From: Bdellovibrionales bacterium | Lineage (GTDB): Bacteria > Bdellovibrionota > Bdellovibrionia > Bdellovibrionales > UBA1609 | Assembly: GCA_022450595.1 (NCBI GenBank) | Contig: JAKUPT010000017.1 | Coordinates: 1-50,415 of the forward strand | Direction of reading: 5' to 3' | Length of the DNA stretch: 50,415 nt | Part shown: piece by piece, positions 1 to 50,415 of the stretch | How the letters are laid out: each line of letters opens with the position of its first letter | Position numbering within the stretch: position 1 is the stretch's first letter | The notes under the pieces: model-generated | What the model was told of the DNA's origin: nothing | Databases searched by the model: none | The model's input: only the letters and a program-made list of their open reading frames with translations | Position numbers and translations under genes: made by a program

Positions 1-474
1 AGCAATAACCATATGGGTGTTGTTGTGGGTGATGTCTACCACCTCTTTAAGCTCAAGTCCTATTTGCAGGGGGGATTGTTTCACATAAGGAGCTTTAAAA
101 TTATTGCTGTACTCCTCTTCAAGCCCGCACTGTTGGAACTCCGAGATTTCTTGGGGATAGCGAGCACTGGTTTGATGAGCCTGTTTATAGATCTTACTTG
201 AGACCATATTAATGGTAAAAAATTTTGTTTCTTGGATGTTCATCAAAGTGTGTCTTGGAGAGTTGGCCGAGTGAGGTCTTTGAATCAATCCCATAAGAGG
301 TGGGTTAGCTCCAAGATGAAAAACAGAGCTGACAATAGAAAGATTTGTTGTTCCAGATTTTGAGATGGTGCCAATCAAATTAGCACTTTTAAAACCGCTT
401 AACGAGTTGATCATTCTCAACCAATGGCGACGACTGTATTCATTTTTTTGATGGCTATGGATTGTTAATTTCAT
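1..474 (-). CDS. Flavin reductase-like (FMN-binding split barrel) protein, C-terminus cut by window edge
   Basis: Reverse complement reads open from ATG at 474 to the window edge: MKLTIHSHQKNEYSRRHWLRMINSLSGFKSANLIGTISKSGTTNLSIVSSVFHLGANPPLMGLIQRPHSANSPRHTLMNIQETKFFTIN..., a flavin-reductase-like pattern. It is absent from the ORF track because it has no stop in the window. Confidence 0.7.
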   Translation of the reverse strand, partial: MKLTIHSHQKNEYSRRHWLRMINSLSGFKSANLIGTISKSGTTNLSIVSSVFHLGANPPLMGLIQRPHSANSPRHTLMNIQETKFFTINMVSSKIYKQAHQTSARYPQEISEFQQCGLEEEYSNNFKAPYVKQSPLQIGLELKEVVDITHNNTHMVIA

Positions 475-717
475 ACTATTCTACCAACCTGCACTAGTTA
501 ATTAATTTGGACCTAACCTAAATATTAGAGGTTTTTTTAATTTGGTTTATACTTCCTTCAAAAAAATAGAGTTTTCATTTTAAATTATTCATTAAACGCA
601 CATTGTATTAAACTTTAACACAAGCTGAATGAAACTTAATAAAATACCAAATAAACTTTGTAATAGTTAACAGCTGTCAAAATATGGATTAACTTAATTA
701 AAAGCAAGGAGAGCAAA

Positions 718-1173
718 ATGCAGTATTTACACACAATGGTAAGAGTTAAAGATTTAGATGAAAGTCTTAAGTTTTACATCGACACATTGGGCCTGGTTGA
801 AACCAATAGGTACGACAATAAAAATGCTCGCTTTACTCTTGTATTTTTGGCGGCACCAGGTGATTTAGAATTTGCTAAACAAAATAAATCTCCACTGATT
901 GAGCTTACTTACAATTGGCCAGATGAAAACGGAGAGGTTGAAAACTACACTGGTGGTAGAAATTTTGGCCATTTAGCTTTTAGAGTCGATAATATTTACG
1001 AGAGATGTGAAAAGCTGCAACAAAATGGGATCACGATTTTACGCCCACCCCGTGACGGTCATATGGCCTTTATTAAGTCCCCTGATGGTATCTCTATTGA
1101 GCTTTTGCAAGCAGGTGAGTCTTTAGCTCCCGAGGAGCCTTGGGTGAGTATGGAAAACACAGGAACTTGGTAA
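718..1173 (+). CDS. gloA: Lactoylglutathione lyase (glyoxalase I, VOC superfamily)
   Basis: [20 protein letters not shown]...[17 protein letters not shown]...[17 protein letters not shown]-like aaggagag upstream. Confidence 0.85.
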
Positions 1174-1179
1174 AAAAAA

Positions 1180-1202
1180 GGTGCTAACTACGAGTTAGCA
1201 CC
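1180..1202. terminator. Bidirectional intrinsic terminator between convergent genes
   Basis: Perfect 10-bp stem GGTGCTAACT-ACG-AGTTAGCACC, with an A-run on the left and genes converging on it. Confidence 0.8.
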
Positions 1203-1211
1203 TAATTCAAC

Positions 1212-1814
1212 TTAATGAAGCATCGAGGTTTCTTGCTCTGAAGTTCTTGTACGACTTCGGAGGCGATGAGTTCCTTCTTTAAACTCTTCAAGCATTTTAT
1301 CAATAAAAGCCTCCATATCAGCAGGGCTTCGACTGGTGACCAAGCCTTTGTCTACAACGACCTCTTCGTCGGTCCAATTGGCTCCTGCATTGATAAGGTC
1401 CGTTTTAATTGAGCTGTAAGAGGTTAATGTTCTGCCCTTTACCACATCAGCTTCAACTAGCATCCATGGACCGTGGCAAATAGCTGCAACAGGCTTTTGC
1501 TTTTTTTCCATAAAAAAGTCTTTTACAAAATTTACAGCCTTCTCATTGTCTCTTAATAGATCAGGATTAATAACTCCACCTGGAAGAACGAGTCCATCAA
1601 AGTCATCTGAAGTCACTTCAGAAACAAGCTTATCGACTTTTACAGTTTTACCCCAGTTGCCATCTTTCCAAGATTTAATACTTCCACTATCTAGAGAAAC
1701 AATTGTGGCTTTGCCTCCCGCATCTTCAATCTTTTTTTTGGGAATAAATAGCTCAGAGTGTTCGAATCCATTAGTTGCAAGTATCGCAATGTTGAGATCT
1801 TTAATGTTGTCCAT
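1212..1814 (-). CDS. DJ-1/PfpI family protein (class I glutamine amidotransferase-like)
   Basis: NIAILATNGFEHSELFIPKKKIEDAGGKATIVS...LPGGVINPDLLR...VAAICHGPWMLVEADVVKGRTLTSYSSIKTDLINAGANWTDEEVVVD; nucleophile-elbow AICHGPW. Confidence 0.88.
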   Translation of the reverse strand: MDNIKDLNIAILATNGFEHSELFIPKKKIEDAGGKATIVSLDSGSIKSWKDGNWGKTVKVDKLVSEVTSDDFDGLVLPGGVINPDLLRDNEKAVNFVKDFFMEKKQKPVAAICHGPWMLVEADVVKGRTLTSYSSIKTDLINAGANWTDEEVVVDKGLVTSRSPADMEAFIDKMLEEFKEGTHRLRSRTRTSEQETSMLH

Positions 1815-2023
1815 CTATAAACTCCTTTATTTTTTTATTTTGTTTAAGTTTCATTTTTATTATCACGTATAGGGTCTTTGATTACTTTGAAGAAATTTTA
1901 AGGCAATGTTTAAAAAGCTAAACATTTATTGCTGTAATTCTATAAATGCAATTTATACTTTTATAAGTAAAGCTTATTGACAGTTGTTGTTGCGTACTCA
2001 TATTAAGTATATGAGGAGAAATT

Positions 2024-2458
2024 ATGAGGAAAACACTTACAGTATGTAATAAATGCGACAGCTTAAATAATGTTGATATAGAAAAATCAAACTCACAAAA
2101 GCCTGTATGTGGACAATGTCATTCCATTTTAAAGATGTACGGGGCGGTCTCAGAAGTGAATGAAAAAAACTTTTGGAGAATATTAAAAAAAGCTGAAAAA
2201 CCTGTGGTTGTTGATTTTTGGGCCAGTTGGTGTGGCCCGTGCAAAGTCTATGGTCCCACCTTTGAAGAAGCATCAACCAAAACAGATAAAGCCATTTTTT
2301 TAAAGGTGAGTACAGAGCAATCTCCAGAGCTCTCTCAAAAGTTAAATATTTTAGGAATTCCTGCTACAGTTGTTTTTAAAGAGGGTGTCGAAGTCACCCG
2401 TCAGTCAGGGGCATTATCTCTTGAATCTTTGTTAAATCTCGCAAACACTAGTTATTAA
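2024..2458 (+). CDS. trxC: Thioredoxin 2-like (TrxC) with N-terminal zinc-binding CxxC pair
   Basis: CNKC...CGQC N-terminal motif followed by [14 protein letters not shown] active site. Confidence 0.88.
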
Positions 2459-2462
2459 TTCT

Positions 2463-3068
2463 ATGATTGTTTCTAAAGACCAAATACCTAGTTTTATTCC
2501 AACAAAAAATCCAAAGTTGATCATTCTTGGCACAATGGCCTCAGTGGCAGCCAGAGAAGTCGGAGATAACAAAAGTCATTTTGACTCCTTTTATTACCAT
2601 AATAAAAACAATCATTTTTGGAAAATCCTACAGCTTGTGTTTGAACCTAAATCTCCGCCTCAAAAATTTGAAAATAGTCGTGAAAAAAAAGAATTTTTAA
2701 ATAAGTGGCAAATCGCAATGGCAAATATTATCAGTGAAATTCATATTAGCGACACTTATGCCCAAGATCCTTCTGATAAGGTCATCTTTGAATCTTTTCA
2801 AAAAGGCCAAGTCGATTTTAAAAAAGTCTCTCCTAAGATTAAAAACATTCTTAAAACGACTCCCATATTTTTTACCTGCTCACAGAATAAATACATTGAT
2901 CAGTTACTAAGAGCTTATTTTAAAGCCAATAAGCTCAATATTGATGTTGATAAAAGTGTTAAATTTTTAATGACCCCTACACGCTGCAATCCTATGGAAA
3001 GAAGCTTTGGATGGAAGCTAAGAATGGCTGAAATGGGTGTTGAGACAAAAAAAATCACTATTCCATAA
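2463..3068 (+). CDS. Uracil-DNA glycosylase superfamily-like protein
   Basis: PKLIILGTMASVAAREVGD...FYYHNKNNHFWKIL...MANIISEI resembles UDG/MUG-type motifs. Starts 4 nt after the trxC stop, so probably co-transcribed. Confidence 0.5.
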   Translation: MIVSKDQIPSFIPTKNPKLIILGTMASVAAREVGDNKSHFDSFYYHNKNNHFWKILQLVFEPKSPPQKFENSREKKEFLNKWQIAMANIISEIHISDTYAQDPSDKVIFESFQKGQVDFKKVSPKIKNILKTTPIFFTCSQNKYIDQLLRAYFKANKLNIDVDKSVKFLMTPTRCNPMERSFGWKLRMAEMGVETKKITIP

Positions 3069-3148
3069 CTTGTTTCTTATCTTTCTGATGACTATTTCTG
3101 GTGCAGGACAAACAGGAAACTATGATAAAGACCCAGTTATTAATAAGT

Positions 3149-4408
3149 TTACTGTAAATAAAGACTAGTCAAATAAAGACCTAAAAACCCGGCCACAATC
3201 ATAGTCAGTCCAGTAAAAAGAAGTTTTTTTGTTTTTGCAACAATCATAAAAAAACCAAATTTAAAGATCGTATTTGTTATGGCGGCAATGATAATTCCCT
3301 GTGCCGCCATATTGCTTGAAAGACCATTGAGGCTCATTTGCGATAAAGATAAAGTAATAGCATCAACATCCACCACTCCTGAAATGAATGAGAGCAAATA
3401 AATCCCTTTATCGCCAACAGTTGATTCAATCACTTGCGACAGATACATCACCACCATAAGAATCAATCCAAATTTAAGAGCCGACATGATTTCAAAGGGG
3501 TTTTTGAGCTTCAGTTGGTCTGTTTTTTCGTCTTGTAGCTTTAATGATCTCCAAAGCTTCCAAGTTGTAATAAGACAAATTAAAAACATAAAACTTACTG
3601 GCACAATAACAAGCGGCAACAAATTTGAATTTACAACAGCAACTTCAAGCAATATTCGAGGGAACATGATAGAGGATGCAAGAATAACCCCTGAGGCCAA
3701 TATGCGTTGAATATTTTTATGCTGTTTAGCTAATTTAGCAAAACTAATAGCTACAGCTGTGGAAGAGGCAAGCCCGCCAAAAATAGCTGTAATACTAAGG
3801 CCTTTTTTGGCGCCGGCAAGTTTTACCCCAATATAACCAATAAAAGAAACACCAGCTATAAGTACAACCATCCACCCAACTTCATAAGGGTTAATGGTTC
3901 CCACTTTTCCATAATCTTTATCTGGTAAAAGTGGTAACACCACTAAGCTGAGCAAAAGTAGTTTTAAAGAGGCCAAAAGCTCTTCTTTTTTTAATGAAGC
4001 CACCCAATCGTGCAGATACTTTTTTAAACCTAAAAAACTGACTAGAATTACAGCCCCACCAGCAGCAATCATGGGATATCCTATAGCAGAAGTGGTACTT
4101 AATAAAAGTGTAATGAGTGAGGCGATCTCTGTGGTCATTCCTTTATCTGAAAATGATTTTTTAGCAGATAAAATATATCCTGCCACCACTAGTGCTGAAA
4201 GAGACAAAAATATAACCACAAAAACAATAATCCCATATTGTTTTGTGAAAAAACCAGTAATAGCTCCCAATATTCCTATAAGGCTGAATGTTCGAACACC
4301 AGCCACCCGCTCGCCTTCAATTTTATGACGGCTGTTCCAGCCCCGTTCAATACCAATAAGCAGGCCAATACAAATAGCTACAGCCAAATTAATATAATCG
4401 TTATCCAT
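3149..4408 (-). CDS. MgtC/SapB family (DUF4010-type) multi-pass membrane protein
   Basis: INLAVAICIGLLIGIERGWNSR...GVRTFSLIGILGAITG N-terminal MgtC motif plus many TM segments. Confidence 0.8.
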   Translation of the reverse strand: MDNDYINLAVAICIGLLIGIERGWNSRHKIEGERVAGVRTFSLIGILGAITGFFTKQYGIIVFVVIFLSLSALVVAGYILSAKKSFSDKGMTTEIASLITLLLSTTSAIGYPMIAAGGAVILVSFLGLKKYLHDWVASLKKEELLASLKLLLLSLVVLPLLPDKDYGKVGTINPYEVGWMVVLIAGVSFIGYIGVKLAGAKKGLSITAIFGGLASSTAVAISFAKLAKQHKNIQRILASGVILASSIMFPRILLEVAVVNSNLLPLVIVPVSFMFLICLITTWKLWRSLKLQDEKTDQLKLKNPFEIMSALKFGLILMVVMYLSQVIESTVGDKGIYLLSFISGVVDVDAITLSLSQMSLNGLSSNMAAQGIIIAAITNTIFKFGFFMIVAKTKKLLFTGLTMIVAGFLGLYLTSLYLQ

Positions 4409-4546
4409 ATAATTTTAATAACATGAAAACTTCAGTTTTAATAAATAGTTTTAAGGCTTTTCACTTTCTCCCGAATAATAACCATATATAAAAAAAATAC
4501 ATTTAAAGACATATAAGCTGGTCAGTAATAAATCTTTGGTGTTTGA

Positions 4547-5602
4547 TTGGGGCAATCTCGGGGGAGGGGTCAATTAGGGAAATTAAGCGCGCTGATTTGT
4601 ATTATTCTTTTCACATCTAAGCTTTGGGCATTTAATAATTGTTACTATCTTTTCCAGCCACACAATTTAACACAGTATTTTCATAGTTTAAGAGGAAGTC
4701 CGAGTCATAAAATCCATCAAGTTTTGTCTCAGGGGGGGCATTGGTTAAAAATTGATTCCAGTTTAGATATTATTTCTCATTTGCGCTACAGGGTTTGGCA
4801 GCCAAGTCGCGGTCAAAAGGTCAAGCAAGAGGTGGTGTTAATTGGAGGGCTTGGTCAGACAGCGGAGCGCTTTGATCAAAACTCAGAGTTTATGCGGCAA
4901 ATGACAAAAGCTGGTATCAAAGTTATTTTTTTAGAACTTCCAGGGCAAGGTCATACATCTATCTTACATGAGTTAGAAAATGGAAAATTTAAAAAGGTCT
5001 TACCATCAGAATTATTTCTTGTTTTGGACAGTGCTCTAGAGCAACTAAAGCAAAACAAAATCATTAAATCTAAAAAGTTTCAGATCATGGGGCACTCGTA
5101 TGGAGGATGGCTTCTAACAGAGTATCTCAACTATTCCAAAAGAATGGATATCAGTAAAGTGCACTTATTAGATACAGGGTTAAAGTCTTTTCACAATGAG
5201 GGTATGATGTATTGGCTTGATCCATTTTTTAGCATCAACCCTTTTTATAAAAGCTTTCGTAACCACTCTTTGACTCATTTCCTCAAGCAAATGCTTAAAA
5301 AAGATAAAGAGCATTATAAAAATGATCCACTAAAGCTTGATTATGCGGCTTCACTATATTTAGGAATTATGGATTATAATGCTTTATCAAAAGCTAAATA
5401 CATTTCTGATTTTTATAAAATGCGCGTTTTTATCGCTGAAAACACGGAGTTTGGGTCACACTTTAAAAACATGATTAAAGACTTTTATCGCAAATTAAAT
5501 GTTTTTGACAAAAAACTTATGATTTTAGAAGACAGTCCACATAATATATTTTTACATACACCCTCAGCAGGAAAAATTATTTCTGAAATTATAACCGATT
5601 GA
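4547..5602 (+). CDS. Secreted/membrane-anchored alpha/beta hydrolase
   Basis: VVLIGGLGQTAERFDQNSEFMRQMTKAGIKVIFLELPGQGHT...FQIMGHSYGGWLLTEYL (GHSYGG nucleophile elbow); N-terminal hydrophobic stretch; TTG start as called. Confidence 0.75.
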   Translation: MGQSRGRGQLGKLSALICIILFTSKLWAFNNCYYLFQPHNLTQYFHSLRGSPSHKIHQVLSQGGHWLKIDSSLDIISHLRYRVWQPSRGQKVKQEVVLIGGLGQTAERFDQNSEFMRQMTKAGIKVIFLELPGQGHTSILHELENGKFKKVLPSELFLVLDSALEQLKQNKIIKSKKFQIMGHSYGGWLLTEYLNYSKRMDISKVHLLDTGLKSFHNEGMMYWLDPFFSINPFYKSFRNHSLTHFLKQMLKKDKEHYKNDPLKLDYAASLYLGIMDYNALSKAKYISDFYKMRVFIAENTEFGSHFKNMIKDFYRKLNVFDKKLMILEDSPHNIFLHTPSAGKIISEIITD

Positions 5603-5766
5603 TTTTTAGTAAAATTAATAATTTGAAAACCATTAAAAGTTGGTTATTTTGAGCCATAGATTTTTAATTAATAAAATCAGTCATTTATAACTATTCAGTT
5701 TTACTGTGTTTGTTCGTTCAAGTTTTTTAAAAACATGTTAGTGTATCCTTTTAAAGGAATGTATTT

Positions 5767-7557
5767 ATGCATATGGCAACTTTAGTACTTATTATACTCT
5801 CTGCAGGCTTAGCTAGTCAGTGGGTGGCTTGGAGGATGAGATTGCCAGGCATTGTGGTTCTTATATCTATGGGGCTACTGCTTGGACCTATCTTTGGCGT
5901 GATTGACATTACCATGAATCAAACTGAATTCACGGAGCTTATAGGACTTGGTGTGGCCATTATTTTATTTGAAGGTGGAATGAATTTAAAATTTGGTGAG
6001 TTCCGCCGAGTGGGAAGAGGAGTGAGCCGCTTAACCTTACTTGGGCCTCCACTTTCATGGCTCATTGGAGCACTCTGTGCACATTATATTTTAGACTTGG
6101 GCTGGCCGGTATCATCAGTTCTTGGAGCTATCTTAGTTGTTACCGGACCGACGGTAATCACGCCCTTATTGCGGCAAGCAAGGCTAAACAAAGAATCTGC
6201 TTCTCTTTTAAAATGGGAGGGTATTGTCAATGACCCCATCGGAGTGTTGTTGGCGGTCCTGGCATTCCAATATTTTACCCTTGAAGATAGTAGTTGGTTT
6301 GGGATTTTTATGGGCCTCGGCAAGGCTTTACTTTCCGCCGGTGTGATCGGGGGTATTGGGGGTTGGATCACTGGCTGGCTCTACCGAAGAGGTTCCGTTC
6401 CGGAACATTTAAAGGCCCCCATGCTTATGGTTTTAGTGTTGATCGCTTATTGGGGGAGTAATCTTATACAACATGAAGCCGGGCTTTTAACAGTGACTGT
6501 TATGGGTCTTGTTATAGGAAATATGCATTTGGTAGAAAGAGAACCTTTAAGAGATTTTAAAGAAAATCTAACCACAGTATTGCTAGCAGTGTTATTTGTT
6601 ATCATTCCTTCCCAGTTAAAAATAAGCCAATTGGAATTAATTAATAATTGGCAGGTATTTGTTTTTACTATTGCAGTGTTGTTTTTTATAAGGCCACTTT
6701 CAATTTGGTTAGCAACTCTCGGGGCCTCGATTCGTACAAAAGATAAAATTTTACTCTCTTGGGTGGCGCCTCGTGGAATTGTTGCTGCAGCCACTGCGAG
6801 TATCTTTGGGCCAGCCATGGTGAGATCTGGTTATGGCGAGGCTGAAATACTAATACCACTTTGTTTTTTAATCATTTTAGTGACGGTAGTTGCTCATGGT
6901 CTAACTCTTGCTCCTATTGCAAAAAAACTTGAGCTTGCCGCTGAGGAAAAAAATGGCCTTATGATTGTTGGGGCATCAAGCTGGACACATGCTTTAGCAT
7001 CGGCCCTAAAAAAATTAGAGGTTGATGTTTTAGTTGTAGACGGATCTTATAATCGGTTAAAGCCTATTCGTATGGACGGCATAGAGACATACTACGGTGA
7101 AGTGTTATCAGAGCATGCCGAGCATGAGCTTGAGCACGAGCACTTAAGCTACCTTCTTTGTGCTACCGATAACCACTACTATAGCGCATTGGTTTGTAAA
7201 GCTTTAGGGCATGAGTTTGGACATCATAGAACTTTTCAATTAGCTCCTCATGAGCAGTCTAATAAAGAGCAAAAACAGCTAACCTTACAACAAAGAGGAT
7301 ATTTTGCATTTGAACCTCCCACAGACTTTCAAACTTTACACAAGCATTTAGACTCTGGATGGGAAATTCAATCCACAACTTTAAGTGATGATTTTTCCAT
7401 GGATGAATTGCAAAAGCGGTTAGGTGAAATGGGTGAAGATTGGATTTTATTAGGTAATCTATCTCCAAAAGGAGAGTTTCAGCTGTACTCTAGCGAGCAA
7501 CCATTTACCACTGACAGTGGATGGTCGATGCTGTACTTTTCAAGAACGTCTTTATAG
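5767..7557 (+). CDS. Cation:proton antiporter (CPA family) with C-terminal Rossmann-like nucleotide-binding domain
   Basis: LRLPGIVVLISMGLLLGPIFG...VTGPTVITPLLRQARL...WEGIVNDPIGVLLAVLAF; C-terminal LMIVGASSWTHALASALKKLEVDVLVVD. Confidence 0.85.
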   Translation: MHMATLVLIILSAGLASQWVAWRMRLPGIVVLISMGLLLGPIFGVIDITMNQTEFTELIGLGVAIILFEGGMNLKFGEFRRVGRGVSRLTLLGPPLSWLIGALCAHYILDLGWPVSSVLGAILVVTGPTVITPLLRQARLNKESASLLKWEGIVNDPIGVLLAVLAFQYFTLEDSSWFGIFMGLGKALLSAGVIGGIGGWITGWLYRRGSVPEHLKAPMLMVLVLIAYWGSNLIQHEAGLLTVTVMGLVIGNMHLVEREPLRDFKENLTTVLLAVLFVIIPSQLKISQLELINNWQVFVFTIAVLFFIRPLSIWLATLGASIRTKDKILLSWVAPRGIVAAATASIFGPAMVRSGYGEAEILIPLCFLIILVTVVAHGLTLAPIAKKLELAAEEKNGLMIVGASSWTHALASALKKLEVDVLVVDGSYNRLKPIRMDGIETYYGEVLSEHAEHELEHEHLSYLLCATDNHYYSALVCKALGHEFGHHRTFQLAPHEQSNKEQKQLTLQQRGYFAFEPPTDFQTLHKHLDSGWEIQSTTLSDDFSMDELQKRLGEMGEDWILLGNLSPKGEFQLYSSEQPFTTDSGWSMLYFSRTSL

Positions 7558-7590
7558 GATTTTTTAGGTAATAGAATTGAGAAAATGAGA

Positions 7591-7614
7591 GGGCTAAGAA
7601 AGACATCTTAGCCC
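7591..7614. terminator. Intergenic hairpin between convergent genes
   Basis: 9-bp perfect stem GGGCTAAGA ... TCTTAGCCC. Confidence 0.55.
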
Positions 7615-7627
7615 GACATGGTTTTCT

Positions 7628-8191
7628 TTAGAATAAGTAACCAATTCTTGCAAAAGTAATGTTAGCAAATGATGTTTCACCATAGGTTTCTGCTGCATCA
7701 ACAACATCTTTATACTCTTGAGAAGAGGTTGGAACACCGGGAGCCGTGATGGTTACCTCTGGGCTTGACGGTGAAACAAATGAAGTGTCCACTCCAAACC
7801 AGAATCCACCATTATCAATTCCCCACATCCAGCCAGCTTTAATAATTGTTGCTAAGGTAGAGACTTCGGCCTTCACTTCAGTGCTAGTTGAGGTCTCAAT
7901 CGCAGTAACTTCAAGGTCATTTTGACCAACACCTGCGCCTAAGAAAAATGAACCAGAAAATGGGTGAAAGTTAAACATAGCTTCAGGCATAGTGATTTTA
8001 ACACTGGCGTCACCTGAACTAAGGTCCAAAGTGTTGTAGCCCACTGAAAAGCTAAACATATCTGACATCACATAATTCACACCAGCTTGACCTAAAAATG
8101 GAAAGCCAACACCAACATTAACACCAACACTTGCATGAGCGGCAGAACCCATAAATACCATGGCAATAAGAATTTTTTTGAAAATCGACAT
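7628..8191 (-). CDS. Secreted outer-membrane beta-barrel-like hypothetical protein
   Basis: Signal peptide MSIFKKILIAMVFMGSAAHA, alternating hydrophobic strands, terminal aromatic F. Confidence 0.6.
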   Translation of the reverse strand: MSIFKKILIAMVFMGSAAHASVGVNVGVGFPFLGQAGVNYVMSDMFSFSVGYNTLDLSSGDASVKITMPEAMFNFHPFSGSFFLGAGVGQNDLEVTAIETSTSTEVKAEVSTLATIIKAGWMWGIDNGGFWFGVDTSFVSPSSPEVTITAPGVPTSSQEYKDVVDAAETYGETSFANITFARIGYLF

Positions 8192-8387
8192 TTTGATTAA
8201 CCCCTTTAATTTAGTTTTATTAAATCATATTTTATAGGGGCGCACAGTCTAGTCTTAAACAGAAAAAAAACAATATAAATAGACTTTGTGCTAGACATGT
8301 TCTTTAAACTATTTGTAAGAATTTGATTAGAGACCCGTGGGATTAAGTCTTATCAAGATTGCATCAACTAAATCTATAGTGAAAAAC

Positions 8388-8963
8388 TTAATCGGTAATT
8401 AATATAGTAATTCCTAGCATAAGAGATAGTTCAGTGGCTGTGGCATTTTGCGGGCCTGATAGAGTTATATATCTAAAAAGAGCTTTAAGTTCATAATCTT
8501 TATTCACATCAAAAGTTGATCCCACATTCAGTCCAAATCCAGCATAATTTGATTTAACACTTTGAAACTGCCTTTGGTGAAAGGTAAGTCCGACATAGGG
8601 TCGCAATTTGTTTGAAATTGTCATAGTCGCATTTTTAGTTTCACTGACAAGTCTATCTGATGGGGTTAAAAAATAATAATTACCGCCTAAATCAAAGCCA
8701 AAACTTAAATCACCACCAACAGTTTTTGACATAATTAAAGTGTAACCGGCTGTAAGGGTGAATTGCGGGGCTAGATTGTGAGAATAAGTAAGTTTGTATG
8801 CACCAATATTACTTGAGCTTCCACTGGCTGTATCAGTTTTTGCCGACAGGTTATAGGCGCCGAATAGTATATCAAAGTTGTCAGCATATGAATTAAATGC
8901 TGTCATTGAAATAATAATGATAAGGGCTGCTTTATGCAGCATCATGTATGTTCTCCGAGTCAC
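8388..8963 (-). CDS. Outer-membrane beta-barrel-like hypothetical protein
   Basis: Signal-like LHKAALIIIISMTAFNSYA; repeated amphipathic strands (GAYKLTYSHNLAPQFTLTAGYTLI). Overlaps the upstream CDS; the internal MMLHKAAL start is more likely. Confidence 0.55.
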   Translation of the reverse strand: MTRRTYMMLHKAALIIIISMTAFNSYADNFDILFGAYNLSAKTDTASGSSSNIGAYKLTYSHNLAPQFTLTAGYTLIMSKTVGGDLSFGFDLGGNYYFLTPSDRLVSETKNATMTISNKLRPYVGLTFHQRQFQSVKSNYAGFGLNVGSTFDVNKDYELKALFRYITLSGPQNATATELSLMLGITILITD

Positions 8964-10593
8964 TAAGGTTATTTAAGTTTACACTTTCATGCATAAAAAC
9001 TTCATAACCAATTTTAGATCTAATGTTTCCAACAACGGATTTATCAGGACGATTCTGGTCTAGTTTTTTTAAATTATTAAAATATAAAAACTTTTCTTTT
9101 TCATTAAACAAGGCTTCAATTTTTTCGCGCCAGTCTCTTGGAGCATCAAATAAAGCTAAAGACCATTCGTTTATACTAAAGGTCTTATAAATAGCTTCTA
9201 TGCTTTCCTCTGGAAGTGAAAAAAGTTTATAAAAAGGAGGACGCTTCTTTTTAATCAATGATGTGTCAGGACTTGCTTCATATATTTCTCTTTCTTCAAC
9301 CACATCAGCATATGCAATATAATTGAGAAGCTCTTTTTCTTTTTGATAAACTTTAAAATCATTGTAAGTGACTTTTGGTTGATGCTCTAAGCTTAATGCT
9401 AATATTTCTTCAACTCTGGTATTTTCAATGCGAACTGGTTTAAAGCTTTCATCAATAATACTAGCCCAAGAGCCTGGGAACAATCTTCTTGCAATTGGCA
9501 CAGAAAGAGATTTTGGCAATGAAAATAGTATTGCAAAGGCCTCTTCTTGTGAAATATTTTTTAAAACCTTATCTACCTGATCATCCAATCTCCATATTTG
9601 AATTAATAACATATCCCATTCAGGGTTGGCTTGATCAGATCTCACACGACACATATGCTCTAATGTTTTCAAAGTTTCATGGGTAACCTCTCCGGGATGA
9701 TCAAAGCCGTCGAGCCATTTTTCATCTTTACTATAAGCTAACCACTGTTTTTGAACGTCTATAGGAAACAATGTCAGTAGTGAACCAAGTGTGCCAATAT
9801 CTTTTTCAACCAGGTCTTGGAGATATAAAAAATTATCCAAGTTAAGATAAGACTTTGACTGTACAATTTCATCAACAAGCGCGTGAGAAATTTCTTTCGT
9901 TCTTATTGGATCATTAAATTTAAAATCTTCAGACTTAGTATTTTTATTTTCAATCGGCTTGCCAATTGAAGAGGAATCCATCGATCCTGAAGCCGGAGCT
10001 CCTGCAGAGTTATTGGATATCTCTGAGATAGATTTATTTAAACTTTTCATGGATAATTTAATGATTAAAAATATACCTGTGAGAAAAATAAATAAGATGG
10101 ACAAACTTAATAGCACAAGACTGTTCATAAACGGGTTTATTGTCCACTTTTCTTTAACAATGTCAATTTTGTCACGAGCAGGTAATAATCTCAAATTTTT
10201 AGTCAAAGACTCTTTTATATCTACAATTTCTTTATCTGAAATTGTTGAAGGCATTTTTACACTCAAAGCAATAGACTTTACTCTGTTTCTCAAAGAGTAT
10301 AAAGAGACTGCTGGGTCATCCCACTCATCAATTATTTCTTCTTGATCTAGGGCATAATAGGGCAGTGTTTCTCCGCGAGTTTCAAGATAGTTGTTGGTTT
10401 GCCTTCTTAAGGGGTCAATATCAACGTTTACTGAAAAAGGTAATTCAGGAAAACGAGTTTTAAAAAAAGACACAGCTTCATTTTTTATTTTATCTTCAAG
10501 CTCAGCCACACGGGGGTGTTTTTCTTGTGCATATGTAGAAAGGGTAAAAAGACTTAAAATCAAGATGTAGAAAACGTTTTTTATAAACATCAT
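8932..10593 (-). CDS. FliF ring-building-motif-like / TM / FliG C-terminal-like fusion protein
   Basis: Signal peptide; VNVDIDPL...VKSIALSVKMPSTISDKEIVDIKESLTKNLRLLPARDKIDIVKEKW resembles the FliF-type RBM; TM segment LVLLSLSILFIFLTGIFLIIKL; C-terminus WSLALFDAPRDWREKIEALFNEKEKFLYFNNLKKLDQNRPDKSVVGNIRSKIGYEV resembles FliG-C. Located directly after MotB/MotA-like genes. Confidence 0.6.
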   Translation of the reverse strand: MMFIKNVFYILILSLFTLSTYAQEKHPRVAELEDKIKNEAVSFFKTRFPELPFSVNVDIDPLRRQTNNYLETRGETLPYYALDQEEIIDEWDDPAVSLYSLRNRVKSIALSVKMPSTISDKEIVDIKESLTKNLRLLPARDKIDIVKEKWTINPFMNSLVLLSLSILFIFLTGIFLIIKLSMKSLNKSISEISNNSAGAPASGSMDSSSIGKPIENKNTKSEDFKFNDPIRTKEISHALVDEIVQSKSYLNLDNFLYLQDLVEKDIGTLGSLLTLFPIDVQKQWLAYSKDEKWLDGFDHPGEVTHETLKTLEHMCRVRSDQANPEWDMLLIQIWRLDDQVDKVLKNISQEEAFAILFSLPKSLSVPIARRLFPGSWASIIDESFKPVRIENTRVEEILALSLEHQPKVTYNDFKVYQKEKELLNYIAYADVVEEREIYEASPDTSLIKKKRPPFYKLFSLPEESIEAIYKTFSINEWSLALFDAPRDWREKIEALFNEKEKFLYFNNLKKLDQNRPDKSVVGNIRSKIGYEVFMHESVNLNNLSDSENIHDAA

Positions 10594-11309
10594 GTTTTCC
10601 TCTCTTTATTTTTGGGTTCTATAACAAGCATAATCGTTCTTGCTAAATCATCAGGATCTATTTGTGTTTGGTTTAGATCCTCAACCTCTTTTTGAGTAAT
10701 GATAAGCTCACCATATCCACCTAGACGCATAAGCTTTAAAGGTATGCCTTCGTTTTGAAGAATTCTCATTGTAGCAATGGCCCTAAGAGCTGATAATTCA
10801 AGATTGTCTTTATAACGGTGCTTATTATTAAGCACCTTCTTTTTATCCGTGAAGGCTCGAATCCCTAAATTGTAGTGCCCCTGATAGGGTTGATAGACTT
10901 TCACAAACTCTTTTAAAACTTTTGTGGCTTGAGGCCTTGGTTTAATGTCTCCAACTTCAAAAAAAGACATCTTAGGAAATTCAATAATTATTTTTGAACC
11001 TAACTGGTGAACCTTGGCCCCCCATTGGTTCACTAACTTTTCTGAAATGCCAATTTCTTTTTCAGTACTGCCAATGTTTAAGTCCGGAGTGTCGGAGTGA
11101 CTGGCTAGGTCACGTGATTTCTTAAGTTGAGTGATAAGTGATAAATTCATTCCTTCTATATGCTCTTTTTCAGGATCAACAGTAAAAAACAAAACGAAAA
11201 AGGCAAGAAGTAGAGTCACCATATCTCCATAAGAGATCATCCACGAGCCATGCTCATCGACCTCTTGCTGTTGAGATTTATTTTGTGACCTATTTACAAA
11301 CTTAATCAT
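10590..11309 (-). CDS. MotB-like stator protein (OmpA-like peptidoglycan-binding domain)
   Basis: HGSWMISYGDMVTLLLAFFVLFFTVD (MotB TM with conserved Asp); C-terminal LELSALRAIATMRILQNEGIPLKLMRLGGYGE. Confidence 0.85.
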   Translation of the reverse strand: MIKFVNRSQNKSQQQEVDEHGSWMISYGDMVTLLLAFFVLFFTVDPEKEHIEGMNLSLITQLKKSRDLASHSDTPDLNIGSTEKEIGISEKLVNQWGAKVHQLGSKIIIEFPKMSFFEVGDIKPRPQATKVLKEFVKVYQPYQGHYNLGIRAFTDKKKVLNNKHRYKDNLELSALRAIATMRILQNEGIPLKLMRLGGYGELIITQKEVEDLNQTQIDPDDLARTIMLVIEPKNKERKT

Positions 11310-12088
11310 GCACTGGCCTCACCTTGAAGAATGTTAACTCTTTCATCAACTGAAACGTAACTATTTAATACTTCTTGTGCTTGCAATAAGTTTGATCCTT
11401 GAGCAATTAACATTATAGATTGAATGGCTAATGTGCCTGATTTTTCTTCTTCATTGACAATCTTTTCTATGGCTTCACCGGCAGGGTTTATAAATAGGTT
11501 AGCCATCAATAAACCATAGAGTGTTGCTACAAGAGCAATGGCCATTTTAATACCGGTTTCTTGAGCGGGCATCCCAGTTGAAACCGCTCGCATAAGCTCA
11601 ACCAAGCCAAAAACTGTTCCTGCCAGTCCGAAGGCTGGTGGATACTTTGCAAGGGATCTAAAACTATTTGAAATACTCTTTCCAGTTTGTAAATACGATT
11701 GTAATCTTTCATGTAAAATCACTTCAATTTCATCAGCTTTAAAATCTAAATGAATCAATTCAAGTCCATCACTAAGTAGCTGGTCTTCGATGGTGTTTAA
11801 ATTAAAATTGATGTTAGAGTGTCCAAGACTAAAATTTTGTAACACTGAGAGACTTTTTTGAATAAAGGCTTTTTTACTGGGTTGCCAGTATATCATTAAC
11901 TTTTTTAAATACTTAAACATGGCTTTTGAATTGCTCCATGGTAGAACCACGGCGGCCACAGCAATGGTTCCACCAACTACCATGGCAAATGCCACAAAAT
12001 CCCAAAGTCTTTCAGGGCCTTGATCTAGATGGTACAAAGAGGCAAAAATAGCGGCAGTCGCAATAAATAATGATAAAAGATAACCCAT
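11306..12088 (-). CDS. MotA-like stator protein (MotA/TolQ/ExbB family)
   Basis: WDFVAFAMVVGGTIAVAAVVLPW...LAKYPPAFGLAGTVFGLVELM...GIKMAIALVATLYGLLMANLFINPAGEAIEKI; 4-nt overlap with motB-like gene. Confidence 0.87.
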   Translation of the reverse strand: MGYLLSLFIATAAIFASLYHLDQGPERLWDFVAFAMVVGGTIAVAAVVLPWSNSKAMFKYLKKLMIYWQPSKKAFIQKSLSVLQNFSLGHSNINFNLNTIEDQLLSDGLELIHLDFKADEIEVILHERLQSYLQTGKSISNSFRSLAKYPPAFGLAGTVFGLVELMRAVSTGMPAQETGIKMAIALVATLYGLLMANLFINPAGEAIEKIVNEEEKSGTLAIQSIMLIAQGSNLLQAQEVLNSYVSVDERVNILQGEASA

Positions 12089-12089
12089 A

Positions 12090-12704
12090 TTAATAAACCT
12101 CCTTGTTTTGCAACAATGAGCTTGTCAGGCCTTTCAACTTATTGACCATACGTTGTGTTTCTGGACTTTCCGGATTTAACTCCAAAGAGTTCTCATAGGC
12201 TTCTAAAGCTTTAACAGTTTGTTTGTCCATATAGTAAGCGTTACCTAGTATTCCCCAAAGCGTGGCTGAATTTGGATAATCTAAAATTAAATTTTTAACC
12301 AAACTTTGTGCCATTTCAAAATTTTTGGTTTGTAGCATATAAAGAGATCTCGCCACAACTTTAGCGACCTTTTCAACCGATTGCGTTTGTTGTTGGCAAG
12401 AGGCTGGAGTTTTTTGCTCTTCGAGACTGGCATTTAATTCAATGTTTTGGTTAATAATAGATTTAGGTAACAAAAAAGACTGACTCTCAAAGCCTTCTTT
12501 TTTGATGGTAATTTGCGCAGAATTATTAAGGTTAATGTCAGCTTGATTCATTCTAAGTGGTGTCACTCCAATACGTTCCACTTTTTGCCCTTTGTAAGAT
12601 AAAAACACATCTGCTTTATCAGGAGAACTACTCACATTAAATGATGAGGTGGAACATCCTGTTATAAAAGTTGATAAAAAAATGTATTTAGTTATCTTTG
12701 TCAT
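12090..12704 (-). CDS. Lipoprotein with PEGA-like and TPR domains
   Basis: Lipobox FITGC; SSPDKADVFLSYKGQKVERIGVTPLRMNQADI (PEGA-like); AQSLVKNLILDYPNSATLWGILGNAYYMDKQTVKALEAYENSLELNPESPETQRMV (TPR). Confidence 0.75.
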   Translation of the reverse strand: MTKITKYIFLSTFITGCSTSSFNVSSSPDKADVFLSYKGQKVERIGVTPLRMNQADINLNNSAQITIKKEGFESQSFLLPKSIINQNIELNASLEEQKTPASCQQQTQSVEKVAKVVARSLYMLQTKNFEMAQSLVKNLILDYPNSATLWGILGNAYYMDKQTVKALEAYENSLELNPESPETQRMVNKLKGLTSSLLQNKEVY

Positions 12705-12795
12705 TTTAACACTTCCTTAACAAACTGTTCGGAAGCTAAATAGATCATCTTTATTAATGTTAAGGTATCTACAACAAAACTAGTCGGGAGTCTCG

Positions 12796-15700
12796 TTATC
12801 TTTTTTTGATGATGGTCAAAAGGCTAGGATCAAAAGCGGACACGGTGCCACCTAAAGCTTCAGCTTGTGAGGTGAGGGTGATCACATCATTGGACTGAAG
12901 GTTACGTAAAAAGATAACCATTGAGCCTGAAGAGTGATTGTGGCCTCCAGAGGATCGTATGTAGTGGGACTTTACTTGTGCTCCATCGACCACTGCTCCA
13001 TTTACTTTGACGCTAATTATATTGTTTGACCTCTGTACGCTGGATGTAATGGAGTCATTGTAGACCAGTAAATAATCACCAGAGCTTAAAACTGTGATTT
13101 GATGATTTGACGATGAAGTGCTATGAGAAAATACACTATTATCATAGATGTTATTTAACAAAGAGCTCCAGCTCCAAGTACTCTCAGTGGCTGGATTTAA
13201 ATTTACTCCACTAGAAAGTGCACTTGAAGTCAGTGACAGTGCATTAGATGACGTATCTATTTTCTCTATATATATCGAACCTTCGTAGGATGAGGTGACA
13301 TTAACAGTTCCTCCTGCCCCTAGTTGTTGGGTAGTGATTGTTAAAGTCTGGCCGGCATTAACATTTGTTACAAGGCCTGACCAGTGAACAGAGGCTTTAT
13401 CGTTTCCTGTGGAAGGATCTGCACGAATATAACCTTGTTGGGCAGAGCCACCTGTGACTGTAGAGCCATCAAGTTTTACGCGTACACTCACCGAAGCCCT
13501 TTGAACATTTGATTGGACAGGTAGATTTACAAAAACTAAATAATCACCAGATTCTTCAATGGTGATGTTTTCTGCGTTTAAAGCATTATTATGCGTATAA
13601 ACACTGCTGTCTTTTTTATTAGATCCCCATAAAAGTGGATAAGCTGTCGACTGATTTAAGTTAGTGCTGTTGTTTGTCCTTGTTGTCGTGGCGGAAAAAA
13701 CTGAACGTGTGCTGGTGTCAATAAACTCTAAATAAAGTTTTGCTTTGTTACTTATTAATACCGTACTTAAATCAGGAGCGCCAGAGCTGGCTCTCACATC
13801 AATGACATCAGAAGCTGTAAGGTCAGGAAGAAGAACAGACAAATGCGCCGAAGACTCCTCATGACCACTGGCATTTCTAATATAAGTGGATTCAGCCAGT
13901 GCTGTGGGCACTTTAATGTTATTTACAAAGACTTCAAATTTGGGAGTCTCTCTTCCATAATCTGCCGTTCCTTGTGTGAGAGGAACATTTAATGTCAGTA
14001 AGTAACTGCCATTTTGTAAAACCTGAACTTGCTCGTTATTTGAGGTTAAAGAGTGTGAATAGTAATCATTGTCATAATAAGACTCACTCCATCTTAAACT
14101 AGAAGCGACAGATGGGTTCATATTACTTCCACTCACAGCTTCTGTACTAGAGAGCACTGCTGCGCCCGTTGCTATAGCATAAGATTCATAGGTCACAGAA
14201 GTGCTAGAGCAATTGGATTCATTACCGGAGGCATCGGTTGCCGTGACTTTAAATATGGTAGAACTAAAAGCACTCACACTGACAGCAATACTAAAATCAC
14301 CATTGTTGTCTGCAGAAGAGGTTGTGACCAATGTTGAGCATGTTGCATCTGAAAAAACTTTGACTGTGGCATTAGATTCCGTTGTTCCAACAATTTGAGG
14401 TGTTAAATCTGTTGAAGGAGAAGCAGGCATTGAGCCTGTGACCAATGTAGGACTTGGAGGGGCCGAGTCCTCTACTATAGTCACTGACGAGTTAGAGCAT
14501 CCCGATTCATTTCCTATAGAGTTTGTCGCAGTGGCATAGATTTGAGTGATGGCGTTGTCTGGTACAGTGGCAGTGACGGCAAAGTTTCCTGCGCCATTAG
14601 ATGTACCAGATCCAATATCAGAACCGGTACAGCCTGCGTTGTTATAAAGCTTAATGGTGAACCCAGCTTGGGTCACACCTGCCACAACAGGATTGTTTTC
14701 GTTCACTGGAGATGTGACATAGATTCCAGTTACAGTAGGTGGTTGAGGCGTTCCGGCTAAAATTGTAGTTGAAAAATAAATACTGTCAGAGGCCCCGTAT
14801 GGATCTTGCCCCACAATTTCAAACTCAATATTTTGACCTGCCATTGCATGTTGAGGAGTCCATCCAGAGAGTCTTCCGTTTAACACACCAAAAGTTGGAG
14901 AGCCTCCGCCTTCATTGATTAAGTTGCTGCAAGACTGAGCCGAGCCATCCATTGAAGAGTTGATGGATTGGTCCCATCTGCAGGTGTAACTAATTTGGTC
15001 TCCGTCCGAGTCAATGTCGTTATTTAAAGCGGCATTGTTAGCATCTATGTCGTTAGCATCGACCACTTGCCCGGTATAAATATTTGAAAGTGTGATCGGG
15101 TTCAATGATGGGGCATTGTTCACTAAGGTGTTTGCGGTCTCATCAATATTGTTGGTTTCTTGATTACCAAGAGCATCAATGGCTCGCACTCGCCAAGTGT
15201 AGCTTGAGCTGGGAGTGAGGCTATCCATCACTGTTGAGGTCACATTACCACCAGTGTTTGAAATGGTTTTTTGGTAATTAAGACTTCCCTGGTTATCCAC
15301 AGAAAAAACCATAAATGATTTTGCATCAGTAGAAGCATTCCAATTCAGGCGCATAGAGTTGTGTGAGATATTATCAATAGACTGAATGCCTCCAAAGTTG
15401 ATCGGTGAAACCCCTTGGCCAGACAGTCCTAAACTTTTTTGTAAAGAGTCTTCTGAATCCACTCTTGTGTAGAGCACATTAAAGGTAGTGGATAAGTTTC
15501 CCGGTTCCTGAGGACTAAATTCAATGGTTATCGTGCAAGCATCATTGGGCTTAAATACCACCGGAGATTTGCTGCAGCTGTCAGACTTAACTGTAAAATG
15601 ATCGTTTTCACCATTGATAGCAGTGATTAAAACATTGTTTTTTGATTTATTAGAAATCGTAATAACTTTAGATTCGCTTCCACTGTAAGAGGCGTGCGGG

Positions 15701-15861
15701 CCAAAGTCCCAGCTCACAGGATCAAATTCGATGGCAGAATTACCAGGTTGAGACTCTTGTGTATTATCAGTGGAGCCCTCTACAAATGAGAAATCAGATC
15801 CCTTTTTAAGGCATCCGGTTAAGCTTAGTAATAATAAATATATACAAAACGTTCTAAACAT
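12796..15861 (-). CDS. Large secreted lipoprotein: choice-of-anchor-type domain, Fn3, Ig-like repeats and three C-terminal tandem jelly-roll-like repeats
   Basis: Lipobox LLSLTGC; FDPVSWDFGPHASYSGSESKVITISNKSKNN; Fn3 SHNSMRLNWNASTDAKSFMVF; two Ig-like VTGxxx repeats; three ~150-aa C-terminal repeats. Confidence 0.75.
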   Translation of the reverse strand: MFRTFCIYLLLLSLTGCLKKGSDFSFVEGSTDNTQESQPGNSAIEFDPVSWDFGPHASYSGSESKVITISNKSKNNVLITAINGENDHFTVKSDSCSKSPVVFKPNDACTITIEFSPQEPGNLSTTFNVLYTRVDSEDSLQKSLGLSGQGVSPINFGGIQSIDNISHNSMRLNWNASTDAKSFMVFSVDNQGSLNYQKTISNTGGNVTSTVMDSLTPSSSYTWRVRAIDALGNQETNNIDETANTLVNNAPSLNPITLSNIYTGQVVDANDIDANNAALNNDIDSDGDQISYTCRWDQSINSSMDGSAQSCSNLINEGGGSPTFGVLNGRLSGWTPQHAMAGQNIEFEIVGQDPYGASDSIYFSTTILAGTPQPPTVTGIYVTSPVNENNPVVAGVTQAGFTIKLYNNAGCTGSDIGSGTSNGAGNFAVTATVPDNAITQIYATATNSIGNESGCSNSSVTIVEDSAPPSPTLVTGSMPASPSTDLTPQIVGTTESNATVKVFSDATCSTLVTTSSADNNGDFSIAVSVSAFSSTIFKVTATDASGNESNCSSTSVTYESYAIATGAAVLSSTEAVSGSNMNPSVASSLRWSESYYDNDYYSHSLTSNNEQVQVLQNGSYLLTLNVPLTQGTADYGRETPKFEVFVNNIKVPTALAESTYIRNASGHEESSAHLSVLLPDLTASDVIDVRASSGAPDLSTVLISNKAKLYLEFIDTSTRSVFSATTTRTNNSTNLNQSTAYPLLWGSNKKDSSVYTHNNALNAENITIEESGDYLVFVNLPVQSNVQRASVSVRVKLDGSTVTGGSAQQGYIRADPSTGNDKASVHWSGLVTNVNAGQTLTITTQQLGAGGTVNVTSSYEGSIYIEKIDTSSNALSLTSSALSSGVNLNPATESTWSWSSLLNNIYDNSVFSHSTSSSNHQITVLSSGDYLLVYNDSITSSVQRSNNIISVKVNGAVVDGAQVKSHYIRSSGGHNHSSGSMVIFLRNLQSNDVITLTSQAEALGGTVSAFDPSLLTIIKKR

Positions 15862-15997
15862 AAATTCTCGATAAGTATTAAGTTTACGTTAAGCTTATCG
15901 GGAGAGGCTTTAACAATACTTAACGAATCAGAATTTAATTCAAGACTTTGACCAATTTTGAGACAAAGTTAAAAGTGGATGTATCAATACAAAACGA

Positions 15998-16023
15998 CCT
16001 GTATGGAATAATAGACATACAGG
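15998..16023 (-). terminator. Intrinsic terminator-like hairpin downstream of pepN
   Basis: 8-bp stem CCTGTATG/CATACAGG; the minus strand continues into a T-rich GTCGTTTTG. Confidence 0.5.
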
Positions 16024-16048
16024 CCATTTTATATTTTTAAATTTTACT

Positions 16049-18643
16049 TTAGTTTAAAGCTTTACTAACAATTTCATATGTGTTTTTGGACAGAGTTTTT
16101 TCTGCCTTAATTCGTTCAAGTTGTTGTCTCATATGTTCACGCCTTGTGGGTTCAAAATGTTTCCAGTTGTTAAAAACCCCTACAATTCTAGCTGCAACAC
16201 TTGGATTGAGTTTATCAATCTGCAAAACTTTGTCGGCGTAATATTGATATGCGGCACCTGATTCATTATGAAAACGCAATGGATTGGCGCGCCCAAACAT
16301 CCAGAATAAGGAGTAACATTTGTTAGGCACTTTGATATTAAAAGCGGGATCATTCTCTAAGCTTTTAATCTTCTCTAAGGTGTCTTCACGACGAGAGCTT
16401 GCCTGCAATTGAAACCATTTATCGATAGTCAAAGTATCGTTATGAAATTTTTGATAAAAGTCATTAAAAGCTTTTTGATGCTCAGCGGAGTCTTGATGCT
16501 TTAGAACATTTAAGGCTCCCATTCTGACAGTCATGTTTTCAGCTTGGTCATACTGTTGATAAGCCAATTTATTGATGTCTACACTAGGCTCACGACTCAA
16601 AATTCCAAGCAATTGATTGCGAAGCTGCCTTTGTCCTACAACATCTGAGTTTTGAGCTGTAGTGTTGCTAGAGTTTAAATCATTATACATAGTTAAAATT
16701 TTATCACCAAAAGTGCTGGCAATATTTTTGTAAATAAACTCAATGGCTGTATGTAAATGACTGGGGTTAATATTATCAAGTCCCTGCATAGCATACTCAT
16801 AATCTGGCAAAGCCAAGAGTTGAGAGACAAGCATAGAATCAAGCTTTTTATTTTCTAAAATAGAATTAAAAGCTTGAATGTAGTCTTTTGAAACCGAGAG
16901 CTCCTTGTTGTTTTGAATTTGGCTTAAAATATCGTACCAGTTTTTTAATGCCAGCTTTTGCCCCGCCTCCCACTTTACAAAGGCATCAGAGTCATGAGCC
17001 ATTAAAAATAAAAGCTCTTGCTCGGCTTGAGGGGTTTTAACTTTTACAGGGGCCGAAAAATTTCTAAGTAAAGACAGTACAGGCTCCTGTTTGATATTTT
17101 CAAATTCAAAACTTTGCTTTTGCTGTTTTAATTCTAAAACTTGAGTCGGGATCATATCTTGCCCTTGGGAGTCCAAAAGCCCCACTGAGATAGGAATATG
17201 AAATGGTTGCTTTTGCTTTTGCCCAGGTGTTTCAGGGCATGTTTGTTCAATATGTAAAGTGTAAGTATTGTCCTTAAACTCTGATTGAAAAGTAATTTCC
17301 GGTGTGCCAGCCTGATCATACCATCTTTTAAATTGAGTCAGATCTTTACCACTGGCTTGCTCCATGGCATGCACAAAATCATCTGTGGTTACGGCCTGTC
17401 CGTCAAAGAGCTCAAAGTATTTATCTATACCTTTTCTAAAGGTTTCAGCTCCGAGTAGGGTGTGAATCATTCGAACCACTTCAGCCCCTTTTTCATAAAC
17501 GGTGAGGGTATAGAAATTATCAATTTCAATGTAAGACTGAGGTCTTACAGGGTGAGCCATCGGTCCGCTGTCTTCTGCGAACTGATTGGTTCTTAAGCGG
17601 TTCACATCATTAATGCGGCAAACGGCTCTTGAGGTCATATCAGAGCTAAACTCTTGGTCTCTAAAAACAGTTAGACCTTCTTTTAGAGAAAGCTGAAACC
17701 AATCTCTGCAAGTGACTCTATTTCCGGTCCAGTTATGAAAGTATTCATGGCCAATAACAGACTGAATGTTGTGATAGTCTTGGTCTGTGGCAGTTTCTGT
17801 ATCTGCCAAAACAAGTTTAGAGTTAAAAATATTTAAACCCTTATTTTCCATAGCTCCAGAATTAAAGCTATGAACTGAGGTGATCATATAAACATCTAAA
17901 TCATACTCTAGGCCATAAACCTCTTCGTCCCATTTCATGGACTGTTTTAATGATTCCATGGCATGGGTGGCTTTGGATTCATCTCCATGGTCCACATAAA
18001 TCTCAAGCTTTACTTTTTTGCCAGACTTAGTTGTAAAACTGTCTTCAACTTTTCCAAGGTCTCCAGCTACTAGAGCAAATAAATAACTTGGTTTAGGGTG
18101 AGGATCATGCCATTTAGCACTATGCCTTCCATCTGAAGCTTTGTTCTTTTCAATAAGGTTTCCGTTCGAAAGTAAAATAGGATATTTTTTTTCATCAGCA
18201 ATAATTGTGGTTGTATAAGTGGCCATCACGTCTGGACGATCAAGAAAGTAAGTGATTCTTCTAAAGCCTTCAGCTTCATTTTGAGTGCACAAAATATCTC
18301 CAGATCTATAAAGCCCTTGTAAAGCTGTGTTTTTATCTGGTTCAATTTCGTTAATGATTTTTAAAGTAAAGCTTTCAGGCAAATTATTTAAAATTAAACT
18401 TTCACCTTCAATTTTATAATCACTAAAGTCCTTATTATTAATCTGCACATGAATCAGTTTTAACTCTTCGCCTTGAAGGACAAGTTGGTTTGAGTCAGAA
18501 TTTGCATCTTTGTTTTTTTCAACCTCACTAATGGCGGTGACAGTAGTTTTGTTGTCTTCAATGTCAAAAGTGATATCGACTGTTTTGATAAAAAAGTCAG
18601 GAGCCTGATAATCTTTTAAGTAAATGGTTTTTGGTTCACTCAT
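16049..18643 (-). CDS. pepN: Aminopeptidase N (M1 metallopeptidase)
   Basis: FNSGAMENKGLNIFNSK (GAMEN) and VIGHEYFHNWTGNRVTCRDWFQLSLKEGLTVFRDQEF (HExxH...E). Confidence 0.95.
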   Translation of the reverse strand: MSEPKTIYLKDYQAPDFFIKTVDITFDIEDNKTTVTAISEVEKNKDANSDSNQLVLQGEELKLIHVQINNKDFSDYKIEGESLILNNLPESFTLKIINEIEPDKNTALQGLYRSGDILCTQNEAEGFRRITYFLDRPDVMATYTTTIIADEKKYPILLSNGNLIEKNKASDGRHSAKWHDPHPKPSYLFALVAGDLGKVEDSFTTKSGKKVKLEIYVDHGDESKATHAMESLKQSMKWDEEVYGLEYDLDVYMITSVHSFNSGAMENKGLNIFNSKLVLADTETATDQDYHNIQSVIGHEYFHNWTGNRVTCRDWFQLSLKEGLTVFRDQEFSSDMTSRAVCRINDVNRLRTNQFAEDSGPMAHPVRPQSYIEIDNFYTLTVYEKGAEVVRMIHTLLGAETFRKGIDKYFELFDGQAVTTDDFVHAMEQASGKDLTQFKRWYDQAGTPEITFQSEFKDNTYTLHIEQTCPETPGQKQKQPFHIPISVGLLDSQGQDMIPTQVLELKQQKQSFEFENIKQEPVLSLLRNFSAPVKVKTPQAEQELLFLMAHDSDAFVKWEAGQKLALKNWYDILSQIQNNKELSVSKDYIQAFNSILENKKLDSMLVSQLLALPDYEYAMQGLDNINPSHLHTAIEFIYKNIASTFGDKILTMYNDLNSSNTTAQNSDVVGQRQLRNQLLGILSREPSVDINKLAYQQYDQAENMTVRMGALNVLKHQDSAEHQKAFNDFYQKFHNDTLTIDKWFQLQASSRREDTLEKIKSLENDPAFNIKVPNKCYSLFWMFGRANPLRFHNESGAAYQYYADKVLQIDKLNPSVAARIVGVFNNWKHFEPTRREHMRQQLERIKAEKTLSKNTYEIVSKALN

Positions 18644-18752
18644 ATATTTCCCCTTCTGGTTGTGGGAAAACTAACATTTTTTTATTCTTTGAGCCACTTA
18701 AATACTGCAGTCAGCCATGATCTAAGGTAGGCTTTCAAAAAGGATAAAGTTT

Positions 18753-19610
18753 ATGAGCTCAATAGAATTAGTGATTCCAGCAAGAAATAAGCAGTTAGGG
18801 GAGGACTTTCCCATAAGAAGACTACTGCCTTATATGAAAAGGCGCATGGTAGGTCCATTTATTTTTTGGGACCATATGGGCCCGGTCGAGCTTAAAGAGG
18901 ATAAACAGCTTGTTGTATTACCCCATCCACACATAGGACTTGCCACCATAACTTGGTTGTTTAGTGGAAAAATTCTTCATCGAGACAGCTTAGGAAACGA
19001 ACAACAGATACGTCCTGGTGAAGTGAATTGGATGACAGCAGGTAAAGGAATTGTACATAGTGAAAGGTCTCTTGAACATGGTGTTTTAGAGGGCATTCAG
19101 CTTTGGTTGGCTTTGCCAAAAGAAAAAGAGTCCATTGAGCCCAGCTTTTATCATTGCAAGTCAGATGACTTACCAAAAATTAAAACTAAAGATTCAGAAA
19201 TCACAGTTATTGCGGGTAAGTTCGAAAATGCAACCTCTCCCGTCCCCGTGTATTCAGATTTATTTTATACAAGTGTAGTTTTAAACGAGCAAAGCACTTT
19301 GAATCACAAATTAAAACACGACCATCAGGCGGCCATTTATATAATTGATGGCACTGTTGAAATTGAAGGTGTGGAATATAACAAATATGATATGATTGTG
19401 TTTAATAATGAATTCTGTATTCAAACTAAATTGAGCACTGCAAAGTTTATGCTTTTTGGTGGTCAAGGTTTTGAAGAGAAAAGACACATTTGGTGGAATT
19501 TCGTGTCATCTAATAAAGAGGATATTGAAAAAGCAAAGGCTGATTGGAAAAACAAAAAATTCCCAAAAGTTATAAATGAAGTGGGGCTCACTCCCTTACC
19601 TAAAGAATGA
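18753..19610 (+). CDS. Pirin family protein
   Basis: GPFIFWDHMGPVEL...HPHIGLATITWLFSGKILHRDSLGNEQQIRPGEVNWMTAGKGIVHSER (bicupin pirin motif). Confidence 0.93.
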   Translation: MSSIELVIPARNKQLGEDFPIRRLLPYMKRRMVGPFIFWDHMGPVELKEDKQLVVLPHPHIGLATITWLFSGKILHRDSLGNEQQIRPGEVNWMTAGKGIVHSERSLEHGVLEGIQLWLALPKEKESIEPSFYHCKSDDLPKIKTKDSEITVIAGKFENATSPVPVYSDLFYTSVVLNEQSTLNHKLKHDHQAAIYIIDGTVEIEGVEYNKYDMIVFNNEFCIQTKLSTAKFMLFGGQGFEEKRHIWWNFVSSNKEDIEKAKADWKNKKFPKVINEVGLTPLPKE

Positions 19611-19616
19611 TTTGTT

Positions 19617-20030
19617 ATGAATATACGTATTAATAAAAAAATATCAATTAATGAAAATGAATTAGACATTTCTTTTGCCAAAAGCTCAGGCCCAGGTGGG
19701 CAAAATGTGAATAAAACTAATACTAAGGTCATTTTGTCTTGGAATGTCTCTGCCAGTCATAGTGTTAATGAGGAAGTAAAAGATCTGCTACTCAAAAAAC
19801 TAAACTTAACCAATGATGGTAGACTGGTCATACATTCCGATAAGTTTAGATCTCAAGACAGAAATAAACATGACTGCATTCAGAAGTTTAAGAAGTTTAT
19901 ATCATCAGCTCTATACGTTGCCCCTAAACGGAAAAAAACAAAACCTACAAGAGCTGCTAAAGAAAAACGATTAAAAGATAAAAAGTCCAGATCAGAAATT
20001 AAGAAAACTCGACAAAATATTAAGTACTAA
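19617..20030 (+). CDS. arfB: Peptidyl-tRNA hydrolase ArfB (YaeJ-type release factor homolog)
   Basis: ELDISFAKSSGPGGQNVNKTNTKVIL GGQ motif; short; basic C-terminal tail KRKKTKPTRAAKEKRLKDKKSRSEIKKTR. Confidence 0.9.
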   Translation: MNIRINKKISINENELDISFAKSSGPGGQNVNKTNTKVILSWNVSASHSVNEEVKDLLLKKLNLTNDGRLVIHSDKFRSQDRNKHDCIQKFKKFISSALYVAPKRKKTKPTRAAKEKRLKDKKSRSEIKKTRQNIKY

Positions 20031-20115
20031 CCACAAGACTTATGTCTGTGATTGGTATGAGCATGATTACGACTGATAAAAATTTGTGTTTTACTAGGTC
20101 TATGAAGGGGTAAGT

Positions 20116-20592
20116 ATGAAAGTATATGTAACAATTATTGTATTATTTTTTTCATCTTCAGTTATGGCAAAAACAGAGGCCTATTTTCCAATAACCGGGG
20201 CTCAGGCGATGGTAAACATGAAGACCAAAGCTTTTATGGAAGAAGATGATCCCTCGCCGGAAAAGTTATTTCAGGGGATGAATGTTCCACCTAAAAACTC
20301 AATTGGGGGTTTAGGGAAAAAAATAGAAAGTTTGAATAAAAATTTAACGATCGTTTGTGCAGATCAAGGCAATAAGCAATTTTTTTGCAATATAACCGTA
20401 AAAAGGTCTTCAGACTGTTTGATAAATAAATCTGAACAGCAGATAAAGTGCAGTTTTAGAGGAGCTAAAGCCTTAGAGCTTTATGAAAAGTTTTATTCTA
20501 ATAATGATGAGTATTTTTATCAAAATTCTGATGGTGAGCTAAGCATTCAAGCGTTTGAAGACCAGTTTGTGTTAAAATACACAAACTGGTAA
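20116..20592 (+). CDS. Secreted hypothetical protein
   Basis: Signal peptide MKVYVTIIVLFFSSSVMA; open frame with RBS-like gaaggggt upstream. Confidence 0.55.
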   Translation: MKVYVTIIVLFFSSSVMAKTEAYFPITGAQAMVNMKTKAFMEEDDPSPEKLFQGMNVPPKNSIGGLGKKIESLNKNLTIVCADQGNKQFFCNITVKRSSDCLINKSEQQIKCSFRGAKALELYEKFYSNNDEYFYQNSDGELSIQAFEDQFVLKYTNW

Positions 20593-20597
20593 TAAAA

Positions 20598-20945
20598 TTA
20601 TAATTTATTACATTTAAGTGTGTAGACTGTGTTTTGAAAAACAAAGGTCACACGCATTAAGTCTCTTTCCGTAAAACCAGATTTAACAGTTGTACCGTGT
20701 GTGTAGTCTGGGCCTTCGGAAACTATAGCTAAATAGTCATTTTCTCCCGTGCGACGAACCGAGAAGTACATGTTGTCCACCTCAACTCTGTGAACGATCT
20801 GTGCGCTGGGATTCTCATAAGGCACTAATTGAGTTATGGTTTGTTCATAATTGGTGTTGCTAGACACCTTTTTAGTCACATCACAGGTCATGTCTGCAAA
20901 TGATGGAAATGAAAAGAGTAGTGTGGATATAAATAGTAATTTCAT
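20598..20945 (-). CDS. Secreted hypothetical protein
   Basis: Signal peptide MKLLFISTLLFSFPSFA; RBS-like aggaggc upstream. Confidence 0.55.
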   Translation of the reverse strand: MKLLFISTLLFSFPSFADMTCDVTKKVSSNTNYEQTITQLVPYENPSAQIVHRVEVDNMYFSVRRTGENDYLAIVSEGPDYTHGTTVKSGFTERDLMRVTFVFQNTVYTLKCNKL

Positions 20946-21068
20946 AAATTGCCTCCTTGGCTTATCAGTTTTAGTATAAATTTATAAAATTACGACAAAC
21001 TTCAAAAATAATTCAGAATAGAAAAAATTATATTGCACATTGAGTGTATTCAGTACAAAAGAGAATCT

Positions 21069-21551
21069 ATGGATAAAAAAAGTATTTTTCAAAGTCTAAT
21101 CAATGAGTTACAGGGCCGTTTTAATGTTTTAAAGCAATCAGCCCTTGATGCTAAAGAAGCAGCCACCAATGAAGAGTCAAAGGCTGAAAATAAATATGAC
21201 ACTAGGGGCTTAGAGGCCTCCTATTTGGCAGGTGCTCAGGCTAAAAGAGCTACAGAATTGATGGAGAATATTGAAAGACTAAAAGCTCTTAAAATTACTG
21301 ATTTTAATCAAGACACACCAATCACAAGCACTGCCTTGATCCATTTAGAAGTTGATGGCGAGGAGCGTAAATGGTTTTTAATCACACCTTGTGAAGGTGG
21401 CATCAAAATTAACGTGGATGGGTTAACACTTTATAGTTTAACTTTAGAATCACCACTGGGAAAGCTCCTTAAAAAGAAGACACAAGGTGATTTTTTTGAT
21501 TTTCATACTAAAGGTGAACTTAAAGAGTACGAAATCCTAGAAGTGTTATAA
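21069..21551 (+). CDS. GreA/GreB C-terminal domain-like protein
   Basis: MDKKSIFQSLINELQ start preferred over the 21033 start; C-terminus LESPLGKLLKKKTQGDFFDFHTKGELKEYEILEVL matches the GreA-C pattern SPLGxxLLxKxxGD...YEI. Confidence 0.6.
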   Translation: MDKKSIFQSLINELQGRFNVLKQSALDAKEAATNEESKAENKYDTRGLEASYLAGAQAKRATELMENIERLKALKITDFNQDTPITSTALIHLEVDGEERKWFLITPCEGGIKINVDGLTLYSLTLESPLGKLLKKKTQGDFFDFHTKGELKEYEILEVL

Positions 21552-21608
21552 AATCATCTTTTTTAAAAAAGACTTGTTAGATTGATAACAAAATTATATG
21601 GCTGAGCT

Positions 21609-22226
21609 ATGAAAAAACTTGTACTGATAACTCTTTTATTCCCATCACTTTTAAAGGCTGCGAGCACTGTGGCACATCCTTTTGAGTTAAGATTTTCTAT
21701 CCCTAAAGATAAAATAGCAGTGAAGGCAGATTTAGTTCAAAACTGTAGACATGAAAGCTTTGTCATTGGTGATACAGCAGAATATGTAGACAATTATGTA
21801 GATTATGAATTGGACGTGGCCTATCAAAATGTTAGTCAAGATGTACAAGAAGTTGTGGTCAGCTTAACTGAAGCCAAACACTTATACATTGATGGGATTT
21901 TTAAACCAAACAAAGAGTGTATGAGCCAAGTATCAATTACATTAAATGACACAAAATATGCCATAGGTTGGGCGAACAGATTGCATGAACCAATATTTTT
22001 TAAAGTAGCAACAGCTTTTTATAATTATTCTGAAGAAAGCGTTTTGGATATTTCTTATCTTAAAGAAATTTTATATAAAAATCATATGAGTTTTTATTAT
22101 AAGCCGGTACCACGTTATAGAGTCAATATATGGCTATACGCCAATGGTAAAGAGGTTTATAAAGTGGCGCCAACCTCAGCCGCCTTTGATCCTGAAACAA
22201 AGATGCCTTACTTATTACAAGATTAA
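21609..22226 (+). CDS. Secreted hypothetical protein
   Basis: Signal peptide MKKLVLITLLFPSLLKAAS. Confidence 0.55.
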   Translation: MKKLVLITLLFPSLLKAASTVAHPFELRFSIPKDKIAVKADLVQNCRHESFVIGDTAEYVDNYVDYELDVAYQNVSQDVQEVVVSLTEAKHLYIDGIFKPNKECMSQVSITLNDTKYAIGWANRLHEPIFFKVATAFYNYSEESVLDISYLKEILYKNHMSFYYKPVPRYRVNIWLYANGKEVYKVAPTSAAFDPETKMPYLLQD

Positions 22227-22278
22227 TTTACGATAGTTTTTTGTTTTTTGAGATATTGTTTTTTACTTGATGATGCTT

Positions 22279-22821
22279 TTAAAAAGAGCTGTTAGGTTCT
22301 TTTAAAAACTCTATTTCTTCCTTTGTACTTTGCCGTCCAAGCACTTTATTTCGATGTGGATATCTTCCAAAACGATCAATAATGACCTTATGCTTAAGCT
22401 CAAAGTCTAGGTTGGTTTCAAGCCCCGGTTGGTTAAAAAGTGTAAGAGCTTGTTCGTGAATTATTTTAGATTCACTGTGCATATAGGGCATATATAAAAA
22501 AGCTTTTTGTTGAGCTGTTAGATTTGTATCATGATTTCCGCTGACGGCTTCTTGCGATAAAGCTAAGGCAAGATTATCGTATAAAAAAGACTCTGGTCTG
22601 TCTCTATAAATATTTCTGGAAAATTGATCAATCACAATAATTTCAGCCAAGCGTCCAAGCTGATCACTTCGCCAATGATAGAGTTCACAATGAATGGCTG
22701 CAGTATGAGTTTTTAAAAAGCGATCTTTAATGGTTTTATCTAACTTTTCATCTTTTTTCCACCAATCAGACTGTTCTAACTGCTCAAACCAAAACTCTAT
22801 GACCTCTTTATAATCACTCAT
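22279..22821 (-). CDS. DUF924 family protein
   Basis: VIEFWFEQLEQSDWWKKDEKLDKTIKDRF...ALSQEAVSG...KAFLYMPYMHSE...DRFGRYPHRNKVLGR. Confidence 0.88.
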   Translation of the reverse strand: MSDYKEVIEFWFEQLEQSDWWKKDEKLDKTIKDRFLKTHTAAIHCELYHWRSDQLGRLAEIIVIDQFSRNIYRDRPESFLYDNLALALSQEAVSGNHDTNLTAQQKAFLYMPYMHSESKIIHEQALTLFNQPGLETNLDFELKHKVIIDRFGRYPHRNKVLGRQSTKEEIEFLKEPNSSF

Positions 22822-23600
22822 GTATTAACCTCTTTAACAAATTGATTTTTAGAAAAGCGAATTTGTTGCCCATAAACTCCCTTATCGTCTCTTACTCCAG
22901 CAGAGATGGTCATAACAACTGTAGCGTCTTTAGGAAGCTCTAGCAATTTTTTAATCCTTTTTGAATCATAACCTTCCATAGGACAAGTGTCATAACCGTA
23001 GGCTCTAAAGGCTAACATTAAATTTTCACAGGCAAGAGCCGTTGATTTAACAGCCCATAGCTTGAGCTCACTTTTGTTAACAGGCTCTCTGGGAACTGGA
23101 CGGAATAGGCCTATTACACTAAATGCAATTGACTTTAAAAAACCCAATATATTTAAAAATCCTAAAGAGTAAACCATTGGGACAATTTTTTTGTAGTAGT
23201 GAAATACAGCCTTTGGTGGAGCTGTGCTTTGAGAGTGAAAAAGATCCAACATTTGGCGAGCATGTCGCTTCCAAGTTTTTGTTCTTGCTACCACAACAAA
23301 AAGCTCTTGTGCTGTTTCTGCGGCTGGTTGCGAAAAACAGGCTTTTACAAGCTGCTGTTTTTTTTCTTTATTTCTCACCCAATAAAACTCCCATGGCTGT
23401 AAATTAGAAGAGTTTGGTGCAATAAGGGCAAGGTCTAAACATTTGTTGACGATGTCTTCTGGAATAGGAGTGTCTTTAAAGACTCGAACACTTCTTCGAC
23501 TTCGCACAACTTTTTCAAACTCTTCTGAGTTAATTTCTGGAACGGGTTCTTTATAGGTAAACTTTGGAACGCTGTTAAAAATTGTTTGATCACTACTCAT
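22818..23600 (-). CDS. Nitroreductase family protein
   Basis: RSRRSVRVFKDTPIPEDIVNKCLDLALIAPNSSNLQPWEFYWVR. Confidence 0.9.
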   Translation of the reverse strand: MSSDQTIFNSVPKFTYKEPVPEINSEEFEKVVRSRRSVRVFKDTPIPEDIVNKCLDLALIAPNSSNLQPWEFYWVRNKEKKQQLVKACFSQPAAETAQELFVVVARTKTWKRHARQMLDLFHSQSTAPPKAVFHYYKKIVPMVYSLGFLNILGFLKSIAFSVIGLFRPVPREPVNKSELKLWAVKSTALACENLMLAFRAYGYDTCPMEGYDSKRIKKLLELPKDATVVMTISAGVRDDKGVYGQQIRFSKNQFVKEVNT

Positions 23601-23708
23601 AAGTCCTCAACGATTTTTAAGTTAATTATATAAAACTAATTTTCATTTTACATTAACATTAATAGTACTTACATTTACAGATGAAATTTTAAAGAAGGAG
23701 CATATTCT

Positions 23709-24362
23709 ATGAAAGAAAAGATACAGCTTTATTCCTTAGCCACTCCCAATGGTCAAAAAGTATCTATCGCATTAGAAGAAATGGAAATAGAGTACGTACC
23801 ACATAAAATTGACATCACAAAAGATGAACAATTTACAGATAAATTTATCAAAATCAATCCCAACTCAAAAATCCCAGCCATTGTGGACCCAAAGGCCAAT
23901 AACGGTAAAGACTTTAGCGTTTTTGAGTCAGGGGCTATTTTACTCTATTTGGCTGAAAAGTCTGGAAAGTTTTTATCTACAGACTCATTTATTAAAAATG
24001 AAACACTTCAATGGCTGTTTTTTCAAATGGCTGGAGTTGGTCCTATGTTTGGTCAATTCGGGCACTTTTACAAATACGCAAAAGATAAATGTGATGATCC
24101 ATATCCTACTGAGCGTTACGCTAATGAGACTAAAAGACTGCTTGGTGTATTAGAAAAAAGACTTGCTGATAGAGACTTTATTATGGGTACAGAGATCACA
24201 ATTGCCGACTTTGCAACCATGCCATGGGTTGATTGTTTAAGCCGATTTTATGAAGCTGATGACATATTAGAACTACAGAAATTTAAAAACGTAATGAGAT
24301 GGAAAAAAACAATACTTGATCGCCCAAAAGTACAAAAGGGCATGAATGTATGTCCTTTTTAG
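23709..24362 (+). CDS. Glutathione S-transferase (YghU/nu-class-like)
   Basis: LYSLATPNGQKVSIALEEMEIEYVPHKIDI...INPNSKIPAIVDPK...FESGAILLYLAEKSGKFL. Confidence 0.88.
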   Translation: MKEKIQLYSLATPNGQKVSIALEEMEIEYVPHKIDITKDEQFTDKFIKINPNSKIPAIVDPKANNGKDFSVFESGAILLYLAEKSGKFLSTDSFIKNETLQWLFFQMAGVGPMFGQFGHFYKYAKDKCDDPYPTERYANETKRLLGVLEKRLADRDFIMGTEITIADFATMPWVDCLSRFYEADDILELQKFKNVMRWKKTILDRPKVQKGMNVCPF

Positions 24363-25100
24363 ATATTGTTGTAGAAATTTAAATATTATTTAAACAAAAC
24401 ATACATCTTATTTTTTTAATAAAGTGTTACTTTAAAGATTGTAGCGAAGCTAGTTGCAGATCAAACAGGTGAAAGTCCTGTAAAGGCAATTAACTAATGA
24501 GCCTTTTAGCCTGAGTCCTTACACATTAAGGTGACTTAAAGTGTAAATGCGGACTGACAATGCAGTGAGAATGTTCGTTCTCATTGCAGGCAAAGGAGTA
24601 GGTTGTAGCAAATGCGAACCGGTAAAGCCTTAAGTTATATCTGTTGGGAACGAACGACAGATGGCTCAAAGAGGGTCGAGCAATTAAAAGCGAAGACTCA
24701 TACTGATGGTGAAGATTAGTTGTAGGCAACCATCAGCCTCTTTAGAAGGTCAAAGGACGACATGCTCTGAATGATGCGCAATAAAAGCTCGGAACCACTT
24801 GTTGGTCACAGAAGGGCTCTAACTTCTGTAAAGGCTATTGAACAAGTTGGTGCTGATATTAATTTGGTGCCAACAAAATCAACGGCCAATTCTAACCAGT
24901 GGGGCAGTTGAGGCTGCTAAGCCTGTAAAAGGGCGAGAGTCTCTGGAGTCGAGTTATTTATAACTCCTGTGGTGGTAATTAGGAAGATACTCTTGATTAC
25001 TAAATTAAAGGTCAACTTTTAAGACTGCATGTATGTATAGAGCATAAAAAACTTAAGTGTAGTTTTAAAAAGGAATATCTTAATTGAAATGCCAGCTCTT

Positions 25101-25133
25101 GAGCCGGTCTGGGGAAATCCCAATGGCAGGTTC
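25101..25133 (+). ncRNA. Group II intron domain V-like hairpin
   Basis: 33 nt: lower helix GAGCCGGUC/GGCAGGUUC with one G.A mismatch, 2-nt bulge (AU) on the 3' strand 9 nt from its end, upper stem UGGG/CCCA capped by GAAA(U). Confidence 0.72.
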
Positions 25134-25143
25134 TAAACCCAAA

Positions 25144-25198
25144 GGCAGCGGAACCATTAAGTACATAAAAATACTTGATGCGCCACTGCCTTTTTTTT
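25144..25198 (+). terminator. Intrinsic-terminator-like hairpin with T8 tract, in the position of domain VI
   Basis: GGCAG...CTGCC outer stem, inner ATTAAGTA/TACTTGAT stem, immediately followed by TTTTTTTT (25191-25198). Confidence 0.65.
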
Positions 25199-25222
25199 AT
25201 GATTTTTAAAAAGGAGAATTTT

Positions 25223-25996
25223 TTGGGGAAAGCAAAATTTGATTTTACGGACCAAGTCGTACTTGTAACAGGGGCTGCAATGGGAATTGGTCGCCAGGTT
25301 GCTGTGGATTTTGGTAAAGCTGGTGCTAAAGTAATTGTGTCAGATATTGATGCAGATAAGGCTCATGAAACAGTCAACCTTATTAATAAAGATCAAGGTG
25401 AGTCTATATTTATTAAATGTGATGTTTCAAAAGAAATGGACATAAAAAATCTTATTCAAAATATTATTGAAGAGTATGGACAATTGAACATAGCTTGTAA
25501 TAATGCAGGCATCGAGGGAACTGTTGCTCACATTGATCAGTGTTCCATTGAAAATTGGAACAATGTGATGCAGGTAAATTTAACCAGTGTGTTTTTATCA
25601 ATGAAATACGAAATACCAGAAATTCTCAAAGCCAAAGGTACAAAATCAATTGTAAATTTGTCTTCCATAGCCGGTCTTGTTGGTTTTGCTGGACTGCCGG
25701 CCTATGTGGCAAGTAAACACGGCGTGATTGGTCTTACTAAAAATGCAGCACTTGAATATGCCAATCAAAACTTAAGAGTGAATGCCATTTGCCCGGGGCC
25801 AATTAAAACGCCTATGTTGGATCGTATTACTCATAATAATCAAGATGAGGAAAAGGCTTTGTCGCAAGGAGTTCCATTAGGGCGTCTAGGTGATCCCGAA
25901 GAAGTGTCTTCTGCTATCTTATATTTATGCTCAGATCAAGCCAGTTATATTTCTGGTCAGGTTTTACCAATTGATGGTGGTTGGGTAACACAATAA
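25223..25996 (+). CDS. Short-chain dehydrogenase/reductase (SDR)
   Basis: VVLVTGAAMGIGRQVAVDFGKAGAKVIVSD...NNAGIEG...NLSSIAGLVGFAGLPAYVASKHGVIGLTK...PGPIKTPM. TTG start at 25223 with an AAGGAG RBS is preferred; the tracked start at 25175 lies inside the hairpin. Confidence 0.92.
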   Translation: MGKAKFDFTDQVVLVTGAAMGIGRQVAVDFGKAGAKVIVSDIDADKAHETVNLINKDQGESIFIKCDVSKEMDIKNLIQNIIEEYGQLNIACNNAGIEGTVAHIDQCSIENWNNVMQVNLTSVFLSMKYEIPEILKAKGTKSIVNLSSIAGLVGFAGLPAYVASKHGVIGLTKNAALEYANQNLRVNAICPGPIKTPMLDRITHNNQDEEKALSQGVPLGRLGDPEEVSSAILYLCSDQASYISGQVLPIDGGWVTQ

Positions 25997-26083
25997 AGGT
26001 CTAAAAAATAAAAATAGCTTTCATTCTTTAAAAAAACTTTTAAAATAGTCAGACAAACAAAATATCATTAAAAGGAGATATTA

Positions 26084-26383
26084 ATGAAAGCACTACTTGC
26101 AACTTTAATTATTGCTTCGTTTTTTTCAGTGGGCTGCTCTCACTATGGCAAAAAACACCACAAACAGCATAAAAAACATTGGCAAATGATGGATGTAGAT
26201 AACGATGGTGCTGTTTCTGAAAAAGAGTTCAACACTTATCACACAAATAAATTTGAAAAAATGGATTCTGATAAAGATGGTAAAGTGACCAAAGAAGAAA
26301 AGCGTGCCTATATGAAGTCTAAAAAAAGTTGTGGCTGCGGCGATGACATGAAAAAAGGTAAAAAAGGCAAAAAATCTAAATAA
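26084..26383 (+). CDS. EF-hand calcium-binding lipoprotein
   Basis: Lipobox FFSVGC; two EF-hand loops DVDNDGAVSEKEF and DSDKDGKVTKEE. Confidence 0.8.
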   Translation: MKALLATLIIASFFSVGCSHYGKKHHKQHKKHWQMMDVDNDGAVSEKEFNTYHTNKFEKMDSDKDGKVTKEEKRAYMKSKKSCGCGDDMKKGKKGKKSK

Positions 26384-26396
26384 GTTAGGTAATCAA

Positions 26397-26431
26397 TTTA
26401 AAGCGGATCTGCGAAACAGATCCGCTTTAAA
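26397..26431. terminator. Bidirectional intrinsic terminator
   Basis: 15-bp perfect inverted repeat TTTAAAGCGGATCTG-CGAAA-CAGATCCGCTTTAAA between convergent genes. Confidence 0.85.
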
Positions 26432-26432
26432 T

Positions 26433-27203
26433 TTATAATGTATTAAGCTCTGCTAATAATTTTTCCCAAGAATCTTTGTCCGCTTTTTTATCATATGCCA
26501 ATGGGAGATCAAACTTTTTGCCTTTTTTATCAGCCATTTTGTTTGTAAATCCATGTTTGGCACCTTCGTAATTAAAAAACTCATAATCAACTTTTGCAGT
26601 CTTCATTTCTTTTTTAAAGCTGTTTATGCTTTCTTTTTTTACCATCGGGTCGTCAGCTCCATTAAATACTAACACCTTTGGTTTAAATGTTTTTTTATCG
26701 GCTTTTATTTGACTGTCCAGCGAGCCATGGAAAGAGGCCACCAAATCTAAATCCACTCCAGAGCGTGCCATATTTAAAACAACACCACCACCAAAGCAGT
26801 ATCCAATTGCAGCAATTTTATCTGTATCTAAGTCATCTCTGGATTTTAAAATCTCTAAAGCTTTTTCAAATCGCTTTTTAGCTAGAGGAAAATCACCCAT
26901 TGCTTTTTGGGCAAACTTACCGGCTGTTTTGGGGTGACTCGCGGTTTTTCCATCACCATACATGTCAATCGACATGGCCACATATCCTTGTTTTGCTAAC
27001 ATTTTTGCGCGTTTTTTTGCATAGTCATTGTGACCCCACCATTCATGTACAATAAGCACACCAGGTTTTTTTTCACCTTCTTTAGCTCCGCTGGCAATAA
27101 AGCCTTCGTGATTTTGTCCTTCTACATCATAATTGATAGATTTTTTTTCCATACCAGCACAGGCCGTAAGTAAGGCAAATAAACACAGAGTTAATACTCT
27201 CAT
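26433..27203 (-). CDS. Dienelactone hydrolase family lipoprotein
   Basis: PGVLIVHEWWGHNDYAKKRAKMLAKQGYVAMSIDMYG...IAAIGYCFGGGVVLNMAR; N-terminal lipobox LLTAC. Confidence 0.88.
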   Translation of the reverse strand: MRVLTLCLFALLTACAGMEKKSINYDVEGQNHEGFIASGAKEGEKKPGVLIVHEWWGHNDYAKKRAKMLAKQGYVAMSIDMYGDGKTASHPKTAGKFAQKAMGDFPLAKKRFEKALEILKSRDDLDTDKIAAIGYCFGGGVVLNMARSGVDLDLVASFHGSLDSQIKADKKTFKPKVLVFNGADDPMVKKESINSFKKEMKTAKVDYEFFNYEGAKHGFTNKMADKKGKKFDLPLAYDKKADKDSWEKLLAELNTL

Positions 27204-27362
27204 AAGTCTCTCCTTTTATTAGTTTGCATCAGTTTATATTTAAAACCTGACTAAAAACAATATGTTGAATTTAGCAATGCGGTAATTAGTCTAAGTGCTG
27301 TCTATTATTATTAATTCAAATTTAGGCTAGTAAGCCACTAAACTTTTAGTTATATTGCTAGT

Positions 27363-27818
27363 ATGAATTTTTGGGTAATGTGGATAACTTCTTTTTTAGT
27401 TTCATTTCTAGCCATGGAGTTTGTTGCTTGGTGGTTACACAAATATGTTATGCATGGCTTTTTGTGGGTCTTACATGAAGATCATCACATTATTAGAAAA
27501 GACAGAAAGTGGCAAAAAAACGATTTTTTTGCTTTGATGTTTGCCATTCCTAGTTTTTTTGCCATTTTATTTGGTGGTATCTACAACTGGCCTATTATTG
27601 AAGGCGCGGGTTTCGGTGTGACAGCTTATGGACTAGCTTATTTTTTAGTTCATGAAATAATCATTCACAGAAGGTGGAAGTGGTTTAACGTCAACAATAA
27701 ATATGTTTATGCCATCCGCCTTGCTCATGCTCATCATCATCAAGTTAAAACTAAAGAAGGTGCCAAAAACTTTGGAATGTTGGTGCCGCCACCAAACTAT
27801 TTAAAAACAAATAACTAA
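27363..27818 (+). CDS. Fatty acid/beta-carotene hydroxylase-like (CrtZ-type) membrane protein
   Basis: His-box set: WWLHKYVMHGFLWVLHEDHH, LVHEIIIHRRWKW, LAHAHHHQ. Confidence 0.75.
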   Translation: MNFWVMWITSFLVSFLAMEFVAWWLHKYVMHGFLWVLHEDHHIIRKDRKWQKNDFFALMFAIPSFFAILFGGIYNWPIIEGAGFGVTAYGLAYFLVHEIIIHRRWKWFNVNNKYVYAIRLAHAHHHQVKTKEGAKNFGMLVPPPNYLKTNN

Positions 27819-29218
27819 TACTTTCTATTAATCGTTTGCTGAATCGCTCTTCTTCCTGTTGGAGTAAAGTCCGTTGTAAAGTTTTTGATCCAGTTGGACC
27901 TTTGAAATACGACAAAAGAAATTATTGCACCTGTGATGTTGCTAATACAAAAGGCCCACCAAACACCTTTTACTCCAAGAGTGGTGTGATAAGAGAGTAT
28001 ATAAGCCAGAGGAAAGCGGAACATCCATAATGAGGCCATGGCTAATATCATAGCCAGTATTGTACTGCCACCTCCTCTTAGGGCTCCACTGATTACTTGT
28101 TGGATTCCAATGAGTCCAAAGGTAAAAGCAATCACTTTCATAAAGTAGGCCCCTTCGGTTTGAACGATGGGGTCGTTGGGCACAAAAATATTCATCAAAA
28201 AACCGGATGCAAAAAACAACACAACACCAATAGCCGTTAACACGGTAAAAATCATTTGCATGGCTCGCTTAGCCGTCTTTAAGGCTCTTTCATTCAGTCC
28301 GGCTCCAATGTTTTGCCCCACCATAGTAGATGTGGCCATTGAAAAGCCAAGTGCCGGTATTATGATAAAACTCAAAATTCTGGCAACAACCCCGTAAGCG
28401 GCAGTTCCAATCACACCAAAGCTTGTGACCACAAACATAATGACCAACATACTAAGCGCTCTGGTTGATTGTTCCGCAGAGGCGGGCAGTCCTAGGTTGA
28501 TGATTTTAATTACATCTTTCCAAACCGGTTTTAAGTTTCTGGGGCGAACGTGTATTCCGGATAGTCCTCGAAACATAAAAAACAATCCAAGTATTGCGGC
28601 AAAACCTTGTGTGATGATTGTGGCATAAGCCGCCCCATCAACACCTAGCTTTGGAAAAGGGCCATAACCATGGATAAGTATTGGATCTAAAAAGAAATTA
28701 AAGCACACAGCTATAAACACAAGTATAAAGGGGAGCTTTACATTTCCAATGCCCCGAAACAGCGATTGAAACATCATATAGGAGTACATAAAAAACAAGC
28801 CAATAAAAGAAATTTGTAAATAGCTGGTGGCCATTTTGGTGACGTTAGGTTCTGAGCCCATCATAGAAATAATAAAAGGTGTGGCAAAGTACCCAAGCAC
28901 TGAAAACACTAATGAAAAAACACCAGTGACAAGTAAGGTTTGTCCTGAATATTCATTCACTCTTTGTTGATCACCCTTGCCTGAAAACTGTGACACCAAA
29001 ACAGTGCCCGAAATGGCAAACCCAGCTCCCATCGAAATTAATAAAAATATCATAGGAAAAGACATAGCCACGGCAGCCACCGCCTGAGAGCTAATTCGTC
29101 CGACCCAAAACATATCAATCAAGTGATAGGTTGATTGTAAAATATTGGTTAGAACAATCGGTATAGAGAGTTTTAATAATCCGGCACTAACAGAGCCACG
29201 AAGCATTGATTGAGACAT
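27815..29218 (-). CDS. MATE family efflux transporter
   Basis: LLKLSIPIVLTNILQSTYHLIDMFWVGRISSQAVAAVAMSFP...STMVGQNIGAG. Confidence 0.92.
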   Translation of the reverse strand: MSQSMLRGSVSAGLLKLSIPIVLTNILQSTYHLIDMFWVGRISSQAVAAVAMSFPMIFLLISMGAGFAISGTVLVSQFSGKGDQQRVNEYSGQTLLVTGVFSLVFSVLGYFATPFIISMMGSEPNVTKMATSYLQISFIGLFFMYSYMMFQSLFRGIGNVKLPFILVFIAVCFNFFLDPILIHGYGPFPKLGVDGAAYATIITQGFAAILGLFFMFRGLSGIHVRPRNLKPVWKDVIKIINLGLPASAEQSTRALSMLVIMFVVTSFGVIGTAAYGVVARILSFIIIPALGFSMATSTMVGQNIGAGLNERALKTAKRAMQMIFTVLTAIGVVLFFASGFLMNIFVPNDPIVQTEGAYFMKVIAFTFGLIGIQQVISGALRGGGSTILAMILAMASLWMFRFPLAYILSYHTTLGVKGVWWAFCISNITGAIISFVVFQRSNWIKNFTTDFTPTGRRAIQQTINRKY

Positions 29219-29276
29219 CTTATAAATATCTCAATGCCCTATAGGAAATACAAGGGGAAATCAAAAAAACAATCTT

Positions 29277-30233
29277 TTAGTCAAAAAACTTTTTGATGGG
29301 CTTATTTGTTTTTATACTTTCAAGTATTAACTGACTGGCGGGATTATTCTTTATATAAATTCCATAAATGTTAATATCTGATAAATCCTCAATAGCAATG
29401 CGTTTAAGTGTGCCAGATTGAATGTCTTCATGAATGCCTATTTCAGGAATCAGGACTAAAGAGTCATTGGCGTTCGCAAAAAAACGAAGCAGTGGTATAT
29501 CGTCAGTAAAAAGTTTATGTGTGATTTTTTCTCTAAGATTCTTAGGCACTATATTTTTAGTAACATCTATTTCATGGGGATATTTGAAACTATAGAAATT
29601 TATATTTTCTTTTAAGTTCTTTATTTCTTTTCCAGCAATACAAAGAGGACTATGTCCAATTTTTGTGTAGGATAATATATCTAAATCTTTTTTATGCGGA
29701 AGCTCTAACCCCACAATTAAATCACATTCATACCTTTTTAACTGCTTGGTGAGTTCAGTGAAAGACCCTGTGATCACGTTTATAGTTATGGCTTTATAAG
29801 TGTTTAAGATGGGAGAGATCAGCCTGTAAATATAGTTCCTGGAAACACCACCAACCACTCCAAGGTTAAGTTGACGTTTTTGAATATCATTGTTTTCATT
29901 TTTAAGTAAAAGATTTAACTCACGACTGTTTTGAAAAATGCTTTCTGCATATGACAGAACTTGAACACCTTCGTAGGTGGGCTCAAGGCTTCTTGTCGAG
30001 CGGTTTAAAAGCTTTTTATTAAAGTGGCTCTCAAGTTGTGAAACCTGTTCGCTGATGGCCGACTGTGACACATTCATTTTATGGGCTGCACGACTAAAAC
30101 CTGAATGTTTACAAACCATCCAAAATGCGTACAAATGCCTGAAATTTATCCATTCCACTATATATCTCTTTTTTATATTAATAATATAAGTATTATATAT
30201 TTTACCGAAGTATAAAAAGCAAGATAGATTCAC
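29277..30233 (-). CDS. LysR-family transcriptional regulator (NhaR-like N-terminus)
   Basis: WINFRHLYAFWMVCKHSGFSRAAHKMNVSQSAISEQVSQLESHFNKKLLNRSTRSLEPTYEG. The true start is likely internal to the called ORF. Confidence 0.88.
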   Translation of the reverse strand: MNLSCFLYFGKIYNTYIINIKKRYIVEWINFRHLYAFWMVCKHSGFSRAAHKMNVSQSAISEQVSQLESHFNKKLLNRSTRSLEPTYEGVQVLSYAESIFQNSRELNLLLKNENNDIQKRQLNLGVVGGVSRNYIYRLISPILNTYKAITINVITGSFTELTKQLKRYECDLIVGLELPHKKDLDILSYTKIGHSPLCIAGKEIKNLKENINFYSFKYPHEIDVTKNIVPKNLREKITHKLFTDDIPLLRFFANANDSLVLIPEIGIHEDIQSGTLKRIAIEDLSDINIYGIYIKNNPASQLILESIKTNKPIKKFFD

Positions 30234-30248
30234 CCTCTAGGAGGTCAT

Positions 30249-31685
30249 ATGAAACAGAAAATTACAGTTGCCTATGGTGACGGCATTGGTCCAGAAATTA
30301 TGAATTCGTCGTTAACGATCCTGAAAGAGGCGGGAGCCGTCTTTGATGAAGATGTTATTGAGATTGGTGAGAAGGTCTATAAACAAGGTTACACCTCCGG
30401 TCTAAAAGATGAAGATTGGGATAAAATTGTAAATAATAAAGTTTTTTACAAAGCTCCTATCACCACTCCTCAGGGTGGCGGTTATAAGAGTTTGAACGTG
30501 ACCATCAGAAAGACCTTAGGGCTTTTTGCCAATGTTCGTCCGATTAAAACTTTAACACCTTTTGTTCACTCAAAACATGAAACCATAGATTCTGTAATTA
30601 TTCGTGAAAATGAAGAAGATCTTTACGCAGGTATTGAACACCGTCAAACCCAAGAAGTTTATCAGTGCTTAAAATTAATTTCACGCCCAGGTTCTGAAAA
30701 AATCGTCAGATATGCCTTTGAGTATGCTAAAAACAATGGCCGCAAAAAAGTCACATGCATGGTGAAAGATAATATTATGAAGCTTACCGATGGACTTTTT
30801 CATGAAGTGTTTAATGAGGTGGCTAAAGAGTACCCAGACATTGAAGCTGACAGATATATTGTAGATATCGGTATGGCTCGCTTTGCAGACAGCCCAGAGA
30901 TATTTGATGTGGTTGTTTTACCAAACCTTTATGGTGATATTTTAAGTGATATAGGAGCTCAAATTGCAGGGTCTGTAGGACTTGCTGGATCAAGTAATAT
31001 TGGTGAACACTGTGCTATGTTTGAGGCTATTCATGGCTCAGCTCCAGATATTGCAGGACAGTCGATTGCCAACCCGAGCGGATTACTAATGGGCGGTGTG
31101 ATGATGCTAAACCATTTAGGGCAAAACGACATTGCGGCTAGAGTTGAAAATGCATGGTTAAAAACATTAGAAGACGGTGTACATACAAAAGACATTTTTA
31201 GCCAAGAGCATAGTAAAATTGTCGCAAAAACAGAGGAATTCACTAAAGAGGTTATTAACCGATTGGGTGATGAGCCTAAGTTTTTAAAGCCTAAAAAGGT
31301 CATTAAAGGTAGTAAGCCTGTAGAAATTAAAACCAAAGAGTTTAAAAAACAAAAAAAAGAAATCGACGGCGTGGATATTTTTGTTTGTGAAGACAATCGT
31401 GACCCAGAGGCTTTAGCTGTAACCTTAAACAAGGCTGCTGAAAATCATGACTTAAAACTACAAATGATCACTAACCGTGGTGTTAAGGTTTATCCCAATG
31501 GAAATCCACATACATTTTGCACAGACCATTGGAGATGTCGCTTTAAGTTTGATAAGCAACCTAACACATCAGAGATTTATAAATTACTGATAACACTGAA
31601 TGAGCAAGGTGTGGATGTGATCAAAACTGAGAACTTATATCTTTTTGACACTAAGCCGGGCTACTCATTAGGGCAAGGTCAGTAG
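30249..31685 (+). CDS. icd: NADP-dependent isocitrate dehydrogenase, long form with extra C-terminal domain
   Basis: ITVAYGDGIGPEIMNSSL...NVTIRKTLGLFANVRPIKTL...IIRENEEDLYAGIEHRQT...VVLPNLYGDILSDIGAQIAGSVGLAGSSNIG; 478 aa with a C-terminal extension; RBS AGGAGGT. Confidence 0.85.
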   Translation: MKQKITVAYGDGIGPEIMNSSLTILKEAGAVFDEDVIEIGEKVYKQGYTSGLKDEDWDKIVNNKVFYKAPITTPQGGGYKSLNVTIRKTLGLFANVRPIKTLTPFVHSKHETIDSVIIRENEEDLYAGIEHRQTQEVYQCLKLISRPGSEKIVRYAFEYAKNNGRKKVTCMVKDNIMKLTDGLFHEVFNEVAKEYPDIEADRYIVDIGMARFADSPEIFDVVVLPNLYGDILSDIGAQIAGSVGLAGSSNIGEHCAMFEAIHGSAPDIAGQSIANPSGLLMGGVMMLNHLGQNDIAARVENAWLKTLEDGVHTKDIFSQEHSKIVAKTEEFTKEVINRLGDEPKFLKPKKVIKGSKPVEIKTKEFKKQKKEIDGVDIFVCEDNRDPEALAVTLNKAAENHDLKLQMITNRGVKVYPNGNPHTFCTDHWRCRFKFDKQPNTSEIYKLLITLNEQGVDVIKTENLYLFDTKPGYSLGQGQ

Positions 31686-31833
31686 TAATTATGGTTCTAA
31701 GTTTTACCATCATCTTTTGTTAGGTGATGGTAAACAAAACTTAAAATTAAAAGTAGTAATTGATTCCTCTTGTTTGGTTGCCTGTGTTGATTTAAGTTTG
31801 TATTTTACTAAAAACTTTTGAAAGAGAAACTTA

Positions 31834-32418
31834 ATGAAGATCTTATTAGTTATATTATTTTTATTTTTTATGGGGTGTGCACATTATGACACCTCAATCC
31901 CTGTTGATCGCACAAATGTTGTCCCGGGCTCACAAGTAAAAATGAAGGGTGAAACCTATAAGCTTTACAGTGTTCAATCTCCATTAAAAGTTGGGGATAA
32001 CCTTGTGGAGAAAGCCGCTAAAGCTGGATTTGAACTGCCATTTAATAATAAAGTAACAATCATCAATGTTGTTCCCTCCATCGACACACCTGTTTGTGAG
32101 GCTCAAAGTCATATTTTAGGGGAGAGTAAAAAAATTAAAAAAGACATTGATCTAGTTAGTATTAGCCGCGATCTGCCAATGGCTTTAAATCGTTTCAAAA
32201 AAGAATCAAAGTTAACCAATATTGACTATGTGTCTGATTTTAAAAAGGGTTCTTTTGGACGTGGTCTTGGGTTAATGATACAAGATATTGAATTATTAGC
32301 TCGGGGAGTGATAGTGTTAGACTCCAAAGGAGTCATAAAGCACATGCAATTTATTGAAGAGGTTTCTCACTTACCAAATATGGATAAAGCCATTCAGGTG
32401 GCAAACAGTCTAAAATAA
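31834..32418 (+). CDS. tpx: Thiol peroxidase (Tpx)-like lipoprotein
   Basis: Lipobox LFFMGC; VTIINVVPSIDTPVCEAQSHIL (peroxidatic Cys motif); VSISRDLPMALNRFKK. Confidence 0.82.
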   Translation: MKILLVILFLFFMGCAHYDTSIPVDRTNVVPGSQVKMKGETYKLYSVQSPLKVGDNLVEKAAKAGFELPFNNKVTIINVVPSIDTPVCEAQSHILGESKKIKKDIDLVSISRDLPMALNRFKKESKLTNIDYVSDFKKGSFGRGLGLMIQDIELLARGVIVLDSKGVIKHMQFIEEVSHLPNMDKAIQVANSLK

Positions 32419-32449
32419 TTTCTAAATTTAGCTTATTAGTACCTAAAAT

Positions 32450-32484
32450 AGGGTTAAACTATTGATTTTACCCATTTTAACCCT
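32450..32484 (+). terminator. Intrinsic terminator-like hairpin after tpx
   Basis: AGGGTTAAA ... TTTAACCCT, 9 bp, followed by TTCTCTTTT. Confidence 0.55.
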
Positions 32485-32565
32485 TTCTCTTTTACCGAGA
32501 TTTTAAAACCCATTGTAATTTACCTCAGCTGGAAATAGTATTTAAGCCTAATTAAGAGGTGAATT

Positions 32566-33756
32566 ATGAGTCGTGAAGATCAAAACTTAAGAGATATACA
32601 ACATTTTGGAGAAGAGGGTGGTGTTGTGCCCGTTGTCGACGTGGCTGCAACCTCTACTTTTTTAGATCCAAAGGACATGGATAAAACATTTCATTCAGAA
32701 CTAGAAGGTTGCTACCTTTACAGCCGTCATTCAAATCCTACGGTAATGGCTTTTAGTAAAAAGATAGCCGCCATGGAGGGAATGCCTGCCGCTCTTGGCG
32801 TGGCCAGTGGAATGGCTGCCATCTCAAGTTCAATTCTGCAATTAACAGGTGGTGAGGGACATGTGGTTTCTTCCCACGTAGTTTACGGTGGGACTTATGC
32901 CCTTTTTGCGAATGTGCTTCCAAGGTGGGGAGTGCAAACAAGCTTTGTAAACACACAAGACTTAGATGCCGTGGAATCCAGTATTCGACCAGATACAAAA
33001 GTTTTGTACGTTGAAAGTTTAAGTAATCCCATGCTGGCTGTAGCTCACTTACAATCACTTTCAAAGCTTGCAAAGAAATATAATTTAAAATTAGTGGTTG
33101 ATAACACCTTTACTCCATTAGTGATTAGCCCCGCTAAACATGGAGCTGATGTTGTTGTGTACTCATGCACAAAATACATTTCTGGAGCGAGTGATTTAAT
33201 TGCTGGGGCTATAGTTGGATCACAAGACTTTATAAATAGCTTGATTGATTTAAATCACGGTGTGGTGATGCTTACAGGTCCTGTTATGGATGCTCGTATT
33301 GCTCACGAACTGTATGTAAGATTAGATCATTTGCCTGTAAGAATGAGAGCACACTCTGAGGCTGCCATGTTCTTTGCTAAAAATGTGGAAGAGCAAGGAG
33401 TAAAGGTAGTTTACCCAGGTCTTGAGTCACACCCTCATCATGAGAACATGAAAGAGTTAATGAATCCAAGTTATGGCTTTGGGGGAATGGTCATGGTGGA
33501 TTGTGGAAGTATTGATCGGGCCACCAGAATTGCAGAGCAGTTACAAAATGAAAAGTTTGGTCTGTTTGCTGTTTCGCTTGGCTTTTCTAGAACCCTAATG
33601 AGCATTCCTGCCAGCAGCACTTCCAGTGAAATTCCTGAAGAAGAGCAGAAAAAAATGGGACTTATGCCAGGGCTTTTACGCTTAAGTATTGGCTTTGTTG
33701 GAGACAATGAAGTTTTACTGAAAAAGTTTTTAGACTGTTATAATGAGCAAGAATAA
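32566..33756 (+). CDS. Cys/Met metabolism PLP-dependent enzyme (trans-sulfuration family; methionine gamma-lyase-like)
   Basis: YSRHSNPTVMAFSKKIAAMEGMPAALGVASGMAAISS...LVVDNTFTPLVISPAKHGADVVVYSCTKYISGASDLIAGAIVG. Confidence 0.88.
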   Translation: MSREDQNLRDIQHFGEEGGVVPVVDVAATSTFLDPKDMDKTFHSELEGCYLYSRHSNPTVMAFSKKIAAMEGMPAALGVASGMAAISSSILQLTGGEGHVVSSHVVYGGTYALFANVLPRWGVQTSFVNTQDLDAVESSIRPDTKVLYVESLSNPMLAVAHLQSLSKLAKKYNLKLVVDNTFTPLVISPAKHGADVVVYSCTKYISGASDLIAGAIVGSQDFINSLIDLNHGVVMLTGPVMDARIAHELYVRLDHLPVRMRAHSEAAMFFAKNVEEQGVKVVYPGLESHPHHENMKELMNPSYGFGGMVMVDCGSIDRATRIAEQLQNEKFGLFAVSLGFSRTLMSIPASSTSSEIPEEEQKKMGLMPGLLRLSIGFVGDNEVLLKKFLDCYNEQE

Positions 33757-34987
33757 AAAGGCCTTAAAAATAGCCATTGTGGGTGGTGGAGCCGGCGGTG
33801 TGTTCGCCGCCATTCAATGCGCGGAAAAAGCTCAACAAAATAATGTTAAAGTTCATATAGTGATTTATGAAGCCTCCTCGAAACTTTTAAAAAAGGTTCG
33901 CATCTCAGGAGGAGGCAGATGTAATGTCACACACCATCAGTTTGATCCAAAACTTTTAGTTCAAAACTATCCACGCGGCTACAAAGAGCTTTTAGCTTCT
34001 TTTCATAAATTTCAACCACAAGATATGGTTAAGTGGTTTGAACAACGAGGGGTTCGTATAAAGCATGAAGAGGACGGGCGTATGTTTCCTGTCACCGACA
34101 GTTCAGAAACCATTATAAATTGTTTTTTGCAGCAATGTAAAAAACTGGGAGTATTAATTGAAACTCAAAAGCCAGTGAAAAAAATCAATCAAAATCTTCA
34201 GCTGACATTTGCCGATGGGAGTGAAGAAGTTTTTGATAAAGTTTTAATTGCCACAGGAAGCTCAAAAACCGCTTATGACCTGGCAAAACAATTAGGGCAC
34301 TCGATCACTGAACTGGCTCCTTCGTTATTTACCTTTAAAATCAAGTCAGATTTACTAAAGGATCTTGCAGGCATTTCTTTTTCAAATACAAGCTTGAGTT
34401 TAAAAACAGATGAAAAAAATTCGTTTAAACAAACCGGTCCTCTTTTGATCACTCATTGGGGGCTAAGTGGTCCGGCCTTATTAAAGATCTCTGCGTGGGC
34501 CGCTCGTGCCATGAAGAAGTCTAATTATAAGGCCAAACTATATGTAAACTGGTTGAATTATAAGGACTTGTCTCATGTAAAAGAGCTTTTACAAAATCAA
34601 AAACAAACTCACCCTAAAGCTCAAATTGGCAATACTCCTGTGGAAGGCCTTCCTAAAAGATTTTGGCAAAAACTGGTGCTATATTCAAATATTGAACCCA
34701 CCACAGTGTGGAATGAAATTTCTAAAAAATCTTTTAATAAGCTTACACAAAATCTTTTTATGACGGAATTTAACGTTGAGGGCATAAGTCGTTTTAAGGA
34801 AGAATTTGTAGAGTGTGGGGGAGTGAATTTAAAAGAAATCAACTTTAAGTCTATGCAGAGCAAACTTGTGCCAGGTCTTTACTTTAGTGGTGAGATCTTA
34901 GATATAGATGGAGTCACAGGGGGCTTTAACTTTCAAAATGCATGGACAGGCTCTTGGATTGCAGCTCAAGATATGGTGTCTGTGTAG
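33743..34987 (+). CDS. BaiN/HI0933 (YhiN)-family NAD(P)/FAD-dependent oxidoreductase
   Basis: IAIVGGGAGGVFAAIQCAEKA...KLLKKVRISGGGRCNVTH...GLYFSGEILDIDGVTGGFNFQNAWTGSWIA. Confidence 0.92.
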   Translation: MSKNKKALKIAIVGGGAGGVFAAIQCAEKAQQNNVKVHIVIYEASSKLLKKVRISGGGRCNVTHHQFDPKLLVQNYPRGYKELLASFHKFQPQDMVKWFEQRGVRIKHEEDGRMFPVTDSSETIINCFLQQCKKLGVLIETQKPVKKINQNLQLTFADGSEEVFDKVLIATGSSKTAYDLAKQLGHSITELAPSLFTFKIKSDLLKDLAGISFSNTSLSLKTDEKNSFKQTGPLLITHWGLSGPALLKISAWAARAMKKSNYKAKLYVNWLNYKDLSHVKELLQNQKQTHPKAQIGNTPVEGLPKRFWQKLVLYSNIEPTTVWNEISKKSFNKLTQNLFMTEFNVEGISRFKEEFVECGGVNLKEINFKSMQSKLVPGLYFSGEILDIDGVTGGFNFQNAWTGSWIAAQDMVSV

Positions 34988-35095
34988 TGTATAGTTTTTT
35001 GACAGCGAGTTTTTACTCGTTGTTACTGTAAAAGAGTTAACTGAAGCCACCTCAGGTTTAATTTTATAAGGGTTTAAAGTATATTCTCGGCCACT

Positions 35096-36784
35096 ATGTG
35101 GTTAATGTTTTTGTTGTTTTTATCTCAGTTAATGGCTCAGAATATCCCTGAATATCGTGAAGATCTTGATCGTCTTCATAATATGACATGGAATGACCGT
35201 CCAAAGTGGAGTCAGGTCACTCCAAATAAAATCACTGTATTTTATGCCGATATCCCCGAGCATTTAAAAGCTGACATTGAACATAAAACAAATAAAGGTG
35301 AATTTTATTTGCCTGAATTTGCCGATGTTAAAAATCGCATTTTTTGGATAGAGAATACAGATATTTTTCATGAGCACGAGGTTGTAGCACGAAAGTATAA
35401 AAGGCGTGTGAATCAGCTTAAAAAATATTTAGCGAGATTTAAGATTCCCATCAGACGTGAGTTAATAGGGGTTCCTTTAACCAGCCATTCTACTTTAAAA
35501 GTCTATCATCCCGACAAACCATCAGACTTTGTGTTTTTAAAAGTCCTAGGGTCTGAGGCGGGTCTTTTTGTGTCCGATTTTTTAACTAATATGTCAAAAG
35601 CAGGCATGATGTTAAGTTTTTATCCTGAGGTCAGTTATAAGCAGTTAAGCTTTTCAAACCTTAGGCGTCCTAAGAGGAATAAAAAAATTATTTTACCAGG
35701 ACAAGTTTTAAGATCTGCAGAGGTTGTATCTCATGAAGACTTAAGAAACGACTATGCCATTTCTTTACATAGTGTTTTATCTGACCAAACACTTCTAAGT
35801 AAGTTGGTACAATCAGAAGGACTCAGCAGTGTGATGGAATGGTACAAAGAGGTTTATGTTGAAAAATTGGCTTCATTCTTTTTTCAGTCTTATTATGTTT
35901 TAGGCGTTTTGCCAGGAGCCCATACTCAAAACTTAGTAGCTATTATCAACAAAGATTATAAGCTTAAAAGGTTTGTTTGGAGAGACTTAGTAGATATGTC
36001 TTATAACCCCATAGTCTCTAAATCAAATTTTGGAATGTCTATTGTTTCAACGGAGCTTGCACAAATTAACAAAACGGGATCTGAGGGCGTGCCTTTTCTG
36101 CGATTGCCGATCTATGGCACCGTCTCTCATAAATCAGTGCCTACAAGAACTTTTGCAGATTATTTTGGCGAACTCATGGGGCAAGTGTTTAGGGTAAAAA
36201 TTGAAAAAGAGATGTCTTTTTTATTCAGACATGAGTTGATTGTTGAGTTTTTTGAGATTTTTTTGAACGCTAAGTTTCCACAAAGTATAACAGACTCTGT
36301 TATAAATAAATTGAAAGAGTCCATGTCACAAAAACATGATGTGATTGAATTTGCTAAAGCTGCCGGCGGCATATTTAATGACTTCTTTACTCAATATCAA
36401 ACTCGAAAATTCCCAATCAATGAATACACTAAAAATTATACCAGAACTAGCCTTATTGAGGCTTTTATCCAGTCCTTAAAAAATAACTCTGTGGGATTTT
36501 ATGATAATTACCCACATCAGTGGATAAAGTGGCAAAAAAAAGAAAAGTATCAAAATATTGTAAGGGCCTTAGAGCAAAGTCGCCACCTGCAATTGGTATC
36601 CAATGGTCATAACTTATTAATGATTAAAGATACAAACACTAATAAATGGGTGGCCATGTCTTTTTATAAACATAATCCCAGCCCTTTTGATTATCTAAAA
36701 CATCAAAAACTACTCCAAATGGATATTGACACCTCTTACTTCCGACACCGAAATGACTTTAACTGTAAAGCGATGTTCTATTAA
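35096..36784 (+). CDS. Secreted hypothetical protein (562 aa)
   Basis: Signal-like MWLMFLLFLSQLMAQ; long uninterrupted frame; no family recognised. Confidence 0.6.
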   Translation: MWLMFLLFLSQLMAQNIPEYREDLDRLHNMTWNDRPKWSQVTPNKITVFYADIPEHLKADIEHKTNKGEFYLPEFADVKNRIFWIENTDIFHEHEVVARKYKRRVNQLKKYLARFKIPIRRELIGVPLTSHSTLKVYHPDKPSDFVFLKVLGSEAGLFVSDFLTNMSKAGMMLSFYPEVSYKQLSFSNLRRPKRNKKIILPGQVLRSAEVVSHEDLRNDYAISLHSVLSDQTLLSKLVQSEGLSSVMEWYKEVYVEKLASFFFQSYYVLGVLPGAHTQNLVAIINKDYKLKRFVWRDLVDMSYNPIVSKSNFGMSIVSTELAQINKTGSEGVPFLRLPIYGTVSHKSVPTRTFADYFGELMGQVFRVKIEKEMSFLFRHELIVEFFEIFLNAKFPQSITDSVINKLKESMSQKHDVIEFAKAAGGIFNDFFTQYQTRKFPINEYTKNYTRTSLIEAFIQSLKNNSVGFYDNYPHQWIKWQKKEKYQNIVRALEQSRHLQLVSNGHNLLMIKDTNTNKWVAMSFYKHNPSPFDYLKHQKLLQMDIDTSYFRHRNDFNCKAMFY

Positions 36785-37037
36785 GCTAGGTCGCTGTATC
36801 TTCTAAAAAACATATTTGTTTAAAATTAAAATAACAGTCTGAATATGAAGTTTCATTGGTGACCGTTTTTATTAAGCCAAATCACCTATATTAAAAAAAA
36901 TGGGCTTTATGGGAAGTGTCCGTCCCTTAGTTGTTTTAAAATGAGAATTAAAAAGTGATGTGATTTTAGATAGTTAGGATTTATTGACTGTTGTTTTAAA
37001 TATGGACTTGAAAAATTCAAATAGATTCCGTAAATTA

Positions 37038-37074
37038 TTAAACAAGCGTTTAAATTAATAAAACGTATGTTTAA
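37038..37074. promoter_or_regulatory. Two palindromic operator candidates upstream of the tetR-efflux operon
   Basis: TTAAACaagcGTTTAA (37038-37053) and AAAACgtatGTTTAA (37060-37074); core AAAC-N4-GTTT twice, centres 21 bp apart. Confidence 0.65.
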
Positions 37075-37092
37075 TATTGATACGGAGAACTC

Positions 37093-37707
37093 ATGTCAGA
37101 TTCAACAAAACAATCCATTATAAAATCAGCCAGCAAGTTGTTTGCGTCCAAAGGGTATGAGGGCACATCAATAAGAGAATTAGCAGAAGCCTCAGGTGTG
37201 AATGTTGCCTCTATAAATTATTACTTTGGATCTAAGCAGGGTCTATTTGAAGAGATGGTGAAAGACTTTGCTGACAATAAAGTATCAAGCATCACGCCCC
37301 TTCTTGAGGGTCCAAAATCTCAAGAAGAGTTTCGAATTCGCTTATCTATGTTTATGAAACAATTTATTCATTTAGCCACAAGTGATCGTGAGCACTTTCG
37401 AATGATCAATAAAAATTTAGACACCTTTTTTCAACTGTCCCCGGAAGGCTTTGAGAATACTTTTTTACAAATTCACGAAAAGTTTCATGAGTTTGTGGCC
37501 TTTGCTCAAAAACACGGTGTTTTAAGAGATGATTTAGATTCAGAGATGATCACTCAAATTCTATTTGGAAATTTGATCGAGTTTGTCAGAGCCGGTGATA
37601 TTAGAAAATGTTTTTCTAAGGGCAGCATCGATGACCCTGAGTATTGTGAGCTTTACATTCAAACTTTAATTGATAGCTATTTAAATGGAGTGGGTAAAAA
37701 TGCTTAA
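37093..37707 (+). CDS. TetR/AcrR family transcriptional regulator
   Basis: STKQSIIKSASKLFASKGYEGTSIRELAEASGVNVASINYYFGSKQGLFEEMV. Confidence 0.93.
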   Translation: MSDSTKQSIIKSASKLFASKGYEGTSIRELAEASGVNVASINYYFGSKQGLFEEMVKDFADNKVSSITPLLEGPKSQEEFRIRLSMFMKQFIHLATSDREHFRMINKNLDTFFQLSPEGFENTFLQIHEKFHEFVAFAQKHGVLRDDLDSEMITQILFGNLIEFVRAGDIRKCFSKGSIDDPEYCELYIQTLIDSYLNGVGKNA

Positions 37708-38992
37708 ATATATTTTAATACCTCTAACAGTAGTCCTTACAGCCAACGCTGAAACTTCAGTTGAGTTAGACATTCAAAGCTCAATTGAAATGGCTCAAAA
37801 ATACAGTCCACTTTTAAAAATTGAAGAAGTGAACATTGAGCAATTAGAGTATGATAAAAGAAAAGCCTTAGGTATGGCTCTGCCTCAAGTATCAACTGAG
37901 TATACCATTAATAATTTTAAAACGAAGCCCAGCTATGGTGGTTTTTCCTTAAACTCGGACTATGAGAGAACCGTGGGCGTAACAGTCAGTCAGGCCCTTT
38001 TTACCTTCGGTGCAGTTGGAAACGCTGTTAAGGCCGCAGATGCAGCCACAGTTATGGCGGAGCTTAAGCAAAAACTCACTCAACGAGAAGTTATCTATTT
38101 AACAAAAGTCTCTTATTACTCGGTGCTGTTGGCTGAAGAGCAGTTAAAAATAGCACAAGGGTCCCTAAAGAATGCTCAAGACAACCTTAATATCTTACAA
38201 AACTACTTTTCCTCAGGACGACCGCCAAGAGGAGATGTGATTCGATTGCAGACCGATGTAGCTCTTAGAAAGCCACAGTTAGAAGAGGCAAAGTCAAACC
38301 TTGAACAAGCGAAAGCTCAGTTAAAAGTTGTATTAGGATTAAAAGATGATCGTAACGTGGTTTTAAAAGAGAGCTTTAAAACAACATTTAATAAGATAGA
38401 CTTTAATGATCTTTCTAACACTTTATTAAACAAAGAATTACAAGTGCAGGCTTTAGAGCAGCAAATCGAATTTAACGACCGACTTAGAAAAGCTCAAAGA
38501 GGAAAAATGCTACCAAGTATAGGTGCTTTTTTCTCTTACAGTTCAAGTGAAAGAAGCAACAAAGAAATCTTTGATACAGATTCGACCATTAACAGTTCTG
38601 TGGTTGGAATAAGCGTGAATTGGGAAATTTGGAATGGTGGTCAGAACAGAGCTGAATACAAAAAAGCCATTGCTGAAAAAACCAAGGCTCAAATCCAATT
38701 ACAAAAAACCAAAGATGATCTATATATTCAGCTCAAACAAACCATACAAAGCTTTAACACTCTACAAAAAAATATCAAAAGTGATATGGAGGCTGTAAAG
38801 CTGGCTCAACAAAGCTTTAGATTAAGTCAGAACAGATTTAAAGCAGGAAAGACATCCATCACAGAGCTTAACAGCACTGAGCAGCTGTTAACGCAGTCAA
38901 AAGCCACTTTGGCTTTACATAAATATCAAATTAATCAGTCCTATGCAGTGATTCAAAAATTAGTTCAGTCGGCCTTCGGAGGAAAACAATGA
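37685..38992 (+). CDS. TolC-family outer membrane efflux protein
   Basis: QSSIEMAQKYSPLLKIEEVNIEQLEYDKRKALGMALPQVSTEY...SFRLSQNRFKAGKTSITELNSTEQLLTQSKATL. Confidence 0.9.
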   Translation: MEWVKMLKYILIPLTVVLTANAETSVELDIQSSIEMAQKYSPLLKIEEVNIEQLEYDKRKALGMALPQVSTEYTINNFKTKPSYGGFSLNSDYERTVGVTVSQALFTFGAVGNAVKAADAATVMAELKQKLTQREVIYLTKVSYYSVLLAEEQLKIAQGSLKNAQDNLNILQNYFSSGRPPRGDVIRLQTDVALRKPQLEEAKSNLEQAKAQLKVVLGLKDDRNVVLKESFKTTFNKIDFNDLSNTLLNKELQVQALEQQIEFNDRLRKAQRGKMLPSIGAFFSYSSSERSNKEIFDTDSTINSSVVGISVNWEIWNGGQNRAEYKKAIAEKTKAQIQLQKTKDDLYIQLKQTIQSFNTLQKNIKSDMEAVKLAQQSFRLSQNRFKAGKTSITELNSTEQLLTQSKATLALHKYQINQSYAVIQKLVQSAFGGKQ

Positions 38993-39693
38993 AAATAGTG
39001 TCAGTGAGAGTGGTTTTATATCTAGCCATATTTTTAATTTTTGTATTTTTTATTGAAGCTAAAAAAGCACAAGTTGCAAAAGAAAAATCGCAAGAGGTTG
39101 AAAGTATCTTAAGTTTAATGATGGAAAACGGTGCTCCAGTGACAACTTATAAGGTAGAGCCTAAAGATTTTATTGAGAGGCAAAAAGTGACGCTTAGAAA
39201 CTGCGACGGTTCAATTTGTTTTTACCTTTCTAGAGATAAAAAACAACAATTAAACTTAGGTGCAACTTTGTATGAAATGAATAGTAATAAAAAAGTAGGT
39301 AAAATAAATTATATAAGCCAAAGCCCAGATTATAAAACGGGGCTTTATAAAGTTACGGTCAGTGGACTGGATATTCAGGCCGAACAAAATGTCTATGACG
39401 TTGAAGTAAAGACCTATACAGACTCTCTGGTGGTTCCTACACAAGCACTTGAAGATGATCGATTCCTTTGGGTTGTTGAAAGCAATGAGAAGGCCAAAAA
39501 GGTAGAGGTGAAAACCGGAGATAAAAACTACCAATATGTACAAATAAAAGAAGGTATTAAAGCCGGTCAAATCATAGTGTTGGATGGAGCTGGTCAAATT
39601 CCTATTTATAAAAAAATTAAAATTATAAATGAAGTTGATTCCAGTGAGAAAAAAGTGGCACCACATGCTGATAATTCGGAGGCTAAGTCATGA
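38989..39693 (+). CDS. Short RND periplasmic adaptor (HlyD/MFP-like), reduced
   Basis: N-terminal TM; C-terminal VYDVEVKTYTDSLVVPTQALEDDRFLWVVESNEKAKKVEVKTGDKNYQYVQIKEGIKAGQIIVLDG (MFP beta-barrel/membrane-proximal pattern); only 234 aa. Confidence 0.7.
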   Translation: MKIVSVRVVLYLAIFLIFVFFIEAKKAQVAKEKSQEVESILSLMMENGAPVTTYKVEPKDFIERQKVTLRNCDGSICFYLSRDKKQQLNLGATLYEMNSNKKVGKINYISQSPDYKTGLYKVTVSGLDIQAEQNVYDVEVKTYTDSLVVPTQALEDDRFLWVVESNEKAKKVEVKTGDKNYQYVQIKEGIKAGQIIVLDGAGQIPIYKKIKIINEVDSSEKKVAPHADNSEAKS

Positions 39694-42600
39694 TTGCAAG
39701 TTTTGTTAAAAGACCAGTTACCACAATAATGTTCGTATTGTTTTTTATCATTCTTGGTTTAGTCTCTTTCTTTAATTTAAATATTGAACAGTCTCCAAGA
39801 ATTGAATTTCCCTTAGTGGCTATTAATGTCACCTATCCAGGGGCTTCACCTTTAGAAATTGAAACTCAAGTCATAAAAAAGATTGAAGACTCGGTTGTTG
39901 AAATTTCGGAGATTAAAAAAGTAGAAAGTAGGTCTTTTGAAAACTTTGGTTATATTCTGGTAGAGTTTTATTTATCTGCCGATGTTAATAACAAGCTGAT
40001 TGAGGTCAAAGATAAAGTAGAGGTGGTTTTAAATGATCTGCCGGATGATATGGATCGTCCTATAGTCCAAAAAGTCGATCCCTTTGCGCAGTCTGTTGTC
40101 GACTTAGTATTAAGTAGCACTAAACATGACCTGACAGAGCTTTACGAATTTGCTGATACAAAACTTAAAAACCAGTTTTCAAAAATATCTGGGGTTGGAA
40201 ATGTAGATATTTTTGGCGGGCTGGAAAGAGAGTTTAGAGTTGAGCTTTTTCCTGATCTTATGAAGCAAAGATTTATCTCTATTGAGCAAGTGGTTGGTCA
40301 AATGAAGGCCAGAAACTTGACTGTTCCATCAGGTAATATTGATCAAAAACAAAGCTCTGTTTCGGTCAGGTTTGAAGGGGAGTTTAAAAACTTAGAAGAC
40401 ATTAGAAATTTACAACTTAATACCTCTGAGGGAGCAAGCTTTTATCTTAAAGATATCGGTAAGGTCTATGATGGCTCTGCTGATATGAAAACAGGAGCCA
40501 GATACAACGGCCAAGAGGTTGTCTCGTTGTCGGTTAAAAAAATATCGGATGGCAATGAAGTGGATGTAGCAGAGGGTGTTAGAAAACTTTTGCCTGAAAT
40601 TCAAAACACCTTACCAGAAGGCATGAAGCTAGAGCTCGCCCTGGATAAATCACAATATATTTTAAGAGAAACCAAGGGCACATTTGAAAGTATTGCTTTG
40701 GGTATTGCCTTAACGATTCTTGTGTTGTTGTTTTTTACCGGAAACTGGCGTGTGACTGTGGTTTCAGCTCTTGTAATTCCATCTTCTATTGTCTCAGCTT
40801 TATTTTTAATGGACCTTAGTTCTTTCACCATTAACTTTATCACGTTGCTTGCCGTAGCCACCTCGCTTGGTACCTTAATTGCCAACGCCATTGTGGTGAT
40901 TGAAGGTGTGCTTGAGCATTTGAATCAAGGAAAGTCTTCTGTGGAGTCTGCTATTCAGGGGACAAAGGATATGGCCATTCCAGTGCTTGCAGCCGGAGGA
41001 ACCAACTTAGTGGTTTTTACTCCTATTGCCTTTATGGGAGGGGTTATCGGGCAGTTCATGTTGCAGTTTGGGATGACGGTTGTTTACACAACCATTTTCT
41101 CTTTAATAGCTTCATTTTCATTGACACCTATGTTGTGTGCGCTGTTATTAAAGCCCAGGGATAAAAATAAAGAGCCTTCAAAAATTGTTAAAATCTCTAA
41201 TGGGTTTGTGGCAGGTCTTTTGAAAGAGTATAAAAGGTTCTTTGATTTGATGTTTAAGTACTCAAAAACATCTACAGTCATAGTGATTCTTTTATTTATA
41301 GGTGCCTTTAGTGTTACTCCTTATATAGGTAATGAGTTTATTCCAGTCTCCGATGAAGATCGTTTAGAGGTGAAGCTTACATTGCCTTTAGGAACCAAAG
41401 TAGAAGAAACGTTAAAGTATGCTGAAAGTGTAGAAGAATTATTTGTAGATCTCCCTGAGGTGAGTTCCGTTTTAACTGTTTTAGGAAGAGACGGTGAGCA
41501 AAATGCCTCGGTGGTCGTCAACCTAATCCCATCAGCCAATCGACAAAGATCAGATGTGGATTTGATTAAACTTGTCACACCGGAACTTTCAAAAGTACCT
41601 AGTGCTGAAGTGGAAGTTGTGCGCGGTCAAGGCGGTGGCGGGATGCAGGCTGATGTGTCCATAAATATTTATGGCCGAGATTACAACAATATGGTGGAAA
41701 AGTCTCAGCGAGCTATGGAGATTATGCGAGAGTCGGGCTACTTTCGGTCCGTGGTTTCTTCTTACAAAACTCCTAAAGAAGAACTTCAGTTTTACCCAAA
41801 TCCTAACTTACTTGAAAAGTACGGTGTGAGTAGTGCTCAACTTGGCGGAATCTTTAGAACCTCAATTTACGGAGATGACACTAATATTATTCGCCAAGAA
41901 GGGGAGGAGTATGACATTCGTGTAAAACTGGCAGATGAGTTTATTGATTCGACAGAATCTATTAAAGAACTGTTTGTGATTTCAAACACAGGTCTAATTC
42001 CCGTGACAGAGCTTGGAGAGCTGAGAAAAGAACGTTCAGTTCCCACAATTCTAAGACGTGATCGTCAAAGAGTGATCCAATTAAATGGATATTTAGCTAA
42101 ATCAACAGCCGGTGTGGTTCAAGCGGATTTGACCAAAAAGTTTAATCAATTAGACTTTTCCGACGGCTCAGGCTTTCGTTTTGTTGGAAATGCTGAAAGC
42201 CAAGAAGAAAGTGGTCGTGAAATTGGTAAAGCATTTCTATTAGCTGTGATTTTAACTTATATGATTTTAGCAGCCATAATGAACTCTTTTATTCATCCGT
42301 TCACCATAGCCACATCAATTATAACTTCTTATGCAGGTGCATTTTTACTGCTGTTTTTCCTAAACTCTTCAATAAATATAGCCTCAATGCTTGGTATTAT
42401 TATGCTTGTAGGGCTTGCCGTGAATAATGCCATTTTGATTATTGAAGAAACACTTTTAAAAATTAAAATAGAGCCAGACACTCCGATCGTTGATGCCATT
42501 TGGCATGGTATACAGTCAAAATTTAGGGCCGTGCTTATGACATCAGTGGCGATTGTTTTTGGTGCCCTGCCACAAACATGGTCACCAGATTTAGCTAAAG

Positions 42601-42725
42601 CAGCTATGGGGGCGGTGATTGTTGGTGGTGTGTTGGCTTCGATCTTTTTTACTTTCTTTTTAACACCACAAATCTTTTACTTTCTTGAAAGATTACGTCG
42701 CTTTACTAAACGACTGGTTTCTTAA
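39690..42725 (+). CDS. RND efflux transporter permease (AcrB/MdtBC-like)
   Basis: FVKRPVTTIMFVLFFIILGLVSFFNLNIEQSPRIEFPLVAINVTYPGASPLEIETQV...; 1011 aa. Confidence 0.95.
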   Translation: MIASFVKRPVTTIMFVLFFIILGLVSFFNLNIEQSPRIEFPLVAINVTYPGASPLEIETQVIKKIEDSVVEISEIKKVESRSFENFGYILVEFYLSADVNNKLIEVKDKVEVVLNDLPDDMDRPIVQKVDPFAQSVVDLVLSSTKHDLTELYEFADTKLKNQFSKISGVGNVDIFGGLEREFRVELFPDLMKQRFISIEQVVGQMKARNLTVPSGNIDQKQSSVSVRFEGEFKNLEDIRNLQLNTSEGASFYLKDIGKVYDGSADMKTGARYNGQEVVSLSVKKISDGNEVDVAEGVRKLLPEIQNTLPEGMKLELALDKSQYILRETKGTFESIALGIALTILVLLFFTGNWRVTVVSALVIPSSIVSALFLMDLSSFTINFITLLAVATSLGTLIANAIVVIEGVLEHLNQGKSSVESAIQGTKDMAIPVLAAGGTNLVVFTPIAFMGGVIGQFMLQFGMTVVYTTIFSLIASFSLTPMLCALLLKPRDKNKEPSKIVKISNGFVAGLLKEYKRFFDLMFKYSKTSTVIVILLFIGAFSVTPYIGNEFIPVSDEDRLEVKLTLPLGTKVEETLKYAESVEELFVDLPEVSSVLTVLGRDGEQNASVVVNLIPSANRQRSDVDLIKLVTPELSKVPSAEVEVVRGQGGGGMQADVSINIYGRDYNNMVEKSQRAMEIMRESGYFRSVVSSYKTPKEELQFYPNPNLLEKYGVSSAQLGGIFRTSIYGDDTNIIRQEGEEYDIRVKLADEFIDSTESIKELFVISNTGLIPVTELGELRKERSVPTILRRDRQRVIQLNGYLAKSTAGVVQADLTKKFNQLDFSDGSGFRFVGNAESQEESGREIGKAFLLAVILTYMILAAIMNSFIHPFTIATSIITSYAGAFLLLFFLNSSINIASMLGIIMLVGLAVNNAILIIEETLLKIKIEPDTPIVDAIWHGIQSKFRAVLMTSVAIVFGALPQTWSPDLAKAAMGAVIVGGVLASIFFTFFLTPQIFYFLERLRRFTKRLVS

Positions 42726-42737
42726 TTTTTTATACCT

Positions 42738-42777
42738 AAAGAGTAACAGCTCCACAGATAAGGAGCTGTTACTCTTT
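42738..42777. terminator. Bidirectional intrinsic terminator
   Basis: 16-bp perfect stem AAAGAGTAACAGCTCC ... GGAGCTGTTACTCTTT between convergent genes. Confidence 0.85.
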
Positions 42778-43312
42778 ATAATGTAACTTTTGACCATTTT
42801 AATTCTAAATCCACCGGAACTTCGTCATCTATGCTTATTCCGAGTAAAGAGGGTGGTTCAATATTGAAGTCAGTGAGTTTCATTGGAATGGTACCATTTA
42901 TTTTTAAATGGTCTTTGTCTATGACATCAATATGAATAGGGATGTTTTGATACTTTTTATCTTTACCGGCTAAATTAACAGTTATGTCTGCAGTCTTAGT
43001 ATTTTTGTCAGGCATTTTTAAGTCTAAGACACAACTCACAAAAGGATGCTTTGTGGCTTCAGTCAGTTTTAAAACTCGGTAATCACGGTTTGTATCGCCG
43101 GAATCAAAAGACTTTATTGTTGCGGCAGCTAAAACATGGCAATTATTATCACAAACAGCTTTGCCCTTAACACTTGTTGAGATGCCATCTATTTTTTTTA
43201 ATGGAAATTTAACATGATAAGTAAGTTGACCTTCATCTACTTTCCACGTTTCAGCTTTAGCATTTATATTTATTAATAAATTAAAACAAAAAATTATTAA
43301 AAGTATTTTCAT
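42776..43312 (-). CDS. YceI family secreted protein
   Basis: Signal peptide; WKVDEGQLTYHVKFPLKKIDGISTSVKGKAVCD...DFNIEPPSLLGISIDDEVPVDLELKW. Confidence 0.75.
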   Translation of the reverse strand: MKILLIIFCFNLLININAKAETWKVDEGQLTYHVKFPLKKIDGISTSVKGKAVCDNNCHVLAAATIKSFDSGDTNRDYRVLKLTEATKHPFVSCVLDLKMPDKNTKTADITVNLAGKDKKYQNIPIHIDVIDKDHLKINGTIPMKLTDFNIEPPSLLGISIDDEVPVDLELKWSKVTL

Positions 43313-43326
43313 TATTTTACCCCCAG

Positions 43327-43875
43327 TTAAAATTCAAAACTTACAGATAGAGCGGATAGCATTAGGGCTGCAGCCGTCACACCAGCTACGTCTTTATGAT
43401 ATTTTTCAACACCGGATAATTCTTTTCCTTTATTAATTTTTTGAGCAGCAAGATAGCCAAGTATAGGTGTTAAAAACATACCGGGCACATGAAGCCAAGC
43501 CAGTCGCCTGTGCCATAAACTGCCACCCTTCAACTTTTTATTGTTAATTTCAGGTGCTTTCCAGGCAGTGTAAGCTGAGGCCGCATAACTTGTTGCTGCG
43601 AGTCCTGCAAAAAAGGCATGTTCAGGGGGAAGATTGCCTTCACCTCCGCTAAAAACAGCCAATACCATAGTCGTTGCACTCACAAGACCCCAGATTTGGT
43701 GTTGTTTCAAATAGTATTCCCTCTCCTCTAAAATTTTACTTAATTCTGGGTTTTGCTCCTTATCTTCATCAAAACCCAGGTCTGTTATATTTAGGTTGAT
43801 ATCTTTGGCATATAGGCTTGAAGACATTAAAAGTAGAATTAGTATTTTTTTAATCATGATCGTCCTCATATTCAT
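43327..43875 (-). CDS. Membrane protein of unknown function
   Basis: Signal peptide ILILLLMSSSLYA, several hydrophobic segments; overlaps the upstream DUF2231-like gene. Confidence 0.55.
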   Translation of the reverse strand: MNMRTIMIKKILILLLMSSSLYAKDINLNITDLGFDEDKEQNPELSKILEEREYYLKQHQIWGLVSATTMVLAVFSGGEGNLPPEHAFFAGLAATSYAASAYTAWKAPEINNKKLKGGSLWHRRLAWLHVPGMFLTPILGYLAAQKINKGKELSGVEKYHKDVAGVTAAALMLSALSVSFEF

Positions 43876-44347
43876 CGTTATAATGTTTTGATTTCATTGG
43901 TTGTTGACTTTGTATTTTATAAACACTGGCAGCGCCCTCTTCATAAACGAGTTTCCCACCTAAATGTGAGACATAAACAATAAAGCCTGTTTGAGTGAGT
44001 AATATGAGGCCAAAGAGAACTTGAACTAGTCCTACAGTGGGAACCCAATAGCCAATAGTTGCAGCGATAACAAGGCCGAGTGAAATCCAGGGTATAACTT
44101 CTCCAAGATCTTCATGTTCATCGAGACTTTGATAATAGCCAGTGTCTTCAACCAGCTCCTCGTCGTTTTCACCAAGTTGTACAGCCACTATGCTGCTAAT
44201 AAACAGTAAGACACTAAGAATTAACTGATAGGACCACTTAAAGTGTGAGGTAAAATACAGTCCAAAAAGAAAATAAAGGAAAATTAGAAAAGTTAAGGCT
44301 ATAGGAAAATGGACAAACATGGGATGCAGTGGTAAAGATTCAAACAA
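43850..44347 (-). CDS. DUF2231-like membrane protein
   Basis: LHPMFVHFPIALTFLIFLYFLFGLYF plus HLGGKLVYEEGA, typical of DUF2231. Confidence 0.75.
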   Translation of the reverse strand: MFESLPLHPMFVHFPIALTFLIFLYFLFGLYFTSHFKWSYQLILSVLLFISSIVAVQLGENDEELVEDTGYYQSLDEHEDLGEVIPWISLGLVIAATIGYWVPTVGLVQVLFGLILLTQTGFIVYVSHLGGKLVYEEGAASVYKIQSQQPMKSKHYNDEYEDDHD

Positions 44348-44420
44348 AACAGGTCTCCTTTGTTAGGTTTTTAATATTTATAGTTAAATTCTGTTTTTAT
44401 TACTATTAGGAGAATTACCT

Positions 44421-44987
44421 ATGAGTGAAAGCCAAGTAAATTCAGATAGATACGATGGGTGGCTAAGTAAAGTATTTGCCCAACCTAAAGTATTATTGGC
44501 TGTGTGTTTGTTTTTTATATCGCTATTTGTCTCTTTAGATATTTTTGAGGACTACTCAGAAGGGGCCAGTAATACCCATTTAATTATAGAACTTCTGATT
44601 TTAACTTTCTCATCTGGGGTTTTTATATTTATCTTGTTGTCTTGGATATATGAAAAAAAACAAACACAGACATTAAAAGTTTCAGTAGAGCAATTGAATC
44701 ACCAGCGGACAGAATTGCAAAAGGAGCTTCAGTCTCATATGCAGGGATTGTCAAAAATAATTGAGAATCAATTTCAGTTGTGGAGTTTGACAAAATCAGA
44801 AAAAGAGGTTGGATTTTTATTGTTAAAAGGCTTTAGCTTAAAAGAAATTGCAGATATTAGACAGTGCTCAGAAAAGACTGTGCAAGCACAGTCTCAAGCC
44901 ATCTATAAGAAATCAAATTGCAGAGGGCGCTCTGAGTTCTCAGCTTACTTTTTAGAGGATCTTCTACCTCCTCAAAACTTACTTTAA
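44421..44987 (+). CDS. Membrane-anchored LuxR-type HTH regulator
   Basis: Two N-terminal TM helices, coiled coil, then LTKSEKEVGFLLLKGFSLKEIADIRQCSEKTVQAQSQAIYKKSNCRGRSEFSAYFLEDLL. Confidence 0.8.
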   Translation: MSESQVNSDRYDGWLSKVFAQPKVLLAVCLFFISLFVSLDIFEDYSEGASNTHLIIELLILTFSSGVFIFILLSWIYEKKQTQTLKVSVEQLNHQRTELQKELQSHMQGLSKIIENQFQLWSLTKSEKEVGFLLLKGFSLKEIADIRQCSEKTVQAQSQAIYKKSNCRGRSEFSAYFLEDLLPPQNLL

Positions 44988-46435
44988 CAGTAAGGCTTTC
45001 TTCGGCAGTCTGTACCAAGAAGTTTTACCGGAAGTTCAAGTTGGTTTAAATACTTTTGAATGTCATCCATTGGTTTTACTTCTTTAAAGTCTGGATGTCT
45101 TTCATAAAGATAAACAACCTTTTTTATCCCTAGGGCTTTTAACTCCTGATTATTGGGCAACCATGCTGTACTGATTGGGTTTTTTATGAGGTCATTATAA
45201 TCTTTTCTATGTCCTTCAAGACCTATAAAAATTAAGTTTGGAGACTTCGTGTGTTTCCAAGTACTTTGTTTCTTAAAGATATAATTGGCCCACTCTTGAA
45301 GTTGTGGGTAAATACGTTCTTGGTTGCCCTCATCATATTTAAAGTATTTAGGAAAATGAAAAGCGTGTAATACTCTAAATTGTTCTAAGCTTGCAATTTG
45401 ACCGGCAATTGGCAAGTCATGGCCTGTGTCACTTAAAACTAGAGTATTTGTAGTGATATCTTTGCGATCGATAAGAATTTGCACACCTTTTTGTAACTCT
45501 ATGTCGTGCATATACATTGAGTGACGCCTTTGAGGTGGAACAGCCTGGTCTTCGAGTATATTTACACTATGTATTTGATCAATCCAGCGCTTAGTATGTT
45601 CATTGATTATGGGTTTTAAAAACTCTTTAATCTGTTCGCCGTTAAACTTTTCATGAACTTGAGGTTTCACCAAACGACTGTCTTCAGTATTTACCTTGAT
45701 AATAAGATTGTTAAAATCATTTAAGTAACTTTGCAGACTTGGCGTTGAGTAATTTATTTTATGTGCATAAGGGTTGTTGATAAGATGGCTCTCACCAATT
45801 GATACAATAATTTTTTTACATGTAGAACTTTGCTTTAGCTCTTTTATTTTTTGACTCATGTGTTGATTGCGTTCATTGAGTATCAAACGCACATAGTTTT
45901 TCCAGTAAATATCGGACTCTTCAGGGTACGCTAGAGTGCTTTTAAACTCTGTTAACCATTTTAAGTCTGTATAGGAATGATCAATAGGAATGTTTTTAAT
46001 TCCAGCTTCTACAAGTGGCTTAATATTTTTTGGAATGATTTGTCTTGGGTTTGGATGAAAACCAAAAACGGAACTAAAGACTTTTCCAACTCTGTAATCA
46101 ATAACATAAAAGTTGTCGACAAATTGATCCCAATCTAAATGGGCTTTTAGCATGTTTTCTGCATGCATTTCACTTTCTTCCCATGTCATGCAATTGTAAT
46201 TTGGATCAAGACGCTTTATTTCTAGAGCCAAGTTTTTAACATACTCTTCATTGGCTTCATCGTGTTCACCACCTACAAATACAATATCGTTAGAGGCAAG
46301 TTGTTCTCTAAAGGACTCATGATTGAGTTGGTTGTCTAGTTTTTTGTTTATATTGATACTTATATTAGCTGAAGCAGATAAACTGAACAGAATTAGTGTG
46401 CATACACTTATACATTGCGATAAAGACATTCCCAC
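44984..46435 (-). CDS. Secreted ChaN/Tiki-superfamily-like protein
   Basis: Signal peptide; NDIVFVGGEHDEANEEYVKNLALEIKRLDPNYNCMTWEESEM; KKIIVSIGESHLINN; TNTLVLSDTGHDLP. Confidence 0.5.
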   Translation of the reverse strand: MGMSLSQCISVCTLILFSLSASANISININKKLDNQLNHESFREQLASNDIVFVGGEHDEANEEYVKNLALEIKRLDPNYNCMTWEESEMHAENMLKAHLDWDQFVDNFYVIDYRVGKVFSSVFGFHPNPRQIIPKNIKPLVEAGIKNIPIDHSYTDLKWLTEFKSTLAYPEESDIYWKNYVRLILNERNQHMSQKIKELKQSSTCKKIIVSIGESHLINNPYAHKINYSTPSLQSYLNDFNNLIIKVNTEDSRLVKPQVHEKFNGEQIKEFLKPIINEHTKRWIDQIHSVNILEDQAVPPQRRHSMYMHDIELQKGVQILIDRKDITTNTLVLSDTGHDLPIAGQIASLEQFRVLHAFHFPKYFKYDEGNQERIYPQLQEWANYIFKKQSTWKHTKSPNLIFIGLEGHRKDYNDLIKNPISTAWLPNNQELKALGIKKVVYLYERHPDFKEVKPMDDIQKYLNQLELPVKLLGTDCRRKPYC

Positions 46436-46551
46436 CCCCCTTGGTTAAATATCTTTTGAGCTATACTTGCAGCTGTTTAAAAAAATCGCATGAAAAACTT
46501 TAATTATTTGATAATTGTAGGAATTTTAAGGTGATTAACTATGATCAATTT

Positions 46552-47028
46552 TCAATTTCCGACATGTGAAAAGGTATTATACAGAATAAAGAGCCCAGCC
46601 AAACCAAAGCTAATGTTAAGTATAAGAGAAATTAAGATCAAAACAGATTTTGTGATTCCTTTAATCTCTTGATTCTTAATAAATTGATATAAGAAGTAAA
46701 AAGAAGAAATATTAAAAATAATAGGCAGAATAATAATACTCATAAGAGCAAAAATAATTGATTTTTTATAATGTAAAAATGCATTTTCAATTTTTGGTGT
46801 GGGTTGATGGTTCGGTTCCAAATGAAGATGAAGTTTTTGGCTAAGGCTTAAAGCTTCTTCGAAATCATCTTCTGACACTAGAATTTCAAATCGTCCGTTG
46901 TCTTGGCCGGTTATGATACTTGCATATTCTTTATTGCCACTCATCACCACTTTAAGTCCATGAGCCTTTAGATGATTTGTAAAAAGCCTTGCTTCCATTT
47001 CAGAAGTCATAACAGTAAGTTTTTTCAT
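46552..47028 (-). CDS. DUF2007-like N-terminal domain with C-terminal TM helices
   Basis: LTVMTSEMEARLFTNHLKAHGLKVVMSG...FEILVSEDDFEEALSLSQKL, followed by two hydrophobic segments. Confidence 0.65.
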   Translation of the reverse strand: MKKLTVMTSEMEARLFTNHLKAHGLKVVMSGNKEYASIITGQDNGRFEILVSEDDFEEALSLSQKLHLHLEPNHQPTPKIENAFLHYKKSIIFALMSIIILPIIFNISSFYFLYQFIKNQEIKGITKSVLILISLILNISFGLAGLFILYNTFSHVGN

Positions 47029-47251
47029 ACATTATACTTTATGGGTTATGCATTTTTTAAACAATAGGGATTATTGAAATTATTGATTTGTTATTCTATT
47101 TTTTTTAATTATTTTAAAATTATGGGTATATCTAAAAAAATAAAATCAAAATGGAATAAATTAGAAGCTTCAGAGGCCTTTTTTTGCTGGTAGATTTAAA
47201 TGTTCAAGACAAAGAATGGATGGCAGCACAAAGGGATGGAAATAATAAACC

Positions 47252-48559
47252 CTATTTTATCCATCTATTAAAAAATAAACTGGCAGTGACGTCGCCAGTG
47301 ACATTAATTACAGTTCGTAACATATCTAAAATTCGGTCAACACTCATAACAAGTAAAACACCTTCAGCAGGAATTCCGATACCTTTTAAAATAGAGGCCA
47401 AAATTGCAGTTCCCACTCCAGGAGTTCCCGGAGCTCCAATAGATGCCCCTGTGGCAGAGGCCACAATAAGCGCAATTTGTGCCATGCTCAAATCCAGTCC
47501 GTAGGCTTGTGCAATAAAACAGGCAGCCACACCTTGATAGGCGGCCGTACCATCCATATTAATCGTTGTTCCAATAGGAATAACAAAACGTGAAACTGAG
47601 TTTGAAACTCCTAGTTTTTTTTCAACAGTTTCTAGTGTTAGAGGCATAACGGCTGCAGAGCTTGAAGTGGAAAATGCAAGTAGCTGTAGAGGTCTAATTT
47701 CACGTAGAACTTTAAACGGATTTTTTTGTGCACCAAGACCAATAATTAGCATGTAGACTATTAAAATTCCCAAAAGGGCTAAAACAACAGATAAAATATA
47801 AGAGCCAATACCATATAAAACTTCTGACCCAACACTCGCTAGTAGCTCTGACATCAAGCCAAAAACAGCAATAGGAGCAAGCTTCATGGCCCAACCCACA
47901 ACCACCATAGATAGATGTTGTGTGGCAGTTAGCAGATTAATTATAGGCTCAGCTTGTTCTTTACTAATACTTAAAAGTGCAACCCCAATGATCAGGGCAA
48001 AAATCACAACTTGAAAAAGTTCACCTTCTACAATAGATATAGCTGGGTTTTTTGGTAAAATAGATGTCAGTGTGTCAGGGAGAGATGAATTTTTAGTTTC
48101 ATTAACAATCACGGACTCTTGAATATTGACGTTTTGTTTTATTTGAGATTTATCAATTTTATCACCAGGTCTAATGGTTTCAGCTACAAAAAAACCAATT
48201 AAAATTGAAATAATGGTTGTAAGAATAAAGTAGGGTACAAGCCGAATTGCAATTTTTCTTAATAACTCAAGAGATTCGGAGTTAAGCACACCCAGTACAA
48301 CTGAGGATAAAACCAAAGGAATGATGATCATTTGCATAAGGGTTAAAAAGATTTTTCCAGGAACAACGAGCCAATCAGTGATAATAGAAGAAACTTTTGG
48401 ACTGACCCAATTCATTTGGGGCCCTAATAAAAATCCTGTAATAAGACCTAAAAATAAAAAAACTAATATTTTGGCCCACAAATGGTTTTCAATGAGTTTT
48501 TTAGTTTCTGCAGCAACGTTTTTAATAGAATAAAGTGGTGACTTAAACTGGATATTCAT
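47252..48559 (-). CDS. Dicarboxylate/amino acid:cation symporter (DAACS/GltP-like)
   Basis: FLGLITGFLLGP...FLTLMQMIIIPLVLSSVVLGV...AFSTSSSAAVMPLTLETVEKKLGVSNSVSRFVIPIGTTINMDGTAAYQGVAACFIAQ. Confidence 0.94.
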   Translation of the reverse strand: MNIQFKSPLYSIKNVAAETKKLIENHLWAKILVFLFLGLITGFLLGPQMNWVSPKVSSIITDWLVVPGKIFLTLMQMIIIPLVLSSVVLGVLNSESLELLRKIAIRLVPYFILTTIISILIGFFVAETIRPGDKIDKSQIKQNVNIQESVIVNETKNSSLPDTLTSILPKNPAISIVEGELFQVVIFALIIGVALLSISKEQAEPIINLLTATQHLSMVVVGWAMKLAPIAVFGLMSELLASVGSEVLYGIGSYILSVVLALLGILIVYMLIIGLGAQKNPFKVLREIRPLQLLAFSTSSSAAVMPLTLETVEKKLGVSNSVSRFVIPIGTTINMDGTAAYQGVAACFIAQAYGLDLSMAQIALIVASATGASIGAPGTPGVGTAILASILKGIGIPAEGVLLVMSVDRILDMLRTVINVTGDVTASLFFNRWIK

Positions 48560-48600
48560 AATCTCTATTTAGTAAATATCCAGCTTGAGTTCAAGTAAAG

Positions 48601-49395
48601 TTAACTTAAAAGCTGTTGAGCTAAGATAAACGATCCCATTACGAGAACAAAAACCCCAAAAGCAAATTTTAGCTTTTTTTCGGGAACGAATCTAACAAGG
48701 TATGAACCAATGTAAATACCAATAATAGAAATCACAGAAAGTGTAATTAAAAACAACCATTCAATATCTGGATTGACCATCACATCACCAAGGAATCCTA
48801 GTAAGGACTTGGCTGAAATGATCATTAAAGATGTGCCTACAGCAAGCTTCATGGGAAGTCCACCAAACATAACAAGTGCTGGGATAATTAAAAATCCGCC
48901 ACCGGCTCCAACAAAGCCTGTTAATAAGCCAACCACTAGACCTTCAATAGCAATAGGTAAGGGCTTTTTCTCTTTTGGTTTTTTATCCTCCAAGGAATCT
49001 TTGCGTCCACGCATCATGGAGATAGAGGCAACAATCATTAAAACGGCAAAGGTGAGCATTATTAAAGCGTCTTTAGTGAGTACAAAGTCGCTAAACTTAG
49101 CAATTTCTTCAGGCAAACTGGGAACTAAATAAGCTCTAGCTAAAAACACCCCCATAAAGCCCGGAACCGCAAAAATCACTCCGGTTTTAAAATCAACATA
49201 ACCATCTTTATACTTTCCAAAGGCTCCAAAGCCCGAGGTTAAACCAACAATAAATAAAGAGTAGGCGGTTGCAGTAACGGCATCGATTTGAAATAAATAA
49301 ACCAGTATGGGAACCGTAAGAATGGAACCACCGCCACCTAGCATACCAAGAGATACACCCATTAAAAGTGTTAACACATATCCTAACAGTTCCAT
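48601..49395 (-). CDS. Sulfite exporter TauE/SafE family protein
   Basis: LTLLMGVSLGMLGGGGSILTVPILVYLFQIDAVTATAYSLFIVG...VGLLTGFVGAGGGFLIIPALVMFGGLPMKLAVGTSLMII. Confidence 0.93.
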   Translation of the reverse strand: MELLGYVLTLLMGVSLGMLGGGGSILTVPILVYLFQIDAVTATAYSLFIVGLTSGFGAFGKYKDGYVDFKTGVIFAVPGFMGVFLARAYLVPSLPEEIAKFSDFVLTKDALIMLTFAVLMIVASISMMRGRKDSLEDKKPKEKKPLPIAIEGLVVGLLTGFVGAGGGFLIIPALVMFGGLPMKLAVGTSLMIISAKSLLGFLGDVMVNPDIEWLFLITLSVISIIGIYIGSYLVRFVPEKKLKFAFGVFVLVMGSFILAQQLLS

Positions 49396-49399
49396 AAAA

Positions 49400-49720
49400 C
49401 TACCTTTCTACTTTAAGACCGAGTTCATTCCATAAAATCATGCCACCGGTCATATTATAAACTTGTTTGATCTGATGTTTCAAAGCCTCAGAAGTTGCAG
49501 ACTCGGATCGTTGGCCGCTTCTGCAAATAAAAATTATTTTTTGATCTTTGCTTTGCTGCTCAAGCCAACTGGTAAGATCGGAACCGAGAGTTTTTAAGAT
49601 GGCTCCAGGTATGTGACCAAGTTCCCCACTAAACTCATCAGGTCTTCTGACATCTACAAGTGTGTAGTCATTTTTTTCGTGTACTTTGTTTGGGTGAATT
49701 TCTGGAATTGATTGAAACAT
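49400..49720 (-). CDS. Rhodanese-like domain protein
   Basis: YTLVDVRRPDEFSGELGHIPGAILKTLGSDLTSWLEQQSKDQKIIFICRSGQRSESATSEAL; active-site CRSGQR. MFQSIPEIHP start (49720) is an alternative to the tracked start at 49735. Confidence 0.9.
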   Translation of the reverse strand: MFQSIPEIHPNKVHEKNDYTLVDVRRPDEFSGELGHIPGAILKTLGSDLTSWLEQQSKDQKIIFICRSGQRSESATSEALKHQIKQVYNMTGGMILWNELGLKVER

Positions 49721-49813
49721 TCTACTATCCTCCATATATACACATATTAAAAGGAGGAAAAAATATAAGATATCATCTAGATTATAATCAAATGTGTTGT
49801 TTTGATACGATTA

Positions 49814-50415
49814 TGTCCCTACTTAATTCTCCAGCGAAAATGTCCCTTGATGTAGACTTAGGTCCTTCTAAAACAGAGGGGGGATCTTGGGCGTTAGAGA
49901 GGGAATTTTTATGTCACAGAGGAAGGCTTTTGAGTTTGAAACCATACAAAAGTATTTAGTGGGATCTTTATCAAGAGCTGAAACAGCTCTTTTACTTGGA
50001 GTCTGTTCAAAAACCGTGACTCGTAAAGCCAAAAAAGTAAAAGATGAAGGGCTGTTAGGTATTCAGCATGGTAACCGTAACCGAAGGCCTGTGAATAAAA
50101 AATCAGATCTCTTAGAGAAACATGTTAAAAATCTAATCACCAAAAATTACTACGATAGAAATATTCTCCACATACAAGAAACCTTGTTATCAAATCATGG
50201 AATCACCATCAAATACTCAACTCTGAGGCGCTGGTGCCATGATGTTAATGTTGTTAAAAAGAAGAAGAAAAGGCGCAGCCCTCAGGTCAGAAAAAAAAGA
50301 CATCGTATGGCGAATGAGGGTTTTTTATTACAAATGGACGGATCTCCTCATTTTTATGTACCAAACAAGGAGTGGGTACTGATTGCGGCTATTGATGATG
50401 CCACAAGTAAAATTG
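49814..50415 (+). mobile_element. Partial IS element (ISNCY/IS1202-like), right side cut by window
   Basis: Two TGTCCCT copies at 49814 and 49841 that look like IS-end motifs, followed by a transposase ORF. Confidence 0.6.
49911..50415 (+). CDS. ISNCY-like DDE transposase, N-terminal part only
   Basis: MSQRKAFEFETIQKYLVGSLSRAETALLLGVCSKTVTRKAKKVKDEGLLGIQHGNRNRRPVNKK...LLQMDGSPHFYVPNKEWVLIAAIDDATSKI (HTH plus DGSPH...DDAT catalytic core); open at the window end, so not in the ORF track. Confidence 0.85.
   Translation, partial: MSQRKAFEFETIQKYLVGSLSRAETALLLGVCSKTVTRKAKKVKDEGLLGIQHGNRNRRPVNKKSDLLEKHVKNLITKNYYDRNILHIQETLLSNHGITIKYSTLRRWCHDVNVVKKKKKRRSPQVRKKRHRMANEGFLLQMDGSPHFYVPNKEWVLIAAIDDATSKI

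Follow-up and report, generated by a model that had tools for sequence, protein, structure and literature searches.

A candidate stand-alone RNA gene of group II intron descent in the Bdellovibrionota

What kind of element lies between the glutathione S-transferase (GST) and short-chain dehydrogenase (SDR) genes in the window, the whole 50,415-nucleotide stretch of a Bdellovibrionales genome analysed here? The two genes, at 23709-24362 (+) and 25222-25996 (+, probably starting at a TTG preceded by AAGGAG), are not stress genes of the classic kind, and they flank a region that a sequence-only reading had described as a group II intron-like RNA at 24441-25198, either an ORF-less intron depending on a protein supplied in trans or a domesticated, non-splicing descendant acting as a structured RNA. 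The host genome (a 3.06-Mb assembly, 97% complete) holds a single copy. From fold and alignment we place the whole ORF-less, group II intron-derived RNA gene at 24430-25198 (+), its 5' end being an estimate (sequence conservation starts at approximately 24437) and its 3' end being given by a T-run.

Six-domain architecture of the window RNA

The assignment to group II is borne out by several measures. The sole Rfam match above cut-off in the window is RF02003 (group-II-D1D4-4; 24463-24613, +), with 73.4 bits versus a gathering score of 49; of the two kinds of model proposed as a check, the D1D4 model thus matched, and the domain V model RF00029 gave no match to the RNA even at E = 10. Positions 24429-25198 have a folding energy of -245 kcal/mol versus -200.5 +/- 6.5 for 20 dinucleotide shuffles (z = -6.9). 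The region is also free of protein genes as described, the ORF check having found no sizeable + strand ORF inside the RNA. An antisense 67-residue ORF in domain I (24526-24729, -) is most likely spurious.

Ten full-length order-level sequences (the window copy and nine relatives), aligned by sequence only (alignment A4), yield a consensus that is the six-domain group II wheel, with domains I to VI in order around the centre. It comprises 255 pairs, with 93.8% of 2525 cells paired, and two-sided changes occur at 149 of these pairs versus 66 +/- 5 on shuffling and approximately 50 with slid partners. No measure was attained by any of 500 shuffles, and pairing falls to 37-45% when partners are slid; the slide control somewhat favours the structure because the structure was derived from A4 itself, and the excess of double changes is still large. 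Across 22 phylum-wide sequences, in an alignment fitted to the model, the domain V/VI region is 92.5% paired with 112 double-change cells versus 37 +/- 5, so that the helices of both domains stay supported at this distance.

Domain I spans 24445-24791 (+) and is closed by a helix of 24445-24463 with 24772-24791; it is followed on the same strand by domain II (24792-24905), a short domain III (24910-24943) and domain IV (24945-25099), which contains no ORF. Most stems that had been proposed from the single sequence show two-sided changes: AGTCC/GGACT with TTACAC/GTGTAA (24514-24555), a stem of 11-12 bp at 24560-24588, TGATGG/CCATCA (24703-24736), ACAGAAG/CTTCTGT (24808-24829), GUUGGUGC/GUGCCAAC (24846-24874) and GGTAATTA/TGATTACT (24975-25000). 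The proposed ACTTGTT/AACAAGT stem gives way to another pairing, as the conserved partner of 24792-24806 is 24891-24905.

Group II domain V is recognised by an AGC or CGC triad, a 2-nt bulge and a GNRA-capped upper stem of 5 bp. In the window RNA domain V (25101-25133, +) reads GAGCCGGUC-UGGG-GAAAU-CCCA-AU-GGCAGGUUC, with an AGC triad that pairs with GUU, a 2-nt 3' bulge and one G.A mismatch. The earlier description of this hairpin was right in triad and bulge, which are present in the window and most other copies, and wrong in its cap, which reads GAAAU (or, with a closing G-U pair, AAA as a triloop) and is not a true GNRA tetraloop. Among the copies the upper stem has 4 bp and a GAAAU/GAAAA or AAA loop, to which the window copy adds its G.A mismatch; the order clade and most other copies have the triad AGC, some copies from family f12 have CGC, three have UGC and two have AAC. 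Beyond domain V, a hairpin at the domain VI position (25144-25190, +), without a bulged branch-point A, and a T8 run directly after it (25191-25198, +), by its sequence an intrinsic terminator, went unmentioned in that account and together (25144-25198) mark the 3' end.

A decayed protein gene or a chance fold, for which the missing ORF speaks and nothing else, is refuted by the RF02003 match, the z-score and the covariation. Circularly permuted group II RNAs (PMC8637638) are likewise large bacterial RNAs related to group II introns, but the window RNA has the ordinary order from domain I to domain VI; this identity was rejected, as domain I at 24445 precedes domain V at 25101.

Relatives and descent

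The related copies whose search the sequence-only reading had recommended do exist. In a DNA comparison, three genomes from the order of the window genome matched in part; their copies are full-length, ORF-less and pass RF02003, and that model scores above cut-off in the window copy and in each of the ten further full-length copies from the order. R1, a covariance model built on the 3' part, matched 12 of 141 genomes of the order, as well as further families of the phylum; a hit in one of the 12 (G106), a bare, ordinary-looking domain V beside integrase-like genes, was set aside. The broader model R2 extended this to 41 of 369 Bdellovibrionota genomes (~11%) in 23 genera; a few of the weakest matches are probably ordinary introns. 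The relatives (~40 of the 369 genomes) are ORF-less, 730-840 nt long and often at orthologous intergenic sites. Plasmids gave no match in a distant-mode comparison, and the domain V pattern was not found in viral contigs. RF02003 matches without an R1 match served as a contrast set: four of these (L105, L108-L110) were rejected as ordinary introns with RT-like ORFs carrying a YxDD motif, and L105, L109, L110, L113 and L114 score best to RF02005.

A strict domain V pattern searched across the species-genome collection returned 17 stretches; apart from L081, L085 (Ca. Scalindua rubra) and L089, all of these come from Bdellovibrionota-type carriers. These three ORF-less introns may be the nearest relatives; they resemble the window RNA in exceeding the RF02003 cut-off, and share the domain V core GCCGUACUGGGGAAAACCCAACGUACGG with its sister families. 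They differ in having a long domain VI with a CUCUACUCG(A/G)C tail, in starting with GUGCG in the case of L085, in appearing by eye to sit at attC-like, integron-like sites, and in lying outside the Bdellovibrionota clade on an RNA tree that was rooted on them. The branching of that tree largely follows taxonomic family: it recovers the order clade, two groups of f12, and most of f14 and of f22; one f22 copy (L067) is placed with f14. Families f1 and f8 mix within the order, and therefore some transfer or lack of resolution remains. In one f12 genus (g83) paralogs occupy the same places in several species; two copies occur in G100 and several in G181.

At orthologous loci the RNA is 79-93% identical, compared with 62-76% for the region upstream of the promoter. 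This conservation beyond the flanks, together with strong full-length covariation and with promoters and boundaries kept across families (below), makes it very improbable that we are looking at the decaying, functionless remnant of a dead intron, a reading to which the patchy distribution (~11% of phylum genomes), the loss of domain V in G035 and the altered triad of a few copies would lend themselves. The G035 copy (L029, 3365-4104, -) is divergent, with most of domain V deleted and domain I well conserved.

Splice signals, reverse transcriptase and transcript ends

Group II introns are characterised by a GUGYG 5' end, a domain VI with a bulged branch-point A and a 3' AY, and exons bearing intron-binding sites (IBS). 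In the window family GUGYG is missing and GUUCG, GUUUG or similar stands in its place; GUGCG was seen in L085 and in the RT-encoding L105 and L109. The hairpin at the domain VI position has no bulged branch A, the A of its 3' strand being paired or in a C.A mismatch, and no 3' AY follows, the helix running into a T-run or unrelated sequence. A 5' exon with an IBS was likewise not found, as most of 19 copies have their predicted start (described below) a few bases from the 5' end of the intron.

The protein that serves such introns is also missing from the window genome. No intron-encoded RT or maturase was found: domain IV has no ORF, and RVT_1 has zero matches in the whole 97%-complete assembly, in agreement with the RT absence noted earlier for the window. 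RVT_1 is missing too in G026, G035, G116 and other carriers. The argument from RT absence is not universal, because approximately half of the other carrier genomes have an RVT_1 gene of some kind.

Many copies appear to possess a promoter of their own. A sigma54 -24/-12 element of the form (C/T)GG(C/T)A(C/T)-N7-GC(A/T) (GG-N10-GC) lies upstream in 19 of 31 copies versus 0.19 expected from the element's rate in the same loci. The bearing copies come from five families (f1, f6, f8, f14, f22), within each of which the distance from element to RNA is nearly constant. For f14 and the order clade, transcription is predicted to start 15-17 nt before a conserved GCGA loop, that is, a few bases from the intron-like 5' G; in five of seven f22 loci (L063, L068, L069, L072, L073) the start falls 32-36 nt before that loop, 16-21 nt farther upstream than elsewhere, giving a short extra leader. 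Since predicted start and intron-like 5' end nearly coincide in most sigma54 copies, there would be no 5' exon there. All 28 carriers tested have rpoN, and no clear upstream activator motif emerged when the sigma54 copies were searched for one. Copies from f12 without sigma54 elements show by eye sigma70-like blocks (TTGNNN-16-TANNNT-like) at a corresponding spacing, 7 nt before the 5' G. Near the 5' end of the window copy there is neither a sigma54 -24/-12 element nor a convincing or consensus sigma70 promoter, the only candidate, not an established one, being a weak -10-like TAATAA at 24417-24422 (+); judged from its sequence, this copy seems to have switched promoter relative to its family. 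At the other end, 18 of 31 copies have a T-run after the terminal hairpin and 13 have none, compared with a background of ~7% in shuffles, suggesting that the domain VI position often became a terminator in relatives.

These features bear on whether the RNA is a group II intron without an ORF that remains able to splice or move with the help of a trans-acting maturase, the first of the two options originally offered. The retained architecture from domain I to domain VI and the domain V triad are compatible with it, as are the two copies in G100 and the several in G181, and elsewhere most ORF-less introns depend on a protein supplied in trans (PMC4424553). We regard it as improbable because the window genome and several carriers (G026, G035, G116 and others) lack RVT_1 and because the predicted start at the intron-like 5' end leaves no room for a 5' exon in most sigma54 lineages; GUGYG and the bulged branch A are absent as well, and copies occupy orthologous places across species. 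PMC4424553 names just one independent bacterial intron without an ORF, C.te.I1 of Clostridium tetani. It is like the window RNA in lacking an ORF and in residing in a genome without a related protein gene, but it lies in a gene and self-splices, whereas the window RNA lies between genes, shows no evident exons and belongs to a phylum-wide family.

We therefore favour the second of the two options, domestication into a structured RNA that does not splice, which fits the data and the phylum-wide family, and estimate at roughly 0.7 the probability that the window RNA is the product of a gene of its own whose ancestor was a group II intron. It shares with group II introns (RF02003, clan CL00102) a domain I-IV core above cut-off, the six-domain wheel and a domain V with AGC triad and 2-nt bulge; it differs in lacking an RT ORF, GUGYG and a bulged branch A in domain VI, and many of its relatives differ further in having a promoter right at the 5' end and frequently a 3' terminator. 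Because several defining intron tests failed, we call it group II-derived and do not file it as a group II intron. With no protein gene, exons or splice signals, and with an own promoter in relatives, often beside stress genes, it looks like a mobile ribozyme that became a stand-alone bacterial RNA.

Neighbouring genes and possible role

Most of the 31 loci have, within ~500 nt, a following gene in the same orientation, which often lies 8-60 nt past the hairpin and has a ribosome-binding site of its own. By Pfam assignment, in raw counts, Hsp20 adjoins three copies and CBS proteins adjoin several; Hsp70, archease with RtcB, FtsH, Usp, BON and phosphoribosyltransferase/erythromycin-esterase occur around others. 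Such an arrangement invites the main rival to a stand-alone gene, namely a cis-acting 5' leader of ~770 nt in which conditional termination at the domain VI-like hairpin controls the next gene and the group II fold is the sensor; the T-run in 18 of 31 copies and the recurrence of Hsp20 and CBS genes would suit it. We consider this possible, although unlikely, given that the next gene is not the same in all lineages and has a convergent orientation in G082, G051 and L070, that the CBS gene is cut in G116 with the RNA intact, and that a terminator alone has no need of a six-domain core and a retained domain V. In that G116 locus (L024) the downstream CBS gene, a short N-terminal remnant, lies just past the RNA end at 5411.

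On the stand-alone reading, the RNA is retained by its hosts, does not splice and probably has a link to stress. The group II-derived RNA would no longer splice; in most relatives it would be made under sigma54 (stress) control and act, mainly in trans, as a structured RNA or RNP in a stress response, and read-through of the terminator would perhaps also feed the next gene, often that of an Hsp20 or CBS protein. The fullest version of this proposal, a host-domesticated, exonless group II ribozyme serving as a trans-acting, stress-regulated non-coding RNA kept phylum-wide without an RT, is offered tentatively. OLE RNA, which PMC10898510 associates with stress adaptation, is also a large bacterial non-coding RNA, but no relation to it in sequence or fold was found and the analogy is functional only.

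Rfam has no family for this RNA beyond the generic RF02003, and we found no report of such an RNA in the open-licence literature on Bdellovibrio group II introns or exapted group II RNAs. More than 30 copies persist across the phylum, in several genomes without an RT, with their own promoters and terminators. The trans-acting spliceosomal RNAs are believed to descend from group II introns. If our reading holds, this is a self-splicing intron that became an autonomous bacterial RNA, and a question for which the spliceosomal RNAs of eukaryotes have usually supplied the arguments becomes testable in bacteria; a trans-acting role would make it a bacterial parallel to the step from group II intron to spliceosomal RNA.

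Two arrangements among the relatives may be recorded here. In L057 and L060 the genes for archease and the RNA ligase RtcB come directly after the RNA, and these loci also have a divergent CBS gene and one for Hsp70. In G100 (L025, 4444-6707, -) the two RNA copies are separated by 1.4 kb; an Hsp20 gene follows one of them and a CBS gene the other.
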